Below are positions 1-64,000 of a DNA stretch of 64,000 bases, one piece after another (the stretch's first letter is position 1; each line of letters begins with the position of its first letter). The position numbers and the translations under genes are program-made. The DNA comes from an uncultured Verrucomicrobiota bacterium (GTDB lineage Bacteria > Verrucomicrobiota > Kiritimatiellia > CAIQIC01 > Lenti-01): the NCBI GenBank assembly GCA_937872095.1, contig CALMNW010000101.1:62001-126000 (forward strand). Reading direction: 5' to 3'. Under the pieces are notes generated by a model. That model had not been told where the DNA came from and did not search any database. It was given only the letters and a program-made list of their open reading frames with translations.

Positions 1-82
1 CCAGTCTATGCCGCGCCCCCGCTTCCGCTCAATCACAAAAACGGCCGGGCCCCGACGTTCGCGGTCCATGCGGCTTTCAACC

Positions 83-110
83 CATGAACCGCTGAACCGT
101 TGAACCCGAA
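83..110. repeat. Short GAACC-type tandem repeat
   Basis: The stretch just beyond the TPR gene stop reads as tandem 7-8 base units of the form TGAACCG/CTGAACC/GTTGAACCC. An almost identical run sits inside the export-protein gene near 45679, so this is a dispersed repeat. On the minus strand bases 1-69 are open from an ATG at 69 to the window edge, but no ribosome binding site is visible and the 23 residues are not recognisable, so no gene is called in 1-120. Confidence 0.5.
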
Positions 111-120
111 ACTCCGCTCG

Positions 121-2666
121 TCAGAACACCGCCCAGTGTTCCTGGCGGATGCGTTCCATGCGGCCGCGCGCCTCGGCGGCGGACGGCGTGCCGGAATCGG
201 CCACGCGGCGGTAGATGCCGGCGGCTTCCTTCCAGTTGCCCGCGTTTTCCTGCAAGGCGGCGGCGGCGAACGCGGCGCGGGTGAACCACACGTTCGCTTC
301 GGCCGGCGGCCGGGTTTCCTGCAAGAACGAATAGACGACTTCCATGTAGCGGTCGAGCGCGGCGGCGGCGCGGCCCATCTTCTCGAGGCAGCGGCCGACC
401 TTGTAGCCCGCCTGCAAGCGCAGGTCGACCGGCGCCCCCGCGAAGTCCAGCAGCGTGCGGTACGACAGCAGCGCTTCTTCGTAGCGGGCGGGATTTTCCT
501 GGCCCAGCGTGTATTGGCAATCGCCCTTGCGCCCCCAGGCCGCCGGCGCTTCCGGGGCCTGCGGGAATTTCACGATGATCTCGTTGAACGCCAGGATCGC
601 CGCCGCGAATTGCCCCAGCTCGCTCAGGACGTCCCCCTGCGCCAGCAGGGTTTCGGCCATGCGGGGATTGTCCGGATAGCGCGCCATCAGCGCGTTGTAG
701 TGCTCGTTCGCGTCCAGATAGTTGCGGCGCGCGGTCGCCGCGCGGCCGGCCCAATAGAGCGCGTCGCCGGCGCGCGGGCTGTCGGGATGGTCGGCCGCCA
801 TCTGGAGGAAGCGCTTTTCGGCCGTTTCGTAGTCGCCGTGGTTGAAGGCGTGCTCGCCCAGCCAAAACCGGACGTCCGGCGCGAATTCGGACGCCGGATC
901 GTCGGCCAGGAACCGTTCGCAGACCTGGAGGGCTTCGGCGTCCTTCCCCATCAGGTAGAAGCACCAGCCGCGCATGAACGTCGCCTGCGCCGCGGGTTTC
1001 GTCTGCGGCATCTGGTCGCGGATGCGCGTGAAGTCGTCCATCGCCGCCGGAAAGGCGCCCATCCGGTAGCGGATCAGCCCGCGGGCCAGCAGCGCCTTGG
1101 CGCAGGTCTCCGGATCGGCGCAGATCTCGATGATCCGGCCGTACTGTTCCATCGCGGTTTCCAGCGCGCCGCGGTCCTCGTAGAGCGCGCCGAGGCGCAT
1201 CGTGGCCGCGCGGCCCCATTCGGTGTCCGCCTGGACGCGGCTCAGGTCCAGCAGGCGGATTTCGCCGGCTTCGGTTTCGCCCAAAGCCAGTTCCGTCTCG
1301 GCCAGCTGCAGCTGCGCGAGGGCGGCGACCTTGCCGGCGGCCGGCGCGGCGGCCAGCACGGCCGCGTACGATTCCTTCGCCTTCGAGAACTGGCGGCTCG
1401 CGAATTGCGCGTCCCCCAGCTTCTGCAGCAGCGTCAGGCGCTTCGCGGGATCGGTTTCCGCGGCCGCCGCGCGTTCGAACGCCGGCGCCGCCTCTTCGGG
1501 ATGCCCGGCCGACCACAGCGCCCAACCGCGGCCCGCGTGCGCGTCCGCGGTTCCCGCCGTTCCGTCGAAAGCTTCCAGCCACGCCTGGTATTCGGCGGCG
1601 GCTTCGTCCCATCTTCCCATCCGCGACAGTTCGTCGGCCAGCCCCAGCTGGAGCTGGGCCGCGCGGGTCTCGTCCGGCACGTTCGCCGCCGCGGCGCGCA
1701 TCGCTTCGCGCCCTTTTTCGATCCGGCCCGAACGCAGCAGGAGTTGGGCTTTCACCACTTGGCTTTCGAGGCGCTGCAACGGATCCGCGGCGGCTTCGAT
1801 GCTGCGGTCGATCATGCCGAGCGCCACGGAAAAATTCGACTGCGAGCCCGCCGCCTGCGCCACGATCCGGTAGCCGTACGCCCGGGTTTCCGGCAGCAAG
1901 TTCGTGTTGGCGGCCAGCCCCTTCAGCCGCTCCATCGCCTGCGGGCGCTCGCCCTCCGCCAGCTGCAGCTCCACGGTTTTGAGCGTGGCGCGCTCGCTCC
2001 AGGCCTGGCCCGCGTAGTTCGTTTCCACGTGCGCCAGCGTATCGCGCGCGGCGGCGGTCCGGCTCGCGTCGGCGAGCGCGCCGGCCAGATCCAGCCAAGC
2101 CTCGGGCGCTTCCGCGGTCCCCGGATGGCGGGCTTCGAGCAAAGCGCAGGTTTCCCGCGCGGCGTCCCAGTCCTGGCGGGCGAGATCAATCCGAACCAGC
2201 AGACGCAGCGCGCGCGGAGCGGCGTCCTGTTCGGCGAACTTTTTGCCGAAGCCGTCCAGTTCTGCCGCCGCGCCGTCCAGATCGCCCAGATCGAAACGGG
2301 CTTGCGCGCGGGCCAAGGCGAAATTCGCCGCCAGCGCGACCGCGCGCGCCGCATCGCCGTACTCGTCCAGCAAGTCCAGCGCTTTTTCCGGTCGCCGGGA
2401 AGCCAGCTGCACGCGCGCCAGCCACAGGGCGCCTTCGGCCTGGCGGCGCCGGTCCGGTGCCCCCGCCACCAGTTCTTCCAAGCGCCGCTGCGCCAGGCGG
2501 TACAACCCGTCCTCGTAGGCCGCGCGGCCCGTCGCCAGCAGCCGGCCGGCTTCTTCGACCGTCAGCTTCGCCGCCGGGAGAATCTCCGCGTCGTCCGTTT
2601 CCTGCGCGAACGCCGGCGCGGCGCACGCCAAGGCCGCGCCCGCCAACCAGATGGCCCACCACGTCC

Positions 2667-2670
<4 letters not shown>
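121..2670 (-). CDS. Exported TPR-repeat protein
   Basis: This 849-aa protein starts with a clear Sec signal peptide (MRTWWAIWLAGAALACAAPAFA, mature end near QETDD). The rest is almost entirely tetratricopeptide-like helical hairpins, with recurring A-x-LGDAQ, ALYWAGRAA and FPQAPEAPAAW type motifs through the whole length. Long periplasmic TPR solenoids of this kind usually scaffold envelope complexes; the partner cannot be named from sequence. The ATG at 2670 was chosen because it overlaps the uvrA stop codon as ATGA, which implies translational coupling. The reading frame stays open far upstream, but that part is the antisense-like shadow of uvrA. The GC-rich repeat tract at 83-110 lies immediately past the stop. 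Confidence 0.8.
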
Positions 2671-5555
<2,885 letters not shown>

Positions 5556-5573
5556 CGCCTTGCGCCTCTTCAA

Positions 5574-5796
5574 AATAGATGGGCAACCCTACCACGGGCC
5601 GCCCCAACCTTCATCCCAATTATTAAAACCCCGCCCCCGCTCCGTCAATCCAATACTGAACCCCCGTTCCCTTTCCGGAAGAGTTCGGCGGTTCTCCTAA
5701 CCGATCCTCTTCCCGGCGCTTGTGCACCTTTTGCGCTCTTGGCGCCTTGGCGCGAGGCGGATGTCGGCGGTTCCCTCCCGTTTCGGGAATTCCGTC
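5574..5796. other. Intergenic gap between divergent genes
   Basis: The stretch between uvrA and the divergent glycosidase-like gene holds no convincing gene. It contains an A-rich patch near 5610-5632 and, near 5728-5755, a low-complexity run of the GCGCCTTGGCGCGAGG type that resembles other dispersed repeats here (for example near 9885). The only readable element is the plus-strand promoter listed separately at 5797-5826. Confidence 0.4.
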
Positions 5797-5826
5797 TTGT
5801 CAAACGCTTTACCCGGCCGGTAAGCT
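5797..5826 (+). promoter_or_regulatory. Probable promoter of the glycosidase-like gene
   Basis: TTGTCA at 5797-5802 and TAAGCT at 5821-5826 are separated by 18 bases. Transcription would start near 5833, giving a leader of about 47 bases with GAGGATGAG before the ATG at 5880. Confidence 0.45.
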
Positions 5827-5879
5827 GGTCCGCCGACGATGGGCAGCTGACAAATGCTTTCGCCACCGAGGATGAGTCC

Positions 5880-8315
5880 ATGACCCGATTGTTGATCCAC
5901 AAAACGGAAGGTGAATTCGAGAACGTCCTCGTGCGGGACGCGCAGACCCGCGTCGCCGCCCACGTGCAGATCCCCGCCGGCGGCGACGGCCGCCGCGTCG
6001 TCGTCGCCATGCCCGCCGGCAAATCGGCGCTGGCCTTCGAGACCGCGGAACCGGCCGGCTGGCGCCTCGAAAATGCGCCCGTCCCCTTCGCCGAAGCGGA
6101 CAGCCAACGCGGCGTCGAATTCGTCCTGGCCGCGGACCGGCCGGAAGTCGCCGTTCCCGTCGCGTCCGTGCTCCTGCACCACACGCTGATGGCGCGGTTC
6201 GGCATCGATCCCGACCGCCGCAACGAAAACCGCCTGAAAGATCTGTTCGCTTCCGGCGACGTCCGCGCCGTCGAATCCGCGCTGGGCTTGTCCCTGAAAG
6301 ACCTGGCCGACCGCGGGCAGGTGCACGGCCCCTCGGCGGACGTCCCCGGCGGCCCGTTCGCGTTCGTCCGCCGCGCGCTGGACGGCCGGCACCGCTACCG
6401 GCTCGTATTTGCCGCCGGACCCGGCACCGCGCTGCGCGCGGAAGCCAACCGGCTCGTGTTTTCCCGGACGCCCACCGCGGGCGACGCCCCGCTCCGCGCG
6501 GTCGTCCGCGCGTCCGTCGATTTCGAGCCGCTGACGCCGCTGCCGTTCGCCGAACTCGTGAACGACCGCGGCCGGGAACTCGCCGCGCGGGATCCGGCCT
6601 TCGCGGAAGCCCTCCGCAATTTCGAGTTTCTGTCCTACCGCGAGAAATTCCTCGCCGGCTCCTGGAACTTCCTGTCCTACTTCGGCCGCGACACGCTCAT
6701 CGCGTTGCGCATCATGTGGTCCGTGCTTTCCCCGCTGGCCAAGCGCGTCGGCATCCAAAGCGTCGCCAACGAGATTTCGGCGGAAGGCATCGTCGACGTC
6801 ACCGACGAATGGACCGACGACCGGGCGGCGATGGACGCCCTCGAGCGGTTCTTTTGGGAGTACGACCGGGGCGATCGCGCCGCCGCGCGCACGACCCTGG
6901 AAACAATCCTGGCCGGCGCCGCCCCGATGCATCCCTTCTTCGACGTCTTGGACCCCACCTACATGTATCCGTCCGCCGCCGGCCGCTGGTTCCGGGAAAC
7001 GGGCGACGCCGAACTCGCCGCATGGTTACAGGCGGACCACGCCGCGTTCGGGCGCGCCGAATCGAACCTCGCGTCGCTCCTGCGGAACTGGAATTACTTG
7101 TTAGCGTCCGCCGCGCCGTTCGTCGCGGGCTGGCAGGCTCTGCGCGCGCAAAATCCCGGCCTCGCGCCCGAACGGATCGCCGCGGAACGCCGCGACGACT
7201 TCCTCGCCCTGCGCGGCGCGCTCGTGCCGACCGTCGCCGACGCCGCCAACTGGCGCGACACCTACCACCTGCCCGTCGGCGTCCGCTCGGAGGACGTCAA
7301 CGTCAACCTGCTCCCGCTGGCCATCGCCGCCATCCGCGACATGCTCGCGCGGATCGACGCCCTCGGCCTGGGCGAATTCCTGCGCGACCTCGCGCAACGG
7401 CCGGGCCTCGACGTCGTCCGCGCCTACCTGGACGACTCCGCCCGATTTCCCGCCGCCCTGGAAGCGTGGGAGCGCGCGCGCGTCCGCGAACTGTTCCTCG
7501 TGCGCCGCACCGCGGACGAAATCCGCCGCGACCTCGCGCGCAGCCTGGACGGCCTCGCCGCCGGCGACGCCACCTGGGGCGACCGCGCGCGCGGCGAACG
7601 GGAACGCGCCGCCGCCCTGCGCGGCCAAGCCGACGGCGTCGCCGTCGCCGAATTTCTCCGCGGCGAACGCACGCCCGCCGCCGTTGCCGGCGGCTTCGAT
7701 TTCACCGCCCTGTTTCTGTTCCCCGACGGCACGCCCATGCCCGTCCCGCACAGCGACGACGTGTTCCTGCTCCTGTTCGGCGATCCCGATATCGCCCAGG
7801 TCCGCGAAATCCTCCGACCGCTCCTGCTGCCCTATCCTTTCGGCCTCGGTTTCTGGGACGACGACGACGGGTTCGCCATTTCCACCGCCGTCTACGCCCC
7901 GCGCGACGTGCCCGCCCTGCGCGACGACTGGAAAAACGCCTGGGTCAAGTTCGGTCCGGACGAATACCACGGCCGCGCGGCCTGGCCCTGGGTGCTTTTC
8001 GCGCTGCTCGACGGCCTCCGCGAACAGGCCCACAAGGGCATCGCTGCCGACGGGAATCTCCGCCACGGCCTGACGCCCGCCGACGTCGCCCTGTTCCGGC
8101 ACGTGTTCGAAAAGGCCCGGATCGCCCTGCCGAAGCTCGGGCCCCTCGCCACGTCCGAGGTGTACAAATACGCCCCCGCCGACGCCGGAAACGACCTCTG
8201 GCAAGCCGTGCCCATGGGCATTTCCACGCCCATCCAGCTCTGGAGCGCCGCCCCCGCCAGCCTGATCATCGACGACGCCCTCGCCCGCCTTAATCTGGCC
8301 AAAATCGCCCCGTAG
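5880..8315 (+). CDS. Six-hairpin glycosidase-like protein (amylo-alpha-1,6-glucosidase related)
   Basis: This 811-aa protein has a beta-rich N-terminal part (about residues 1-230) followed by a helical part. The motif NFLSYFGRDTLIALRIMWS resembles the 'FGRDt-I' block of glycogen-debranching-type (alpha/alpha)6 glucosidases. DEWTDDRAAMDALERFFWEYD and NWRDTYHLPVGVRSEDVNVNL follow in the order expected of that fold. No signal peptide is visible at the chosen ATG, which is preceded by GAGGATGAG. The substrate is unknown; an intracellular alpha-glucan or oligosaccharide is the simplest guess. Upstream residues of the open frame overlap uvrA and are not believed. Family assignment is by remembered motif only. 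Confidence 0.6.
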   Translation: MTRLLIHKTEGEFENVLVRDAQTRVAAHVQIPAGGDGRRVVVAMPAGKSALAFETAEPAGWRLENAPVPFAEADSQRGVEFVLAADRPEVAVPVASVLLHHTLMARFGIDPDRRNENRLKDLFASGDVRAVESALGLSLKDLADRGQVHGPSADVPGGPFAFVRRALDGRHRYRLVFAAGPGTALRAEANRLVFSRTPTAGDAPLRAVVRASVDFEPLTPLPFAELVNDRGRELAARDPAFAEALRNFEFLSYREKFLAGSWNFLSYFGRDTLIALRIMWSVLSPLAKRVGIQSVANEISAEGIVDVTDEWTDDRAAMDALERFFWEYDRGDRAAARTTLETILAGAAPMHPFFDVLDPTYMYPSAAGRWFRETGDAELAAWLQADHAAFGRAESNLASLLRNWNYLLASAAPFVAGWQALRAQNPGLAPERIAAERRDDFLALRGALVPTVADAANWRDTYHLPVGVRSEDVNVNLLPLAIAAIRDMLARIDALGLGEFLRDLAQRPGLDVVRAYLDDSARFPAALEAWERARVRELFLVRRTADEIRRDLARSLDGLAAGDATWGDRARGERERAAALRGQADGVAVAEFLRGERTPAAVAGGFDFTALFLFPDGTPMPVPHSDDVFLLLFGDPDIAQVREILRPLLLPYPFGLGFWDDDDGFAISTAVYAPRDVPALRDDWKNAWVKFGPDEYHGRAAWPWVLFALLDGLREQAHKGIAADGNLRHGLTPADVALFRHVFEKARIALPKLGPLATSEVYKYAPADAGNDLWQAVPMGISTPIQLWSAAPASLIIDDALARLNLAKIAP

Positions 8316-8746
8316 CTCGATTTTTCAACGCAAAAGACGCCAGCGGCGCAAAAGTTCGCAAACGCACGACCTTTTTCGCTGAAAATCGCAAATTTCGGCC
8401 ATTTTCGAGGCATTTTCGGCCCCCAAAAGCCTTGAAAACCTATCAGGAACCCAGGAAACACATGAAAACAGGAAAAAGCCCCCCTCCTATCCTGTTTTCC
8501 TGATTCTCCTGTTTTCCTGCCAATTTCTTCGTTTTCAGGCTGATTTTCCCGTTTTTCGGCCCCCTAAAAGCCCTGAAAACCAAGCAGGAAGCCAGGAAAC
8601 ACATGAAAACAGGAAAATCCCGTTCCAAACCATGATTTTTCCGCTTTTAGACCGATTTTCAGTGTTTTTGACCTGTTTTTCGCCTTTCGAGCATTTCGTA
8701 GTGGTCCGGACTTGGACATTGGAAATTGAATATTGATTATTGGATA
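8316..8746. other. Repeat-filled intergenic region
   Basis: No gene is supported here. The stretch is noticeably richer in A and T than its surroundings. It contains a CGCAAAAG-type run (8333-8356), the CAGGAAAAC direct and inverted repeats (8413-8618, listed separately), and an A/T-rich 'ATTGGATATTGA' repeat from about 8714 that runs into the promoter of the next gene. Confidence 0.5.
8413..8618. repeat. Direct repeat pair with inverted CAGGAAAAC arms
   Basis: A segment of about 65 bases occurs twice, about 139 bases apart (8413-8478 and 8552-8618). Both copies read TTTTCGGCCCCC, then AAAAGCC-TTGAAAACC or its variant, then CAGGAA, CCAGGAAACACATGAAAAC and AGGAAAA. Between them lie two inverted copies of the end motif (TCCTGTTTTCCTG near 8490-8519), so strong hairpins can form. 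No open reading frame of coding quality spans it. Confidence 0.65.
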
Positions 8747-8756
8747 TTGAGATTCC
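8714..8756. repeat. A/T-rich 'ATTGGATATTGA' interspersed repeat
   Basis: Short units GGAAATTGAATATTG, ATTATTGG and ATATTGAG run in tandem. The same unit recurs at 42182-42216. The end of the repeat provides the TTGAGA -35 box of the acetyltransferase promoter. Confidence 0.6.
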
Positions 8757-8776
8757 TCCCTTCCCGCGCCTAATAT
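8747..8776 (+). promoter_or_regulatory. Promoter of the GNAT gene, near-leaderless
   Basis: TTGAGA at 8747-8752, an 18-base spacer and TAATAT at 8771-8776. The -10 box ends 11 bases before the ATG at 8788, so the message would have a leader of only a few bases. The -35 box is the end of the A/T-rich repeat. Confidence 0.5.
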
Positions 8777-8787
8777 CGTCCCGCACC

Positions 8788-9360
8788 ATGCCTCCGATGG
8801 ACATCGTCATCCAGCCCGCGACCCTGGACATGGCCGACAGCTTTCGGCAGGCGCTGGACGTCGTCGCCCGCGAGCACCGCTACCTGATCTTCCTCGAAGC
8901 GCCGCCGGTCGAATCCACCCGGAATTTCATCGCCCAGGTCCTCGCCAAGGGCTGGAGCCAGTTCTACGCCGTCCGCGACGGCCAAGTCGTCGGCTGGTGC
9001 GACGTCGTCCGCGACGAACGCCCCGGGATGACGCACATCGGCCGGCTCGGGATCGGCCTGTTGCCGGAATATCGCGGCTTGAAAATCGGCGGGCGCCTGC
9101 TCGCGGCCACTGTCGCCGACGCCTTCCAAAGGGGCGCGACCCGGATCGAGCTGGAAGTTTTCGCCGCCAACGTCCGCGCCATCGCGCTCTATCGCAAGTT
9201 CGGCTTCGTCGCAGAAGGCCGCAAACGCCAGGCCCGCTGCCTCGACGGCATCTGCGACGACTCCATCCCCATGGCCTTGCTCAAGGACGAGGTTCCACCC
9301 GCACCCTGCATCGAACAAATTCAAGTCGGCGAAAAGCAACTCGATGGAGGCCATGAATGA
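8788..9360 (+). CDS. GNAT-family N-acetyltransferase
   Basis: This 190-aa protein has the acetyl-CoA binding block of the GNAT fold: LGIGLLPEYRGLKIGGRLL (about residues 85-105), where R-G-x-x-I-G is motif A. It is followed by IELEVFAANVRAIALYRKFGF, the typical beta4-alpha3 'N-x-x-A-x-x-L-Y-x-K-x-GF' block. It resembles the small RimI/YhhY-like acetyltransferases; the acceptor is not predictable. The ATG at 8788 gives MPPMDIVIQPATLDMAD and fits the promoter just upstream; an ATG at 8740 would lie inside the repeat. The stop overlaps the next gene as ATGA. Confidence 0.85.
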   Translation: MPPMDIVIQPATLDMADSFRQALDVVAREHRYLIFLEAPPVESTRNFIAQVLAKGWSQFYAVRDGQVVGWCDVVRDERPGMTHIGRLGIGLLPEYRGLKIGGRLLAATVADAFQRGATRIELEVFAANVRAIALYRKFGFVAEGRKRQARCLDGICDDSIPMALLKDEVPPAPCIEQIQVGEKQLDGGHE

Positions 9361-9851
9361 AGAATAAATCCATCGTTTCTCGGATTGTTTCGATTGCCAA
9401 GATTTTCATCGCTACCTTCTTCGCGCTTCTGGTATTCGCGATCCTCGCGTTCGGCTTTCTGTCGAATTGCGCACTCAAATATGAGGATGTAAGCAACAAA
9501 CCCGAGTATGCCCCACTGCTGAACAGCCGGTATTCCTTGCAAACGGAAATGTACCTGTACGGAGTGAATCTTCCGCCGGGGTACGGAAAAGACATCAACG
9601 TCTACGATGTCTACCCAACAAGACTCAGCGGTCCTGAGATTATCTCCGAAAAGGTTCTGGAGCCGGGAACCGTTCTGGAAGTTCAGGGCGTCCAAAGGAG
9701 CATTTACCACATCCCCGGTGACCCGAGCGTGGAGGCTCTCGTGAAGATCATCGCGTTCGAACCAGCGACAAACGTGCCCATCACGATTTCGCTGGAGGAT
9801 CTCCAATCTACGAACATTGCAAAAATGATCGATGCAACATCGGGTGAATAG
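9357..9851 (+). CDS. Small membrane-anchored protein of unknown function
   Basis: This 164-aa protein has one N-terminal hydrophobic helix (IFIATFFALLVFAILAFGFL) followed by SNC, so it may be a membrane-anchored protein or a lipoprotein with an imperfect lipobox. The rest is a compact extracytoplasmic domain with no motif I recognise. It overlaps the GNAT gene as ATGA, so the two are co-translated. Its base composition is visibly less GC-rich than most neighbours, which may indicate later acquisition. Confidence 0.65.
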   Translation: MKNKSIVSRIVSIAKIFIATFFALLVFAILAFGFLSNCALKYEDVSNKPEYAPLLNSRYSLQTEMYLYGVNLPPGYGKDINVYDVYPTRLSGPEIISEKVLEPGTVLEVQGVQRSIYHIPGDPSVEALVKIIAFEPATNVPITISLEDLQSTNIAKMIDATSGE

Positions 9852-9965
9852 TTGATTCAATAAGGGATTTAGCTCAACTCGCTGCGCCCTTCGCGCCTTT
9901 GCGTGAGGAAAAGATCTCGGCCTTCGCCCGGATCGGTATCGCCAGGGACGGGGCGACGGCGTAGG

Positions 9966-10796
9966 ATGGGGCGCGTGAAGATCCTGTCCATGGGCGACCG
10001 CATCCGCGCCGGCACGTATGCCGTGCAGTCGCGATTTGCGCGCAGCGTGCTGCTGCTGGACGCGAACGGCCGCGCGCTGTTCGTCGTGGATCGCTCCATC
10101 GGCGCGGGGCCGCTGAATCTCGTCGTGGCGCAACCCGCGATTTTCGTCGCGGGCGAATCGGTCGCGATCGCGTTCCCCCGACGAGGTCGTCGGGGGCTCC
10201 CAAAAGGATCGGAATGGAGCCGGCACGACCTCGTGCCGGGTTCCCAGGCGCCCCGCTTCGATTCGGCGTTGCCGCGTCTCGGCCGCGCGGCGCGCGCGCA
10301 GCTCCGGCGGGTTCTCGCCGCCGCCCTGCCCCGCCATGCGCCGCCGGACAGCCTGGTCTCGCTGTTCTTCCCGGCAAAGCGCCTGCCCCGGCTGCAGTTA
10401 AGCCGCGATTTGATTTTCCGGACGGCGCTCGAGCAGATCGCCGCAGGTCGAATCGCCGCGGGCGTGCGGTCGATCCGCGGCTGCGGGGCCGGCCTGACGC
10501 CGGCGGGCGACGATTTCCTGTGCGGCTGGATGACGGCGCTGCGCCTGCGCGGCCGGACATCTGCGATTCCCGCGATCCTGAAACACGCGCTCGGGACCAA
10601 TCCGGTCTCCAACGCCTTTTTGAAGCTGTCCGCGCAAGGCCGCGTCAACGCGGCGATGAAAAAGCTGCTGGAATCCCCCTCGTCCGCGCGCGTGAAAGCC
10701 GTCTGCGCGTTCGGCCACAGTTCGGGCGCGGATTGGTTGTGCGGATTAGCGTGGGGGTTGGGAAAAGAGGTCGGGAATGGATCATCCGCCCCCTGA
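9966..10796 (+). CDS. DUF2877-family protein
   Basis: The 276-aa product carries the two hallmark blocks of the DUF2877 family: GCGAGLTPAGDDFLCGWM (about residues 174-191) and GHSSGADWLCGLAWGL near the C-terminus. Some members of this family act beside carbamoyl- or purine-degradation genes, but no such genes are adjacent here, so no reaction is assigned. The ATG at 9966 is preferred; the ATG at 9990 (MGDRIRAGTYAV) is a credible alternative. Residues of roughly 70-92 are encoded by a double-hairpin repeat (10175-10240) that appears to have inserted in frame. Confidence 0.7.
   Translation: MGRVKILSMGDRIRAGTYAVQSRFARSVLLLDANGRALFVVDRSIGAGPLNLVVAQPAIFVAGESVAIAFPRRGRRGLPKGSEWSRHDLVPGSQAPRFDSALPRLGRAARAQLRRVLAAALPRHAPPDSLVSLFFPAKRLPRLQLSRDLIFRTALEQIAAGRIAAGVRSIRGCGAGLTPAGDDFLCGWMTALRLRGRTSAIPAILKHALGTNPVSNAFLKLSAQGRVNAAMKKLLESPSSARVKAVCAFGHSSGADWLCGLAWGLGKEVGNGSSAP
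10175..10240. repeat. REP/BIME-like double palindrome inside a coding gene
   Basis: Two hairpins face each other: CCCCCGACGA-GG-TCGTCGGGGG (10175-10196) and CCGGCACGA-CC-TCGTGCCGG (10220-10239). Their cores (ACGAGGTCGT and ACGACCTCGT) are reverse complements, and the inner flanks GGCTCC/GGAGCC are too, so the whole is an inverted pair like a BIME. It lies within the DUF2877 reading frame without breaking it. Confidence 0.7.
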
Positions 10797-10820
10797 CCTC
10801 TGTTCTCTGACCTCTGTTCT

Positions 10821-11621
10821 CTATCTCACCAGCGTCCACCAGACGACGAGGCTGAGGGCGAGGCGATACCAGCCGAAGGCCTCGAGGGTGTGGTGCGAGA
10901 TGAGGCGCATGAGCCAGCGGATGGCAGCCCACGCGACGACGAACGAAACGACGAGACCGATGGCGTAGGGCGCCAGATCGCTGCGCTGCAGGGAGCCCCA
11001 GCCCTTGTAGAGGTCGTAGGCGCCGGCCAGCAGCAGCACCGGCACCGCCGCGAAGAAGGAGTATTCCGCCGCGGTCTTCCGGCCCAGTCCCAGCAGGCGC
11101 CCGCCGAGGATCGTGGCCATCGAGCGCGAGGTGCCCGGGATCATCGCGACGCACTGGAAGAAGCCGATGCCGAGGGCGCGCTTCCACCCCAGCGCGTCCA
11201 CGCCGCCTTCGTCGTGCGACGGCAGCCAGCGCTCCAGCAGGATCATCGCGACGCCGCCGACGCCGAGGGCGATCGCGATCGTCGGGGGGGCGAACAGCTT
11301 GGCCTTGATCGCGTCGTGGAACAGCAGGCCGAAGACCATCGCCGGCAACGTCGTCAAAAACAGCCAAAACAGGCCTTGGAACCCCGAGAAGCCGGCGCGG
11401 GACCGGAAATCCGCCAGCCGCAGGAACCGCCGGGCGTATTCCACCAGCACGGCCAGCATGGCCCCGGACTGGATCACCACCTCGAAACTTTCGTGGAAGG
11501 AGGTGCCCATCCACTTTTCCGCCAGGATGAGATGCCCGGTGGAGGAAACCGGCAGATATTCCGTGACGCCTTCCACCACGCCCATCAGGGCGGCCATTCC
11601 GGCTGTCGCGAGGGCGGGCAT
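10821..11621 (-). CDS. uppP: Undecaprenyl-diphosphatase
   Basis: This is an integral membrane enzyme that recycles C55-PP to C55-P for peptidoglycan and surface glycan synthesis, and the cause of low-level bacitracin resistance. The 266-aa length is normal. The two family motifs are present: GVVEGVTEYLPVSSTGHL (about residues 15-32, E-x-x-x-E region) and IPGTSRSMATILGGRLLG (about residues 160-177). Several further hydrophobic helices follow to the C-terminus. It stands alone and is divergent from the BamD-like gene. The DUF2877 gene ends 24 bases away in the convergent direction. Confidence 0.96.
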   Translation of the reverse strand: MPALATAGMAALMGVVEGVTEYLPVSSTGHLILAEKWMGTSFHESFEVVIQSGAMLAVLVEYARRFLRLADFRSRAGFSGFQGLFWLFLTTLPAMVFGLLFHDAIKAKLFAPPTIAIALGVGGVAMILLERWLPSHDEGGVDALGWKRALGIGFFQCVAMIPGTSRSMATILGGRLLGLGRKTAAEYSFFAAVPVLLLAGAYDLYKGWGSLQRSDLAPYAIGLVVSFVVAWAAIRWLMRLISHHTLEAFGWYRLALSLVVWWTLVR

Positions 11622-11755
11622 GGGCCTAGCGTCCGGCGCGGGCGGCCGCGCGCGGTTCGGTTCGTGCTTTCAGGGAGGCAGACATGGCTTGAATGCGCGA
11701 CACCCTACCCTTTCCCGGACGGCGCGCGCAAGTCCTTCCCGCCCCGCCAAGAACC

Positions 11756-11784
11756 TTGACCGGCCTCCGCGCGTTGCGTAATGT
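11756..11784 (+). promoter_or_regulatory. Promoter of the BamD-like gene, leaderless type
   Basis: TTGACC at 11756-11761, exactly 17 bases, then TAATGT at 11779-11784. The ATG at 11792 begins 7 bases after the -10 box, so transcription should start at or beside the start codon. Confidence 0.55.
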
Positions 11785-11791
11785 TCCGGCC

Positions 11792-12796
11792 ATGTCGAAA
11801 CCCTCGTTCATCGGCGGCCAACGCGGCCGTCTGGCCGGCCTGTTGCTGGGCGCCCTGCTGGCCTGCCCGCCGGCCGGCCACGCCTTCTTTTTCTCGAAAT
11901 CCGACGCACCCTACGTGGAACAAGCGCCCAAGCGGGGTTTCCACCCCTTCCTCCATCCCAAGAAAAAGACGCCGGATGCGCAGTGGCAATACGTGCAGGC
12001 GCTCGACGCCGCCGGCCGGACCCGCGCGGCGGCCAAACAGGCCTTGGCGCTGCGGATCTACTGGTCGAACGCCCCGGAAGCGCCGGCGGCGCAGACGTAC
12101 GTGGCCCGCCGCCTGGACGAGCGCGGCAAACTCCAGGCCGCGTTCGACGCCTATCAATACCTGATCGACCACTACACGGGCCGCTTCGAGTTCAACGAGG
12201 TCGTCGGCCGCCAGATGGAGATCGCCAAGACGCTCATGGAACGGAAAAAGGGCAAGGTCCTCTTCCTGCCCGGTTTCGACGCGCCCGAGCGCGCCATTCC
12301 GCTGTTCGAGAAGATCGTCGCCAGCGCGCCCGAGGGGGCGCATACGGCCGAAGCCTATTACCTGACCGGCGCCGCCCACGAGCGCGCCTACGAATACGAA
12401 GAGGCCATCGACGCCTACTTCAACGCCCTGAACCGGTTCCCCGGCAGCGCGTTCGCCGAGAAGGCGGCCTATGCCCAGGCCCGCAGCCACGTCGAGATTT
12501 CCGACGATTCCCCCAACGACAGCCGCGCGCTCGACACCGCCGTCTCCGCCTGCGAGTTCTTCCTCCAGCGTTATCCCGATTCCGAGCACGCCGCCGAGAT
12601 CGAGGCCAGCCGCGCGCGCCTGCATAGCCTGCAGGCCGCCGCCGCCTACGCGCGGGCGCGCTACTACGACCGCATCCTCCGCAAGGACGAATCCGCCCTC
12701 ATCGAATACCAGACGTTCGTCGCGCTCTTCCCCGACGCCCCGCAGGCCCCCGAAGCCCGCCGCCGCATCGCCCAGCTCGCGCCCCAGGAGAAATAG
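11792..12796 (+). CDS. BamD-like outer-membrane TPR lipoprotein
   Basis: The 334-aa protein begins with a signal sequence ending in LLAC (Cys25), a plausible lipobox. It then has TPR-like repeats: YVARRLDERGKLQAAFDAYQ, AYYLTGAAHERAYEYEEAID and YYDRILRKDESALIEYQTFV. This arrangement and the 'outer membrane assembly lipoprotein' look fit the BamD/YfiO class that docks on BamA, although exact orthology cannot be settled here. The ATG at 11792 is set by the promoter just upstream. The LptE-like gene follows after one base, so they form one transcript. Confidence 0.7.
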   Translation: MSKPSFIGGQRGRLAGLLLGALLACPPAGHAFFFSKSDAPYVEQAPKRGFHPFLHPKKKTPDAQWQYVQALDAAGRTRAAAKQALALRIYWSNAPEAPAAQTYVARRLDERGKLQAAFDAYQYLIDHYTGRFEFNEVVGRQMEIAKTLMERKKGKVLFLPGFDAPERAIPLFEKIVASAPEGAHTAEAYYLTGAAHERAYEYEEAIDAYFNALNRFPGSAFAEKAAYAQARSHVEISDDSPNDSRALDTAVSACEFFLQRYPDSEHAAEIEASRARLHSLQAAAAYARARYYDRILRKDESALIEYQTFVALFPDAPQAPEARRRIAQLAPQEK

Positions 12797-12797
12797 G

Positions 12798-13301
12798 ATG
12801 AAACGCACCCTCGCCGCCGCCCTGCTGCTCCTGCTCGCCGCCGGATGCGCCAACTACCAGCTCGGGTCCATGCTCCCCGCCGACATCCGGACCGTCTACG
12901 TGCCTACTTGCAAGAACCAGACCGCCGAACCGCTCATCGAGCAGGACGTCACCCGCGCCATCCTCTCGCAAATCCAGATGGACGGCTCCCTGCGCGTCGC
13001 GGCCGAGGACAACGCCGACGTCGTCCTCGACATCGTCCTGACCAAGTTCTGGCTCGATCCGGTCGCGTACGAATCGAACAGCAGCTCCACCGCCAACCAG
13101 TACCGCATGAGCATCAAGGCCTCGTTCGTCCTGCGCCGCCGCGCCGACGGCTCCGTCGTCGTCGATTCGCCTTCCGTCACCGGCTGGTACGACTTCGATT
13201 TCGCCGGCGACATGACCTCCTCCAAGAACATCGCCTTGCGCCCGGCCGCGGAAGACCTCGGCCGGCGCATCGTCAGCCAGATCGTCCAATACTGGCCGTA
13301 A
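12798..13301 (+). CDS. LptE-like LPS-assembly lipoprotein
   Basis: The 167-aa protein has a textbook lipoprotein signal (LLLLLAAGC, Cys16). The mature part opens [20 protein letters not shown], which matches the opening of the LptE-like family, where the 'I-x-T-V-x-V-P/F-x-N-x-T' strand is conserved. LptE plugs the LptD barrel and helps deliver lipopolysaccharide to the cell surface. The gene sits between a BamD-like gene and hisF in one plus-strand run, with a one-base gap upstream. It is assigned by opening motif, size and neighbours; it could instead be another small OM lipoprotein. Confidence 0.65.
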
Positions 13302-13318
13302 GGGGGAGAAGTCGTCCC

Positions 13319-14125
13319 GTGCCCGCCAAGCGCATCATCCCCTGCCTCGACATCACCGGAGGGCGCGTGGTCAAGGGCGTCCGTTTCGTCGAACTGCGCG
13401 ACGCCGGCGATCCCGTCTCCGTCGCCCAGGCCTACGAAGCCCAGGGCGCGGACGAGCTGACTTTCCTCGACATCACCGCCTCCAGCGACGGACGCGACAC
13501 CATGGTCGAGGTCGTCCGCGCCGTCGCCCGCCAGGTCTTCATGCCCCTGACCGTCGGCGGCGGCCTCCGCACCCCCGCCGACATCCGCCGCATGCTGCAG
13601 GCCGGCGCCGACAAGGTTTCCCTCAACACCGCCGCCATCCTCAATCCCGGCCTGATCGACGAGGCGTCGCGCCAGTTCGGCGCCCAGTGCATCGTGCTGG
13701 CGATCGACGCCCGCCGCAACGTCGACGGCCGGCCCGGCTGGACCGTCTACACCCACGGCGGCCGCCAGCCCACCTCTCTCGACGCGGTCGCCTGGGCCCG
13801 CGAAGGCGTCGCCCGCGGCGCCGGCGAAATCCTGCTCACCAGCATGGATTGCGACGGCACCAAGAACGGCTACGACATCCCCCTGACGCGCGCCATCGCC
13901 GACGCCGTGCCGGTGCCCGTCATCGCCTCCGGCGGCGTCGGCACCCTCGACCATCTGCGCGCCGGCATCGCAGACGGCCATGCCGACGCCGTCCTCGCCG
14001 CCTCCATCTTCCATTTCGGGGAATTCACCGTTCCCCAGGCCAAGGCCTATCTCGCCCAACACGGCATCGAAGTCCGCGCGCCTTTCGGCGCCGACGCCGC
14101 CTCGACGAAAGGAACCCCCGCATGA
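13319..14125 (+). CDS. hisF: Imidazole glycerol phosphate synthase cyclase subunit HisF
   Basis: HisF closes the imidazole ring, giving IGP and AICAR with ammonia from HisH, in histidine synthesis. The 268-aa TIM barrel shows the catalytic Asp residues in [13 protein letters not shown] and LAIDARRN. It also has the phosphate-binding loops TVGGGLRT and IASGGVGT. The start is GTG at 13319 with AGGGGGAGAAG just upstream, giving (M)[15 protein letters not shown] short C-terminal tail makes it about ten residues longer than usual. The stop overlaps hisI as ATGA. The usual partner hisH is not nearby. Confidence 0.96.
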
Positions 14126-14532
14126 AAGAGCTCGAAGAAGGCACCGCCCTGACCCTCGATTTCAACAAGCTGACCAAGGCCGTTTCCGCCTGCCCCGGCG
14201 TCATTCCCGTCGCCGTCCAGCATGCCGACACCCGCGAAATCATCCTGATCGCCTACGTCAACGAAATCGCGCTGAAAAAAGCGATCACCGAGCGCACGGC
14301 CATCTTCTGGAGCACCTCCCGCAACGAACTGTGGGAGAAAGGCAAAACCTCCGGCGAAACCTTCGACCTGCTCGAAGTCCGCGTGAACTGCGAACAGAAC
14401 TCGCTCGTCTACGTCGTGCGGCCGCGCCGCGGCGGCATCTGCCACACCAAGAACCAGGCCGGCCAGCCCCGCAACTGCTACTATCGCCGCCTCGACTTCG
14501 AAACCGGCCAGCTCGTCAATCTCGACCCCTGA
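14122..14532 (+). CDS. hisI: Phosphoribosyl-AMP cyclohydrolase HisI (divergent metal site)
   Basis: HisI opens the adenine ring of PR-AMP in histidine synthesis. The 136-aa product retains [17 protein letters not shown] (residues 62-78), the C-H-T block at 107-109 and a final Cys119, as expected for the zinc site. The Mg-binding D-C-D-x-D motif of classical HisI is changed to N89-C90-E91-Q-N here, so two acidic ligands are altered. There is no HisE domain. It is translationally coupled to hisF, which strongly supports the function. Confidence 0.9.
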
Positions 14533-14536
14533 CCCC

Positions 14537-15571
14537 ATGACTTCGCACCCGCCCGCCCAGCCCGACCCCGTTCCGGAGACCGATCCCCTGCGGAGCGCCG
14601 CCAACCGCCGCATTTTCGCGTTCGTGACGGTCTTCGTCCTGCTGCTGGCCGGTGCCGTCTGGCTGGTCATGCACGAGGAAGAACGCCGCGGGACGCTGCT
14701 GATCCAGCCCACTCCTCCTCCCGCCGCTTCCGAACCGGAACGCCCCGTTCCGCCGGCGCCGCCCGCCGCCCCCCCCGCGCCCGTCGCCGCGCCGCGACCG
14801 CCCTCCTCGCCCGCCCTGGATCAATCCGCGCAGATGGAACAAGCCCTCGCCGCCTACCGGGAAGCCGGCGCGCTGCTCGTCGCCAAGCGTTTCGAGCAGG
14901 CGGAACAACGCGCGCTCGAAGCGCTCCGCGCCTATCCCAAGATGGCCGGCGCCCAGCGCATCCTCGGTCTCGTCTATCTCCAGCAGGGCAACATCGACCG
15001 CGCCATCGCCGTCCTCGAGGCTTCCCTGCGCAACGAGCCCTTCCACCCCGAGGCGCTCACCAACTTGGCCTTTGCCTACATGCAAGCCCAGAATCCGGGC
15101 CTCGCGATGGAACTCATCGAAACGTGCCGCCGCCTCCATCCCGACTACAAGCCCGCCCTGCTCCAGGAAGGCATCATGCTCCTCGGCCAGCCCGGCTCGG
15201 ATCAAGCCGTCGCGGTCCTGCGCGAAGCCGTCGCGGCCTTTCCCAACCTGCCCGGTCCCCGCAACAATCTGGCCGTCGCGCTCGCCCGCACCGGCGACCG
15301 CGAGGGGGCCCGCGAACAACTGGCCGCCCTCATTGAAATGGATCCCCGCAATTTTTCCGCCTTGTTCAACGTCGGGGCCCTCTACGCGCAGGAAACCAAC
15401 GCCCCCGCCGCCATTCCCTGGCTCCGTCGCGCCATGGAGCAGATGCCCCCCGCGCAATTCCGCACCTACCTGAACGATCCGGATCTCAAGCCCATCCGCG
15501 AAAGCGAAGCCTTCCAGCAGTTCCTGCTGGAACTCGACCCCGTCTTCCCCGGACCCAAGCCCGGGCCCTGA
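14537..15571 (+). CDS. Membrane-anchored TPR protein
   Basis: This 344-aa protein has one N-terminal membrane helix ([19 protein letters not shown], about residues 30-48) and then a Pro/Ala-rich linker (about 60-95). TPR repeats follow from about residue 100, including [40 protein letters not shown] and [20 protein letters not shown]. It is probably a periplasmic scaffold. It begins 4 bases after hisI, closing the BamD-like/LptE-like/hisF/hisI run. A GC hairpin follows the stop. No specific partner can be named. Confidence 0.8.
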
Positions 15572-15581
15572 GCGCCCCTCT

Positions 15582-15599
15582 CCCGCGGTTTTCCGCGGG
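15582..15599. terminator. Hairpin between convergent genes
   Basis: CCCGCGG-TTTT-CCGCGGG between the TPR gene (plus) and the pseudopilin gene (minus). Only a short CTTATT follows on the plus strand, so termination would be weak. Confidence 0.4.
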
Positions 15600-15603
15600 C
15601 TTA

Positions 15604-15987
15604 TTAAAGCGGGTTGCCGACCCAGATGGCGCGGTTCGTGTAGGGCGCCGGATCTCCGCCGTACGACCACAGATTGAAAGTCACCCGCGACGTGTTCGAA
15701 TAGGAATACGGCAGGCCCCACGGGTCCTGCAGCGACTCCAGCGGACTCTTGGCCTCGGCCAACGCGTTCGACAACGCCGCCAGGGATTGGGGCACCTGGC
15801 CGTATTTCATCTGGTAATCGGTGATGAAGCTCTCGAGCTGCGCGATTTCGGCCTCCGCCTTGTTCCGCGCCGCCGAGCGCTGCGCGTTGCCCGCCAATCC
15901 CAGGATCAGCGCCGCCAACAGCGCGATGATCGCAATCACCGTCAACAACTCGACCAACGTGAATCCGGACCGCTGCGCTCGCTTCAT
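15604..15987 (-). CDS. Type II secretion/type IV pilus-like pseudopilin (GspG-like)
   Basis: The 127-aa protein begins [20 protein letters not shown]: a basic leader, cleavage before Phe, and the conserved Glu5 and hydrophobic helix of class III prepilins. After the helix come [25 protein letters not shown] and NLWSYGGDP, which resemble the GspG C-terminal region (DPWGxPYxY, SxGxDG). GspG is the major pseudopilin of type II secretion. It faces away from the second pseudopilin gene and no secretion operon is in the window. Confidence 0.85.
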
Positions 15988-16128
15988 GGCATTACTCCTG
16001 TTGAATCCGCATTCTGCCCCATCCGCCCCGCCAAATCAATCCCGATCCGGCCGCCGTTTTTCCTCTTTTGCCCGCGCCCGGGAAGGTGTAGATTGGCCTG
16101 CGACTTCATGGAGGCTACAGGAAATCCC

Positions 16129-16752
16129 ATGCAAACCAAACGCGCATTCACGCTCATCGAACTCTTGGTCGTCATCACCATCATCGCGATTCTCGTCGCC
16201 ATCCTCGTCCCCGCCGTTTCAAAAGCCATCGAATCGGCCCATCGATCCAGCTGCGCCAACAACCTCAAAGCCGTCGGCGTCTCCTTCACGACCTACGCCG
16301 CCGACAACAAGGGCGTCCTGCCGCGCAGCAGCGACGGCACCTTGGCGTCCATCGTCAAGATGGTCTACACCAACTACGTCACGGACGTGCGCGTCTGGGT
16401 CTGCCCCAGCGACAAGCAGGGCAGCGCCGGGCCCATCTCCCTTTTCTCCGGTTCGGACATCGACGAGTTCAACTCCGACCTCAACTGCAGTTACGCGTAT
16501 GTGGACGGCTACCGCATCGGAACGCCGGTCGGCCCGGGAGCCGCCCCGCTGCTGTTCGACGAAGTCAACGGCGGGGATTCCATCGATTCCACCCTCTCCG
16601 CCGGCGACAACCACGGGGCCAACGTCCGCAACGTCCTGTTCGTCGACGGCCACGTCACGACCTACAAGTTCGACGAATCCTTCAAGCCCCCGAACGTCTT
16701 CGACAGCATCCGCAGCATCATGGACGCCAATAACCTGTCCGTCGTGGAGTGA
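16129..16752 (+). CDS. Prepilin-type pseudopilin with H-x(n)-DG tail
   Basis: The 207-aa protein begins [20 protein letters not shown], a class III prepilin leader with cleavage before Phe and conserved Glu5. Its middle has [10 protein letters not shown] and NCSYAYVDG. Its end contains [17 protein letters not shown], close to the H-x9-DG processing-associated motif seen in large paralogous pseudopilin families of Planctomycetes, Lentisphaerae and Verrucomicrobia (here the spacing is ten). The ATG at 16129 has AGGAAA seven bases upstream; an ATG at 16108 would spoil the leader. A strong terminator follows. Confidence 0.85.
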
Positions 16753-16778
16753 CGTCCGGCGCCGCCGGAAACGCGAAC

Positions 16779-16810
16779 GAGGCCCGCCTTCCGGCGGGCC
16801 TCGCTTTTTT
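16779..16810 (+). terminator. Intrinsic terminator after pseudopilin gene
   Basis: A perfect ten-base stem, GAGGCCCGCC-TTCC-GGCGGGCCTC, is followed by GCTTTTTT. It ends the pseudopilin transcript. Confidence 0.9.
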
Positions 16811-16828
16811 GCGCCGCGGCGCGTCCGC

Positions 16829-17743
16829 CTATTTCCGTTTCAGCGGAATGCAGATGTCGAAGCGACAGGTCGGTCCCGTGCAGTCGTCGTGGTACAGCTC
16901 GTAGGTCGGCTGGTCGGCGCATTCCAGCCCCCGGTCCAGCAGGCACCGGAAAGCCGCCTCCCACGCCGCGCCGAAGCCGGCAATGGGCACGTCGAATTCG
17001 CAGACCAGATATGGCCCGCCCGCGATTTCCTGCGCGGCGAGCGGCGCGTCCACCTTCGTTCCCGGCGGCACCGCCAGGCAAGCGTCGGTCCGGCATTGGT
17101 CCGGCGCCGTCACCTCCGGGTTGTCCCAATACATGCCCATCATCGGCCCTTTGCCGATCAACCCCCGCGGGCCCGCCCAGCGCATCAGCTCGCCGAAAGC
17201 CGCCTCCGCCGTCGTCTTTCCGTACGGCCCGATCTTCCGCGCGTACGCCACGTGCCAGGCCGGCATCTCCTTCGTTTCCGCCTTCATCTCGATGTTCCTT
17301 TCCGGTTGCGGTGAATTCCATTTCACCATGGCCGCATCCTGCCCCACGCGGAACGAAACCGCTTCTCCCTCCTTGCTCGCTTTGTTTCCCCGCTTGCTCC
17401 GCCGGAAGGCCGACGGCGTCGTGCCGAAACGCGCCCGGAACGCCTTCGCGAAATTCTGCGAACTCGAAAATCCGCACTCCAGCGCCACCGTCGTGACGTC
17501 GCTCCGGGGATCCGAGAGCAGCCGGTTCGCCGCCCATTCCAGCCGCAACCGCCGCAGGAACCCGAACACCGTCTCTCCCGTCGCGGCCTTGAAGATCCGG
17601 TGGAAATGAAACGGCGAGAAGTGCGCGGCGGCCGCGATTTCCTCCAGCGCCGGCTCGCGGTCGAGATTTTCGCTGATGAAGTTCATCGCCCGGCAAATCC
17701 GTTGCCGATAGTCCATTCCCGTCGCCGCGCTCGCCGATTTCAT
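16829..17743 (-). CDS. AraC-family regulator with GyrI-like effector domain
   Basis: The 304-aa product has an N-terminal AraC DNA-binding domain (about residues 10-118), with HFSPFHFHRIFKAATGET and ECGFSSSQNFAKAFRARFG as its two helix-turn-helix units. The second half (about 150-304) is a GyrI-like small-molecule binding domain ending GPTCRFDICIPLK. This domain order is that of Rob/SbmC-type regulators responding to hydrophobic compounds. Start choice: the ATG at 17743 has AGGATGGG upstream; 17752 is possible. A TATAAT at 17770-17765 lies just before it. The divergent tRNA-Val promoter is adjacent. Confidence 0.88.
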   Translation of the reverse strand: MKSASAATGMDYRQRICRAMNFISENLDREPALEEIAAAAHFSPFHFHRIFKAATGETVFGFLRRLRLEWAANRLLSDPRSDVTTVALECGFSSSQNFAKAFRARFGTTPSAFRRSKRGNKASKEGEAVSFRVGQDAAMVKWNSPQPERNIEMKAETKEMPAWHVAYARKIGPYGKTTAEAAFGELMRWAGPRGLIGKGPMMGMYWDNPEVTAPDQCRTDACLAVPPGTKVDAPLAAQEIAGGPYLVCEFDVPIAGFGAAWEAAFRCLLDRGLECADQPTYELYHDDCTGPTCRFDICIPLKRK

Positions 17744-17784
17744 GCCGCCCATCCTAGCGGCCAGATTATAAACCGACAACAGGA

Positions 17785-17813
17785 TTGCGCGGCGGGGCCC
17801 CCTGCCGTAAGGT
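17785..17813 (+). promoter_or_regulatory. Probable tRNA-Val promoter
   Basis: TTGCGC at 17785-17790, 17 bases, TAAGGT at 17808-17813, then the mature tRNA from 17828. Confidence 0.5.
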
Positions 17814-17827
17814 GTTCGCGTTCTTCC

Positions 17828-17904
17828 GGGCGGTTAGCTCAGCTGGTTAGAGCGCCATGCTTACACCGTGGATGTCGGGGGTTCGAATCCCTCACCGCCC
17901 ACCA
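17828..17904 (+). tRNA. tRNA-Val (anticodon UAC)
   Basis: A 77-base cloverleaf is complete. The acceptor stem is GGGCGGT/ACCGCCC. The D-arm is TAGCTCAGCTGGTTAGAGC. The anticodon stem CCATG/CGTGG encloses CTTACAC (anticodon TAC). The T-arm is GGGGG-TTCGAAT-CCCTC, and the 3' ACCA is encoded. A GC palindrome begins six bases after the CCA. Confidence 0.97.
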
Positions 17905-17910
17905 CCCTTC

Positions 17911-17936
17911 GTCCCGACCCTGCAAGAGGTCGGGAC
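17911..17936. repeat. GC palindrome beside tRNA-Val
   Basis: Perfect nine-base arms GTCCCGACC and GGTCGGGAC enclose CTGCAAGA. There is no T-run, so it looks more like a REP-type repeat than a terminator. The following 100 bases to the SDR promoter show no gene. Confidence 0.5.
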
Positions 17937-18027
17937 TACGGCTGGCAAGCCACCCTCACAAAACAGAAGCACGGAGGGTGCCCCCCGCATCCTTGGCGAA
18001 GGGGAGCCCGTCCAAGTCACCCCCTCC

Positions 18028-18056
18028 TTGACTTCCGCCCCGGGCATGGCGATGAT
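18028..18056 (+). promoter_or_regulatory. Promoter of the SDR gene, leaderless type
   Basis: TTGACT at 18028-18033, 17 bases, GATGAT at 18051-18056, then the ATG at 18065 only 8 bases later. No ribosome binding site could fit in the transcript. Confidence 0.5.
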
Positions 18057-18064
18057 GCTCCCGC

Positions 18065-18946
18065 ATGCGCATCCCCGCCGTCCAATCCCGCACGGTTCTG
18101 ATTACCGGCTGCTCGTCCGGCATCGGCGGCGCCACCGCGTTGCTCCTGCGGGACGCCGGCTGGCGGGTTTTCCCCACCGCCCGCAAGCCCGAGGATCTCG
18201 AAGCCCTCCGCACCCAAGGCTTCGACCCCATCGCCCTGGACGTCGCCGAAGCCGCCTCCGTCGAGCGCGCCGCCGGCGAGCTGCTCGGCCGGACGAACGG
18301 GGTTCTGGGCGCGCTCGTCAACAACGCCGGTTTCTGCCAAGCCGGCGCCGTGGAAGACGTTTCCCGCGACGCCCTCCGCGCCCAGTTCGAAACCAACCTC
18401 TTCGGCCTGCATCAACTGACCCGCGCCCTCCTGCCGACTTTCCGGCGCCAAGGCTTCGGCCGCATCGTCAACGTCGGCTCCGTCCTGGGCCGCGTCGTCG
18501 CCCCCATGCTCGGCAGCTATTGCGCCTCCAAGTTCGCCTTGGAAGCGCTCACCGACGCCCTGCGCATCGAACTCTGGAATTCCGGCACGTGGGTGGCCCT
18601 CGTCGAGCCCGGCGCCATCCTGTCCCGCTTCCGGAAAAACGCCGCCGAAGCCCTGGACCGGACCATCGACCGGTCCCGTTCCGGCTACGGCGACGTCTAC
18701 GCCCGCGAAATCGAACGCCGCCGGCGCCAGACCAAGAAGGCCGATTGGTTCACGCGGCCGCCCGAGGATGTCGCCCGCAAGATCCGCCACGCGCTGGAAG
18801 CGCCGCGGCCGAAGCGCCGCTACGGCGTCACGCTGGCCGCGCCGTTGACCGAACTGGTTGCCCGGTTCGTCCCGCAAGCTTGGACGGACCCGCTGCTCGC
18901 CCGGCGCGTGCCCGAGCGGCAACCGCGCGCGGAGAACGCGACATGA
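18065..18946 (+). CDS. Short-chain dehydrogenase/reductase
   Basis: The 293-aa protein is a classical SDR. It has the NAD(P)-binding TGCSSGIG (about residues 14-21), the structural NNAG (about 93-96) and the catalytic Ser in VGSVLG. The catalytic YCASK follows (Tyr and Lys about 155-159), then VEPGAI. The C-terminal extension is typical of SDRs acting on sterol- or lipid-like substrates, but the substrate is not known. The stop overlaps the acyltransferase start as ATGA, suggesting a joint role in lipid metabolism. Confidence 0.9.
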   Translation: MRIPAVQSRTVLITGCSSGIGGATALLLRDAGWRVFPTARKPEDLEALRTQGFDPIALDVAEAASVERAAGELLGRTNGVLGALVNNAGFCQAGAVEDVSRDALRAQFETNLFGLHQLTRALLPTFRRQGFGRIVNVGSVLGRVVAPMLGSYCASKFALEALTDALRIELWNSGTWVALVEPGAILSRFRKNAAEALDRTIDRSRSGYGDVYAREIERRRRQTKKADWFTRPPEDVARKIRHALEAPRPKRRYGVTLAAPLTELVARFVPQAWTDPLLARRVPERQPRAENAT

Positions 18947-19896
18947 AATATCGTCTCCGCCATTGGGCCGAATATCTCCTGTTGCGCGGGTTTTGCGGAC
19001 TCGTCGCGCGGTTGCCCTACCGGCTGGCTCTGGTCGCGGCCGCCGGTCTCGCCCGCATCGGCTTCGCGCTGCTCCATTCGCGCCGCCGGGAAGCTATCCG
19101 GCGCATCCGCTTCGTGTTGGGCGCCGGCTGTTCGCCCCGCCAGGCCCGCGCGGTCGCTTGGCGGTCTCTGCGCAACATGGCTTTCAATCTCGCCGAAGTC
19201 CTCTACATCGGCGGGGGCCGGCCGCGGCCGCTGCCGTCGACCATCGACATGCAGGAACCGCTGGAACGCGTCCAGGCCTACATCCGGGCCAACCCCGGCC
19301 GCGGCGGCATCTTCGCCTGCCCCCACATGGGCAATTGGGAACTGGCGGGCATCGTCGTCCCGTCCCTCGGCATCGACATGTTCACCCTGACCGGCGTGCA
19401 GAAAAACCCAATGGTGCAAGACTATCTCCAGCGGCTGCGCCACGCGCCCGGCGTCGAACTGATCGAGCGCGGCTCCGGCACCACGCTGCGCAAGATCTTC
19501 GCCAACCTCCGCAAGGGCAAGTTCCTCGCCATCATGCCCGACCTGCGCTCCCGCCAGCCGGGCGTCCGCGTCCGTTTCTTCGGCGGCGAAGCCAACCTCT
19601 ACCCCGGCTTGGGCCATTTCGCCCACCAGCTGGACGTGCCGATCTTTCTCGCCATCATGCGCCGGCACGGCTGGACCCGCCACTCCATCGAACTGCACGG
19701 TCCGTTCGAACCCGATCCCGATCTTTCCAAGGAAGCGGACGCCGTCCGCCTCTCCCAGATCGTGATGGACATCATCGATGCCGAGATCCGCAAGGATCCC
19801 GGGCAGTGGTTCTGGTACAACAAACGCTGGATTCTCGACCCGCTCGAACCGGACGCCGCGCCGGAACCGGCCCCGGCGCAACCGTCCCAGCCTTAG
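18943..19896 (+). CDS. LpxL/HtrB-like lysophospholipid acyltransferase
   Basis: The 317-aa protein has the N-terminal amphipathic/membrane helix of the lipid A acyltransferases, then the catalytic H-x4-E block CPHMGNWELAG (about residues 121-131). PDLRSRQPGVRVRFFGGEA and the near-terminal QWFWYNKRW complete the family pattern. Such enzymes add a secondary acyl chain to lipid A or a related membrane lipid on the cytoplasmic face. It is coupled to the SDR gene. Its stop overlaps the end of the convergent smc gene by three bases. A Pro/Ala-rich tail follows the enzyme domain. Confidence 0.9.
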   Translation: MKYRLRHWAEYLLLRGFCGLVARLPYRLALVAAAGLARIGFALLHSRRREAIRRIRFVLGAGCSPRQARAVAWRSLRNMAFNLAEVLYIGGGRPRPLPSTIDMQEPLERVQAYIRANPGRGGIFACPHMGNWELAGIVVPSLGIDMFTLTGVQKNPMVQDYLQRLRHAPGVELIERGSGTTLRKIFANLRKGKFLAIMPDLRSRQPGVRVRFFGGEANLYPGLGHFAHQLDVPIFLAIMRRHGWTRHSIELHGPFEPDPDLSKEADAVRLSQIVMDIIDAEIRKDPGQWFWYNKRWILDPLEPDAAPEPAPAQPSQP

Positions 19897-22800
19897 GCGG
19901 GATCTTCCGCCGGCGCCGGCGCGGGCGGTTGGGTTTCCGTCTCGTCGCGGAATTTCACCGAGACGATCTTCGAAATGCCCTGTTTTTCCATCGTGACGCC
20001 GTAGAGCGCGTTCGCCCGCCCGATCGTCTGGCGGTTGTGCGTGATGACGATGAACTGCGTGCCCTGGATGAAGCCCCGCAGCATCTCGAGGTAGCGGGCG
20101 ATGTTGCTGTCGTCGAGGGCCGCGTCGAGTTCGTCCGTCAGGCAGAACGCGCTGGGCTTGACCTTGAACAGCGAGAACAGCAGCGCTACGGCCGTCAGCG
20201 TGCGCTCGCCGCCGGAGAGCAGCGACACCGTCTGCAGCTTCTTGCCGGGCGGGCGCGCGATGATCTCGATGCCCGATTCCAGCACGTTCTCCTCGTCCAC
20301 CAGCACCAGCTTCGCGTTGCCGCCGCCGAAGAGCTGCTTGAACAGCTCCTGGAAATTCTCGTTCACCTGGTTGAAGGTTTCCGTGAACAACGAGGTCGTC
20401 GTGTCGTTGATCTTGCGGATCAGGTCCAGGAGCTGCTGCTTGGCGTTGACGAGGTCGTCGTTCTGCTGGCTCAGGAACGCGAAGCGCTCCTCCAGTTCCT
20501 GGTGTTCTTCGATGGCGACGAGATTCACCGGCCCCATGCTTTGGATCTTGGTGCGGATTTCCGCCACCATGGTTTCGAGGGCCTCCCGGTCGGCGGGCCG
20601 GGCGTCCGCCTCCCACTCCGGCTCCTTCGCCTTGAGCACCTCGGCGGGCTGCAGGCTGTATTCGGCGCTCATGCGCTCCACGAGATTCTGGCGGTGCAGG
20701 CGCTGGCGCGCCAGCTGGATGTCCACGCCGTTGCGCCGTTCGCGGACGGCGTCGAGATCCGTCCGCTGCGCGTGCAGTTCCGCGTCGCTCTTCGCCAATT
20801 CGGCGTTGCGGCTTTCGCGCTGCGCGCGGGTTTCCTGCAGTTCGGCTTGGCAGCGGGCCATTTCCGCTTCAAGCGGCCCGATCTGCCCTTCGGCTTCCCG
20901 GGTGGCCGTCTGCAGCGCGCCGATGCGTTCGCGGTACGAATCGATGCCGGCGGCCCGTTCGTTGATCAAGGCTTCCAGTTCGCGGATGCGCGCTTCCAGC
21001 GGTTCGCCCCGCGCCCGCAGGCCGTCGAGCTGCTGCTTGTAGCCGGAAAGCGCCACGCGGCATTCCGTCGCCGCTTCCAGATGGGCGTTCCGCTCGTCTT
21101 CGAGCCGGCGCAGTTTCTCGGAGTCGGCGGCGTTCTGGGCGCGCACTTCCGCCTGCCGCGTCCGGATGGCTTCCATCTCGCCGGCCATCGCCGTCCGCCG
21201 CTGCGTGCCCGCGCCGGTCTTCTCGACGAGGGCCTGCAATTCCCAGCCGATCGTTTCGGCGCGTTCGCCGGCCTGCTTGGCCTCGCGTTCCACCATCCGG
21301 ATTTCGCCTTCGGCCAGGGCCATTTCGCGGCGGTGGCTTTCCAGCGCGGTTTGCGCTTCGTCCAGCGCCGCGCGGCCCGACGTTTCGTCGCCCTGCAGCC
21401 CTTCGGCGCGGGCGCGCGCGGCGGCGGCCGCCTGGCGCAGGCGGTCCAAATCTTCCTGCCATTCGGCCAGCTGGTGCTCGCGGGCCAGCGGATTGCTTTC
21501 GTCCTCGCCCGGGGCCCAGAATTCCACGGAGCCGTCGCCGCGCGCCACGATGCCGTCGCGCGTGACGTAGGCCAGGCCCGCCGGGACGGACTCCGGCACG
21601 TCGGCGGCCGTCGCCACGACGCGCACGCCGCCCAGCAATCGCCGCAGCAGGCCGTCCAGGCCGTCGGGCGCCTTCACGTGGTCCAGCAAGGGTTCGCCCG
21701 CGCCCGCGGGCGTTTTGCCGTCCGCGCCGCCGGCGGCGGACAGCAGGCGGACCGCGCCGCCCTGCGCCGCCTGGAGATTCTTCGCGATGTCCAGCGCGGC
21801 GGCCGCGTCCTGCACGAGAACGGCGTCCAGCCACGACCGCAGCGCAGCCTCCAGCGCAAGCTGGTGGTCCTTGTCGGCGCGCACTTTCTCGGCCAGCGCG
21901 CCCAAGACCTGCTTGGGATCGACGCCCGGCACCGCCGCGTTTTCGAGAAGCTTTTTCGCGCCGGCGGGAAATCCGCGCGCTTCGGCGCGGTTGCGGGCCA
22001 GCAAATTCACTTGCGCCTCGCGCGCCGCGGCCTCGGACGACAGCTTCGAGATTTCGCGCTGGAGTTCGGCGAGCTGTTCGGCGCGCGCGGCCTGCGACCG
22101 GCGCAGGTCCTCGACCTGGCGCTGCGCCTGTTCGGCGCCTTCCTGCTTCCGGTCGCGCTGCGCGGCCATCAGCCCCAGCCGTTCGGCGTAGGATTCGACC
22201 GCGCGTTCGGCCTCGGCCTTTTCGGCGGCGAAACGCTCGCGGCGGAGCAGGTCCGTGCGTTCGCGCGCCTCGATTTCGTTCCACTCGTTCTGGAGGCGGG
22301 CCAGGCGCGTTTCGAGATCCAGCGCTTCGGTGCGCAGGTCCTGCAGGCGCTTGCGCGCGGCGGCGGTTTCCTGGTCGTGCGCGGCGAGGGTCGCCTGCCG
22401 TTTTTCCAGATCCTGGCGCGCCGTCTCGTGCGCGTCCGTCGCGGCGATCAAATCCTTCTTCAGGGCGTCCAGCTCGGCCTCGTGGACGCCGCGGCTGGCG
22501 CGCGCGCTTTCCGTCTCGCGCGAATCGCGCTGCGAAAGCGACTCCAGCTCCTGGGCCCGCTCCTGGTTGACGCGGATCAGTTCCCGCGCGCGGGCCAGCG
22601 CGCCGGAGGCCTCCGACGACGCGTCCATCGCCGCGGCGATGCGCCCTTCCACTTCGGCCATGTTCTGGCGCAGTTCGGCCGCGCGGGTTTCCGCCGCCTC
22701 CACGCCGGTCCGCAGCTGCTCTTCGCGCGCCGTGTGCTCCTTCAGCTCCCCTTCCAGCGCGGCCAGCGAAGCGTCCAGCTCCGCGAGCCGGCCCTTGGCC

Positions 22801-23486
22801 AGCCAGACGTCGCACCCGCGCAGCTGATCCTGCAGGCTCTTGTAGCGCCGGGCCTTCCCGACCTGCCGCTGCAGCGAGATGATCTGGCGCTTCACTTCCT
22901 TGATGATGTCGCTCAACCGCAGCAGGTTCGCCTCGGTGTGCTCCAGCTTGCGCAGGGCCTCCTTCTTGTCGGCCTTGTACTTGCTGATGCCGCTGGCCTC
23001 TTCGAACACCTCGCGGCGGTCGTCGGGGCGCGAGCTGAGGATCTGGTCGATGCGCCCCTGCTCCATCACGCTGTAGGAATTCGTGCCCAGCCCCGTGTCC
23101 ATGAAGAGGCGCTGGATGTCCTTCAGGCGGCACGGCGTCTTGTTGATGAAATACTGGCCTTCGCCGGACCGAAACACGCGGCGCGTCACCGTCACCTCGT
23201 TGTATTCCGTCCCCAGCACCGCTTCGCAGTCCGTCAGCGTCAGGCTCACCTCGGCCATCGCCAGCGGCTTGGCCTGGTCGGTGCCGTTGAAGATCACGTC
23301 CGTCATCGCGCCGCCGCGCAGCGCCTTCGGGCTCTGTTCGCCCAGCACCCAGCGGATCGCGTCCGACACGTTGCTCTTGCCGCATCCGTTCGGACCCACG
23401 ATCGCCATCATTCCGGGTTCGAACACCAGCTTCGTCCGCTCGGCGAAGCTCTTGAACCCGACCATTTCGAGTGCTTTTAGATACAC
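19893..23486 (-). CDS. smc: Chromosome segregation protein SMC
   Basis: The 1197-aa ATPase holds and organises the chromosome with ScpA/ScpB. It has the Walker A GPNGCGKSN near residue 30 and a long coiled coil. A hinge follows at about residues 500-660, then a second coiled coil. The signature LLSGGERTLTAVALLFS and Walker B CLTDELDAALDD end the head domain. The start is GTG at 23486 (VYLKALEMVGFKSFAERTKL) because GAGGAGAAACC precedes it; the open frame further upstream has no such site. The C-terminus is Pro/Ala-rich. Confidence 0.97.
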   Translation of the reverse strand: MYLKALEMVGFKSFAERTKLVFEPGMMAIVGPNGCGKSNVSDAIRWVLGEQSPKALRGGAMTDVIFNGTDQAKPLAMAEVSLTLTDCEAVLGTEYNEVTVTRRVFRSGEGQYFINKTPCRLKDIQRLFMDTGLGTNSYSVMEQGRIDQILSSRPDDRREVFEEASGISKYKADKKEALRKLEHTEANLLRLSDIIKEVKRQIISLQRQVGKARRYKSLQDQLRGCDVWLAKGRLAELDASLAALEGELKEHTAREEQLRTGVEAAETRAAELRQNMAEVEGRIAAAMDASSEASGALARARELIRVNQERAQELESLSQRDSRETESARASRGVHEAELDALKKDLIAATDAHETARQDLEKRQATLAAHDQETAAARKRLQDLRTEALDLETRLARLQNEWNEIEARERTDLLRRERFAAEKAEAERAVESYAERLGLMAAQRDRKQEGAEQAQRQVEDLRRSQAARAEQLAELQREISKLSSEAAAREAQVNLLARNRAEARGFPAGAKKLLENAAVPGVDPKQVLGALAEKVRADKDHQLALEAALRSWLDAVLVQDAAAALDIAKNLQAAQGGAVRLLSAAGGADGKTPAGAGEPLLDHVKAPDGLDGLLRRLLGGVRVVATAADVPESVPAGLAYVTRDGIVARGDGSVEFWAPGEDESNPLAREHQLAEWQEDLDRLRQAAAAARARAEGLQGDETSGRAALDEAQTALESHRREMALAEGEIRMVEREAKQAGERAETIGWELQALVEKTGAGTQRRTAMAGEMEAIRTRQAEVRAQNAADSEKLRRLEDERNAHLEAATECRVALSGYKQQLDGLRARGEPLEARIRELEALINERAAGIDSYRERIGALQTATREAEGQIGPLEAEMARCQAELQETRAQRESRNAELAKSDAELHAQRTDLDAVRERRNGVDIQLARQRLHRQNLVERMSAEYSLQPAEVLKAKEPEWEADARPADREALETMVAEIRTKIQSMGPVNLVAIEEHQELEERFAFLSQQNDDLVNAKQQLLDLIRKINDTTTSLFTETFNQVNENFQELFKQLFGGGNAKLVLVDEENVLESGIEIIARPPGKKLQTVSLLSGGERTLTAVALLFSLFKVKPSAFCLTDELDAALDDSNIARYLEMLRGFIQGTQFIVITHNRQTIGRANALYGVTMEKQGISKIVSVKFRDETETQPPAPAPAEDPA

Positions 23487-23774
23487 GGTTTCTCCTCGCG
23501 CGGCCGGACAGGTCCCGCGCCGCGACACAGCCGGGCATTGACTCAAAAAACGCCCCCGGAATCAATCTCGTTTTCGAATCGCCGCCGCCGCCGCACCCCC
23601 TCCGCCAAACGGGTATTGTTTTATAAAACAATACCCGTTTGGCTCGGCCGGCGATGCGCCGGATCAAGGGTGTCCTCCGCGGAGCCAACCCGGCGCCATG
23701 GTCATCGACCCGGCCTTTGGCCGGCGGCGCATAACCCACGCTCCATCCGCAGGCGCGAATGGAGGAACCCGCGC
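23487..23774. other. Intergenic region rich in palindromes
   Basis: No gene is supported. It holds the smc ribosome binding site (near 23490-23500), the 40-base AT-cored palindrome listed separately, and two smaller GC hairpins: CCGGCG-ATG-CGCCGG near 23648 and CCGGCC-TTT-GGCCGG near 23711. Confidence 0.45.
23604..23643. repeat. Perfect 40-base palindrome with AT-rich core
   Basis: Each half reads GCCAAACGGGTATTGTTTTA and the other half is its exact reverse complement. The AT core is unlike the surrounding GC-rich sequence, which suggests a small mobile or regulatory repeat. Confidence 0.75.
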
Positions 23775-25202
23775 TTAGAACTGGAAGTAGATGTAGGGCG
23801 CCTGCTGGTTCACCGCGCCCAGATAGGTGGCCGCCACCAGCAGGCCCCACGCCGCCGCCCGCACCGGCCACGGCACCCGCGCCCATTTCTCGTTCAGGCC
23901 CCCGTATTCCTGGGCCAGTTCGACGGCCAACCAGATCGCGATCAGCGCCCCGAAGCCCCCCAGCGGCCAGCCGAACGGCGTGATTGGCCCGTCGTGCAGC
24001 CCCACGCAAGCGCGGCAGATCTTCCCGATGGTCGCCACGTCCGGGCTGCGGAAGAAGATCAGGCCGACGATATTGAGCCAGAACGTCGCCGCCACCGAAA
24101 GGCCGAGGGCCCAGGCGGACCCGTTCTTCGGGGCGCGCCGGCCGCGCCGCTTCCGGTAGAACTTCCACAGGTAGTAGCCCGTCAGCAGCACGGCGTGGTA
24201 GGCGCCCCAGAACACGAAGTTCCAACGCGCCCCGTGCCACAGCCCGCACAGCACGAGGACCGCCGTGGCGTTGAAGATCGCGCGGCGCCCGCCCTTGCGG
24301 AAGCCGCCCAGCGGCAGGAACACGTAGTCGTGGAACCAGCGCGTCAGCGTCATGTGCCAACGGTTCCAGAAGTCGGCGATCGACGCCGAAACCAGCGGAC
24401 GGTGGAAGTTTTCCCGCAGCTGCACGCCGAACAGCCGGGCCGATCCGATCGCGATGCTCGCGTAGCTGGCGAAATCGAAGTAGATCTGCCCGCCGAACGC
24501 CACCAGCCCCAGCCAGGTCGCCGCCGCCGAATGCGTGCCCGGCGAAGCGAACACCGCATCCACCAGGATGCCCAGCCGGTCGGCCACCACCAGCTTGAGG
24601 AAAAGGCCCGTCAAGATGCGCTTGGCGCCGGCCACCAGGTTTTCCAGCAAGACCGGGTGCTGCGCGCGCAGCTGGGGCAGCAGATGCGGCGCGCGCTCGA
24701 TCGGTCCCGCCACCAGCTGCGGGAAGTAGCAGACGTAGAGCGCGAAGGTCCACAGGTCCCGTTCCGCCGGCAGCTGCCGCTTGTAGACGTCGATCGAATA
24801 GCTCAGCGTCTGGAACGTGTAGAACGAAATGCCCACGGGCAGGATGAACCCCATGGGTTCCCAATGCCCCGCGAACCCCAGCAGATGTCCGAGCCCGACC
24901 ACGTTGGCGCCCAGGAAATCGCCGTACTTGAAGAAGCCCAGCATGCCGAGATTCCCGGCCAGGCTGCAGCCCAGCAGCGCCTTGCGGCCGCGCGGATTCT
25001 CCGTGCGCGCCAGCCCGAGCCCCACGAGATAATCCAAAACCGTGGACGCGAAGATCAGGAGACCGTAGACCGGCGTTTCCCAGCAATAGAACACGTAGCT
25101 CGCGACCAGCAGGAGGATTTGCCGGCCCCGCAACGGCAGCGCCGCGTGCAGCAGCCAGACCGCCGCCAAAAAGACCGCATAGGTGTAGGTCGCGAACAAC
25201 AT
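23775..25202 (-). CDS. MBOAT-family membrane O-acyltransferase (AlgI/PatA-like)
   Basis: This 475-aa polytopic membrane protein transfers acyl groups, usually acetyl, to glycans at the outer face of the inner membrane. The family blocks are ADFWNRWHMTLTRWFHDYVF (about residues 272-291) and LWHGARWNFVFWGAYHAVL (about 322-340), which carries the essential His. It starts at the ATG at 25202 (MLFATYTYAVFLAAVW), four bases after the stop of the SGNH gene. An MBOAT beside an SGNH hydrolase-fold partner is the standard PatA/PatB or AlgI/AlgJ-X pattern for cell-wall or exopolysaccharide acetylation. Confidence 0.93.
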   Translation of the reverse strand: MLFATYTYAVFLAAVWLLHAALPLRGRQILLLVASYVFYCWETPVYGLLIFASTVLDYLVGLGLARTENPRGRKALLGCSLAGNLGMLGFFKYGDFLGANVVGLGHLLGFAGHWEPMGFILPVGISFYTFQTLSYSIDVYKRQLPAERDLWTFALYVCYFPQLVAGPIERAPHLLPQLRAQHPVLLENLVAGAKRILTGLFLKLVVADRLGILVDAVFASPGTHSAAATWLGLVAFGGQIYFDFASYASIAIGSARLFGVQLRENFHRPLVSASIADFWNRWHMTLTRWFHDYVFLPLGGFRKGGRRAIFNATAVLVLCGLWHGARWNFVFWGAYHAVLLTGYYLWKFYRKRRGRRAPKNGSAWALGLSVAATFWLNIVGLIFFRSPDVATIGKICRACVGLHDGPITPFGWPLGGFGALIAIWLAVELAQEYGGLNEKWARVPWPVRAAAWGLLVAATYLGAVNQQAPYIYFQF

Positions 25203-25206
25203 GGCC

Positions 25207-26289
25207 CTAGCGCCCCGCCTTCGTTTCCGCCGCGATCCGATCCGCCAGCCATTCCGCCATCCGACGGTGGTTGCGGGCATGGAAATGGTTGCTCGTGATG
25301 AAATCGTCCGGTGGCAGCAGGCCCGTCAGATCCTCGAACGGCAGGCCCCGTTCGGCCGCCAGACGCGCCGCGTCCCGCCGGAACGCGGCGACCCATTCGC
25401 CGTCCGGGGTGCCCGCGAAATCGGAGCTCAGCGGCGCCGTCGCCACCAGCTTGTGCGCCGCCGGGATTTCCGCCAACTGGTCCAGGAATTCCGCCAGCAA
25501 AACCGTCGACCGCTCGTCGTAGGTCAGATCCAGCCGGCCGCCCGTCCGATCCGGAATCGGATCCGGCACGGGCGCCGTCCGGGCCTTGCCCGGCAACTGC
25601 CAGAAACGATAAGTCGTCCGCGGCGCGTAGAACGTCTTCTGCGCGCCCGGATAGCGCGTATCCAGCCACGACCACAGGAAATCGCGGAAACGCAGCAGCG
25701 GAAACCGGTCGGTCACCCACGCCGTCAGCGTATCCTCGACTTTGCCGTGCCGGCGCCAGAACGAAAGCGGCAGGCGCCGCGCCACGTCGAGTTCCGTCGG
25801 CAGGCGCACCAGATCGGTGCGGGGATAGGAAAACCCCTTGGTGAAATTCTCCGCCCGGTAATCCGCGCTGCCGGAAACCGAAACCAGCCAGAGCGGCCGC
25901 TCCTCCCGCAAGCGCGCCGCCAGCGCCGCGTATTCGATGGACGTCACGCCGTCGATCGACAGGTTCAGCACTTCCCACCGGTCGATTCCGCCTGCTTTCC
26001 GCTCGTTCAGCAGCGTCTCCAGCACGGACGGATAGCCGTGGCGCGCCGGATATTCCCCCCCGTACGCCTGCGAGTCCGAAATCAAAACGACGCAGGCCGC
26101 GTCGCCGGCGTCCCGGACGGCCGCCACGTAGCGCGGCCAGTCCCGGAACCGATAGGGATTGCGCGCCGACTCCACGCAGCTCGCCGCCGGGGGCAAGCTC
26201 CGCGCCGCCAGGCCCCAGGCCAGCCCGATCACGGCCAGCCCGATGCCGGCCGCCGCCGCCACCTTGATTCTGTAGGCACCGTTGGTCAT
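25207..26289 (-). CDS. SGNH-fold partner of the MBOAT acyltransferase
   Basis: The 360-aa protein has one N-terminal membrane helix (VAAAAGIGLAVIGLAWGLAA) and an extracytoplasmic domain. The block I serine lies in VVLISDSQAYGGEYPARHG and the block V His in SNHFHARNHRRMAEWLAD. These are the Ser and His/Asn elements of an SGNH esterase/acyltransferase. It would take the acyl group passed through the MBOAT protein downstream and place it on a glycan. The ATG at 26289 is favoured by the promoter just upstream. Glycan and acyl group are unknown. Confidence 0.8.
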   Translation of the reverse strand: MTNGAYRIKVAAAAGIGLAVIGLAWGLAARSLPPAASCVESARNPYRFRDWPRYVAAVRDAGDAACVVLISDSQAYGGEYPARHGYPSVLETLLNERKAGGIDRWEVLNLSIDGVTSIEYAALAARLREERPLWLVSVSGSADYRAENFTKGFSYPRTDLVRLPTELDVARRLPLSFWRRHGKVEDTLTAWVTDRFPLLRFRDFLWSWLDTRYPGAQKTFYAPRTTYRFWQLPGKARTAPVPDPIPDRTGGRLDLTYDERSTVLLAEFLDQLAEIPAAHKLVATAPLSSDFAGTPDGEWVAAFRRDAARLAAERGLPFEDLTGLLPPDDFITSNHFHARNHRRMAEWLADRIAAETKAGR

Positions 26290-26300
26290 GGAACTTGCGT

Positions 26301-26329
26301 GGGATATCATCCCCGACCTTGAAAATCAA
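26301..26329 (-). promoter_or_regulatory. Promoter of the SGNH/MBOAT pair, near-leaderless
   Basis: On the minus strand TTGATT (26329-26324), 17 bases, TATCCC (26306-26301), then 11 bases to the ATG at 26289. Confidence 0.4.
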
Positions 26330-26340
26330 GATTCATGCGC

Positions 26341-26366
26341 CACGCGGAGACGCGGAGGACGCAGAG
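26341..26366 (+). repeat. Left inverted repeat flanking the GxxExxY gene
   Basis: The 26-base unit begins CACGCGGAG and contains CGCGGAGGACGC. It matches the reverse complement of 26823-26848 at 24 of 26 positions. Confidence 0.8.
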
Positions 26367-26371
26367 AACAT

Positions 26372-26815
26372 TCAACCCGGGGATGACTGGTTCACCCGCA
26401 GCTGCGGAGATTCCCCAGGTGAAAGGCGGTTTACGATCCGGCTCAATCCCTCCCGCAACGTGGCGACACCGAAATTGACGAGCAATCCGACTGGTAAATG
26501 GAGCAGGCGGAGATAGGTCAACAGTTGCTTCTTGTGAACGGGAGAAACCGCCTCTACCGATTTCAGCTCCACGACAACCGTTCCCTCCACAAGCAAATCG
26601 AGCCGAAATCCCTCCTCGAAGCGAAGACCATCGAATTCGAACGAAATCGGCTTTTGCCGTTCGACCCGGAATCCTCTTCGGCATAATTCTTTCGCCAAAA
26701 GCGATTCATAAACCGATTCAAGCAATCCCGGCCCCAATCCTTGGTGCAACTTGACAGCCGCATCCACGATGGCTCCGGTGATCTCATCCAGACTTCGGGC
26801 TTTCTCCTCACCCAT
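26372..26815 (-). CDS. GxxExxY-family protein
   Basis: The 147-aa protein carries the family motif G-x-x-E-x-x-Y in GPGLLESVYESLLAKEL (about residues 28-44), then FEEGFRLDLLVEGTVVVELKS (D and E-x-K). The latter resembles the active site of PD-(D/E)XK nucleases. Such genes are often multi-copy in PVC genomes and their role is unknown. Here the gene is bracketed by 26-base inverted repeats, as if it were or had been a small mobile unit. The ATG at 26815 begins MGEEKARSLDEITGAIVDAA. It is flanked by unrelated metabolic genes. Confidence 0.85.
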   Translation of the reverse strand: MGEEKARSLDEITGAIVDAAVKLHQGLGPGLLESVYESLLAKELCRRGFRVERQKPISFEFDGLRFEEGFRLDLLVEGTVVVELKSVEAVSPVHKKQLLTYLRLLHLPVGLLVNFGVATLREGLSRIVNRLSPGESPQLRVNQSSPG

Positions 26816-26822
26816 GTCCCAA

Positions 26823-26848
26823 CTCCGCGTCCTCCGCGCCTCCGCGTG
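26823..26848 (-). repeat. Right inverted repeat flanking the GxxExxY gene
   Basis: Reverse-complement partner of 26341-26366, with two mismatches. It lies 8 bases upstream of the GxxExxY start codon and 19 bases beyond the end of the glutamate dehydrogenase gene. Confidence 0.8.
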
Positions 26849-26866
26849 AACGTCCGGGCGGTTCCC

Positions 26867-28138
26867 CTACGGATAGATGCCGCGGAGAGTGGCCGCCTTG
26901 GCGACGCGGCTGATGGCGAGAATCTGCGCCGCCATGCGCAGGTCGCACTTCTCCCGCGCCGCCACGTCGTACACGTCGTGGAAACTGCGCATCATCAGGC
27001 GGTCGAGGCTGCGGTTCACGTCTTCCTCGTCCCAGAAATTCGCCTGCAGGTCCTGCACCCACTCGAAGTAGGACACCGTCACGCCGCCGGCGTTCGCCAA
27101 GATGTCCGGCACGATCGTCGTTCCGGCCTTGGCGAGGATCTCGTCGGCTTCGGGACTGGTCGGGCCGTTCGCGCCTTCGACGATGATCTTCGCCTGCACC
27201 GCGCCGGCGTTCTCCGCCGTGATCTGGTTTTCCAGCGCGCACGGCGCCAGGATGTCCACCGGCAGCGCCAGCAGCCGCGCGTTGGCGACGTCGTGGCCTT
27301 CCACGTATTCGCCGCCGCCGAAGCCCTTGATCTGCTTGTGCGGGCTCTTCTGCACGTGCGCCAGCAGCGCCGGCACGTCCAGCCCGCGCGGGTTGAAGAG
27401 CCCGCCGCCCACGTCGGTGACGCCCACGACTTTGAAGCCCTTGCCGTACAGGAATTTCGCCGCCGAGCTGCCCACGTTGCCGAAGCCTTGGATCGCCACC
27501 GTGCTCTGCGCCGGAAGCAGGCCCAGGCGTTCCGCCGCCGCGATCATCACCGTCGCCACCCCGCGGCCCGTCGCTTCGCCGCGCCCCTGGCTGCCGCCGA
27601 TCTCGATGGGCTTGCCCGTCACCACGCCGGGCACCGAATAGCCCACCGTCATCGAATACGTGTCCATCATCCACGCCATCGTCTGCGGATTCGTGTTCAC
27701 GTCCGGCGCCGGAATGTCCTTGGCGGGACCGATGATGATGGCGATCTCGCTGGTGAAGCGCCGCGTCATGCGCTCGATCTCGCCGAGGCTCATCGCGGCC
27801 GGATCGCAGATCACGCCGCCTTTGGCGCCGCCGTAGGGCAGCCCGATCACCGCGCACTTCCAGGTCATCAGCATCGCCAAGGCCTTGACCTCGTCGAGCG
27901 TCACGCCCGGATGGAAACGGATGCCGCCCTTGGTGGGGCCGCGCTCGGAGTTGTGCTGCACGCGGTACCCCTCGAACACCTTCACCTTGCCGTCGTCCAT
28001 CCGGATCGGCACCGAGACGATCAGCGCCCGTTCGCAATGGCGCATCTTGGCGTGGACGCTCGGATCCAGATTCATCCGCTGCGCCACGCGATCGAGTTGC
28101 TGGCAGGCCATGTTCCAAAAACTGAAATTCGCGCTCAT
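26867..28138 (-). CDS. Glutamate dehydrogenase (Glu/Leu/Phe/Val family)
   Basis: It interconverts glutamate with 2-oxoglutarate and ammonia using NAD(P). The 423-aa length is that of the hexameric RocG/GudB-type enzymes. Visible blocks are GPTKGGIRFHPGVTLDE and LPYGGAKGGVICDP (catalytic Lys region), then APDVNTNPQTMAWMMDTYS. These are followed by the nucleotide-binding AIQGFGNVGSSAA and LAPCALENQITAENA. The ATG at 28138 is chosen because CGGAGGAACCCC precedes it; the frame upstream is open but has no site. Cofactor preference cannot be read safely. Confidence 0.96.
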   Translation of the reverse strand: MSANFSFWNMACQQLDRVAQRMNLDPSVHAKMRHCERALIVSVPIRMDDGKVKVFEGYRVQHNSERGPTKGGIRFHPGVTLDEVKALAMLMTWKCAVIGLPYGGAKGGVICDPAAMSLGEIERMTRRFTSEIAIIIGPAKDIPAPDVNTNPQTMAWMMDTYSMTVGYSVPGVVTGKPIEIGGSQGRGEATGRGVATVMIAAAERLGLLPAQSTVAIQGFGNVGSSAAKFLYGKGFKVVGVTDVGGGLFNPRGLDVPALLAHVQKSPHKQIKGFGGGEYVEGHDVANARLLALPVDILAPCALENQITAENAGAVQAKIIVEGANGPTSPEADEILAKAGTTIVPDILANAGGVTVSYFEWVQDLQANFWDEEDVNRSLDRLMMRSFHDVYDVAAREKCDLRMAAQILAISRVAKAATLRGIYP

Positions 28139-28270
28139 GGGGTTCCTCCGGGATTCGTTGATTGGGTTTAAGATAGTCTTCCCCCCCGCCCGAGGGAAGA
28201 AAATCCTTGGCCCGGCCCGGCGGCCCGGCCGGCCCGCCATCTTGTAATCGAATCGGAACAGGCCGGCGGA

Positions 28271-28299
28271 TTGACAGACTCCGCGTCCTCCGATATTTT
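28271..28299 (+). promoter_or_regulatory. Sigma70-type promoter of the response regulator
   Basis: A consensus -35 TTGACA (28271-28276), 17 bases, and TATTTT (28294-28299). The leader is about 28 bases with GAAGAAA before the ATG at 28334. Confidence 0.65.
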
Positions 28300-28333
28300 A
28301 CGGACGCATCTATAGAACCCTCTTGAAGAAACC

Positions 28334-28720
28334 ATGGCCAATATCTTGATCATCGACGACGACGTGGCGGTCCGCGAATACCTCGCGACGCTGGTCACGC
28401 GCTTGCGCCACCGCGCCTTCCAGGCCGCCACCTGCGCCGAAGGCTTGGAGCAACTCGCCAACCCCACCATCGACGTCGTCATCGCCGACATCTATCTGCC
28501 CGACAGCCCCTCCCTCCACCAATGGGTCGACCAGCTCAAGAAGACGGCCGCCGGCCGCCCCCTGATCCTCATCACCGGCGAACCGTCGGAAGAACTCGCC
28601 GCCAAGGCCCAGCGCGGGGAAATCATGGCGTTCCTCGCCAAGCCCTTCGAACTCGCGTTCATCAAGGGCCTGCTGGCCCGGGCCACCAGTTCGCCCGGAT
28701 CGCCCGCCGCCCCGAAATAG
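28334..28720 (+). CDS. Stand-alone response-regulator receiver domain
   Basis: The 128-aa protein is a single CheY-like receiver: the acidic pair in ILIIDDDVAVREYL, the phospho-acceptor Asp in VVIADIYLPDS (near residue 52), Thr in LILITGE and the conserved Lys in AFLAKPFE. There is no output domain, so it must act by protein contact or as a phosphorelay step. No histidine kinase is adjacent. The neighbour is an MscS-type channel with its own promoter. Confidence 0.92.
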   Translation: MANILIIDDDVAVREYLATLVTRLRHRAFQAATCAEGLEQLANPTIDVVIADIYLPDSPSLHQWVDQLKKTAAGRPLILITGEPSEELAAKAQRGEIMAFLAKPFELAFIKGLLARATSSPGSPAAPK

Positions 28721-28751
28721 GCGAGCGGCCGCCGTCCCGTTTTCCCGCTTC

Positions 28752-28780
28752 TTGCCTTCCGCGCGCACGGACGCTACCCT
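28752..28780 (+). promoter_or_regulatory. Promoter of the MscS gene, leaderless type
   Basis: TTGCCT (28752-28757), 17 bases, TACCCT (28775-28780), ATG six bases later at 28787. Confidence 0.4.
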
Positions 28781-28786
28781 GTCCGC

Positions 28787-29638
28787 ATGAATCTGCAGTT
28801 TGTCCATGCCCAGCTTGCCCGCGTCGTCTGGTCCGGCGGCGGCTACTCCCTCACCCTCGGCGCGCTGCTCCTGGCGCTCGCGCTGATCGTCGGCGGCGGA
28901 CTGGCCGCCCGCCTCGTCGCCCGCTTCCTGGGCAAGCGCCTGCCGGCCCACCTCCGCCAGTCCCGCCACGCCCAGGAACTCGCCCCGCGCAGCATCTTCT
29001 TCATCGTCTGGGCCCTCTTCCTTCTGGCGGCCCTGCGCGCCCTGGGCATCCCGCTCACCGCCTTCAACTTCCTCGGCGGCGCCATCGCCCTCGGCTTCGG
29101 CTTCGGCGCCCAGAACCTCTGCAGCAACCTCATCAGCGGCGCCATCATCCTCGTCGCCCGCCCCTACAAGGTCGGCGACATCGTCGAGGTGGACAGCATG
29201 GCCGGCACGGTCCTCTCCATCGGCCTGCGCGCCACCGAAGTCCTCACCTACGACGGCGTCAACCTCCTCGTCCCCAACTCCAACTTCCTCGCCAACACCA
29301 TCGTCAACCGCACCAACTACGACCGCTCCCTCCGCGGCCTCGTCACCATTTCCGCCGCCTACGACGCCGACTCCCGCCTCGTCGACGAAACCCTCCGCGC
29401 CGCCGCCGCCGCCCACCCCGCCGTCATCCAGACCCCCGGCAAGGCCCCCTGGGTCATCTTCGACAACTTCGGCGACAGCGCCCTCGAGTTCAAGCTGTTC
29501 TTCTGGGTCGACACCACCCGCAACAACGTCGCCGCCACCGCCAGCGACGTCCGCCACGCCGCCCTCCTCGCCTTCCGCGAGAAGCGCATCGCCATCCCCT
29601 ACCCCCAGCTCGACGTCCACCTCCCCAAGGCCCCATGA
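28787..29638 (+). CDS. MscS-family mechanosensitive channel
   Basis: This 283-aa membrane protein opens under membrane tension to release solutes. It has three hydrophobic segments. The third, FLGGAIALGFGFGAQNLCSNLISG (about residues 96-119), is the Gly/Ala-rich pore helix. It is followed by the MscS beta domain: ARPYKVGDIVEVDSMAGTVL, and LLVPNSNFLANTIVNRT, where P-N-S/x-x-F is a family mark. The C-terminal alpha/beta vestibule is present, so the subunit is complete. A 31-base-period repeat array starts 13 bases after the stop. Confidence 0.94.
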   Translation: MNLQFVHAQLARVVWSGGGYSLTLGALLLALALIVGGGLAARLVARFLGKRLPAHLRQSRHAQELAPRSIFFIVWALFLLAALRALGIPLTAFNFLGGAIALGFGFGAQNLCSNLISGAIILVARPYKVGDIVEVDSMAGTVLSIGLRATEVLTYDGVNLLVPNSNFLANTIVNRTNYDRSLRGLVTISAAYDADSRLVDETLRAAAAAHPAVIQTPGKAPWVIFDNFGDSALEFKLFFWVDTTRNNVAATASDVRHAALLAFREKRIAIPYPQLDVHLPKAP

Positions 29639-29650
29639 CCTCCCTCGGCC

Positions 29651-29836
29651 GGGAATCGCGGCTCATCCGTTTTCCACGCCGTGGAAAACTTTTTTCCACA
29701 CCGTGGAAAAATTCGCGAAAGTTTTTACGTAGCGTGGAAAAATCGGCCAAAGTTTTTACGTGCTACGTAAAAATCGCCCAAAGTTTTTACGTAGCGTGGA
29801 AAAATCGTTCAAAGTTTTTACATAGCGTGGAAAACG
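29651..29836. repeat. 31-base-period tandem repeat array, copy 1
   Basis: The array opens with GGGAATCGCGGCTCA (29651-29665). Units of the form GTGGAAAAAT or ACGTAAAAAT, then CG-variable-CAAAG, then TTTTTACGTAGC begin at 29703, 29734, 29765, 29796 and 29827, exactly 31 bases apart. A shorter first unit begins at 29681. Each unit is itself close to a hairpin; the one starting ACGTAAAAA is a perfect stem. A second array with the same opener and period lies at 46372-46495. Confidence 0.9.
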
Positions 29837-29858
29837 GCCCGGCGGCCGCCGCCTAACC

Positions 29859-31610
29859 ATGCTGCGCCTGATTCCAACCCCAACCCGCCTGCACCCGCTC
29901 GGCGGAACCTGCGCTCTGCCCTCCCCGCCAACGGCTTGCGTCCCCGACCATCTCGATCCGCGCGTCGCCAAAGTCCTCCACGAACTCTTCCCCGGCCTGC
30001 ACCACGTCGCCTGCCGCGAGCCAAACGCCGCGATCCGCCTCGAATCCGCGCCCGGCGCGGCCGAATCCTACCGGCTCCGCATCGCGCCCGATGGCCTCCG
30101 CATCGCCGCCCCCGACGCCCCCGGCTTCTTCTACGCCCTCCAGACCCTCCGCCAAATCCGCGCGCAGTCCGACGGCGACCTACCCTGCTGCGAAATCGAA
30201 GACGCCCCCGTCTGGCCGCTGCGCGGCTTCTATCTCGACGTCAGCCGCGGCCGCGTCCCGCGCCTCGACCTGCTCAAGCGCCGCGTCCGCCTGCTGGCCT
30301 CCCTCAAGATCAACCACCTCCAGCTTTACTTCGAACACCCCTTCCGCTTCCGGTTCGATCCCGCCATCGCCGGCGACAACGATGCCTACGACGCCGACGA
30401 CCTGAAGGCCCTCGACGCGTTCTGCCGCGAGCGCTTCGTCGAACTCGTCCCTTCCTTCACCTGCTTCGGCCACCTGGGCCGCATCCTCTCGCTGCCGGCC
30501 TACCGCGATTTGGCGGAAAAGGAATTTCCCGCTCCCTCGTGGGAAGCCGCCACCTGGCTCCAGCGCCTGCGCGGCTGCACCATCCATACCCGCGATCCCG
30601 ATGCGCAGGAATTGCTGCGCAAGATCCTCGCCGAATTCCTGCCGTGCTTTTCGTCGACGCGCTTCAATCTCTGCGGCGACGAAACCTACGACCTCGGCCG
30701 GCGCACGCCGGACGCGACGCCCGCCGATCTCGCCCGCCAGTACGTCGACCACGTCCGCTTCCTCCAAAAGGAAGCCGCGCGCCACGGCAAGTCGCTCATG
30801 CTCTGGGGCGACGTGCTGCTCAAGCACCCCGACGCCATCTCCGCGCTGCCCGCCGGCTGCGAAATCCTCGACTGGGCCTATTTCCCGACGAACCGTTTCG
30901 AAAAGTGCGGCGAATTCATTTCCCGCGGCCGGCCCACGATCGTCTGCCCGTCCGTGCGCGGTTTCGGCCGCGTCTTCAACGCCGTCGAGGAAGCGCGCGA
31001 CGTGCTGTCGCGCTATGCCCGCACCGGCCAGGAACTCGGCGCGCGCGGCCTGTTCAACACCGATTGGGGCGACTACGGCCACTTCAACATGCCGCCCTGT
31101 TCCCTTCACGGACTCGCCCTCGGCGCGCAACTCGCCTGGAACCCCGCCAACGACGAAGGCGCCGATTTCGACCGCGCCTTCTCGAAAATCGTTTTCGGCG
31201 CGAACGACGCGCGCCCCGCCGAACTGTTCTCGCTCGCCGGCTCCGTCCCCGAAGCCGCCGCCGCGTGGCCCTTCGCGCCGCTGAAAAACATCCCGCCGCC
31301 GGCCGATCCCGCCCCCTTGCGGCAAATCGCGGCTCAAGCCCCAATCTGGGCGGAGGAATTTTCCAAGCTCCAGGCCACCGAATGGGCCGATGAAACCGAC
31401 CACGCGCAGCTCGCCCTCGCCTGCCGCTTCCTGCAATTCGGCGCGCTCGTCGCTTCCGGCGCGCCCGCCGCGCAGACCCGCCCGCTCCTCGACGAACTCG
31501 AAAAAGCGACCGCCCCCCTCTGGTTCGCCGAAAGCCAACCCCGCGGCCTGCTCGACCTCCACGCCCGCGGCTTCGAGCCCATGAGATTATTGTTGGAGAA
31601 TCGACCATGA
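29859..31610 (+). CDS. Glycoside hydrolase family 20-like beta-hexosaminidase
   Basis: The 583-aa protein has the GH20 pattern. A small N-terminal alpha/beta domain ends PDAPGFFYALQTLRQI. The TIM barrel starts PLRGFYLDVSRGRVP, and the catalytic Asp-Glu pair is in FNLCGDETYDLG (D274-E275). Such enzymes remove terminal N-acetyl-hexosamine by substrate-assisted catalysis. No signal peptide is seen, so it is probably cytoplasmic. The region between barrel and C-terminus is helical. The gene overlaps the next one as ATGA. GH20-related enzymes of other specificity cannot be excluded. Confidence 0.85.
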   Translation: MLRLIPTPTRLHPLGGTCALPSPPTACVPDHLDPRVAKVLHELFPGLHHVACREPNAAIRLESAPGAAESYRLRIAPDGLRIAAPDAPGFFYALQTLRQIRAQSDGDLPCCEIEDAPVWPLRGFYLDVSRGRVPRLDLLKRRVRLLASLKINHLQLYFEHPFRFRFDPAIAGDNDAYDADDLKALDAFCRERFVELVPSFTCFGHLGRILSLPAYRDLAEKEFPAPSWEAATWLQRLRGCTIHTRDPDAQELLRKILAEFLPCFSSTRFNLCGDETYDLGRRTPDATPADLARQYVDHVRFLQKEAARHGKSLMLWGDVLLKHPDAISALPAGCEILDWAYFPTNRFEKCGEFISRGRPTIVCPSVRGFGRVFNAVEEARDVLSRYARTGQELGARGLFNTDWGDYGHFNMPPCSLHGLALGAQLAWNPANDEGADFDRAFSKIVFGANDARPAELFSLAGSVPEAAAAWPFAPLKNIPPPADPAPLRQIAAQAPIWAEEFSKLQATEWADETDHAQLALACRFLQFGALVASGAPAAQTRPLLDELEKATAPLWFAESQPRGLLDLHARGFEPMRLLLENRP

Positions 31611-32572
31611 AACGACTGGCTGTCTTCGTCGCCGTTCTGGCGGCTTCGCGACTTCTTGGCGCCGCCCCCGTCCGGGTGTCGTTCCTCGACACCGACGCCG
31701 CCCGCGAGGACACCCTGCAAGTTTTCGCCGATGCCGGATGCGCATCGGCGAATCTGGATATACTTCGAAAAGCAATTGTCCACTACTACCAGACGCCGCT
31801 GGCCCTCGACACCGCCTCCTTCCCACCTACAACCAACGGCTTCCATGAATTCGCCTCCATCGACGACTTCGTCTCCGCTCTCGGTACCAACCAGCTTTCT
31901 TATCTCGGCCATCCCTTTGAGTTGAATTGCATCGATTCCGCCTTGCTCCTGGCCGCTCCGGGAATGGATGTCGCGGCAACCCTGCAAGCGCAGGATGCCA
32001 CCTACCTTGCCATCCAGGTGTACAGCAATTACAACGAGTGGCTGGTTCCGGTCGCCTCTCTTGGCGACGTCTATGCCACCGCCCACCCTCCGGAAAAGGT
32101 TCCCTTCATGGCACGAGCGTTCGGAATCGACTTCCCGGAGAAACACAAGACGCTGGAGGCGACTTTCTACCAATACCAGACCCTCCCCCTCGGGACGACG
32201 CCGGAAACGATCGCCTCCGCTACGAGGAATGCCCTCCAACGGCACTGGAAGCGTTGCGGCGTCCGCTTTTCCGACCATGTTTCCCTGGCCATGCTCCACC
32301 GCGCGCGCGCCGATTACCATCTGGCCGTGACCGATCACTTCGGCGTGCTCACTAAACGGGAAAACAACTACACCTATCTCGAGAAGACTGGCGGCCGCGG
32401 CCCCTTCCTCCGAATTGACATCCAAGATCCCGCCGACGTCGCCGCCTACTTGTCCACCGTCACCTGGCCCGACTATCCGTTCAATTACCTGTCGATCAAC
32501 GACGACTTGTTCATCGACATCCCGCTGCGGCCGGCCCCGGCCGCCTCCTCGCCAGCGCCTTTGAACCCATGA
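31607..32572 (+). CDS. Exported protein with papain-like Cys/His arrangement (unknown function)
   Basis: The 321-aa product has a signal peptide (MKRLAVFVAVLAASRLLGAA). FELNCIDSALLLAA holds Cys108 after Asn, and DHFGVLTKRENNYTYLEK has His244 followed by a 'GVL' strand and an 'EK' strand. That order recalls DUF4300-like papain/NlpC-type proteins, which would make it a cell-wall or glycopeptide amidase or protease, but this is tentative. It is co-translated with the GH20-like gene (ATGA overlap), which fits a role in amino-sugar or peptidoglycan turnover. Its base composition is slightly less GC-rich than its neighbour. Confidence 0.7.
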   Translation: MKRLAVFVAVLAASRLLGAAPVRVSFLDTDAAREDTLQVFADAGCASANLDILRKAIVHYYQTPLALDTASFPPTTNGFHEFASIDDFVSALGTNQLSYLGHPFELNCIDSALLLAAPGMDVAATLQAQDATYLAIQVYSNYNEWLVPVASLGDVYATAHPPEKVPFMARAFGIDFPEKHKTLEATFYQYQTLPLGTTPETIASATRNALQRHWKRCGVRFSDHVSLAMLHRARADYHLAVTDHFGVLTKRENNYTYLEKTGGRGPFLRIDIQDPADVAAYLSTVTWPDYPFNYLSINDDLFIDIPLRPAPAASSPAPLNP

Positions 32573-32623
32573 GAAAACGCCTTGGATAGATGCCCGATCC
32601 GCCCCGGCTCCGCAGCTCGAATT

Positions 32624-32656
32624 ATGCAATATGAATATTTTATGTTGCATTTGCAT
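32624..32656. promoter_or_regulatory. A/T-rich inverted repeat before the ATPase gene
   Basis: ATGCAA at 32624-32629 and TTGCAT at 32645-32650 enclose an A/T-rich stretch with TATTTT, and TTGCAT is repeated at 32651. It sits where a promoter and operator would be, 24 bases before the ATG at 32680. Confidence 0.35.
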
Positions 32657-32679
32657 AGCCGAGGAGTAGGCTTCCCGGC

Positions 32680-33864
32680 ATGAAGTCCGCCTACGTTCCC
32701 CGGGACATCGAGCCGGAATTGCGCGCCGCCGCGCGCCAGTTTCCTGTCGTCGTTTTGACCGGCGCGCGCCAAACCGGCAAGTCGACCCTGCTGCAGCATC
32801 TCTTTCCGAATGTGGCCTACGCCACGCTGGACGATCCGTTCACCCGGCAGGCGGCGCAAGAAGATCCCCGCTCGTTTCTGGCCCAGGCGCCGCGGCTTGT
32901 GATCGATGAAATCCAGCACGTCCCCGATTTGCTGCCGCACGTGAAGGTGCTCGTGGACGCCGACCGGCGGAATGCCGGCCGTTTCCTGCTGACCGGTTCC
33001 CAGGCATTCCCCCTGATGGCCGGACTGGGCGAAACGCTGGCCGGCCGCGCCGCCATTTTTCAACTCCTGCCGTTTTCCCATCATGAACTGGGCAACCCCG
33101 TCGTCTCCGTCGACCGCTGCTTCCAACGCATCTTCGACGGCTTCTATCCCGACGTCGTCGCGCACGGCGTAGACCGCAACCGATTTTACTCGTCCTACGT
33201 CCAAACCTATCTGGAACGCGACATCCGCCTGATGACCGCCGTCCACGACCTGAAACAGTTCCAGAACCTGGTCGGTCTCTTGGCCGCCCGGATCGGAAAT
33301 CTCCTGAATCTCAACGAACTGGCCAAGGAAGCCGGGATCAGTGCCCCCACCGTCCGGCGCTGGATCGCGCTGCTGGAAACCGCGGGCTTGATCTATCTCC
33401 TGCGCCCATATTCCGGGAATCTAAGCAAGCGCATCGTAAAGAGCCCCAAGCTCTACTTCGGCGATACGGGTCTGGCCGCCTGGCTGCTGCGCTATCCTAC
33501 GCCGAATTCCCTGCACCACGGGCCCCAGTCCGGCGCATTTTTCGAAAACCTCGTCTTGATCGAGTGTCTCAAGCACAAGGCCAACTTCGGAACCGTCGGG
33601 GAACTGTTCTTCTACCGCGATTCCAACCACAACGAGATCGATCTGGTCGTGGAAACGGGAGCAACCACCCACCTCGTCGAAATCAAGCAAACCGCCACGC
33701 CCAAAGCTGCCCACTTCGATGTCCTCCGCCGGCTGCAACCCGTTTTTCCCCGTTCGCGAGCCTGCGTGGCGACCGCCGCGGCCAAGGAAGAACGCTTGTC
33801 TGCCCAGCTTGTCGCCCGACCGTGGTCGCAACTCGCAGACTGCGTCTTTTCCGACAACCCCTGA
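32680..33864 (+). CDS. DUF4143-type AAA ATPase
   Basis: The 394-aa protein has the P-loop GARQTGKSTLLQ (about residues 28-39), Walker B LVIDEIQHVP and sensor LLTGSQAFPLM. A winged-helix-like segment follows (LNELAKEAGISAPTVRRWI). The C-terminal DUF4143 part has YFGDTGLAAWLL and the PD-(D/E)XK-like NEIDLVVETGATTHLVEIKQ. These proteins are common, often multi-copy, with unknown role. GAGGAGTAGG lies before the ATG. Alone on its strand, with an A/T-rich upstream region, it may have been acquired horizontally. Confidence 0.92.
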   Translation: MKSAYVPRDIEPELRAAARQFPVVVLTGARQTGKSTLLQHLFPNVAYATLDDPFTRQAAQEDPRSFLAQAPRLVIDEIQHVPDLLPHVKVLVDADRRNAGRFLLTGSQAFPLMAGLGETLAGRAAIFQLLPFSHHELGNPVVSVDRCFQRIFDGFYPDVVAHGVDRNRFYSSYVQTYLERDIRLMTAVHDLKQFQNLVGLLAARIGNLLNLNELAKEAGISAPTVRRWIALLETAGLIYLLRPYSGNLSKRIVKSPKLYFGDTGLAAWLLRYPTPNSLHHGPQSGAFFENLVLIECLKHKANFGTVGELFFYRDSNHNEIDLVVETGATTHLVEIKQTATPKAAHFDVLRRLQPVFPRSRACVATAAAKEERLSAQLVARPWSQLADCVFSDNP

Positions 33865-33907
33865 GGACCCCGGAACCGGCGGGCACTACGTCGATCGCCG
33901 ATGCGAC

Positions 33908-33935
33908 TTGTAAACACGGTTCAAACGGATAAATT
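33908..33935 (+). promoter_or_regulatory. Possible promoter of the small membrane protein
   Basis: TTGTAA (33908-33913), 16 bases, TAAATT (33930-33935), ATG 12 bases later at 33948. Confidence 0.3.
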
Positions 33936-33947
33936 CCAGATATCTCC

Positions 33948-34301
33948 ATGGATCCCGCCGCGCCCACCCAGCCGAAACCCACCCAGGCCCAACGCATCAA
34001 TCGGGCTTTCGGGCCCGTCGTCGCGGGCCTCATCATCGATTTCGTGGACCTGGCCACCTTCGGCCCCATGGGCATGTATCTCGGCCTGCCCATCGGCGCC
34101 TGCGCCGGCTACTGGATGGGACGCGCCCTGGGTCTCGAGCGCAAGGTTGCCCTGCTTTGCGCCTGCGCCGCCGGCATCTACTGCATGATGCCCGGCACGG
34201 AAATGATCCCGATCGCCACCGTCGTCGGGGCCCTCGCCCGCTACCGCGAATCCGCCCCCAAGCCCGATGCCGCGGCCCCCGAGCCCCGCACCCGGTCTTG
34301 A
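33948..34301 (+). CDS. Small membrane protein of unknown function
   Basis: The 117-aa protein has a Pro-rich cytoplasmic head. Three or so short hydrophobic segments follow (VVAGLIIDFVDLATFGPMG, MYLGLPIGACAGYWMG, VALLCACAAGIYCM). The tail is Pro/Ala/Arg-rich. Nothing in it identifies a function. It lies between a DUF4143 ATPase and a sensor-like gene, all on the plus strand but with separate promoters. Confidence 0.6.
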   Translation: MDPAAPTQPKPTQAQRINRAFGPVVAGLIIDFVDLATFGPMGMYLGLPIGACAGYWMGRALGLERKVALLCACAAGIYCMMPGTEMIPIATVVGALARYRESAPKPDAAAPEPRTRS

Positions 34302-34363
34302 TGTCTTTCCGCTTGAATCCTTAACGATTTCTGCCGATTCCCCTTGCGATCCGGTTGAAGTGT

Positions 34364-34369
34364 TATAAT
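34364..34369 (+). promoter_or_regulatory. Extended -10 promoter element of the sensor gene
   Basis: TGTTATAAT is a consensus extended -10 (TATAAT at 34364-34369). A TTGCGA lies upstream but only 14 bases away, so the extended -10 may suffice. The leader is about 34 bases with AAGGAACGG before the ATG at 34409. Confidence 0.5.
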
Positions 34370-34408
34370 ATCATTAAGAGATGAAGATTGTGTAAGGAAC
34401 GGAAAGAA

Positions 34409-35422
34409 ATGGTCTCCAAACGGCAATTCGCTTTCTCGGCTCCGATTCTGCTGGTGCTGTGCTTGCTGATCTATGCCTTGGCCGTCGCCGGCTATGCCGT
34501 CTGGTCGTACCGCGAGCACAAGGCCGCGCTGCTGGCCGAGATCGATTCCGGCCTTCTGCAGGCCTCGCGCAGCCTGAAATATCTGCTCGCGCCCGACTTC
34601 CACGACCGCGCGCTCGACCAGGATTCCATCGGCAAGGAAGAGGAACTCCGCAACCGCAAGCTCGTGACGGATTTCGGCGTCGAGTCCGGCTTCAAATGGG
34701 TCTACACCCTCGCCGAAAAGGACGGTGCGTTTTTCTTCTCCGCCCCCTCGGTTTCGGAGGAAGAGGCCAAAGAACTCGACACGTGGTACTTCTATCCCTA
34801 CGAAGACGTTCCCGACGAGTTCGTCCGCGCCTTCCGGGAAAACCGGACCGTCTACGTCGATTACACCGACCAATGGGGCACGTTCCGGTCCGTCGCCCTG
34901 CCGCAGCAATCGCCCGGCGGCCGCCGCTATCTCGCCTGCGCCGACCGCGAAATCGGCGACATCGACCGCCTGCTCCGGCACAACCTGCTGCATTCGGCGA
35001 TCGTGGCGTTGTACTTCCTCCTCGCCGGCCTGCCGTTCATCCTGCTGCTGGTCCGCATCTACCGCGTGCACACGGCCGACTTGAAACAACTCAACGCCGA
35101 ATTGCGCGCCCACAAGGACAACCTCGAGATCCAGGTCCGGGAACGCACCGCCGACCTGCGCAAGGAAACCGAACGGCTCCAGGAAGCGCTCGCCAACGTC
35201 CGCACGCTGAGCGGCCTGATCCCCATCTGCGCCTCCTGCAAGAAAATCCGCGACGACAAGGGCTACTGGAGCCAGCTGGAACTCTACATCCAGCAGCATT
35301 CCGACGCCTTGTTCTCCCACGGATTGTGTCCGGAGTGCGTGGAAAAGCTGTATCCGGAATTCGCGAACGCCGACGACCTGCCGCCGGCCGCGCCCGGCCC
35401 CGAGGCTCCTCCGCCCGCTTGA
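34409..35422 (+). CDS. Membrane sensor-like protein with Cys-rich tail
   Basis: The 337-aa protein has a membrane helix at about residues 10-33, an extracytoplasmic sensing segment (about 34-200) and a second helix (IVALYFLLAGLPFILLLV). A coiled coil (about 228-262) follows and leads to a C-terminal block with PICASCKKIRDDKGYW, FSHGLCPECVEKLYPE: four Cys in two CxxC pairs. I remember that block at the end of many bacterial receiver and PAS proteins, so it is probably a zinc-binding output or partner site. There is no kinase or cyclase domain. The frame also opens at a TTG at 34388, but the ATG at 34409 has the better site. Two secreted paralogues follow at once. Confidence 0.7.
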   Translation: MVSKRQFAFSAPILLVLCLLIYALAVAGYAVWSYREHKAALLAEIDSGLLQASRSLKYLLAPDFHDRALDQDSIGKEEELRNRKLVTDFGVESGFKWVYTLAEKDGAFFFSAPSVSEEEAKELDTWYFYPYEDVPDEFVRAFRENRTVYVDYTDQWGTFRSVALPQQSPGGRRYLACADREIGDIDRLLRHNLLHSAIVALYFLLAGLPFILLLVRIYRVHTADLKQLNAELRAHKDNLEIQVRERTADLRKETERLQEALANVRTLSGLIPICASCKKIRDDKGYWSQLELYIQQHSDALFSHGLCPECVEKLYPEFANADDLPPAAPGPEAPPPA

Positions 35423-35447
35423 CCCCGGCTGCCGACCGGAGTAGCAT
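35419..35447 (+). promoter_or_regulatory. Promoter of the first TN-repeat protein, leaderless type
   Basis: TTGACC (35419-35424), 17 bases, TAGCAT (35442-35447), ATG 7 bases later at 35455. The same promoter, base for base in both boxes, precedes the paralogue at 36434. TTGACC overlaps the end of the sensor gene. Confidence 0.6.
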
Positions 35448-35454
35448 GGTTTAT

Positions 35455-36285
35455 ATGAAAACGATGTGTCTGTTTTTGTGCCTGCTCGCCCTGTCGGCTT
35501 TCGCGCTCGCTCCGGCGGCTTCCGCCGAAAACGAAGCGTGGTACTTCCCCGACGGCCTGCTCTACGTCCCCTACGTCCAGATGTTGGACGGCGCCGGCGA
35601 CGTCGTCACCAACTACGCGGCCTTCTTCCGGAGAACCGGCACCGGGTGGAACTTCAGGCTCTACGGCGCGTCGGGCGTGGCCGCCCAGTCCAACTCGGTC
35701 GGAACGAACTACGTCACCAGCACCATCACCAACTACACCACGATCAGCAATTACGCCTTCGTCACCAACTACATCAACGTCACGAACATCTACGACGACA
35801 CCAACTTGGTAAGCGCCACCACCAACTTCGTGAGCGCCACCACCAATTTCGTGATCACGACCAACGTCGCCATCACGACCAACATCGTCGTCGTGACCAA
35901 CGTGCCCCCGCCGGCGCCGTCCGACGTGGCCGGCACCTGGAATTTCACCTTCTTCGAAGCCTGGTCCCGCACCTATGCGCCAACCGGATTTGGTCAAACC
36001 GTCAATATGACCCCCACCTCCACCAATTGCACGCTGACGCTGACCCAGGACGGGGCGGACGTCGAGGGCACGGGCACCGTCAACTCCATCCAGTATTCGC
36101 TGACGGGCGAGGTCACCAACGACTTCTTCGTCTTCACCATGCTGGCCGGTACCGCGGATTCCAAGATCACGCTTGCCGAAGTCCGGGCCCTCGTGGGCGA
36201 CGACGTCATGGTCGGCGACTACTCGTGGAGCACCACCAACGGCATCAAGGTCCAGATCGGCGATTTCTCCGCCTATAAGGAGTAG
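35455..36285 (+). CDS. Secreted TN-repeat protein, copy 1
   Basis: This 276-aa exported protein has a signal peptide (MKTMCLFLCLLALSAFALAPAASA, mature start ENEAWYFPDG). An opening domain (about 25-75) contains YVPYVQM and is followed by a Thr/Asn/Val-rich stretch of about 70 residues made of TNYV/TNFV/TNIV units. A C-terminal beta-rich domain (about 155-276) has LTLTQDGADVEGTGTV and NDFFVFTMLAGTAD. It is unknown to me. The repeat stretch includes an exact 21-base direct duplication (35813-35854 region). A paralogue lies just downstream. The start at 35455 is set by alignment of the promoter with that paralogue. Confidence 0.75.
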   Translation: MKTMCLFLCLLALSAFALAPAASAENEAWYFPDGLLYVPYVQMLDGAGDVVTNYAAFFRRTGTGWNFRLYGASGVAAQSNSVGTNYVTSTITNYTTISNYAFVTNYINVTNIYDDTNLVSATTNFVSATTNFVITTNVAITTNIVVVTNVPPPAPSDVAGTWNFTFFEAWSRTYAPTGFGQTVNMTPTSTNCTLTLTQDGADVEGTGTVNSIQYSLTGEVTNDFFVFTMLAGTADSKITLAEVRALVGDDVMVGDYSWSTTNGIKVQIGDFSAYKE

Positions 36286-36398
36286 CTCCCTCCTCTGCGC
36301 CGCGAACATCCCGCGGCGCGGTGGCGCTGCCAGATCCGCCAGTGCGGTGGCGGCACGAAAACCCCGAAAGCGTCCGCTTTTGGGTATCTTTTGTCCGA

Positions 36399-36427
36399 TT
36401 GACCTCGGCCGCCGATCGGAGTAGCAT
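36399..36427 (+). promoter_or_regulatory. Promoter of the second TN-repeat protein, leaderless type
   Basis: TTGACC (36399-36404), 17 bases, TAGCAT (36422-36427), ATG 6 bases later at 36434. Confidence 0.6.
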
Positions 36428-36433
36428 CGTTCC

Positions 36434-37201
36434 ATGAACTCCCATCATCTGTTCCGGTGTTTTTTCGCCCTGCTGGCCATCGCGTTCGCCACGACGGCAT
36501 CCGCCGAAAACGAAGCATGGTATTTCCCCAACGGCATGTTCTACGTGCCCTACGTCAAAATGCAGGACAAACAAGGCAACACCGTCGCCACCTATGCGGC
36601 CTTTCTCAAGAAGTACGGCTCCGGGTGGAAATTCAAGCTGGACGGACTGTCGGAAGTGTCTGCCGCGACCGAATCGGCCGGGACGAATTACGTCACCGTC
36701 ACCAACTATGTTACCAACTACGTCATCGTCAGCAATTTCGTCAATTCCTACTGGCACGGCAGAATCACGACGACCTACGACGGAACCAACACCATTGTCT
36801 GGACCAATTTCGCCTTATCCAACCCGCCGGCATTGACCGGCGTGACCGGCACCTGGGATTTCACGTTCAATGAAACATGGGAACGCACCTACACCGGCAC
36901 CGAATTCGACCACACCACGAACGCCGCGCCGATTCCCACCGATATCACGCTGACGCTGACCCAGGACGGTGCGGACGTCGAAGGAACGGGCACCGTCGGC
37001 TCCGTCCAGTATTCTCTGGCGGGCGAGGTCACCAACGACTTCTTCGTCTTCACCATGTTGGCCGGCACCGCGGATGCCAAGGTCACCCTCGCCGAAGTCC
37101 GGGCCCTCGTGGGCGATGAGATCATGATCGGCAACTACTCGTGGAGCACCGCCGACGGCGCCAAGGTCCAGATCGGCGATTTCACCGCCAACAGGCAGTA
37201 G
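36434..37201 (+). CDS. Secreted TN-repeat protein, copy 2
   Basis: This 255-aa paralogue of the gene upstream has the same layout: signal peptide ending TTASA, mature start ENEAWYFPNG, a shorter TNYV-type segment (about 75-100), and the C-terminal domain with LTLTQDGADVEGTGTV and VTNDFFVFTMLAGTADAK. N- and C-terminal domains are nearly identical between copies, while the repeat segment differs in length and sequence. A GC palindrome and the end of the convergent helicase gene follow. Function is unknown; surface exposure or release is likely. Confidence 0.75.
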   Translation: MNSHHLFRCFFALLAIAFATTASAENEAWYFPNGMFYVPYVKMQDKQGNTVATYAAFLKKYGSGWKFKLDGLSEVSAATESAGTNYVTVTNYVTNYVIVSNFVNSYWHGRITTTYDGTNTIVWTNFALSNPPALTGVTGTWDFTFNETWERTYTGTEFDHTTNAAPIPTDITLTLTQDGADVEGTGTVGSVQYSLAGEVTNDFFVFTMLAGTADAKVTLAEVRALVGDEIMIGNYSWSTADGAKVQIGDFTANRQ

Positions 37202-37227
37202 TTCGCAGTTTCTCTTTGCTCGGCAGG

Positions 37228-37250
37228 CCCCATGGCCTTGCGCCATGGGG
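37228..37250. repeat. GC palindrome between convergent genes
   Basis: CCCCATGG-CCTTGCG-CCATGGGG. It has no T-run and resembles the other REP-like palindromes in the window more than a terminator, although it lies between convergent genes. Confidence 0.45.
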
Positions 37251-37279
37251 GAGCCCACTTCGCTTCAGCGTCCTCGTTT

Positions 37280-39256
37280 CTACCACCGGCTCCAACGCGG
37301 CGGCGGCGCGAAACCGCCGGCCTTGTCGAGCTGCAGCAGTTCCGGATCGATTTCGTCGAGAAACCGCGACGGCAGGCACATCATGACCCCGCCGTCGCGC
37401 GCCTTGCGCATCCGCGGTGCGCAGAGCCAGAGATAGTCCTTCGCACGCGTGACGGCCACGTAGAACAGGCGGCGCTCCTCGGCCTCGTTGGCTTCTTCCT
37501 CAAGGGACTTCGCCGCCGGAAACATCCCGTCCACCAGCCACAGGACGAATACGGCTTTCCACTCCAGCCCCTTGGCCTGGTGCACCGTCGTCAGCCGGAT
37601 CGCGGCCGCCGGCGCCCCCGCGTGCCGGTTCTGCTCGGCGTCGAGATTCGTCAGCAGCGCCATTTCGCTCAGGAAGTCCGCCGTGTTCTTGTACTTCGCC
37701 GAGAAGCTCATGAGTTCGTCGACGTCTTCGAGGCGCGGCTTGGCGTTGTCGAAGGTTTCGGCCGCGTAGTCGCCGTAGAACGCCTCCGTGAACCGGAAGA
37801 CCAGCTCGTCGGGCCGGTCCAGCACCGCGCCGTCCTCGTCGTCCGGCGGGAACAGGCGGTCGGCGATGCCCTGCCAGAGCGGCTGGGCCTCCTTCGGCAG
37901 CAGTCCGGCCAGCTGCGCGCGCTTGACCGGATCGCGCAGGTTCAGGTGCTCGCCCAGCGCCATCCACAGGGTCTGGACCTTCTTGGGGCCGACCTTCGGC
38001 AGCATTTCCAGCAGCCGCCCGAAGGCCAGGCTGTCGGCCGGATTCGCCGCCAGGCGCGGCAGCGCGCAGACATCTTTGATGTGCGCCTGCTCGAAGAACC
38101 GCACGCCGCTCATCAGGACGTAGTCCTGGCGCGCGCGCGTCAGTTCGAGCTGCAATTCCATGGCGTGGAAATGGGACCGGTACAGCACCGCGATCTGGCG
38201 CGGTTCGACCTCGCCCGATTCCACCAGCCGGCGGACTTTCTCGACCACGTAGCGCGCCTGGTGGCCGCCGTCGGTCAGTTTCGCCAGCACGGGTTTCATG
38301 TCGGCCGCGCGCGTCGCGCGCAGCACCTTCTGGTACTGCTCGGGATTGCCCGCGATGACCTGGTTGGCCACGTCGAGGATGCCCGGCACGCTCCGGTAGT
38401 TCTCTTCCAGCTTGAAAATCGTCGCGTCGGGATAGCGCTCCCGGAAGGACAGGATGTTCTTCACCTCCGCCCCGCGCCAGGAATAGATGCTCTGGAAATC
38501 GTCGCCCACCGCCAGCAGGTTGCGATGGCGCGCCGCGATCACGTCCACGAAGTCGCCCTGCAGCTTGTTGGTGTCCTGGAATTCGTCCACGAGCACGTGC
38601 CGCATGCGCTCCTGGTAGCGCGCGGCGACGTCTTCGTGCTCCTGCAGCAGCTTGAGGCCGTTGACGAGCAGGTCGTCGAAATCCATGGCGTTGAGGCCGC
38701 GCTTGCGCTTTTCGTAGAGCGCGTGGACCTTCAGGACGCCTTCGAGATCCACGGCGTGCCCCTCGAAATGCGCGCGCACGGTCTCTTCGACGTCCGCGCC
38801 GCGGTTCGCCGCCAGCCCGAACACGCTGCCCAGCACCGTCGCCTTCGGGAATTTCTTGTCCTTGAGGCCCAGCTCGGCGACGCAGGCCTTCAGCAGCCGC
38901 GCGGAATCGTCTTCGTCCAGAATGGAATAGTCCGTTCCGTAGCCGAGCAGCGCCGCGTGCCGGCGCAGCAGGCGATTGGCCGCGTGGTGGAAGGTGCCGC
39001 CCCACAGTCCGCCGACATCGCCCCCCACGAGCTGCGCCGCTCGCTCGAGCATCTCGCGCGCCGCGCGGTTGGTGAAGGTCAGCAGCAGGATCTGCCGCGG
39101 ATCGATGCCTTTCTCCAGCACCAGCCACGCCACGCGGTGCGTCAGCGTCCGCGTCTTGCCGGTGCCCGCCGCCGCGATGACCAGCACGGGGCCGTCGGGC
39201 GCCGTCACGGCGCGCAGCTGCTCCGGATTGAGATGCTGGGCGGGATCGAATGCCAT
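37280..39256 (-). CDS. UvrD/Rep/PcrA-type superfamily 1 DNA helicase
   Basis: The 658-aa protein unwinds DNA 3' to 5' in repair or replication restart. All SF1A motifs are readable: Walker A IAAAGTGKTRTL, LTFTNRAAREML, Walker B VLVDEFQDTNKLQ, GDDFQSIYSWRGA, LEENYRSVPGIL, TTVHQAKGLEWKAVFV and YVAVTRAKDYLWL. It is somewhat shorter than E. coli UvrD (about 720 aa) and lacks the usual C-terminal tail that contacts partners. It ends the minus-strand group AI-2E-like, YihY, helicase, starting 10 bases after the YihY stop. Confidence 0.93.
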   Translation of the reverse strand: MAFDPAQHLNPEQLRAVTAPDGPVLVIAAAGTGKTRTLTHRVAWLVLEKGIDPRQILLLTFTNRAAREMLERAAQLVGGDVGGLWGGTFHHAANRLLRRHAALLGYGTDYSILDEDDSARLLKACVAELGLKDKKFPKATVLGSVFGLAANRGADVEETVRAHFEGHAVDLEGVLKVHALYEKRKRGLNAMDFDDLLVNGLKLLQEHEDVAARYQERMRHVLVDEFQDTNKLQGDFVDVIAARHRNLLAVGDDFQSIYSWRGAEVKNILSFRERYPDATIFKLEENYRSVPGILDVANQVIAGNPEQYQKVLRATRAADMKPVLAKLTDGGHQARYVVEKVRRLVESGEVEPRQIAVLYRSHFHAMELQLELTRARQDYVLMSGVRFFEQAHIKDVCALPRLAANPADSLAFGRLLEMLPKVGPKKVQTLWMALGEHLNLRDPVKRAQLAGLLPKEAQPLWQGIADRLFPPDDEDGAVLDRPDELVFRFTEAFYGDYAAETFDNAKPRLEDVDELMSFSAKYKNTADFLSEMALLTNLDAEQNRHAGAPAAAIRLTTVHQAKGLEWKAVFVLWLVDGMFPAAKSLEEEANEAEERRLFYVAVTRAKDYLWLCAPRMRKARDGGVMMCLPSRFLDEIDPELLQLDKAGGFAPPPRWSRW

Positions 39257-39266
39257 GGCGCCGCCG

Positions 39267-40598
39267 CTAGGCCGGTTTTCCGGCCGCCACCGCCGCGACC
39301 ATGTCGGCCAGCGTCAGCTCCCCGAACCCGTGCGCGACGCCGGTCTCGATCTTGGCCATCGTTTCCTTCAGCGGGGCGTCCAACATGAGCACGCCCTCGA
39401 TTTCGGCGTGGCCGCCGCCTTCGCGCATCAGTTCCGCCACCAGGTCGCGGATGCGGATGGTCTCCGGCGCGCGCATCAGCACGTAGCCGGCATCCCGGCT
39501 GGCGACCTGGGCCAGATAGCCCTTCTTCGCCAGCACCGCCACCACCGAGTTGATCAAACGGATCGGCGCCTTGACCTGCCGAGCGAACGCCGCCGCGTCG
39601 AACAGCTCCCGTTCGCCGGCCATGGCCCGGCCGGCCCGCCGCAGCACCATCAGCGCCACCAGGATCCGCGCCCGCGCGCTGGCCGTATCCGCCGCGCTTT
39701 CGAGCTGGTAGGTGTCCGAATTCTGCAGCGCGAAGGTGAATTCCACGCCCAGCAGCAGGATCACCCAGGTGATGTACATCCACAGCATGAACACCGGCAC
39801 CGCCGCGAACGCTCCGTAGATGCGGTTGTAGTTCACCACGCCCACCTGCATCACCGTGAACATCCGCATCCAGCCGAGGAAAATCAGCGTCGTCAACAGG
39901 CTGCTGACCAGCGCGGAGCGCAGCCGCACCCGCGTGTTCGGCACGAAGACGTACAGGAAGCCGATCACGAGCCAGAGGATGCCGAACGAAGCCAGGTTCT
40001 GCGCCCAGGCGTTGACGTCCACGTCGAGGATCTTCCGGTTGATGGCCACCTGCGCTTTCAGCGCCCCGGCCAGGCCGATCAGCACCGGCACCAGCACCAG
40101 CACGCTCGTGTAGTTCGCGATCTGCCGCAGCAGGCTCCGGTTCTTGTCCACGCCCCAGACCCGGTTGAAGCTTTTCTCCACGTTCGCCAGCAGCAGCACC
40201 GCCGTCAGCACGAAAAACGCCAAGCCGATCCACCCCAGCGCCGCGAAATTCGTCGTGTTGACGATGTCGAGGATCTTCTGCACGAATTCCTGCCACTGCG
40301 TCGGCATCTGCAGAAACCACTCCATCTGGTCCACCGTCGCGAGCTGGTCCTCCCCGAATCCGAACCCCTTCACCAGCGCGAAGCCCACCGCCAGGATCGG
40401 CACCAGCGACGTCAGCGTCACGAACGTCAGCGACGACGCGTGGATCGTCAGGTCGTCGTCCGCATAGCCGCGGAACAACAGGTGCCCCACGCGGATGATG
40501 CGCTCCGGCAGGCTGCCGCCCGCTTCGTCGCCCGGCAGCGCGCCGATCGCGCGCAAGGCGAAATTCCGGATCTTGCCCATTCGTTCCTTCAGCGTCAT
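39267..40598 (-). CDS. YihY/BrkB membrane protein with C-terminal winged-helix-like domain
   Basis: The 443-aa protein has six or so membrane helices. It carries the YihY family pattern ASSLTFVTLTSLVPILAVGF (about residues 54-73), FNRVWGV and NYNRIYGAFAAVPVFMLW. From about residue 330 a soluble C-terminal domain (RQVKAPIRLINSVVAVLAKK) resembles the winged-helix addition of many longer YihY proteins. The role of the family is unsettled. The ATG at 40598 overlaps the end of the AI-2E-type gene as ATGA and has GGCGGGAG upstream. Confidence 0.9.
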   Translation of the reverse strand: MTLKERMGKIRNFALRAIGALPGDEAGGSLPERIIRVGHLLFRGYADDDLTIHASSLTFVTLTSLVPILAVGFALVKGFGFGEDQLATVDQMEWFLQMPTQWQEFVQKILDIVNTTNFAALGWIGLAFFVLTAVLLLANVEKSFNRVWGVDKNRSLLRQIANYTSVLVLVPVLIGLAGALKAQVAINRKILDVDVNAWAQNLASFGILWLVIGFLYVFVPNTRVRLRSALVSSLLTTLIFLGWMRMFTVMQVGVVNYNRIYGAFAAVPVFMLWMYITWVILLLGVEFTFALQNSDTYQLESAADTASARARILVALMVLRRAGRAMAGERELFDAAAFARQVKAPIRLINSVVAVLAKKGYLAQVASRDAGYVLMRAPETIRIRDLVAELMREGGGHAEIEGVLMLDAPLKETMAKIETGVAHGFGELTLADMVAAVAAGKPA

Positions 40599-42043
40599 GG
40601 CTCCCGCCTTTCCTCTTCCCCGCCCTCCGGATCCTCCCTGCCCCCCGGCGTCAATTCGCCCAGCAAATCGTAGCCCAGCGCCAGCAACACCGGCCCCAGG
40701 AACAGGCCGATGAAGCCGAACGCGATCATGCCGCCCGCCACCCCGATGACCATGATGGCGAAAGGCACGCGCTCCTCCGGCGCCCGGATCGCCGGCCCGG
40801 ACGGCGGGGCCTCCGGCACCCAGCGCCGCACCGCCGTGGCCAGCAGCGGAGACGCCAGCATCAGCCCCAGCGCGAACAGGAACAGCCAGAGCCCATCGAT
40901 CAGTTGGCCGGCCGCGAACTGCCAGATGGCTCCGCCCAGAAACGCCACGACGCCCGCCGCCGCGAACGGCGTGAGCCCCGCCGCCGCCGCCACGGCCAAG
41001 CCGACGGCCCACGGCAGCCCCGCGAACGCGAAGCCCGCCGCCACCAGCCCGCCCGCGGCCGCGCCGGTCGCCAGCGCCCGCCGCCGACGCCGCACCACCG
41101 CCCCGAAATCCCAGGAACCCGCGATCAAAATCGGCCGCACCACGTTGTCGATGCCGCTGATCACGACTCCGCCGTAGACCAACAGGCCGACGCCGGCGCC
41201 CATCCGGCCGTTGGCCAGCAGCCACAGTCCCACCGGGATCCACAGCAACGGCGGCCCCAGCGGCAACAGCCCCAGCACGAACACGCCGACCGAAAACAAC
41301 GCCGCGTTGGGCACGCCGAAGATCGCGAACCCCGCCGCGGCCGCCACCGCCTGCACGAAGGCCGTGCCGACCGTCCCGCGAACGACGACGTTCAGCGTGA
41401 CCGCCATGCGGTGGCGCAGCCGCGCCATGAACGGTCCCGCCACCCGCTCCGTCAGCGCGCCCGCGGCATCCGCCACCGCCTCGCCGCGCAGATAGAAGAA
41501 AAACATGAAGATCAAGCTGAAGACGATCTGGAAAACGCCGTAGCCGATGCTGACGCCCCGCTGCACCAGCCATTTCACGGTTACCCGCGAGGCGTTCGCC
41601 GCCCAGCCCGTCCACCGCGCCGTGTCGCCGAACAGGTTGTCGAACGCCGTCCGGATGGCCTCCGCATGGGGCCCGAACAGCGGATGGGTCTGCAGCGCGG
41701 CCAGCAGCCGCGGCAAACCCGTCTCACGCAGCGCCTGCAGGCGTTCCAGGCCCCACGCCGCCGCATCCAGGGAGGAGCGCGCCAGCATCCAGAGCGGCAC
41801 GACCAGCAGCAGCGTCGCCAAGGCCGTCATCAGCGCCGCGGCCGCCAGCGCGTTTCCGCCCGTCAGCCGCCGCTTCGCGAAATCGAAGACGGGCCAGGAC
41901 GCGAAGACCAGAATCGCCGCCCACAGCATGGCCGTGACGAACGGTTTCAGCACCAGGAGGCAGAAGAAGACCAGCACGCCCACAAGCCCCACGCCCGCCG
42001 CCTGCTCGATCAGCTTCCGGTTTTTGAGCGAAAACGACTCCAT
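40595..42043 (-). CDS. AI-2E/PerM-family transporter with an internal insertion
   Basis: The 482-aa polytopic protein has the family layout: N-terminal helices, a helical soluble part, then FGVPNAALFSVGVFVLGLLPLGPPLLW (about residues 242-268) and GIDNVVRPILIAG (297-309). In ordinary members the final segment GGMIAFGFIGLFLGPVLLAL follows within about 20 residues; here it comes after about 115 extra residues (308-426) that include several hydrophobic stretches. Members export small molecules or act in Na+/H+ antiport. The start at 42043 (MESFSLKNRKLIEQA) is preceded by AAGAATGGG. Confidence 0.88.
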   Translation of the reverse strand: MESFSLKNRKLIEQAAGVGLVGVLVFFCLLVLKPFVTAMLWAAILVFASWPVFDFAKRRLTGGNALAAAALMTALATLLLVVPLWMLARSSLDAAAWGLERLQALRETGLPRLLAALQTHPLFGPHAEAIRTAFDNLFGDTARWTGWAANASRVTVKWLVQRGVSIGYGVFQIVFSLIFMFFFYLRGEAVADAAGALTERVAGPFMARLRHRMAVTLNVVVRGTVGTAFVQAVAAAAGFAIFGVPNAALFSVGVFVLGLLPLGPPLLWIPVGLWLLANGRMGAGVGLLVYGGVVISGIDNVVRPILIAGSWDFGAVVRRRRRALATGAAAGGLVAAGFAFAGLPWAVGLAVAAAAGLTPFAAAGVVAFLGGAIWQFAAGQLIDGLWLFLFALGLMLASPLLATAVRRWVPEAPPSGPAIRAPEERVPFAIMVIGVAGGMIAFGFIGLFLGPVLLALGYDLLGELTPGGREDPEGGEEERREP

Positions 42044-42129
42044 GAGCCCATTCTTAGCACGTCGGACCTTCCGAAGCACTCCCTTTTCGGCCGGTTTGAT
42101 CTTTCTCCAACCAATCCACCGGGCCCACT

Positions 42130-42218
42130 GGGCCCGGCTTCCGCCTTCGCCAAGGCTATGGCGGACAAGACAACTCGATCCACTTGATGATTGGATATTG
42201 AATATTGGATATTGATTT
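42130..42218. repeat. Composite interspersed repeat upstream of the AI-2E-like gene
   Basis: A GC part, TTCGCCAAGGCTATGGCGGA, is followed by an A/T-rich part made of ATTGGATATTGA units (42182-42216). The A/T part matches the repeat at 8714-8756. The rest of 42044-42277 holds a GGGCCC-ACT-GGGCCC palindrome near 42120 and no gene. Confidence 0.6.
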
Positions 42219-42277
42219 CCCCCGTCGGACGACATTGCGGCCGTCCCTCCAGAATCCGCCCCCCGCCGCACCCCAAT

Positions 42278-43390
42278 TTAAGCCGGCTTTTCGATCGTTC
42301 CCGAGGCCAGCACCGCGTCGCCGTCGTAGAACACCGCGATTTGACCCGGCGTGATCGAAAGCTGCGGCTCGTCGAAGCGGACGATCAGTCGGCCGTTTTC
42401 CGCCGACACGGCGGCCGGCGCCGCGCGATGCCGCTGGCGAATCTGCACCGCGCAACGGAACGGCCGCTCCGGCGGCCCGGCCAGGCCGATCCAGTTCAGG
42501 TCGGCGGCGACCAGGTCCCGCGCATACAGCTCTTCGCGGGGCCCCACCACCACGCGGTTGCGCGCGGCGTCGATCTCCAGCACGTACCACGGCGTGCCGC
42601 CGCCGCCCAGTTCGAGACCTTTCCGCTGGCCGATCGTGTAGCGGATCACGCCCCGGTGCTGCCCCAGCACGGTCCCGTCGCGGGTCACGAAATCTCCCGG
42701 CCGCGCATCGCCGGGCCGGAACAGCACCGCATAATCCGCGCACTCGATGAAGTCCTGGCTCTCGTCCTTGCCCGCCAGATCGTCCCAGCCCTGCTCGCGG
42801 GCGATTTCCTTGACCTCGCCCTTGCGCAGATCGCCCAGCGGGAAGACCAGTTCCGCGAGCTGTTCCGGCTTCAAGCGCGATAAAAAGTACGATTGGTCCT
42901 TGTCGGCGTCCTGGCCCCGCAGGAGCAGCCAGCGCCCGCTCGCTTCGTCGAACCGCGTCCGCGCGTAGTGGCCCGTGGCGAACCGGTCGAACGCCACCCC
43001 CTGCGCCCGGGCCTGCGCGAGCAGAAAGCCGAACTTCATCCGCTGGTTGCAGCGCACGCAGGGATTCGGCGTGCGCCCCGCCAGGTATTCCTCGCGGAAA
43101 TAGTCCAGGACGGTCTGCTTGTATTCCTCCGCCAGCCGCACCACGCGGTGTTCGATCCCCAGCCGCGCGGCGACGTCCGCCGCCGCCTCCAGATCGCGCG
43201 CCTCCCCGGGCCCGAAACAGCCCGACAGGCCCAGATCCGGAATCGGCACGGAGCCGTCCCAGATGCTCATCGTCAGGCCGACCACGTCCCAGCCGGCGCG
43301 CTTCAGCAACCAAGCGGCGACGGCCGAATCCACGCCTCCGCTCAATCCCACCGCCGCGATTTTCCGCCGTCCGCTCATATGCCGTTGCAT
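42278..43390 (-). CDS. mnmA: tRNA 2-thiouridylase MnmA (divergent catalytic region)
   Basis: It thiolates U34 of tRNA-Lys, Glu and Gln. The 370-aa protein has the PP-loop LSGGVDSAVAAW (residues 16-27), the first catalytic Cys in NPCVRCNQRMKFG (Cys111), ATGHYAR, and KDQSYFLSRL. The second catalytic Cys normally lies in S-Q-x-x-C-F; here the segment reads ESQDFIECADY, so the nearest Cys (217) is two residues later. The ATG at 43390 has GGAGGGGGTAGG upstream; 43378 (MSGRRKIAAVG) is the alternative. Confidence 0.92.
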   Translation of the reverse strand: MQRHMSGRRKIAAVGLSGGVDSAVAAWLLKRAGWDVVGLTMSIWDGSVPIPDLGLSGCFGPGEARDLEAAADVAARLGIEHRVVRLAEEYKQTVLDYFREEYLAGRTPNPCVRCNQRMKFGFLLAQARAQGVAFDRFATGHYARTRFDEASGRWLLLRGQDADKDQSYFLSRLKPEQLAELVFPLGDLRKGEVKEIAREQGWDDLAGKDESQDFIECADYAVLFRPGDARPGDFVTRDGTVLGQHRGVIRYTIGQRKGLELGGGGTPWYVLEIDAARNRVVVGPREELYARDLVAADLNWIGLAGPPERPFRCAVQIRQRHRAAPAAVSAENGRLIVRFDEPQLSITPGQIAVFYDGDAVLASGTIEKPA

Positions 43391-43426
43391 CCTACCCCCT
43401 CCCCCCTTCCCGCGCAAATTCTCTGA

Positions 43427-43455
43427 TTGTCGCTCTTTCCGCCATTTCGTATGGT
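43427..43455 (+). promoter_or_regulatory. Promoter of the glycan gene run, near-leaderless
   Basis: TTGTCG (43427-43432), 17 bases, TATGGT (43450-43455), ATG 12 bases later at 43468. Confidence 0.45.
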
Positions 43456-43467
43456 ATTCCGACAGCC

Positions 43468-44904
43468 ATGCAAGCCCCTCGGGACAATTTCGACGCTTTT
43501 TGCAGTCTTCTCGCCGGATTTGCCGATGCCGCGGCCGCGTTCGGCGGCGTGATGCTGGCGGTCTGGATCCGTTTCGACTCGGGGCTCATTCCCCTCCAAC
43601 ACAACGAGATCTTGCCGCCGCGCTTCATGTACGTCGCCGCTGCCGGCGTGCTGGCCCCGCTGCTCGTGATCATCTTCCGCCAGATCGGCCTCTATTCCCG
43701 GCCCCAGCTCGGACCGTTCGGCGACAAGTTGCCGCGCATCGTCCGAGGCGTGGCCATCACGTTGGCCACGGCGCTGGTGCTTTCGTTCGGCTATCGTCCG
43801 CCAGGCTGGCCGCCCTACTCCCGTACCGTCGCGCTGCTGGCGTTTCTCACCGTGCTGCTGGTCGTGCTTCTGGAGCGCTTCGCCCTCTTCCGCAGCGAAC
43901 TCCACTGGGCGCGCCGGACCGCGCCCATCCGCCGCGTGCTGATCATCGGCGTCGGCGATCTGGCCGCGCGCATCCGCCGCGCCCTCGAGCGCGAACCGCG
44001 TCTGCGCTCGCGCCTCGCCGGTTATTTGCTCCCCGTCGATCCCGGCGGCCGCGAAGTAGCCCTCTCCTCCGCCATCACCCCCAAGCTCGTCAAAGGCCAC
44101 GTCGGCGAACTGGAAAAGGTCGTCGCCGAGGAACAGATCGACGAGGTCATCCTGGCGGACACGACCATCTCGCACAAGCGCCTCACCGAAATCCTTTTCC
44201 ACTGCGAACGCAACCTGATCCCCTTCCGCATGGTGCCCGACCTCTACGACGTGCTCACGGCGCGCGTCCGCGTCAACCACGTCTCCGACATCCCCCTGCT
44301 CGGCATGGCGGATTGGCCCCTCGACGCCTTCTGGAACCGCGTCCTGAAGCGCCTCGAGGATCTCGCCGGCGCCGCCGTCGGGTTGCTGCTCTCCGCGCCG
44401 TTGATCCTCGTCGCCGCGCCGCTGATCAAGCGCAGCTCCCCGGGCCCCGTGTTCTACGGCCAGGTCCGCTGCGGCATCGCCGGCAAGCCCTTCACCATCT
44501 ACAAGCTCCGCACCATGCCCGTCGACGCCGAGGTCGGCACCGGCCCGGTTTGGGCCGTGCCCGACGATCCCCGCCGCACCCGCATCGGCGAATTCCTCCG
44601 CAAATGGAACCTCGACGAGCTGCCGCAGTTCTGGAACGTGTTCAAAGGCGACATGTCCCTCGTCGGCCCCCGCCCCGAACGCCCGCACTTCGTCGAGCAG
44701 TTCAAAGACGACGTCGGCCACTACATGACCCGCCACGTTTCCCGCCCCGGCATGACCGGCTGGGCCCAGGTCAACGGGCTGCGCGGCGACACCTCCATCG
44801 AGGACCGCGTCCAGCACGACCTCTACTACCTCGAAAACTGGTCGCTGTCCTTCGACCTCAAGATCCTCATCCAAACCTTCTTCAACCGCCAGAACGCCTA
44901 CTAG
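43468..44904 (+). CDS. Polyprenyl glycosylphosphotransferase (WcaJ/WbaP-like)
   Basis: This membrane enzyme moves a sugar-1-phosphate onto undecaprenyl phosphate to start a surface polysaccharide repeat unit. The 478-aa protein has four N-terminal helices, a Rossmann-like middle (VLIIGVGDLAARIRRAL) and a C-terminal catalytic domain. The latter opens with helix V, AAVGLLLSAPLILVAAPLIK, then KLRTMPVDAE, the DE pair in LDELPQFWNVFKGDMSLVGPRPE and RPGMTGWAQVNG. The family pattern is complete. The next two genes follow closely, but no other polysaccharide genes are present. Confidence 0.95.
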   Translation: MQAPRDNFDAFCSLLAGFADAAAAFGGVMLAVWIRFDSGLIPLQHNEILPPRFMYVAAAGVLAPLLVIIFRQIGLYSRPQLGPFGDKLPRIVRGVAITLATALVLSFGYRPPGWPPYSRTVALLAFLTVLLVVLLERFALFRSELHWARRTAPIRRVLIIGVGDLAARIRRALEREPRLRSRLAGYLLPVDPGGREVALSSAITPKLVKGHVGELEKVVAEEQIDEVILADTTISHKRLTEILFHCERNLIPFRMVPDLYDVLTARVRVNHVSDIPLLGMADWPLDAFWNRVLKRLEDLAGAAVGLLLSAPLILVAAPLIKRSSPGPVFYGQVRCGIAGKPFTIYKLRTMPVDAEVGTGPVWAVPDDPRRTRIGEFLRKWNLDELPQFWNVFKGDMSLVGPRPERPHFVEQFKDDVGHYMTRHVSRPGMTGWAQVNGLRGDTSIEDRVQHDLYYLENWSLSFDLKILIQTFFNRQNAY

Positions 44905-44909
44905 CGACC

Positions 44910-45614
44910 ATGGCCAAGCCCCCCCTGAAAGCCTGCGTCCTCATCCCCGCCTACAACGAGGAAAAGCGCGTCGGCGCCGTCGTCCGCGAAACGCTCGAGT
45001 ATTGCCCCGACGTGGTCGTCATCGACGACGGTTCGCCCGACGACACCGACCGGGCCGCCGCGGAAGCCGGCGCGACCGTGCTCGAGCACGTCCACAACCA
45101 GGGCAAGGGCGCTGCCCTCCAGACCGGCTTCGACTACGCCCGCGAGCACGGCTACGACCTCGCCATCACCATGGACGCCGACGGCCAGCACGCCCCCTCC
45201 GACATCCCTGCTTTCCTCCAGGCCTACGAGCGCACCCACAGCCCCGTCCTCGTCGGCAACCGCATGGGCAACGTCGGCGCCATGCCCCCCCACCGCCGCT
45301 TCGTGAACCGGTTCATGTCCGACCTGCTTTCCCGCGTCATGGGCCAGTACGTTCCCGACAGCCAGTGCGGCTTCCGCCTCTACCACCGCTCCGCCTTCCC
45401 CGAAGGCCCCTACGACGCCCATTCCCAGCGCTTCGCCGCCGAATCGGAAATCCTCCTGCGCCTGTCCCTCCAAGGCCGCAAGATCGGCGCCGTCGTCATC
45501 CAGACCATCTACGGCGACGAAAAAAGCAAGGTCCACCCCTTCTTCGACACCATCCGCTTCTTCCGCATGCTCCACCGCTTCCGCAAAATCAAAAAGGAAT
45601 ATCTTTCCCGATGA
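44910..45614 (+). CDS. Family 2 glycosyltransferase (dolichyl-phosphate-sugar synthase-like)
   Basis: The 234-aa enzyme has the GT-A signature: CVLIPAYNEEKRV at the N-terminus, VVVIDDGSPDDTD, HNQGKGAALQTGFDYA and the metal-binding ITMDADGQHAPSDI. PDSQCGFRLYHRSA follows, as in polyprenyl-phosphate mannosyl/glucosyltransferase-like GT2s. It lacks membrane helices at its C-terminus. It begins 5 bases after the phosphotransferase gene and overlaps the export-protein gene as ATGA. Confidence 0.93.
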   Translation: MAKPPLKACVLIPAYNEEKRVGAVVRETLEYCPDVVVIDDGSPDDTDRAAAEAGATVLEHVHNQGKGAALQTGFDYAREHGYDLAITMDADGQHAPSDIPAFLQAYERTHSPVLVGNRMGNVGAMPPHRRFVNRFMSDLLSRVMGQYVPDSQCGFRLYHRSAFPEGPYDAHSQRFAAESEILLRLSLQGRKIGAVVIQTIYGDEKSKVHPFFDTIRFFRMLHRFRKIKKEYLSR

Positions 45615-46357
45615 AACGCCTGCTCGCCCTCGCTTTCGGCCTGGTCCCCGCCCTCGTTTTCGCCGTTCCGGAAACCGCGAACCGTGAACCGCTGAACCTT
45701 GAACCCCAAATGCTCGAACGCGCCAGCGCCGCGGCCGCCGTCGAAGTGCCCCATAAAAGCACCGGCCAGAAGGTCGCCGAATTCCTCCGCGGCAAGGGCC
45801 TTTCCAAGGATGCCGCCATCATCGCCATCTCCACCCTCCCCATCGTCGAACTCCGCGGCGCGATTCCCGTCGGCCACGTTCTCGTTCCCGACTCCGACAA
45901 GTCCACGCGCCTCGGCCGCGACGATCTCAAGCGCTCCGCCCGCATCTTCTTCTACGCCATCCTCGGCAACATGATTCCCGTTCCCTTCATCCTCCTGCTT
46001 CTGGGCCCCATTTCCCGCCTCTGCATGAAAGTGCCCCTCGGCAAGCGCTTCTTCGATTGGCTCTTCGCCCGCACCCGCCGCAAGACCGCCGACATCGAAA
46101 AATACGAAACCCTCGGCCTGACCGTCTTCGTCGCCATCCCCCTGCCCGCCACCGGCGCTTGGACCGGCGCCATGGCCGGCTGGCTCCTCGGCATGAGCTT
46201 CGCCCACTGCATGCTGTCCATTTTCCTCGGCGTCCTCATCGCCGGCGTCGTGATGACCGCCCTGTCCCTCCTCGGCTGGATCGGCGCCGCCATCGCCGGC
46301 ATCGTCCTCCTCGCCTTCTTCCTCGGCGTCCTCGCCAAGGCCCTCCAGAAGAAGTAG
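45611..46357 (+). CDS. COG2426-type small membrane export protein
   Basis: The 248-aa protein begins with a signal-like helix and has the family block STLPIVELRGAIPVGHVL (about residues 79-96). ILGNMIPVPFILLLLGPIS and FVAIPLPATGAWTGAMAGWLLGM follow, together with two C-terminal helices. It is usually annotated as a putative small multidrug export protein, but the substrate is unproven. Residues of about 22-34 (ETANREPLNLEPQ) are encoded by a GAACC-type repeat that also occurs at 83-110, apparently inserted in frame. A 31-base-period repeat array follows the gene. Confidence 0.85.
   Translation: MKRLLALAFGLVPALVFAVPETANREPLNLEPQMLERASAAAAVEVPHKSTGQKVAEFLRGKGLSKDAAIIAISTLPIVELRGAIPVGHVLVPDSDKSTRLGRDDLKRSARIFFYAILGNMIPVPFILLLLGPISRLCMKVPLGKRFFDWLFARTRRKTADIEKYETLGLTVFVAIPLPATGAWTGAMAGWLLGMSFAHCMLSIFLGVLIAGVVMTALSLLGWIGAAIAGIVLLAFFLGVLAKALQKK
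45679..45706. repeat. GAACC-type repeat within coding sequence
   Basis: Tandem units GAACCG, TGAACCG, CTGAACC, TTGAACCC. It shares TGAACCGCTGAACC and TTGAACCC with the run at 83-110. It stays in frame in the export-protein gene. Confidence 0.6.
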
Positions 46358-46371
46358 CCCCCTCCCGGGCA

Positions 46372-46495
46372 GGGAATCGCGGCTCAAAGTTTTACGTACT
46401 GTGGAAAACTTTTTTCCACACCGTGGAAAAATCGGCCAAAGTTTTTACGTGCTACGTAAAACTCGACGAAACTTTTTACGTTCTACGTAAAACTT
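46372..46495. repeat. 31-base-period tandem repeat array, copy 2
   Basis: It opens with the same GGGAATCGCGGCTCA (46372-46386) as the array at 29651. Units begin at 46401, then 46423 (22 bases later, exactly as in copy 1), then 46454 and 46485 at 31-base steps. The first two units are GTGGAAAA-type and the last two ACGTAAAA-type. The array lies between the ends of two convergent genes. Confidence 0.9.
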
Positions 46496-46508
46496 CGGCC
46501 GACGGCGG

Positions 46509-49500
46509 TCAGGGCCCGGCCGGGGCCGCTTCGGCGGGGGCCCCGCGCCGCAGAACCGTGGCCACTTCGGCTTGCCCGGCGGCCACGGCCAGATCCAGCG
46601 CGGTCTGGCCGGCGGCGTTCGTGGCGCTCTCGTCGATATGCGCGTTCATCAGGGCCTTCGCGCACTCGGCGTAGCCGTTCAGCGCGGCATGGTGCAGCGG
46701 GGTCATCCCGTTTTCGTCCCGCACGCCGAGATCGGCGCCGGCTTCGATCAACAGCCGCGCCGTCTTCGCACAGCGTTTGACATGGATCTGGCGGAAGCTC
46801 CGCATGTGTTCGTTTTCGCCGGGTTCGCGCCGGACCACGTCCAGCAGCAGCAGTGGGCTGCCGCCCTCTTCCGGCCGGACCGCCGCGCCCAGGCGCAACA
46901 GGTAGGGAATCTTCCAGCTCGACCAAACGCTGGCGGCGTGGCGCAGGATCGTGGTGCCGTCGGCCCGCGGCGCGTTCAGGTCGGCGCCGTGCGCCAACAG
47001 CACCGGCACGACGTTGGTGGCCCACTGGTTGAGCGCCATCTCGAGCAGGCTCTCGTTGTCGCCGTCGACGGCGCAGGGATCGGCCCCCTCCGCCAGCAAG
47101 CGCTCCGCGGCTTCGGGATCGTCGTCGGAGACCGCCGCATGCAGGGCCGCCTCCTGCACGCACCGGCGCGACAGCGGCACGCGCACGTCGTTGTGCACGT
47201 CCCAATCGTTCGTCAGGCAAACGACCACGGGATCGTCCAGCCGCGACGCCGAAGCGAAGCGATAGCAACCGGCCACCAGATTCCGCAGCGCAAACGAGCC
47301 ATCCGTCTCCGTCCAAAACTCCACGCCTCCGCCCGAATCGTTCGTGCCGCCGGCCTGCCGTCGAACCTGCAGGACGACGTTCCGCAACGGGGCGCCGGCT
47401 TCGTCCACGACCATGCCGCGGATGGTCCCGCCGGGCTTGGGCGCGGTCAGCGTGCCCGGCGCGCCCTGCGCGCGCAACGCGTCGGTCACTTCCGGCCGGT
47501 TTTCCCAAACGGCCTCGTCCAGCGGCGTCCGGCCCCAGCGGTTGGTTTGCGCCAAATCGGCGCCGGCTTCGACCAGCTTCAACGCGATGGCCTTGTTCCC
47601 GTTCTCGCAGGCCAGATGCAGCGCGGTACAATCCATGTGGTCGCGCAAGCGGACGTCCGCCCCCGCCTTCAGCAAGAGATCGAGGTTGCCGGACTGCCCT
47701 TTCCTGGCGGCGATCATGAGCGGCGTCTGGCCCCAGCGGTTGGTCGCATCGACCTGCGCCCCCGCTTCCAGCAGGGCCAGCAGGTCGCGGGGCTGCTCCG
47801 CGGCCGCCGCATCGTGCAACGGAACAACCCCGCTTTTCGGGTCCCGCGCGTCCGGATCCGCCCCTTGCTTGAGCAACTGGGCGACGGACCCGTCGCGGGA
47901 CGCACGGAAATGGAGCAACTTCCAATCGGGATCGCCGGCGCCGCGGATCTGGAAATCCACGTTTTCGATCGTTTCGTCGCGATTCGAGAGCACGACGGTT
48001 TTCCAAGTTTCGTCGTCGTAGCCCAGTAGAACGCGATAGGTGCCGAGTTTCAATCCATCGATGAAATAGCGGCCATCCCGGCCGGACACGCCAAAGCCGG
48101 ATTCCTCCAGCTCTCCGCCATCGAGATAACAGCGCACCGACTCGCCCGCGATCGGCGCGCCGTTTTCGTCCCGGATCGTGCCGCTCAAGCCTCCCAGCGC
48201 TTTGGATTCCGTCACGGTACCGGGCGCCTCTCGCGCGCGCAGTTGTTGGACCACCTTCTCGCGTCCTTCCCAAACGGCGACGTCCAGCGGGGTGCGGCCG
48301 GCCTGGTTGGTCGCATCCAGCTTTGCTCCGGCCGCGAGCAACCGCGCAACGATGTTCGTGTCGCCCCGCCAGCAGGCGACGTGCAGGGCCGTCGCGCCTT
48401 CCGGGTCCGCCGCATCCACCTGGGCCCCGGCATCCAGCAACGCCTGGACCGTGTCCGCTTCTCCGTTTTCCGCCGCGATCATCAGCGCGGTCTGCCCAAG
48501 GGCATTGGTGTGGTTGGGATCGACCCCGGCTCGCAACAGGTCCGCGACGAACGGCAGGCCCATCTGGAGATGGAACCCATACGCCAGATCGAGCGCCGCG
48601 GCACGCGTGCAATGCAGCACCGCGTTAGTGACGGCGGAATCCGGCTCGGTCAACGCCGCCGTCCACAAAATCCCGGGCTGCGACAAGACGCGGACGCGAT
48701 ATTCGCCGGGCTCCAGACGCGCGAAAAGAAAACGTCCGTCCGTTTCGGTAATCTCCAAAGGATCCTGCAGGCGGGGTTCCTCCCCGGCCGAACATTGCAA
48801 GGGGATGCGCGGCAGCGGCTGGCCCTGCTCGTCCAGCAAAACGCCGCTGATCGTTCCGCGCGGCGGCAGCTCCAAATGGCTCGGTTGGGCGCCGTTTTCC
48901 AGCAAGAAGGCCACGACATTGGTCTGGCCGCAGCGCGTGGCCAAATCCACGGCGGTGAAGCCCGCCGCATCGACGGCATCCACCCGCGCTCCGTTTTCCA
49001 CCAAGGCCCGGAGCCCGTCCAATTGGCTGGCAAATTGGGCCTGCCGCATCAGCAAGGTTTGGCCTTGGCCGTCGACGGCGTTCACGTCGGCCCCCTGCGC
49101 CACCAGTTCCGCGATCCGATTCGCATCGAGCCGCCCGAGCGACGCCAGCAATTTCTGGGTCGGCACCACGCCTTTTCCGATCCGCAGCAGCGGCATTTCC
49201 GCCTCGGGCGTTTCCGGCGACAGTTGCGCGACCAACACGGGATTCGACGCCATGCCGAGGATCGCGACGGCCAACGGACAAGGTTCCACGGACGGGAAGA
49301 AATAGGCGCCCTCCGCATCGGTCTTGGTCTGGCGATAGATTTTGCCGCGGGTATCGTTCAGCCACGCCAGTTCCACCTCGAGATCCGGCACCGGCCGATC
49401 GTTTTCATCGACGATCCGGCCGCGCACGGCCCCGGGCGGCGGCGCGAGCAGATCGTTGGTCGATGCGCCGTGGTCGAGCAGATAGGCCGCCATGTCCGGC

Positions 49501-50138
49501 AACCGACGCCACAAGGCGTGTTCATAGGGGGTCAGGGCGGCCGTGAACGGCGAATCGACCATGCCCCGCTGGTAGCGTTTGCGGCTTTCGGCGGCCGGCA
49601 CCACGTCGATTTTCGCGCCGCCCTCGACCAGCGCCTGCACCACGCCCAAACCGGATTTCGCCGCGGCCTGCACCAACAGAGATGCCGGCCAGTCTTCCTG
49701 ATTGGGATCGGCTCCGGCCGCGATCAACTCCCGGATTTCCTCGACGCGGTCTTTCCAAACCGCCCGCCGCAACCGCCAGTTCAGATCCGCTTGGCGCGAA
49801 ACCGGCACCCGCAGATCTTCCAAGACCATCCGGCCCGTGGTCAATTCGACCGCGAGCGGCTCGCTCCCCTCGCCCATGCCGTGGATCTCATAGGCACCCG
49901 CCGGCAACCCGGTGAATTCGAAATCCAACTCGGCATCCGCCGGCCGCACGTAGTTTTCGGATTCCGTCGAACGGTAGTATTTTTCGCCGGTCAGCACGAT
50001 GGCCGCCTGCGCGAGGCGGTTCCCCTGTTCGTCCACCGCGATGCCCCGGACGACGCCGGTTCCCTCCGGCTCGGATGCCAGGACCCATTCCGCCGCCCAA
50101 ATGGCCGCAAAAATCAGCAGTCTGCCAACGGGCTTCAT
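46509..50138 (-). CDS. Exported multi-module protein: carboxypeptidase-regulatory-like folds alternating with ankyrin repeats
   Basis: The 1209-aa protein starts with a signal peptide (MKPVGRLLIFAAIWAAEWVLA). It alternates five times between a beta-sandwich CRL/CnaB-like domain and ankyrin repeats. The CRL openings are GVVRGIAVDEQGNRL (about 28), GAVRGRIVDENDRPV (about 240), GTISGVLLDEQGQPL (about 434), GGLSGTIRDENGAPI (about 655) and GTIRGMVVDEAGAPL (about 893). Each is followed by 3-6 ankyrin units such as NALGQTALMIAAENGEADTV. There is no membrane anchor or sorting signal at the C-terminus. A binding or adhesion role is plausible but unproven. Its start overlaps the 63-aa gene as ATGA. Confidence 0.88.
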   Translation of the reverse strand: MKPVGRLLIFAAIWAAEWVLASEPEGTGVVRGIAVDEQGNRLAQAAIVLTGEKYYRSTESENYVRPADAELDFEFTGLPAGAYEIHGMGEGSEPLAVELTTGRMVLEDLRVPVSRQADLNWRLRRAVWKDRVEEIRELIAAGADPNQEDWPASLLVQAAAKSGLGVVQALVEGGAKIDVVPAAESRKRYQRGMVDSPFTAALTPYEHALWRRLPDMAAYLLDHGASTNDLLAPPPGAVRGRIVDENDRPVPDLEVELAWLNDTRGKIYRQTKTDAEGAYFFPSVEPCPLAVAILGMASNPVLVAQLSPETPEAEMPLLRIGKGVVPTQKLLASLGRLDANRIAELVAQGADVNAVDGQGQTLLMRQAQFASQLDGLRALVENGARVDAVDAAGFTAVDLATRCGQTNVVAFLLENGAQPSHLELPPRGTISGVLLDEQGQPLPRIPLQCSAGEEPRLQDPLEITETDGRFLFARLEPGEYRVRVLSQPGILWTAALTEPDSAVTNAVLHCTRAAALDLAYGFHLQMGLPFVADLLRAGVDPNHTNALGQTALMIAAENGEADTVQALLDAGAQVDAADPEGATALHVACWRGDTNIVARLLAAGAKLDATNQAGRTPLDVAVWEGREKVVQQLRAREAPGTVTESKALGGLSGTIRDENGAPIAGESVRCYLDGGELEESGFGVSGRDGRYFIDGLKLGTYRVLLGYDDETWKTVVLSNRDETIENVDFQIRGAGDPDWKLLHFRASRDGSVAQLLKQGADPDARDPKSGVVPLHDAAAAEQPRDLLALLEAGAQVDATNRWGQTPLMIAARKGQSGNLDLLLKAGADVRLRDHMDCTALHLACENGNKAIALKLVEAGADLAQTNRWGRTPLDEAVWENRPEVTDALRAQGAPGTLTAPKPGGTIRGMVVDEAGAPLRNVVLQVRRQAGGTNDSGGGVEFWTETDGSFALRNLVAGCYRFASASRLDDPVVVCLTNDWDVHNDVRVPLSRRCVQEAALHAAVSDDDPEAAERLLAEGADPCAVDGDNESLLEMALNQWATNVVPVLLAHGADLNAPRADGTTILRHAASVWSSWKIPYLLRLGAAVRPEEGGSPLLLLDVVRREPGENEHMRSFRQIHVKRCAKTARLLIEAGADLGVRDENGMTPLHHAALNGYAECAKALMNAHIDESATNAAGQTALDLAVAAGQAEVATVLRRGAPAEAAPAGP

Positions 50139-50326
50139 CGGCTGCCGCGGCGCGGCTGATCGCCGGCGTTTTTGCCATAGGCCGGCAGGGACTCGGCTAC
50201 GGTCTTCGGCCGTGCTTTCCGAAGCGACCGAGCCAGCGCATCCAATTCGCCCAACCGGCGCAAACGCCGCGCGATGCCCCCGGCGGACATGTCGCGATCG
50301 AGCTTGTGCTTCGATTCAGGCGCCAT
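50135..50326 (-). CDS. Small Arg-rich protein linked to a nucleotidyltransferase
   Basis: The 63-aa product (MAPESKHKLDRDMSAGGI then ARRLRRLGELDALARSL) is basic and predicted helical. Its start overlaps the nucleotidyltransferase stop by 11 bases and its stop overlaps the ankyrin-protein start by 4, a coupling that supports it being a real gene. Size and position recall the small partner of AbiEii/MNT-type nucleotidyltransferase modules. No function can be assigned. Confidence 0.65.
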   Translation of the reverse strand: MAPESKHKLDRDMSAGGIARRLRRLGELDALARSLRKARPKTVAESLPAYGKNAGDQPRRGSR

Positions 50327-50792
50327 GGTCCGCATCCTCATCCAACCGCAGGTGATCGATATCCGCCAGATCCTGCGGCCGCCCCGCATTGCGCTTGAGC
50401 CGGTTCAACCCCGCCCGCGATACGACCCAAATCGTCCGGCCTTCCCATTCGTAGGCTTCCCGCCCGGCCCAAATATCGCCCAGAGCGGCATTGGCTTCGA
50501 GCAAATCCACGACCAAATGGTCTTCGTCCTCGAAGTGGACCAGCCGGTGGACCGTCACCGGAAAAGCGCCGTTCGTGAAATGCAAGGGTTCGGACTGGGC
50601 CTGCCCGAACCCGACGGCGCGCAAAGCCGCTTTGGCGCGGACGACGTCCTTCGGCAAGACCAGCAGATCGACGTCGTCCGTCGTGCGCACATAGCCGTGG
50701 AGCACCACCGCCAAGCCGCCGCACAAGGCATAGGGGATCGTCTGGGCGTCCAAGACGGCGAGGATTTGCTTCAGTTTTTCCGCGATGTTCAT
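50316..50792 (-). CDS. AbiEii/DUF6036-like nucleotidyltransferase
   Basis: The 158-aa protein has a minimal nucleotidyltransferase fold. The motif YALCGGLAVVLHGYVRTTDD with DVDLLV follows (Gly25-Gly26, then Asp40 and Asp42 as metal ligands), and a third acidic position lies in HLVVDLLEA (Asp96). The end GRPQDLADIDHLRLDED matches the 'GR-x-x-DL-x-DI' tail of AbiEii-like toxins and DUF6036 proteins. Such enzymes transfer nucleotides to tRNA or proteins, often within toxin-antitoxin or phage-defence pairs. The ATG at 50792 has no strong binding site. Confidence 0.8.
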   Translation of the reverse strand: MNIAEKLKQILAVLDAQTIPYALCGGLAVVLHGYVRTTDDVDLLVLPKDVVRAKAALRAVGFGQAQSEPLHFTNGAFPVTVHRLVHFEDEDHLVVDLLEANAALGDIWAGREAYEWEGRTIWVVSRAGLNRLKRNAGRPQDLADIDHLRLDEDADHGA

Positions 50793-50951
50793 GCCGCAAC
50801 AGCCATCCGATGGCGGCCAGTTTCGCCCACGTCGGCCCGGTCCCGCAACCAAAAACGCTTTCCCCGCTTCCGGTTTTGCAGAATATTCCTAAGAAACGCC
50901 GTTCCCGCCCGTTGACATGGCGAGATCCACCATGCGAAGCAAAGGTTCCAG

Positions 50952-51476
50952 ATGAGCCCCCAACCGGAAAATCCGATGAAACCCGACCAAACCCAATGGA
51001 TCCGCGACGCCGTGGCGCGCTACGAGCGGCCCCTGTGCCAGTACGCCTACCGGCTGACCGGCAACTTCGATTCCGCCCGCGACGCCGTCCAGGACACGTT
51101 CCTGCGGCTGTGCCGCGGCGGCGTCCTGGCCGAGGATCGGGTCGCCCCCTGGCTTTTCCGCGTCTGCCGCAACCGCTGCATCGACGTGATCCGAAAGGAA
51201 AAACCCATGCAATCCCTCACCGATGCCCAAGCCGCGATTCTTCCCGCGCCCGGGCGCTCCCCCGCGGAGGAAACCGGCCTGCGCGAAAGCGTCTCGCTGC
51301 TCCTCCAGAAGCTCGCCCAGCTCCCCGCCAACCAGGCCGAAGTCATCCGCCTGAAATTCCAGCACCAGATGAGCTACCGCGAGATCGCGGCCGTCACCGC
51401 GCTCAGCGAAACCAACGTCGGCTATCTCATCCACGTCGGCATCCAAACCCTCCGCCAGCAGGCCGCCCAATTTTAG
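50952..51476 (+). CDS. ECF-type RNA polymerase sigma factor
   Basis: The 174-aa factor has region 2 (YERPLCQYAYRLTGNFDSAR then DAVQDTFLRLCRGG) and the downstream VAPWLFRVCRNRCIDVIRKE. Region 4 is LAQLPANQAEVIRLKFQHQM then SYREIAAVTALSETNVGYLI, the helix-turn-helix that reads the -35 box. The linker has no zinc-binding anti-sigma motif. The VWA protein starts 10 bases after its stop and probably carries the anti-sigma function. Target genes are unknown. Confidence 0.93.
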   Translation: MSPQPENPMKPDQTQWIRDAVARYERPLCQYAYRLTGNFDSARDAVQDTFLRLCRGGVLAEDRVAPWLFRVCRNRCIDVIRKEKPMQSLTDAQAAILPAPGRSPAEETGLRESVSLLLQKLAQLPANQAEVIRLKFQHQMSYREIAAVTALSETNVGYLIHVGIQTLRQQAAQF

Positions 51477-51486
51477 GAGACATTCC

Positions 51487-53580
51487 ATGAAACCGATCGA
51501 CGACATCCAACTGACCGCCTACGCCCTCGGCGAAGGCTCCCCCGCCGAACGCGCTGCGGTCGAAGCCCGGCTCCGGACCGATCCCGCCGCGCAAGCCGCC
51601 GTGGACGACGTCCGCGCCCTCGCCGCCCGGCTCGAAACGGAACTGAAAAACGAGCCCGGCATCGATCTCACCGACGACCAGCGGCGGCGCATCCTGCAAA
51701 CGCCCGTGCGTCCCGCGGGCCGGCTCGCGCGCTTTCCGTGGCGCCGGTTCACCGGCTTCGCGGCCGTCGCCGCCGCCGTCACGCTCGTTTTCGGCGGCGT
51801 CCTGTGGCGCGCGGCCGAACATCTGCTCCACAACCAATTCGCCCGCTCGCAGGAGGCCTCGATCGAATGCAAAGTCGTCGAAGTCGCTGAACAGCAGCTC
51901 GACGAACTTCTCTCGGCTTCCGAAACGCCGGACAGAATGGACTTCAAGTGCCCCGACATGGACTTGGACTTGGAACCGACGCCGGAAGTCCAAAACTTCT
52001 GTGCTGCGCCCGCCGAAGAATCCGTGGTGGAACTCAATGTGGATGTCTCGGACCGCATCTCTCCCATCGTCATGAAAGGCTTGGCTCCAAGCGCCATGGC
52101 GAACCGGTCGGGCGGCGGCTGGGCGCTCTATTCGTGCTCGCTCCCGGCGGAAAACACCGAATCCTACGCCCCCATCGAGGGCAACCGGTTCAAGCAAGTC
52201 GCCGACGAACCGCTGTCCACCTTTTCCATCGACGTGGACACGGCATCCTACGCGAACATCCGCCGTTTCCTCCGCTCCGGCCTGCTGCCCCCGCCCGACG
52301 CCGTGCGCGTCGAGGAAATGGTCAACTACTTCCCCTACGACTACGCGCCGCCCAAAGGCCAGACGCCCTTCGCCGTCCACGTCGAATCCGCCGCATGTCC
52401 CTGGGCTCCCGCCCATGCGCTCGTGAAGATCGCCCTCAAGGGCAAGGAACTCGACCTTGAATCCCGGCCGCCCTGCAACCTCGTCTTCCTGATCGATGTC
52501 TCGGGCTCGATGACCGACGAAAACAAGCTGCCGCTGGTGAAGAAATCCATCTCGCTCCTCGCCCGCCAACTCGACGAGCGGGACCGCGTCTCCATCGTCG
52601 TTTATGCCGGCGCGGCCGGCCTCGTCCTGCCTGCCACCCCCGGCAGCGACCTCGCGACGATCGATGCCGCCGTCGACCACCTCCAGGCCGGCGGCAGCAC
52701 CGCCGGCGGCGCCGGCATCCGCCTCGCCTACGACGAGGCCCGCAAGAACCTCCTTCCCGACGGCAACAACCGCGTCGTGCTCTGCACCGACGGCGATTTC
52801 AACGTCGGCATCGTGGATTCGGAAGAACTGGCCGGCTTCATCGCCGAACGCGCCAAGCAGGTCATTTTCCTCACCGTCCTCGGCTTCGGCATGGGCAACT
52901 ACAAGGACGACCGACTGGAAACCCTCGCCGACAAGGGCAACGGCAACTACGCCTACGTCGACAGTTTCTCCGAGGCGCGCAAGACGCTCGTCGAGCAGGC
53001 CGCCGGCACGCTCTTCGCCATCGCCAAGGACGTGAAGCTCCAGATCGAATTCAATCCCGCCCAGGTAGCGGGCTACCGCCTCGTCGGCTACGAAAACCGC
53101 CTGCTGGCCAAGGAGGACTTCAACGACGACCGGAAAGACGCCGGGGAACTCGGCGCGGGCCACGTCGTCACCGCCTTCTACGAGATCGTGCCCATCGGCG
53201 CCGAATCCGCCCCCGGCGTCGATCCCCTCAAGTACCAGCCCGTCGCGGATCGGCCGGCGCCCGCAAAGAAGCCCGCCAACGACAACCCCGAATGGCTGAC
53301 GGTCAAGCTGCGCTACAAGCTGCCCAAAGCCGACAAGAGCGCCAAAATCGAAGTGCCCTTCGTCGGCGGCACCGGTCCCTTCGTGAACGCCTCCGCCGAC
53401 TTCCGTTTCGCCGCGGGCGTGGCCGCCGCCGGCTTGATGCTGCGCGGCGACCCGACCGTCATGGATCTGAGCTACCGCGAAGTCATCGAATGGACGTCCG
53501 CCGCCGTCGGCGCGGATACCAACGGCTACCGCCGGGAATTCATCGATCTGCTGAAGAATGCCGCCGCGGTAGCGCCCTAG
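51487..53580 (+). CDS. Membrane VWA protein (YfbK-like) with anti-sigma-like N-terminus
   Basis: The 697-aa protein has an N-terminal cytoplasmic domain (about 1-75, DIQLTAYALGEGSPAERAAV), like those of anti-sigma factors in Verrucomicrobia. One membrane helix follows (TGFAAVAAAVTLVFGGVLW, about 89-107), then a linker. The YfbK-type N domain starts near residue 240 (EPLSTFSIDVDTASYANIRR). The VWA domain has a complete MIDAS start, LIDVSGSMTDEN (Asp337), and ends with the DUF3520-type C-terminal part. GGAG lies before the ATG. Paired with the sigma gene, it probably ties sigma activity to an envelope signal. Confidence 0.9.
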   Translation: MKPIDDIQLTAYALGEGSPAERAAVEARLRTDPAAQAAVDDVRALAARLETELKNEPGIDLTDDQRRRILQTPVRPAGRLARFPWRRFTGFAAVAAAVTLVFGGVLWRAAEHLLHNQFARSQEASIECKVVEVAEQQLDELLSASETPDRMDFKCPDMDLDLEPTPEVQNFCAAPAEESVVELNVDVSDRISPIVMKGLAPSAMANRSGGGWALYSCSLPAENTESYAPIEGNRFKQVADEPLSTFSIDVDTASYANIRRFLRSGLLPPPDAVRVEEMVNYFPYDYAPPKGQTPFAVHVESAACPWAPAHALVKIALKGKELDLESRPPCNLVFLIDVSGSMTDENKLPLVKKSISLLARQLDERDRVSIVVYAGAAGLVLPATPGSDLATIDAAVDHLQAGGSTAGGAGIRLAYDEARKNLLPDGNNRVVLCTDGDFNVGIVDSEELAGFIAERAKQVIFLTVLGFGMGNYKDDRLETLADKGNGNYAYVDSFSEARKTLVEQAAGTLFAIAKDVKLQIEFNPAQVAGYRLVGYENRLLAKEDFNDDRKDAGELGAGHVVTAFYEIVPIGAESAPGVDPLKYQPVADRPAPAKKPANDNPEWLTVKLRYKLPKADKSAKIEVPFVGGTGPFVNASADFRFAAGVAAAGLMLRGDPTVMDLSYREVIEWTSAAVGADTNGYRREFIDLLKNAAAVAP

Positions 53581-53622
53581 CGGCGGCGGCCGGGCGTAAA
53601 CGTCCTTTTTATCGCCCTCGCC

Positions 53623-53651
53623 TTGACGATCCCCCTCCCGCGGAATAAAAT
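53623..53651 (+). promoter_or_regulatory. Sigma70-type promoter of the lipoprotein gene
   Basis: TTGACG (53623-53628), exactly 17 bases, TAAAAT (53646-53651). The leader is about 20 bases with AAGGGATGG before the GTG at 53678. Confidence 0.7.
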
Positions 53652-53677
53652 ACTTGTTTCGAAGGGATGGCCATCGC

Positions 53678-54073
53678 GTGAAAAACAACCTGTTACCTCT
53701 CGTCCGGAAACTTACCGTTCTGCTGCTCCTGGCGCTTCTGGCGGGGTGCGGAGGCGGCGACGACGGAGAAAGCCTGGACTATGCCGGCAACTGGCAAGGC
53801 CGGACGTCCAACGGCGGCACCATCGTTTTCACCGTGCAAGGCAATCTGGTCGTCTCCCTGCGCCTCGTCGATCCGCAAGGCGTCATTTGGTTCCCGCAGC
53901 CGACGGATATCCAAGGAAATTCCTTTTCCGCCGAATACGAGACCGACACCGCCGCCACCGACTTCGTTTCCCTCGATTGCACGTTCGGCTCCATCAACCA
54001 GGCGACCGGCAGCTATTCGATGCGCAAGGGCAGCAGCGTCTTGACCGGTACGTTCTCCGCCCAGCACCCCTAG
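53678..54073 (+). CDS. Small lipoprotein of unknown function
   Basis: The 131-aa protein starts at GTG (VKNNLLPLVRKLTVLLLLAL). It has a strict lipobox, LLAGC, then GGGDDGESLD as an acidic spacer. The mature part (YAGNWQGRTSNGGTIVFTVQ onward) is beta-rich, like small lipocalin/META-type domains, but I cannot name the family. It shares the idea of a 'GTW/GNW...T' opening with the C-terminal domains of the TN-repeat proteins, without clear homology. It has its own promoter and is followed by the lipid kinase after 11 bases. Confidence 0.75.
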   Translation: MKNNLLPLVRKLTVLLLLALLAGCGGGDDGESLDYAGNWQGRTSNGGTIVFTVQGNLVVSLRLVDPQGVIWFPQPTDIQGNSFSAEYETDTAATDFVSLDCTFGSINQATGSYSMRKGSSVLTGTFSAQHP

Positions 54074-54084
54074 GTGTCCGGGCC

Positions 54085-55005
54085 ATGAAGCCCAACCGAC
54101 AGGAAAACGAGCCGCGCAACATACGCGTGCTGGTAAATCCGAAATCGGGGTTGGGCACGTCGTTCGATTCGTTCTGGGGTCTCATCGAGAAATCGTTCGG
54201 CCCGCAGGGCGCCGACCTGACCTACCAGTTCAGCCACGACGTCGTCGATGGTTGCCGCAAGGCCGAGCGCGCGGTGCGCGACGGCGTCGATGCGATCCTC
54301 GTCGCCGGCGGGGACGGGATGGTCAACAGCATCGGCGGCGTGCTCGTCGGCACGCCGGTCGCCCTCGGGGTGATCCCCACGGGCAGCGGCAACGGCTTCG
54401 CCCGCCATTTCGGCATCCCGCTCGACGTGGCCGGAGCCGCGCAGGCCCTGGCCCGCGCGCAGCGAAAAACCATCGACGTGGGCACGGCCAACGGACGCCC
54501 CTTTTTCGTCACCTGCAGCCTGGCGTGGGACGCGGCCATTGCCCGCGGTTTCGAAGCCTTCCCGTTCCGCGGCATCGCGCCCTACGTCTTCGCCGCCGCC
54601 GCCGAACTGATCACCTACGAGAACCAACCCATCCACGCCTCCCTCGACGGCGGCCCCGTCCAGATCTTTTCCAACCCCATTCTGTTCACCGTCGCCAACC
54701 TCACCCAATACGGCGGCGGCGCGCAGATCGCGCCGAAGGCCCGCCCGGACGACGGCCTCATGGAACTCGTCGTGGCCCTCCGCCCCGATTTGCCGCTGTT
54801 GCTCATCAACATCGCCCGGCTTTTCAACGGCACGCTCGACCAGTTGCCCCAAGTCGCCACCCGCCGATTCCGCACGCTGGATCTCCATCGCCACAAAGCC
54901 ACGCCCATCCAGCTCGACGGCGAACTCGTGGATGCCGGACGCGACGTCGAAATCCGCCTGCTCCCGAAAGCCCTCGCGGTGCTGGCGCCCGAGAAAGCAA
55001 AATGA
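54085..55005 (+). CDS. Diacylglycerol/lipid kinase (DgkB/YegS family)
   Basis: The 306-aa soluble enzyme phosphorylates diacylglycerol or a related lipid. The nucleotide-binding opening is RVLVNPKSGLG (about residues 14-24), followed by ILVAGGDGMVNSIGGVLVGT (G-G-D-G-T-type motif with Met in place of Thr) and LGVIPTGSGNGFARHFGIP. The beta-sandwich C-terminal domain includes ITYENQPIHASLDGG and PDDGLMELVV. The ATG is at 54085; the stop overlaps ogt as ATGA. Confidence 0.93.
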   Translation: MKPNRQENEPRNIRVLVNPKSGLGTSFDSFWGLIEKSFGPQGADLTYQFSHDVVDGCRKAERAVRDGVDAILVAGGDGMVNSIGGVLVGTPVALGVIPTGSGNGFARHFGIPLDVAGAAQALARAQRKTIDVGTANGRPFFVTCSLAWDAAIARGFEAFPFRGIAPYVFAAAAELITYENQPIHASLDGGPVQIFSNPILFTVANLTQYGGGAQIAPKARPDDGLMELVVALRPDLPLLLINIARLFNGTLDQLPQVATRRFRTLDLHRHKATPIQLDGELVDAGRDVEIRLLPKALAVLAPEKAK

Positions 55006-55559
55006 ACGCGACCTTCATCCGAAAAACGCCCTTCGGCCCCGTCGCCATCGCCTGGGAAAATACCGGGCGCGGTCCCGTCGTCCGGCATGTGTTTCTTTCG
55101 ACACCCGCCCGGCCCGCCGACGAGGAATTCCGCCGGGTCTTTCCCGATGTCGCCGTGGCCTCCTGCCTGGACATCCGCGCCATCGTCGCCGGCATCCGCG
55201 CTTTGCTCGCGGGCGGCGACGTCGAGTTCGACCTCGATCTGGTCGCGCTGGAGGCCTGCCCGCCCTTCCAGCAGGCCGTGCTGCGCGCCACGCACCGCAT
55301 TCCCCGCGGCCGAGTCGCCTCCTATGGACGCATCGCCGCGCAACTCGGCCGTTCCGGCGCTTCGCGCGCCGTCGGCAACGCTCTCGCCGCCAATCCGTTT
55401 CCCCTCCTCGTGCCTTGCCACCGCGTCGTGCGCTCGGACGGCCAGCTGGGCGGCTTCGGCGGCGGCCCGCTCCTGAAACAAGCGCTGCTCGCCCGGGAAG
55501 GCGTCGCACCGGACGGCTCCGGCCGCATTGTTCCCGCCCGCTTCCATGGCGCCGGCTGA
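55002..55559 (+). CDS. ogt: Methylated-DNA--protein-cysteine methyltransferase
   Basis: It takes the alkyl group from O6-alkylguanine onto its own Cys, once per molecule. The 185-aa protein has the DNA-binding segment PRGRVASYGRIAAQLGRSGA then SRAVGNALAANP. The acceptor block is LVPCHRVVRSDGQLGGFGGG (P-C-H-R-V). The N-terminal domain is present but not Ada-like. It is translationally coupled to the lipid kinase; there is no evident functional link. Confidence 0.95.
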   Translation: MNATFIRKTPFGPVAIAWENTGRGPVVRHVFLSTPARPADEEFRRVFPDVAVASCLDIRAIVAGIRALLAGGDVEFDLDLVALEACPPFQQAVLRATHRIPRGRVASYGRIAAQLGRSGASRAVGNALAANPFPLLVPCHRVVRSDGQLGGFGGGPLLKQALLAREGVAPDGSGRIVPARFHGAG

Positions 55560-55574
55560 ACGCCGGCCGCGCGC

Positions 55575-55605
55575 AAACAAAAACGGCATCCGTTGCCGGA
55601 TGCCG
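55575..55605 (-). terminator. Terminator of the ribosomal operon
   Basis: The nine-base stem CGGCATCCG/CGGATGCCG is followed on the minus strand by GTTTTTG. It lies 27 bases beyond the rplQ stop and also between convergent genes, so it may act both ways. Confidence 0.85.
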
Positions 55606-55631
55606 CTTCGCGCAAGGACGGAAAAGAGAAA

Positions 55632-56123
55632 CTACTTCTTCTCTTCGTCCTTCTTGGCCTTCTTGGCGGCGGGTTTCTTGGCCGGCTTCGCGGCTTTCTT
55701 GTCCGCCTTTGGCTCGCTCTTGGGAGCCGCTTCGGTCTTCTCCGCCTTCACCTTCTTGGCCTTCGGAACGAAGTCCACCCACTCGAGGATGCACATTTCG
55801 CTGCTGTCGCTCAGGCGCTTGCCCAGCTTGACGACGCGGGTATAGCCGCCGGCGCGATCCTTCATGGCCGGGGCCACGGCGCCGAAGAGTTCGGCGACCG
55901 CCGCGTCCAGCTTGAGGAAGGACAAGGCCTGGCGCCGAGCCGCCAGCGTGCCCTTTTTGCCGACGGTGACCATCTTGTCGGCCAGGCGCTTGGTCGCGCG
56001 GGCCTTCGGCAGCGTGGTCCGGATGCGCTTGGCGAGGATGAGGTTGCTGACCAGGCTCGAAAACAGCGCTTCGCGCTGCGAGGACGTGCGGCCCAGTTTG
56101 ACGGTGTTCTTGCGATGGCGCAT
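55632..56123 (-). CDS. rplQ: Ribosomal protein L17
   Basis: This large-subunit protein lies near the exit tunnel. The 163-aa product starts MRHRKNTVKLGRTSSQREAL, the family opening, and the core ends near ILEWVD (about residue 116). A tail of about 45 residues made of Lys, Ala, Glu and Pro follows, absent from E. coli L17. It is the last gene of the operon, 19 bases after rpoA, and is followed by the terminator. Confidence 0.98.
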   Translation of the reverse strand: MRHRKNTVKLGRTSSQREALFSSLVSNLILAKRIRTTLPKARATKRLADKMVTVGKKGTLAARRQALSFLKLDAAVAELFGAVAPAMKDRAGGYTRVVKLGKRLSDSSEMCILEWVDFVPKAKKVKAEKTEAAPKSEPKADKKAAKPAKKPAAKKAKKDEEKK

Positions 56124-56142
56124 GGAAAATCTCCTGTCTCGG

Positions 56143-57150
56143 TTATTCTTCGACGGGCTTGGTCGACTTCAGCAGGTCGGCATCGAACGCCATGCCCAGC
56201 GAAAGGCCCAATTCCGCCAGCTTCTGCTTGATCTCGTTGAGCGACTTTTTCCCGAAGTTGCGGTACTTGAGCATTTCGGCCTCGGACTTCTGCGCCAGCT
56301 CGCCCACGGTGGTGATGTTGGCGTTGTTGAGGCAGTTGGCCGCGCGCACGCTCAGCTCGATCTCGTTGACGCTGATCGAGAGCTTCTTGGCCAGCTCTTC
56401 GCGGGCCGGATCCACGGACTTCTCGCTCTCCTGGAACTCGACGATGTCCTTGTCGAAGTTCACGAAGACGTCGAGATGGTGGCGCAGGATCGCGGCGGAG
56501 AGGGTCAGCGCCTCGTCGGGACCGATGCGGCCGTCGGTCCAGACTTCGAGCACGAGCTTGTCGTAATCGGTGCGGCGGCCGACGCGGGTGTTGTCCACGG
56601 CGTACTTGACGCGGCGGACGGGCGAAAACAGCGAGTCGATGGGAATGAGCCCGATTTCCTGGTCGGGCTTCTTGTTCCAGTCGGCCTGGCAATAGCCGCG
56701 GCCGATCTTGACTTCGATTTCGGCGTCGAACGTGCCGTCGGCGTCCAGCGTGCAGATGTGCTGGTCGGGATTGAGCACTTCGACGGACTGGTCGAGCTGG
56801 ATGTCGCCGGCGGTGACGTCGCCGGGGCCCTTGACCTTGATGCGCAGCATCTTCGGCTGGCGCGTGTACATCTTCAGCAGGACCTTCTTGAGGTTCAGCA
56901 CGATGTCGGTGACGTCTTCGACGCAGCCCTTCAGGTGGCAGAACTCGTGTTCGGCGCCCTGGATGCGCACGGAAGAAATCGCGGCGCCTTCGAGCGACGA
57001 CAGCAGCACGCGGCGCAGGGAGTTGCCGATGGTGCGGCCGTAGCCGGCTTCGAACGGCTCGGCGGTGAATTGGGCATAGGTCGCGGTGGCCGTGGCTTCG
57101 TCCTTGGCGACGAACTTGGGCATCTCGAACCGGTTCAGACGGGTACTCAT
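56143..57150 (-). CDS. rpoA: RNA polymerase alpha subunit
   Basis: It forms the assembly platform of RNA polymerase and contacts activators and UP elements. The 335-aa length is normal. The N-terminal domain includes GYGRTIGNSLRRVLLSSLEG and the C-terminal domain LSVRAANCLNNANITTVGEL and NFGKKSLNEIKQKL, the helix-hairpin-helix that touches DNA and sigma. There is a long gap (61 bases) to rpsD with no evident terminator. Confidence 0.99.
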   Translation of the reverse strand: MSTRLNRFEMPKFVAKDEATATATYAQFTAEPFEAGYGRTIGNSLRRVLLSSLEGAAISSVRIQGAEHEFCHLKGCVEDVTDIVLNLKKVLLKMYTRQPKMLRIKVKGPGDVTAGDIQLDQSVEVLNPDQHICTLDADGTFDAEIEVKIGRGYCQADWNKKPDQEIGLIPIDSLFSPVRRVKYAVDNTRVGRRTDYDKLVLEVWTDGRIGPDEALTLSAAILRHHLDVFVNFDKDIVEFQESEKSVDPAREELAKKLSISVNEIELSVRAANCLNNANITTVGELAQKSEAEMLKYRNFGKKSLNEIKQKLAELGLSLGMAFDADLLKSTKPVEE

Positions 57151-57211
57151 GTGTTTCTCCTTCCAGTCCCGGGCGTTGGCCGGAACGTATGGCGGGGGTT
57201 GTTGCGGGATC

Positions 57212-57838
57212 TTACTTCGAATAGAGTTCGACGATCAGCTGCTCGTTGACGACCGGCGCGATTTCCTCGCGGGTGGGCACGTGCAGGATCTCGGCCTTGA
57301 ATTCGGCCTTGTCGACGGTCATCCAGACGGGCCAGCCGCGGCTTTCGGCCGCGTCGAGGTGCGCCTTGGAATAGTCGCGGCTGCGCTTGACGTCGCGGGC
57401 CTGCACCACGTCGCCGGGCTTCACCTTGTAGGAGGGCACGTTGACCTTGATGCCGTTGACGCGCACGTGGCCGTGCAGCACGAACTGGCGGGCGGACCGG
57501 CGCGAAGGCGCCAGGCCCATGCGGTAGACGACGTTGTCCAAGCGCATTTCGAGCGCCTGCAGCAGGATTTCGCCGGTGACGCCGCGGGAGCGCAGGGCGC
57601 GCGCGAAGAACAGGCGGAACTGGCCTTCCTGCATGCCGTACATGTTGCGGAGGCGCTGTTTTTCCTGCAGCTGGATGCCGTAGTCCTTCAGGCGCGGGCG
57701 ACGGCCGCCGTGCTGGCCGGGGATGGAGTGCCCCTGCTCGATCGGGCACTTGGCCATGTAACAACGATCGCCCTTCAGAAAGAGCTTGATTCCCTGCCGA
57801 CGGCAGCGCTTGCACGCCGGTCCAATATATCTGCCCAT
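57212..57838 (-). CDS. rpsD: Ribosomal protein S4
   Basis: This primary 16S rRNA binding protein may also regulate its own operon. The 208-aa product retains the zinc-type Cys set (Cys9, 12, 26, 31), so it is the C+ form. The S4 RNA-binding domain reads RLDNVVYRMGLAPSRRSARQ and VLHGHVRVNGIKVNVPSYKV. It follows rpsK by 25 bases. Confidence 0.98.
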   Translation of the reverse strand: MGRYIGPACKRCRRQGIKLFLKGDRCYMAKCPIEQGHSIPGQHGGRRPRLKDYGIQLQEKQRLRNMYGMQEGQFRLFFARALRSRGVTGEILLQALEMRLDNVVYRMGLAPSRRSARQFVLHGHVRVNGIKVNVPSYKVKPGDVVQARDVKRSRDYSKAHLDAAESRGWPVWMTVDKAEFKAEILHVPTREEIAPVVNEQLIVELYSK

Positions 57839-57863
57839 GGGTGGTTCCTTCCTCTCGAATTGG

Positions 57864-58352
57864 TTAGACGCGGCGGCGCTTGCGGGCGCGGCAGCCGTTG
57901 TGCGGCACCGGCGTGATGTCCTTGATGCCCGAAATGGTCAGCCCCGCCGCCTGCACGGCGCGGATGGCGGATTCGCGGCCGGAGCCCGGACCCTGCACCA
58001 GGATTTCGACCTCGTGCATGCCGTAGCCGACGGCGACCTTGCAGGCTTCCTGCGAGACGATCGTGCCGGCGTACGCGGTGCTCTTGCGGGAGCCCTTGAA
58101 CCCGCACCGGCCGCCGCTGCTCCACGACAGCACGTTGCCGCGCGGATCGGTGATGCTGACGGTCGTGTTGTTGAACGAGGCCAGGATGTGGACGACGCCC
58201 ACGGGCACGCTCTTCGCGCCCTTGGCGCGGCGGCGGACGGTCTTGGCTTCGCCCTCGCCCCCTTCGGCGGCGGGCGCGGCCCCTTCGGCGGCGGGAGCGG
58301 CTTCGGCGGGCGCGGTCTGCGCCTTCACTTCATCTTTGGTTTCTTCTGCCAT
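57864..58352 (-). CDS. rpsK: Ribosomal protein S11 with N-terminal extension
   Basis: S11 lines the platform near the mRNA exit. Its core [20 protein letters not shown] and [18 protein letters not shown] is standard. The 162-aa product has about 35-40 extra N-terminal residues rich in Ala, Glu and Pro. The start ATG at 58352 is the obvious one, and no nearer start with a binding site precedes the core. Confidence 0.98.
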
Positions 58353-58363
58353 GGTTCAAATCC

Positions 58364-58792
58364 TTATTTGCTGGGAGCGGCGGGAGCGGCGCCGGCGGTG
58401 CTCTTGGCGGCCGAACGGGCTTCCTTGCCGCGGACGGCGCCGACGGTCTTGCGGGGACCCTTGCGGGTGCGCGCGTTGGTGCTGGTGCGCTGGCCGCGGA
58501 CCGGCAGGCCCTTGCGGTGGCGGATGCCCCGGTAGCAGTTCACGGCGATCAGGCGGCGGATGTTGCCCGACACTTCGCGGCGCAGGTCGCCTTCCACCAC
58601 GTATTCTTCCTGAAGCAGCTTCGACAGATTGGCGATTTCCTCGCCCGTCAGATCGTCGGCTTTCGTGGCGGGGGCGATCTTCAGCCGCTCCACCAGTTCC
58701 TTCGCGCGGGCCGGGCCCACGCCATAGATGTACCGCAGCGCGTACTCGACGCGCTTTTTCCCGGGAATATCGACACCAATCACTCTGGGCAT
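58364..58792 (-). CDS. rpsM: Ribosomal protein S13
   Basis: S13 sits at the head of the small subunit and contacts the P-site tRNA. The 142-aa protein begins MPRVIGVDIPGKKRVEYALR and has CYRGIRHRKGLPVRGQRTST NARTRKG, the family end. It then has an extra Ala/Lys-rich tail of about 20 residues. Confidence 0.98.
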   Translation of the reverse strand: MPRVIGVDIPGKKRVEYALRYIYGVGPARAKELVERLKIAPATKADDLTGEEIANLSKLLQEEYVVEGDLRREVSGNIRRLIAVNCYRGIRHRKGLPVRGQRTSTNARTRKGPRKTVGAVRGKEARSAAKSTAGAAPAAPSK

Positions 58793-58811
58793 TGCTCTTC
58801 TTCTCCTGACC

Positions 58812-58925
58812 TTAGCCTTGGCGCTGCTTGTGACGCAGATCGGTGCAGATGACCCGCACCACGCCCTTGCGACGCACGATCTTGCAGCGCTCGCAAATCC
58901 GTTTCACCGATGTTCTGACTTTCAT
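58812..58925 (-). CDS. rpmJ: Ribosomal protein L36
   Basis: The 37-aa protein [20 protein letters not shown] is complete, with the zinc ligands Cys11, Cys14, Cys27 and His32. It starts inside the infA stop (ATGA overlap), a firm choice over the longer open frame upstream. Confidence 0.97.
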
Positions 58926-59158
58926 GTTCCAACCTCTGCCTTCAAGATTTCCACGATCTCTCCGCGCGACATGTCGAACGGCGACATGGCCACGCGAATC
59001 CGCGCGCCCGGAAGACAAACCCATCCGGACGCGGGAACTTTCTCCCGCGGGACGAACGCCGTAAATTCATGTCCGTTCCCTAGTCTGGCACGGAAAGCGC
59101 GTAGTTCTATCACGTCCGCCACTTCCGCGTCCAGTTCAATTATTTCTTTTCCGCGCAC
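58922..59158 (-). CDS. infA: Translation initiation factor IF-1
   Basis: The 78-aa OB-fold protein blocks the A site during initiation. Readable features are [31 protein letters not shown] and [12 protein letters not shown] (compare LSPYDLTRGRI of E. coli). No ATG starts the frame at a sensible place; GTG at 59158 (VRGKEIIEL) does, lying 19 bases inside the end of map. The match to IF-1 is good but divergent in the first half. Confidence 0.9.
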
Positions 59159-59898
59159 GTCAGGATTTCCGCCGGACCGTCCGGCACCACGAGCACCGTA
59201 TGCTCGAAGTGGGCGGACCGCTTCCGGTCCCGGGTCTGGACCGTCCACCGGTTCGGCATCACGTCCACCTGGTACGTGCCCTGGTTGACCATCGGCTCGA
59301 TCGCCAGCGTCATCCCCGGCTTCAGGACGGGCCCTTTGCCGGGCGTCCCGAAATTGGGGATCTGCGGGTCCTCGTGCAGCTTCCGGCCCACGCCGTGCCC
59401 GCAGTAGTCCCGCACCACGCCGAATCCGGCGGCCTCCGCCACCGTCTGGACGGCATGGCCGACGTCGCCGATCCGGTTGCCGGCCCGCGCGGCGGCGATG
59501 CCCGCCGCCAAAGCGGCCTCAGTCACCTCGCACAGGCGGACCGATTCGGCATCCACCGCGCCCACGCGGACCGTGGTCGCGTTGTCGCCGATGAAGCCTT
59601 CGGCGACCACGCCGAGATCCACGCTGACGAGATCGCCGGCATTGATCGCCCGCGGACCGGGAATCCCGTGCACCACCTCCTCGTTGAGGGAGATGCACGT
59701 GTAGCCCGGGAATCCGCCATATCCAAAGAACGCGCTGACGACCCCGAGCGCCCGCATCCGTTCGGCGGCGAACGCATCGAGCTCACCCGTGGTCGTGCCC
59801 GGCCGGATCTGCGCCGCCACCTCCGCCAAGATCTGGGCGGACAACCGGCATGCCGTCCGCATGCACTTCAGTTCCGCCGGGGTCTTGATGGGAATCAT
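59140..59898 (-). CDS. map: Methionine aminopeptidase type I
   Basis: It removes the initiator Met. The 252-aa protein has VSVDLGVVAEGFIGDNATT (two Asp ligands), GHGVGRKLHEDP (His), LAIEPMV (Glu) and FEHTVLV (Glu/His region): all five metal ligands are in place. It lacks the zinc-finger N-terminal extension of some type I enzymes. It overlaps infA by 19 bases. Confidence 0.98.
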   Translation of the reverse strand: MIPIKTPAELKCMRTACRLSAQILAEVAAQIRPGTTTGELDAFAAERMRALGVVSAFFGYGGFPGYTCISLNEEVVHGIPGPRAINAGDLVSVDLGVVAEGFIGDNATTVRVGAVDAESVRLCEVTEAALAAGIAAARAGNRIGDVGHAVQTVAEAAGFGVVRDYCGHGVGRKLHEDPQIPNFGTPGKGPVLKPGMTLAIEPMVNQGTYQVDVMPNRWTVQTRDRKRSAHFEHTVLVVPDGPAEILTCAEKK

Positions 59899-59911
59899 CG
59901 GCCAGGCCGGT

Positions 59912-60556
59912 TCAGGCCAGTTTGGACAACAGTTCCGCCGTCGCCGCCTGGGGATTCGTCCCGGCGTTCACGCGGACCAGTATGCCCTTCTTCTCGTAGA
60001 AATCGATGAGGCTGGCCGTCTGCCGCTGGTAGACTTCCAGCCGGTTCAGCACGGTGGCCTCGCTGTCGTCGGGCCGCTGGTAGAGGACTCCGCCGCACTG
60101 GTCGCAGACGCCTTCCACCTTGGAAGGGATGTTCGTGACGTGGTAGACCGCGCCGCAGCCCTTGCAGATCCGGCGGCCGCTCAGGCGGCTGACGATCACG
60201 GGCGTGGGCACTTCGAGCAAAAAGACCTGGTTCACGGCCGCGCCGAGCTTCGCCAGGATTTCGTCGAGCTGGCGGGCCTGCTCCAGCGTGCGGGGAAACC
60301 CGTCGAACATGAACTTGTCCGTCGCCTGCCCTTGCGCGAGCCGTTCGCCCACGATGCGCAGGATGACGTCGTCCGGCACCAGCTCGCCCTTCTCCATGTA
60401 GGCCTTGGCTTCCAGGCCGGTCTTGCTGCCGGCCTTGATCGCGGCGCGCAGCATGTCGCCCGTGGAGACGTGCAGATAATCCGTGGCGCCGCGGACGCCT
60501 TCGGCCAAAGTGCCTTTGCCCGCGCCGGGCGCGCCGAGAAGGATGATGGCTTTCAT
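59912..60556 (-). CDS. adk: Adenylate kinase
   Basis: It balances AMP, ADP and ATP. The 214-aa product has the P-loop GAPGAGKGTLAEGV, the AMP-binding DGFPRTLEQA and the long LID domain. The LID carries four Cys (CKGC...CDQC) and thus a zinc site like that of Gram-positive and many other bacteria, not E. coli. It follows secY by 25 bases. Confidence 0.98.
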   Translation of the reverse strand: MKAIILLGAPGAGKGTLAEGVRGATDYLHVSTGDMLRAAIKAGSKTGLEAKAYMEKGELVPDDVILRIVGERLAQGQATDKFMFDGFPRTLEQARQLDEILAKLGAAVNQVFLLEVPTPVIVSRLSGRRICKGCGAVYHVTNIPSKVEGVCDQCGGVLYQRPDDSEATVLNRLEVYQRQTASLIDFYEKKGILVRVNAGTNPQAATAELLSKLA

Positions 60557-60581
60557 GCGGTGATCTCCCTGGTTCGACGGT

Positions 60582-61934
60582 TTAACGGCGGCCGCGCAGA
60601 TGGCCCTTGCGGAGGAATCCGTCGTAATGGCGCGTGACGAGGTGCGACTCCACCTGCCGCATCGTGTCGAGCATGACGCCCACGATGATCAGCAAGCTGG
60701 TTCCGCCGAAGAACTGCGCCACCATGCCGGGAATGTGGAACGAATTGGACAGAATCATCGGCAGCACGGCGATGCCCGTCAGGAAGACCGCGCCCGCCAA
60801 GGTGATGCGCGTCATCACCCGGTCGAGGAATTCCGCCGTCGGCTTGCCGGGGCGGATGCCAGGCACGTAGCCGCCGTACTTCTTCAGGTCGTCGGCGATC
60901 TGCACCGGGTGGAACTGGGTCGCGACCCAGAAGTAGGAGAAGAACAGGATCATCAGCGAGTACAGGATCACGTAGGTGGGACCGCCGTAGCGGAGGTAGA
61001 CCTGCGCGAAGCTCTTGACCGCGTCGATCGGCACCATCATCAGGATGCGCTGGGGGAACATCAGGATGGCCTGCGCGAAGATGATGGGCATCACGCCCGA
61101 GTAGTTGACGCGCAGGGGCATGTAGGTGCTCTGCCCGCCGTAGGTCTTGCGGCCGACCACCCGCTTGGCGTACTGCACCGGGATCTTGCGCTGCGCCTGC
61201 GTCACCGCGATCACGCCGCCGATCACCAGGAACGCCAGCACCAGCATCGCCACCAGCATGAAGACGTTGGCCGAGCCGCCCCGGAACATGTTGACCGTCT
61301 GCTGGATCGCGCCCGGCAGGCGGCTCACGATGCTGATCGTGATGATCAGCGAGATGCCGTTGCCGATGCCGCGGGCCGTGATCTGTTCGCCCAACCACAT
61401 CAGCATCATCGTGCCGGTCGTCATCGTCAGGACCGCCAGCAGCAGGAAGGGCACGCGGGACATCGTCACGATGGCCTCGCCGTCCATCACCTGCAGACCG
61501 AGCGCCGCGGGGCGCAGCAGCACCGACGCCATCGCGTAGCCCTGCAGAACGCACAGGCCCACGGTCAGATAGCGGCCGTACTGGATGATCTGCTGGCGGC
61601 CGGCGTCGCCTTCGCGCGCCAGCTTCTCCAGCGACGGAACGACCGCCGTCAGCAGCTGCAGGATGATCGAGGCGCTGATGCTGGGCATGATGCCCAGCGC
61701 GCCGATCGCCGCCTGCGTCAAGGCGCCGCCGCTGAACAGATCCAGCAGCCCCATGAAGCCGATGTCGCCGCCCTGCGCCGCCATGCGGTCCATGATGGCC
61801 CGCAGCGCTTCCGCATCCACGCCCGGGACCGGAATCACGGAGATCAAGCGGCACACGAAGATCAGCGCGATCGTGAACAGGATGCGCTGGCGCAACTCGG
61901 GGATCTTCAGGCTGTTGGCAAAGGCGGAAAGCAT
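60582..61934 (-). CDS. secY: Protein translocase subunit SecY
   Basis: This central pore of the Sec channel is a 450-aa protein with ten hydrophobic helices. It has the early MPSISASIILQLLT, TARGIGNGISLIITISIV, and the C-terminal YGGYVPGIRPGKPTAEFLD with RITLAGAVFLTGIAVLP. The cytoplasmic loop QAQRKIPVQYAKRVVGRKTY for ribosome/SecA contact is present. The C-terminus ends with an Arg/Gly-rich stretch. Confidence 0.99.
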   Translation of the reverse strand: MLSAFANSLKIPELRQRILFTIALIFVCRLISVIPVPGVDAEALRAIMDRMAAQGGDIGFMGLLDLFSGGALTQAAIGALGIMPSISASIILQLLTAVVPSLEKLAREGDAGRQQIIQYGRYLTVGLCVLQGYAMASVLLRPAALGLQVMDGEAIVTMSRVPFLLLAVLTMTTGTMMLMWLGEQITARGIGNGISLIITISIVSRLPGAIQQTVNMFRGGSANVFMLVAMLVLAFLVIGGVIAVTQAQRKIPVQYAKRVVGRKTYGGQSTYMPLRVNYSGVMPIIFAQAILMFPQRILMMVPIDAVKSFAQVYLRYGGPTYVILYSLMILFFSYFWVATQFHPVQIADDLKKYGGYVPGIRPGKPTAEFLDRVMTRITLAGAVFLTGIAVLPMILSNSFHIPGMVAQFFGGTSLLIIVGVMLDTMRQVESHLVTRHYDGFLRKGHLRGRR

Positions 61935-61961
61935 CGGGGGGCCCCTTTCGGTTCAGGTCGG

Positions 61962-62399
61962 TCAGGAAATCACTTCGCAGGACCCGCCGGCCTGCTCGAT
62001 CTTGGCCTTGGCCGTCGCGCTGAACGCATGGGCCGCGACCTTCCGCGCGCCGGACACGTCGCCGCCGCCGAGGATCTTGATGCGGCTCTTGGCGCCCACG
62101 CGGCCGGCCGCCACGAGCGCTTCGGGCGTGATGTCGCCCGCAAGGATCTTCGCCAGCTCGCCGATGTTCAGCGCCGCGTATTCCACGCGGTTGGGGCTGG
62201 TGAAACCGCGCTTGGGAATGCGGCGGATCAGCTTCATCTGGCCGCCTTCGAACAGGGGCTTGTGCTTGTGGCCGGTACGGCTCATCTGGCCCTTGTTGCC
62301 CTTGCCGGACGTCCGGCCCTTGCCGGAAGACTCGCCCCGGCCGACGCGCATGCGGCGTTTTTTCGCGCCGCGGGTGTTCTTCAACGAATGCAAATTCAT
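61962..62399 (-). CDS. rplO: Ribosomal protein L15
   Basis: The 145-aa protein shows the family opening MNLHSLKNTRGAKKRRMRVG and the Gly-rich GKGRTSGKGNKGQMSRTG. It stands 22 bases after rpsE, where most bacteria have rpmD (L30); no reading frame for L30 fits in that gap. Confidence 0.97.
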   Translation of the reverse strand: MNLHSLKNTRGAKKRRMRVGRGESSGKGRTSGKGNKGQMSRTGHKHKPLFEGGQMKLIRRIPKRGFTSPNRVEYAALNIGELAKILAGDITPEALVAAGRVGAKSRIKILGGGDVSGARKVAAHAFSATAKAKIEQAGGSCEVIS

Positions 62400-62421
62400 G
62401 GTGTGGGGTGCCCTTTCCTGT

Positions 62422-62919
62422 CTATTGGCGAAGCGCGGCGATCTCCTCGCGGGAGCGCAGCTGCATCAGGCCGTCCATGGTGGCCTTGACGACGTTGAGC
62501 GCGCTGGAGGCGCCGAGCGACTTGGCCAGCACGTCCCGGACGCCGGAGAGATCCAGCACCGCGCGGGCGCCGCCGCCGGCGATCACGCCCGTCCCCTTGG
62601 AGGCGGGCTTGAGCATGACGCGCGAGGCGCCGCACCGCCCCATCACCTCGTGGGGAATGGTCCGGTCGTTCATCGTCACCTTGATCATGTTGCGGCGGGC
62701 CGTTTCCGTGGCCTTGCGGATGGCATCGGCGTTCTCGCGGGCCTTGCCCAGCGCATAGCCGACCTGCCCGTTGCGGTCGCCCACGACCACCAAGGCGGAA
62801 AAGCTGAAGCGCCGGCCGCCCTTCACGACCTTCGCGCAGCGGTTCACTTCCACCACGCGTTCGGTCGCCTCGCCGGGACTCTTCTGTTCGTCGTTCTTCT
62901 TGAATTCGCGTTTCATCAT
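62422..62919 (-). CDS. rpsE: Ribosomal protein S5
   Basis: The 165-aa protein has the double-stranded RNA binding segment [20 protein letters not shown] then [20 protein letters not shown], and the C-terminal [21 protein letters not shown]5 secures decoding fidelity. Its start has a second Met (MMKREFKKN). Confidence 0.98.
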
Positions 62920-62944
62920 CCGGTTTTCCTCGGGTTGGGAAGCT

Positions 62945-63301
62945 CTAGAACTTCAGTCCGCCTTCGCGCGCGGCGTCCGCCAGCGCCTGCAGGCGGCCGC
63001 GGTAGGCGAATCCGCCGCGATCGAACACGACCGCGGAGATGCCCTTTTCCTTCGCGGCCTGGGCGGCCTGGGCGCCGAGCTGCTTCGCCGTGGCGACGTT
63101 CAGCTTCTGGCCCTTCAAGGCGCCGGCCACGGTCGAAACCGCCGCCAAGGTCTTGGCCGCGGCGTCGTCGATGAACTGCACGTAGAGGTGCTGGTTGGAC
63201 ACGAACACGCTCATGCGCGGACGCTCGGCCGTGCCTTGCAGCTTCTGGCGCAGGCGCAGGTGCCGGCGCACACGATAATCCTTCTGGTTCTTCGTTTTCA
63301 T
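62945..63301 (-). CDS. rplR: Ribosomal protein L18
   Basis: The 118-aa 5S rRNA binding protein has [20 protein letters not shown] and the end [26 protein letters not shown]. It begins two bases after the rplF stop. Confidence 0.98.
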
Positions 63302-63303
63302 GG

Positions 63304-63840
63304 TTACGCCACCGTCTTGCCCGCTTTCCGGCGCACGCGCTCGTCCTTGTAGCGCACGCCTTTGCCCTTGTAGGGCTCGGGCGGGCGGAAGGAACGGATG
63401 CGGGCGCTCACTTGTCCCACCAGTTGCTTATCGATCCCGCTGACCGTCAGCTGCGTGCCGTCGGTCACCTTCACGGCGACGCCCTCCGGCACCACGTATT
63501 CCACGGGATGCGAATAGCCCACGTTCATCGTCAACTTGTTGCCGGCCATGCTGGCCTTGAAGCCCACGCCCTGGATTTCCAGGTCGCGGCTGTAGCCGTC
63601 CTTGACGCCGACGACCATGTTCTGCAGCAGCGCGCGGATCGTGCCGTGGTCCGAGCGGCTCTGCTTGTCGTCGCCCTTGCGGACGATGGTCAGCGTGGAG
63701 CCGTCCAGGGACACGGTCACGGTTTCCGGCGTCTTCAGCGACAATTCGCCCTTGGGGCCCTTCAGGGCCACGGCGCCGTCGGCCACCTTGGCGGTAATGC
63801 CCGCAGGCAGGACCACCGGTTGTTTGCCAATTCTCGACAT
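63304..63840 (-). CDS. rplF: Ribosomal protein L6
   Basis: The 178-aa protein begins [20 protein letters not shown] and has the two duplicated beta/alpha domains, with [10 protein letters not shown]-like [20 protein letters not shown] then [11 protein letters not shown]. It lies near the sarcin-ricin loop and factor-binding site. Normal length. Confidence 0.98.
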
Positions 63841-63860
63841 GTTGTTTCCTCGCCTCCGAA

Positions 63861-64000
63861 TTACCAGATCTGGCAGAGCACTTCGCCGCCCACGTGGGCC
63901 GCGCGGGCTTCGCGGTCGGACATCAGGCCCCGGCTGGTGCTCAGGACCGCGGTGCCCATGCCGCCCCGCACGCGCGGGATGTCGGCCGCCGCCACGTAGC
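63861..64000 (-). CDS. rpsH: Ribosomal protein S8, C-terminal part
   Basis: The window holds the last 45 codons and a partial one. They read [20 protein letters not shown] then [20 protein letters not shown] and LCQIW before TAA. This is the conserved S8 end (STSRG-x-M-[ST]-DR-x-AR-x-x-x-x-GGE-x-[IL]-C-x-[VI]-W). The gene runs off the window edge; its position before rplF is the usual one. Confidence 0.97.

Follow-up and report, generated by a model that had tools for sequence, protein, structure and literature searches.

What is the short A/T-rich array that follows an MscS-like channel gene in this genome, and does it belong to a mobile element, a regulatory signal, or a larger family of repeats? 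The question arose from a first-pass annotation of the window, which is the whole 64,000-nucleotide stretch analyzed here and lies on contig C101 of G000, a draft genome of 3.33 Mb in 102 contigs. That annotation described a repeat of exact period with a fixed opener, recurring 16.7 kb away, and thought of it as an ordered dispersed element that might co-vary with a protein gene.

Phased palindromes in the window and in its genome

The array is genuine and above chance, and the original observation is confirmed. The right-hand half-units start at 29703, 29734, 29765, 29796, and 29827, exactly 31 bp apart as had been proposed. The last half-unit reads GTGGAAAACG and is therefore off the consensus given for the unit. 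We also recovered the copied opener (GGGAATCGCGGCTCA is exact at both 29651 and 46372, 16,721 bp apart) and the 22-bp first step of each array (29670 to 29692, and 46390 to 46412). The A/T-rich composition is real, with GC contents of 39% for array 1 and 37% for array 2 versus 66% for the window. TRF found array 1 independently (score 168), and two words of the array, GTGGAAAAA and TTTTTACGT, each have six copies in the window where 0.41 and 0.07 are expected. Elsewhere in the window, TRF reported short tandem repeats with periods of 21 and 18 inside a predicted gene (35799-35903).

The natural unit is a palindrome composed of TTTTCCAC or TTTTACGT, three bases (NNN), and GTGGAAAA or ACGTAAAA. 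Array 1 is therefore made of six units (29670-29834) and array 2 of four (46390-46492). Steps between the six 19-bp sites of array 1 are 22, 31, 31, 31, and 31 bp. Positions are collected in Table 1, in which the genes were called with a simple codon-score caller.

Table 1. The two arrays of the window, their palindromes, and the genes beside them
Feature	Positions	Strand	Remarks
MscS-like mechanosensitive channel gene	28787..29638	+	PF00924, PF21082; array 1 follows its stop codon
Opener	29651..29665	+	GGGAATCGCGGCTCA; separate dispersed intergenic motif, frequently though not invariably next to arrays
Palindrome P1	29670..29688	.	TTTTCCAC-GCC-GTGGAAAA
Palindrome P2	29692..29710	.	TTTTCCAC-ACC-GTGGAAAA; 22 bp past P1
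Palindrome P3	29723..29741	.	TTTTACGT-AGC-GTGGAAAA, half-sites mixed; 31 bp past P2
Palindrome P4	29754..29772	.	TTTTACGT-GCT-ACGTAAAA
Palindrome P5	29785..29803	.	TTTTACGT-AGC-GTGGAAAA
Palindrome P6	29816..29834	.	TTTTACAT-AGC-GTGGAAAA; final unit of array 1
Glycosyl hydrolase family 20 (GH20) gene	29859..31610	+	Starts 24 bp past the end of array 1
Sm_multidrug_ex membrane protein gene	45611..46357	+	PF06695; upstream of array 2
Opener, second copy	46372..46386	+	Exact GGGAATCGCGGCTCA
Array 2	46390..46492	+	Palindromes at 46390, 46412, 46443, 46474; steps 22, 31, 31
Ankyrin-repeat protein gene	46509..50138	-	Far side of array 2; convergent with the Sm_multidrug_ex gene

The initial description of an ordered dispersed element, as opposed to low complexity, was right and understated. 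The genome holds many more copies than these two: a genome-wide search revealed a large dispersed family, with an architecture that extends across the class. The repeat unit, TTTTnC-N7-GnAAAA, is a dyad-symmetric site of 19 bp. We counted 369 sites in G000 (TTTTMCRYNNNRYGKAAAA, at most one mismatch) and none with the reversed control; sister species have 138-323 sites per genome. The density is about one array per 43 kb, as estimated from 12 arrays in 514 kb (three large contigs, sampled in full or over long stretches). Among 57 arrays of one to six sites in 0.8 Mb of G000, steps of 31 bp occur 90 times and steps of 22 bp 44 times, along with a few of 30, 32, and 23 bp and one of 43 bp. The 22-bp step is always terminal (46 of 46, in arrays of G000 and G001 with at least three sites), and some arrays in other genera are fully symmetric (22-31-...-31-22). 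Given that 22 and 31 bp are close to two and three helical turns, the numbers suggest that the dyads face the same side of the DNA.

Within the dyads TTTT, C6, G14, and AAAA are nearly invariant, and the frame TTTT..C..G..AAAA is constant across the class. Half-sites of the CCAC and ACGT types pair up nearly at random within G000. Pairs 5-15 and 7-13 match in 61-62% of cases versus 54% after shuffling, and the inner pairs match at chance level. This near-random combination implies that base pairing between the halves is not what is kept, and it favors the reading of a double-stranded dyad over a conserved hairpin. The features of a CRISPR array are absent, as the spacers are 3 or 12 bp long with shared sequence and the neighbors tested are ordinary genes. 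No Rfam match exceeded the gathering score between 28000 and 48000 of the window, and searches of Rfam, a plasmid collection, and the literature by core sequence returned nothing relevant.

The opener did not hold up as a fixed part of the array. The exact 15-mer GGGAATCGCGGCTCA has four copies in the genome and lies beside 3 of 52 sampled arrays. The related GGGAATCGCGG falls within 60 bp of 11 of the 52 and has many copies elsewhere; the motif occurs mostly without arrays. G001 has GGGAAGGCGCC in the opener's place, likewise mostly away from arrays. The opener is a neighbor of the array, not part of it, and is a genome-specific dispersed motif. We recorded 40 copies of GGGAAGGCGCC in 0.8 Mb of G001 (L217-L256, e.g., G1_C29:280111 and 397242); 16 of these have an ATG about 10 bases downstream or nearer, as a genome-specific gene-start motif. 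At L060, L062, L146, and L157, CAAAGTTTTT links array ends to another dispersed repeat, GCCGCTCCGCTCGCGGAGCCTCGCTCGCTCGCCGCGC.

Most arrays in G000 (54 of 57) are intergenic, and they are located at the 3' ends of genes. Pooling two genomes and taking gaps of 100 bp or more for comparison, we found an excess of arrays in convergent gaps (16 of 66 array gaps versus 17 of 309 others; p=1.7e-5, OR 5.5) and a deficit in divergent gaps (7 of 66 versus 107 of 309; p=5.5e-5, OR 0.22). Array polarity is independent of gene strand. A role in replication polarity of the KOPS kind was considered and rejected: polarity and GC skew are unlinked in G000, with a weak lean only in G001. Rearrangement breakpoints were also considered and set aside, as the higher share of non-syntenic array gaps (3 of 11 versus 7 of 95 others) is suggestive, not significant, and confounded by the draft assembly. 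At three G000 arrays (C14:87275, L165:3342-3619, and L167:12608) the left and right flanks map apart in sister species; these may be rearrangement points or draft mis-joins. A predicted coding region contains one four-site array (L180:903-1016, about 42903-43016 of C101 in G000) that is missing from the orthologous stretch of G001 and is possibly an in-gene insertion.

Distribution and turnover across the class

To follow the family beyond this genome we used a core-free pattern of two dyads 31 bp apart. It detects this 31-bp architecture in 77 genomes among the 346 of the class; controls are 0 throughout, and the highest count is 387 pairs. In the same order, 26 of 27 relatives are positive (with a single match in G008 and in G023), and subsets of several other families in the class are also positive. 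None of the approximately 257 genomes from other classes of the phylum had more than one match, the level of a chance pair. Cores differ from genome to genome: TTCCAATGATTGGAA in G011, TTCCAAGGCTTGGAA in G017, TTCCATGCCATGGAA in G051, and TTACGTTCCACGTAA in G006.

Many array positions are shared among species. At the MscS/GH20 site, an array is present in all seven genomes of the genus, including all six sisters, each with its own core. In G003 and G004 the upstream gene is different and the array still adjoins the GH20 gene; in G001 and G005 the contig stops at or shortly past the array. At a second site (L167) the array is kept in four of five genomes, being present in G001, G002, and G006 and absent from G004. 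Two further array sites are common to G000 and G001, and many other arrays are unshared. A mixed ACGT/GTGG unit has 85 copies in G000 (a count that takes in this mixed unit alone), compared with 5 in G003, a single one in G006, and zero in 14 further relatives. The near-absence of the mixed unit from relatives, despite several shared array positions, indicates that units change together genome-wide. The core is particular to each genome, and this holds at orthologous sites too. In orthologous gaps without arrays, no empty site with a clean join and a target duplication was found, so that mobility of the arrays themselves is conjectural.

Insertion-sequence-like ends at arrays

Contig ends that fall at arrays stop in three multicopy insertion-sequence-like ends. 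We read 20 junctions, a sample in which most array-bearing ends were first met via the array search and which comes from a draft assembly whose contigs break at repeats. End A (...TCACACGCTTTCGGACATTCCC) joins AAGTTTTTACGT, or AAAAACTTTG on the other side; the two kinds of junction, read in different copies, fit an 8-bp duplication of AAGTTTTT. End B (...TATGGGACGGTA or ...TGTGGGATGATA) joins the half-site GTGGAAAA, and recurs at the same position in the sister species G002. End C (...AAACGGGACAGCCCTG) joins the palindrome centre. Entry is at AAGTTTTT in the spacer or at the palindrome centre. At the level of junctions, three distinct insertion-sequence-like elements, known by their ends alone, enter arrays at set positions.

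We surveyed 80 contig starts, with C55 counted in and 60 read blind: all 15 starts with such an end adjoin an array, whereas the 65 others have none. Blind start C21 is a new case of an element end at an array. The blind start C40 carries the end-B-like word GGGACGGTA and then GTGG, but has no array. Arrays account for a sizeable share of the contig breaks in the G000 draft. The first bases of three short G000 contigs (C3, C46, and C58; 2.1-2.9 kb) read as N.

Likeness to REP elements and alternative explanations

Our best reading is that these extragenic palindromes form a new family that resembles REP/BIME elements but is untagged, and for which we infer a binding protein and a copying mechanism. 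The array in the window is probably one member of this dispersed non-coding family, working like REP/BIME elements. REPs lie between unidirectional and convergent genes and carry a GTAG/CGTC tag (PMC3733652), flank RAYT genes (PMC2817692), and are targets of insertion sequences, with ISPsy8, ISPa11, ISPpu9/10, and ISRm19/22 entering REP palindromes at set positions (PMC1525189). Shared with them are short palindromes that number hundreds per genome and form regular clusters of genome-specific sequence (PMC3733652, PMC2817692, PMC1525189). Against the more than 100 copies per genome that characterize REP/BIME elements, G000 has 369; the arrays are extragenic, mainly in unidirectional and convergent gaps; and insertion-sequence targeting, common though not obligatory in REPs, is seen here at the 20 junctions and in 15 of 15 census cases. 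Unlike REP/BIME elements, however, these are near-symmetric A/T-rich 19-bp dyads with fixed 22/31-bp phasing, the 22-bp step being terminal only. No GTAG/CGTC tag was found beside the sites, where the flanks consist of an A/T tract and a variable spacer, and no RAYT gene is flanked by the array palindromes: among 24 Y1_Tnp loci in seven array-bearing genomes, 23 have no array and one has an array on one side. Because both defining marks of REPs, the tag and RAYT flanking, were looked for and not found, we name the family REP-like, not REP. REPINs are similar in their paired palindromes and within-genome populations of related short repeats (PMC3116915), but a REPIN is an inverted doublet of tagged REPs whereas the array here is open-ended and has no RAYT link. 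Compared with known REP-targeting insertion sequences, three different ends, known as ends alone, share one repeat family here, outside Proteobacteria. No earlier description of such arrays was found in the literature searched.

On this REP-like reading, the sites would be read as double-stranded dyads by a putative dimeric DNA-binding protein, either of the host or a transposase. Units could be copied between arrays by recombination or gene conversion, or through the trans action of a transposase, and such copying would homogenize the units within a genome. Tolerance at gene ends may let the arrays persist, as may their usefulness as bound sites or harmless landing pads.

The alternatives invoke either a mobile element or a direct function. 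No protein gene was found to co-vary with the copies. The distribution of the RAYT/Y1 transposase, the obvious candidate, does not follow that of the arrays, and all-against-all clustering of the proteins of 1273 genes revealed no family enriched beside arrays; no transposon-end arrangement and no recurrent adjoining gene accounts for them. It is very unlikely that these are classical REP/REPIN elements mobilized by a RAYT (Y1) transposase coded elsewhere in the genome. Y1_Tnp genes do occur in most array-bearing genomes, and in G001 about 260 bp separate one Y1_Tnp-like gene from a symmetric array with steps of 22, 31, 30, and 22 (L266, G001:C2, about 53855-54420). That locus is the sole case of 24, however; arrays occur without a Y1 match in G010 (whose draft is 86% complete) and are missing from G038 and G036 despite many Y1 matches there, and the tag is absent. 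We regard as highly improbable a non-autonomous transposon (MITE) with the opener as its terminal repeat and the arrays as internal or subterminal sites. Some arrays do lie between inverted opener copies (GGGAAGGCGCC...GGCGCCTTCCC in G001, GGGGAATCGCGGC in L172), but paired arms score barely above swapped flanks (means of 8.17 versus 7.86, and 8.78 versus 8.21), the motif is mostly without arrays, and neither a clean target duplication nor a recurrent neighbor gene family was seen.

Among functional explanations, bidirectional terminators or insulators, in which the P1 hairpin followed by the P2 T-run (GTTTTCCACGCCGTGGAAAAC TTTTTT) halts RNA polymerase both ways, would fit the convergent excess and divergent deficit, a terminator-like call at 29669-29689 to which P1 and the T-run of P2 conform, and RNA folding z values of -5.9 and -3.3 on the two strands. 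We nevertheless think this quite unlikely: one array per about 43 kb covers a few per cent of gene ends, the additional 31-bp units are unneeded, polarity is unrelated to gene strand, and half-sites mismatch freely within the genome, so that hairpins are not conserved. Somewhat more credible, if still unlikely, is that function came first and the dyads are binding sites of a nucleoid, segregation, or chromosome-organizing protein, selected at gene ends, with the repeats shifting together as the specificity of the protein drifts. The sites of Noc, SlmA, and MatP are comparable dispersed short palindromes read by a dimer; they are single, not phased arrays, and we know of no sequence turnover in them between species of one genus. 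Phasing of the dyads by near-whole helical turns, the frame that is invariant across the class, retention at the MscS/GH20 and L167 sites, and dispersal over contigs all support such binding sites. Against them are the many arrays unshared between G000 and G001, a copy number that varies between 0 and 387 pairs in a single class, and the lack of any consistent polarity relative to GC skew in G000. We offer tentatively, as a doubtful possibility, a class-specific chromosomal system in which a dimeric protein would read phased TTTTnC-N7-GnAAAA dyads at gene ends and co-evolve with them, insertion sequences having independently adopted the mark. If this were true, a whole genome would switch its core (CCAC/CCAT to ACGT) and array positions would stay.

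Returning to the REP-like reading, such repeats have been described as tagged palindromes, many of them tied to RAYTs; the present family is without both marks and comes from another lineage. The habits it shares with REPs are gene-end placement, genome-wide homogenization, and insertion-sequence targeting, and it allows a test of whether these habits require RAYT. The fixed 22/31-bp phasing and the invariant dyad provide a handle for finding the protein that may read the sites. A three-dyad array also occurs on a single contig of a viral collection (L305; IMGVR_UViG_3300035698_006241, 3428-3506), which may be host contamination or a provirus.
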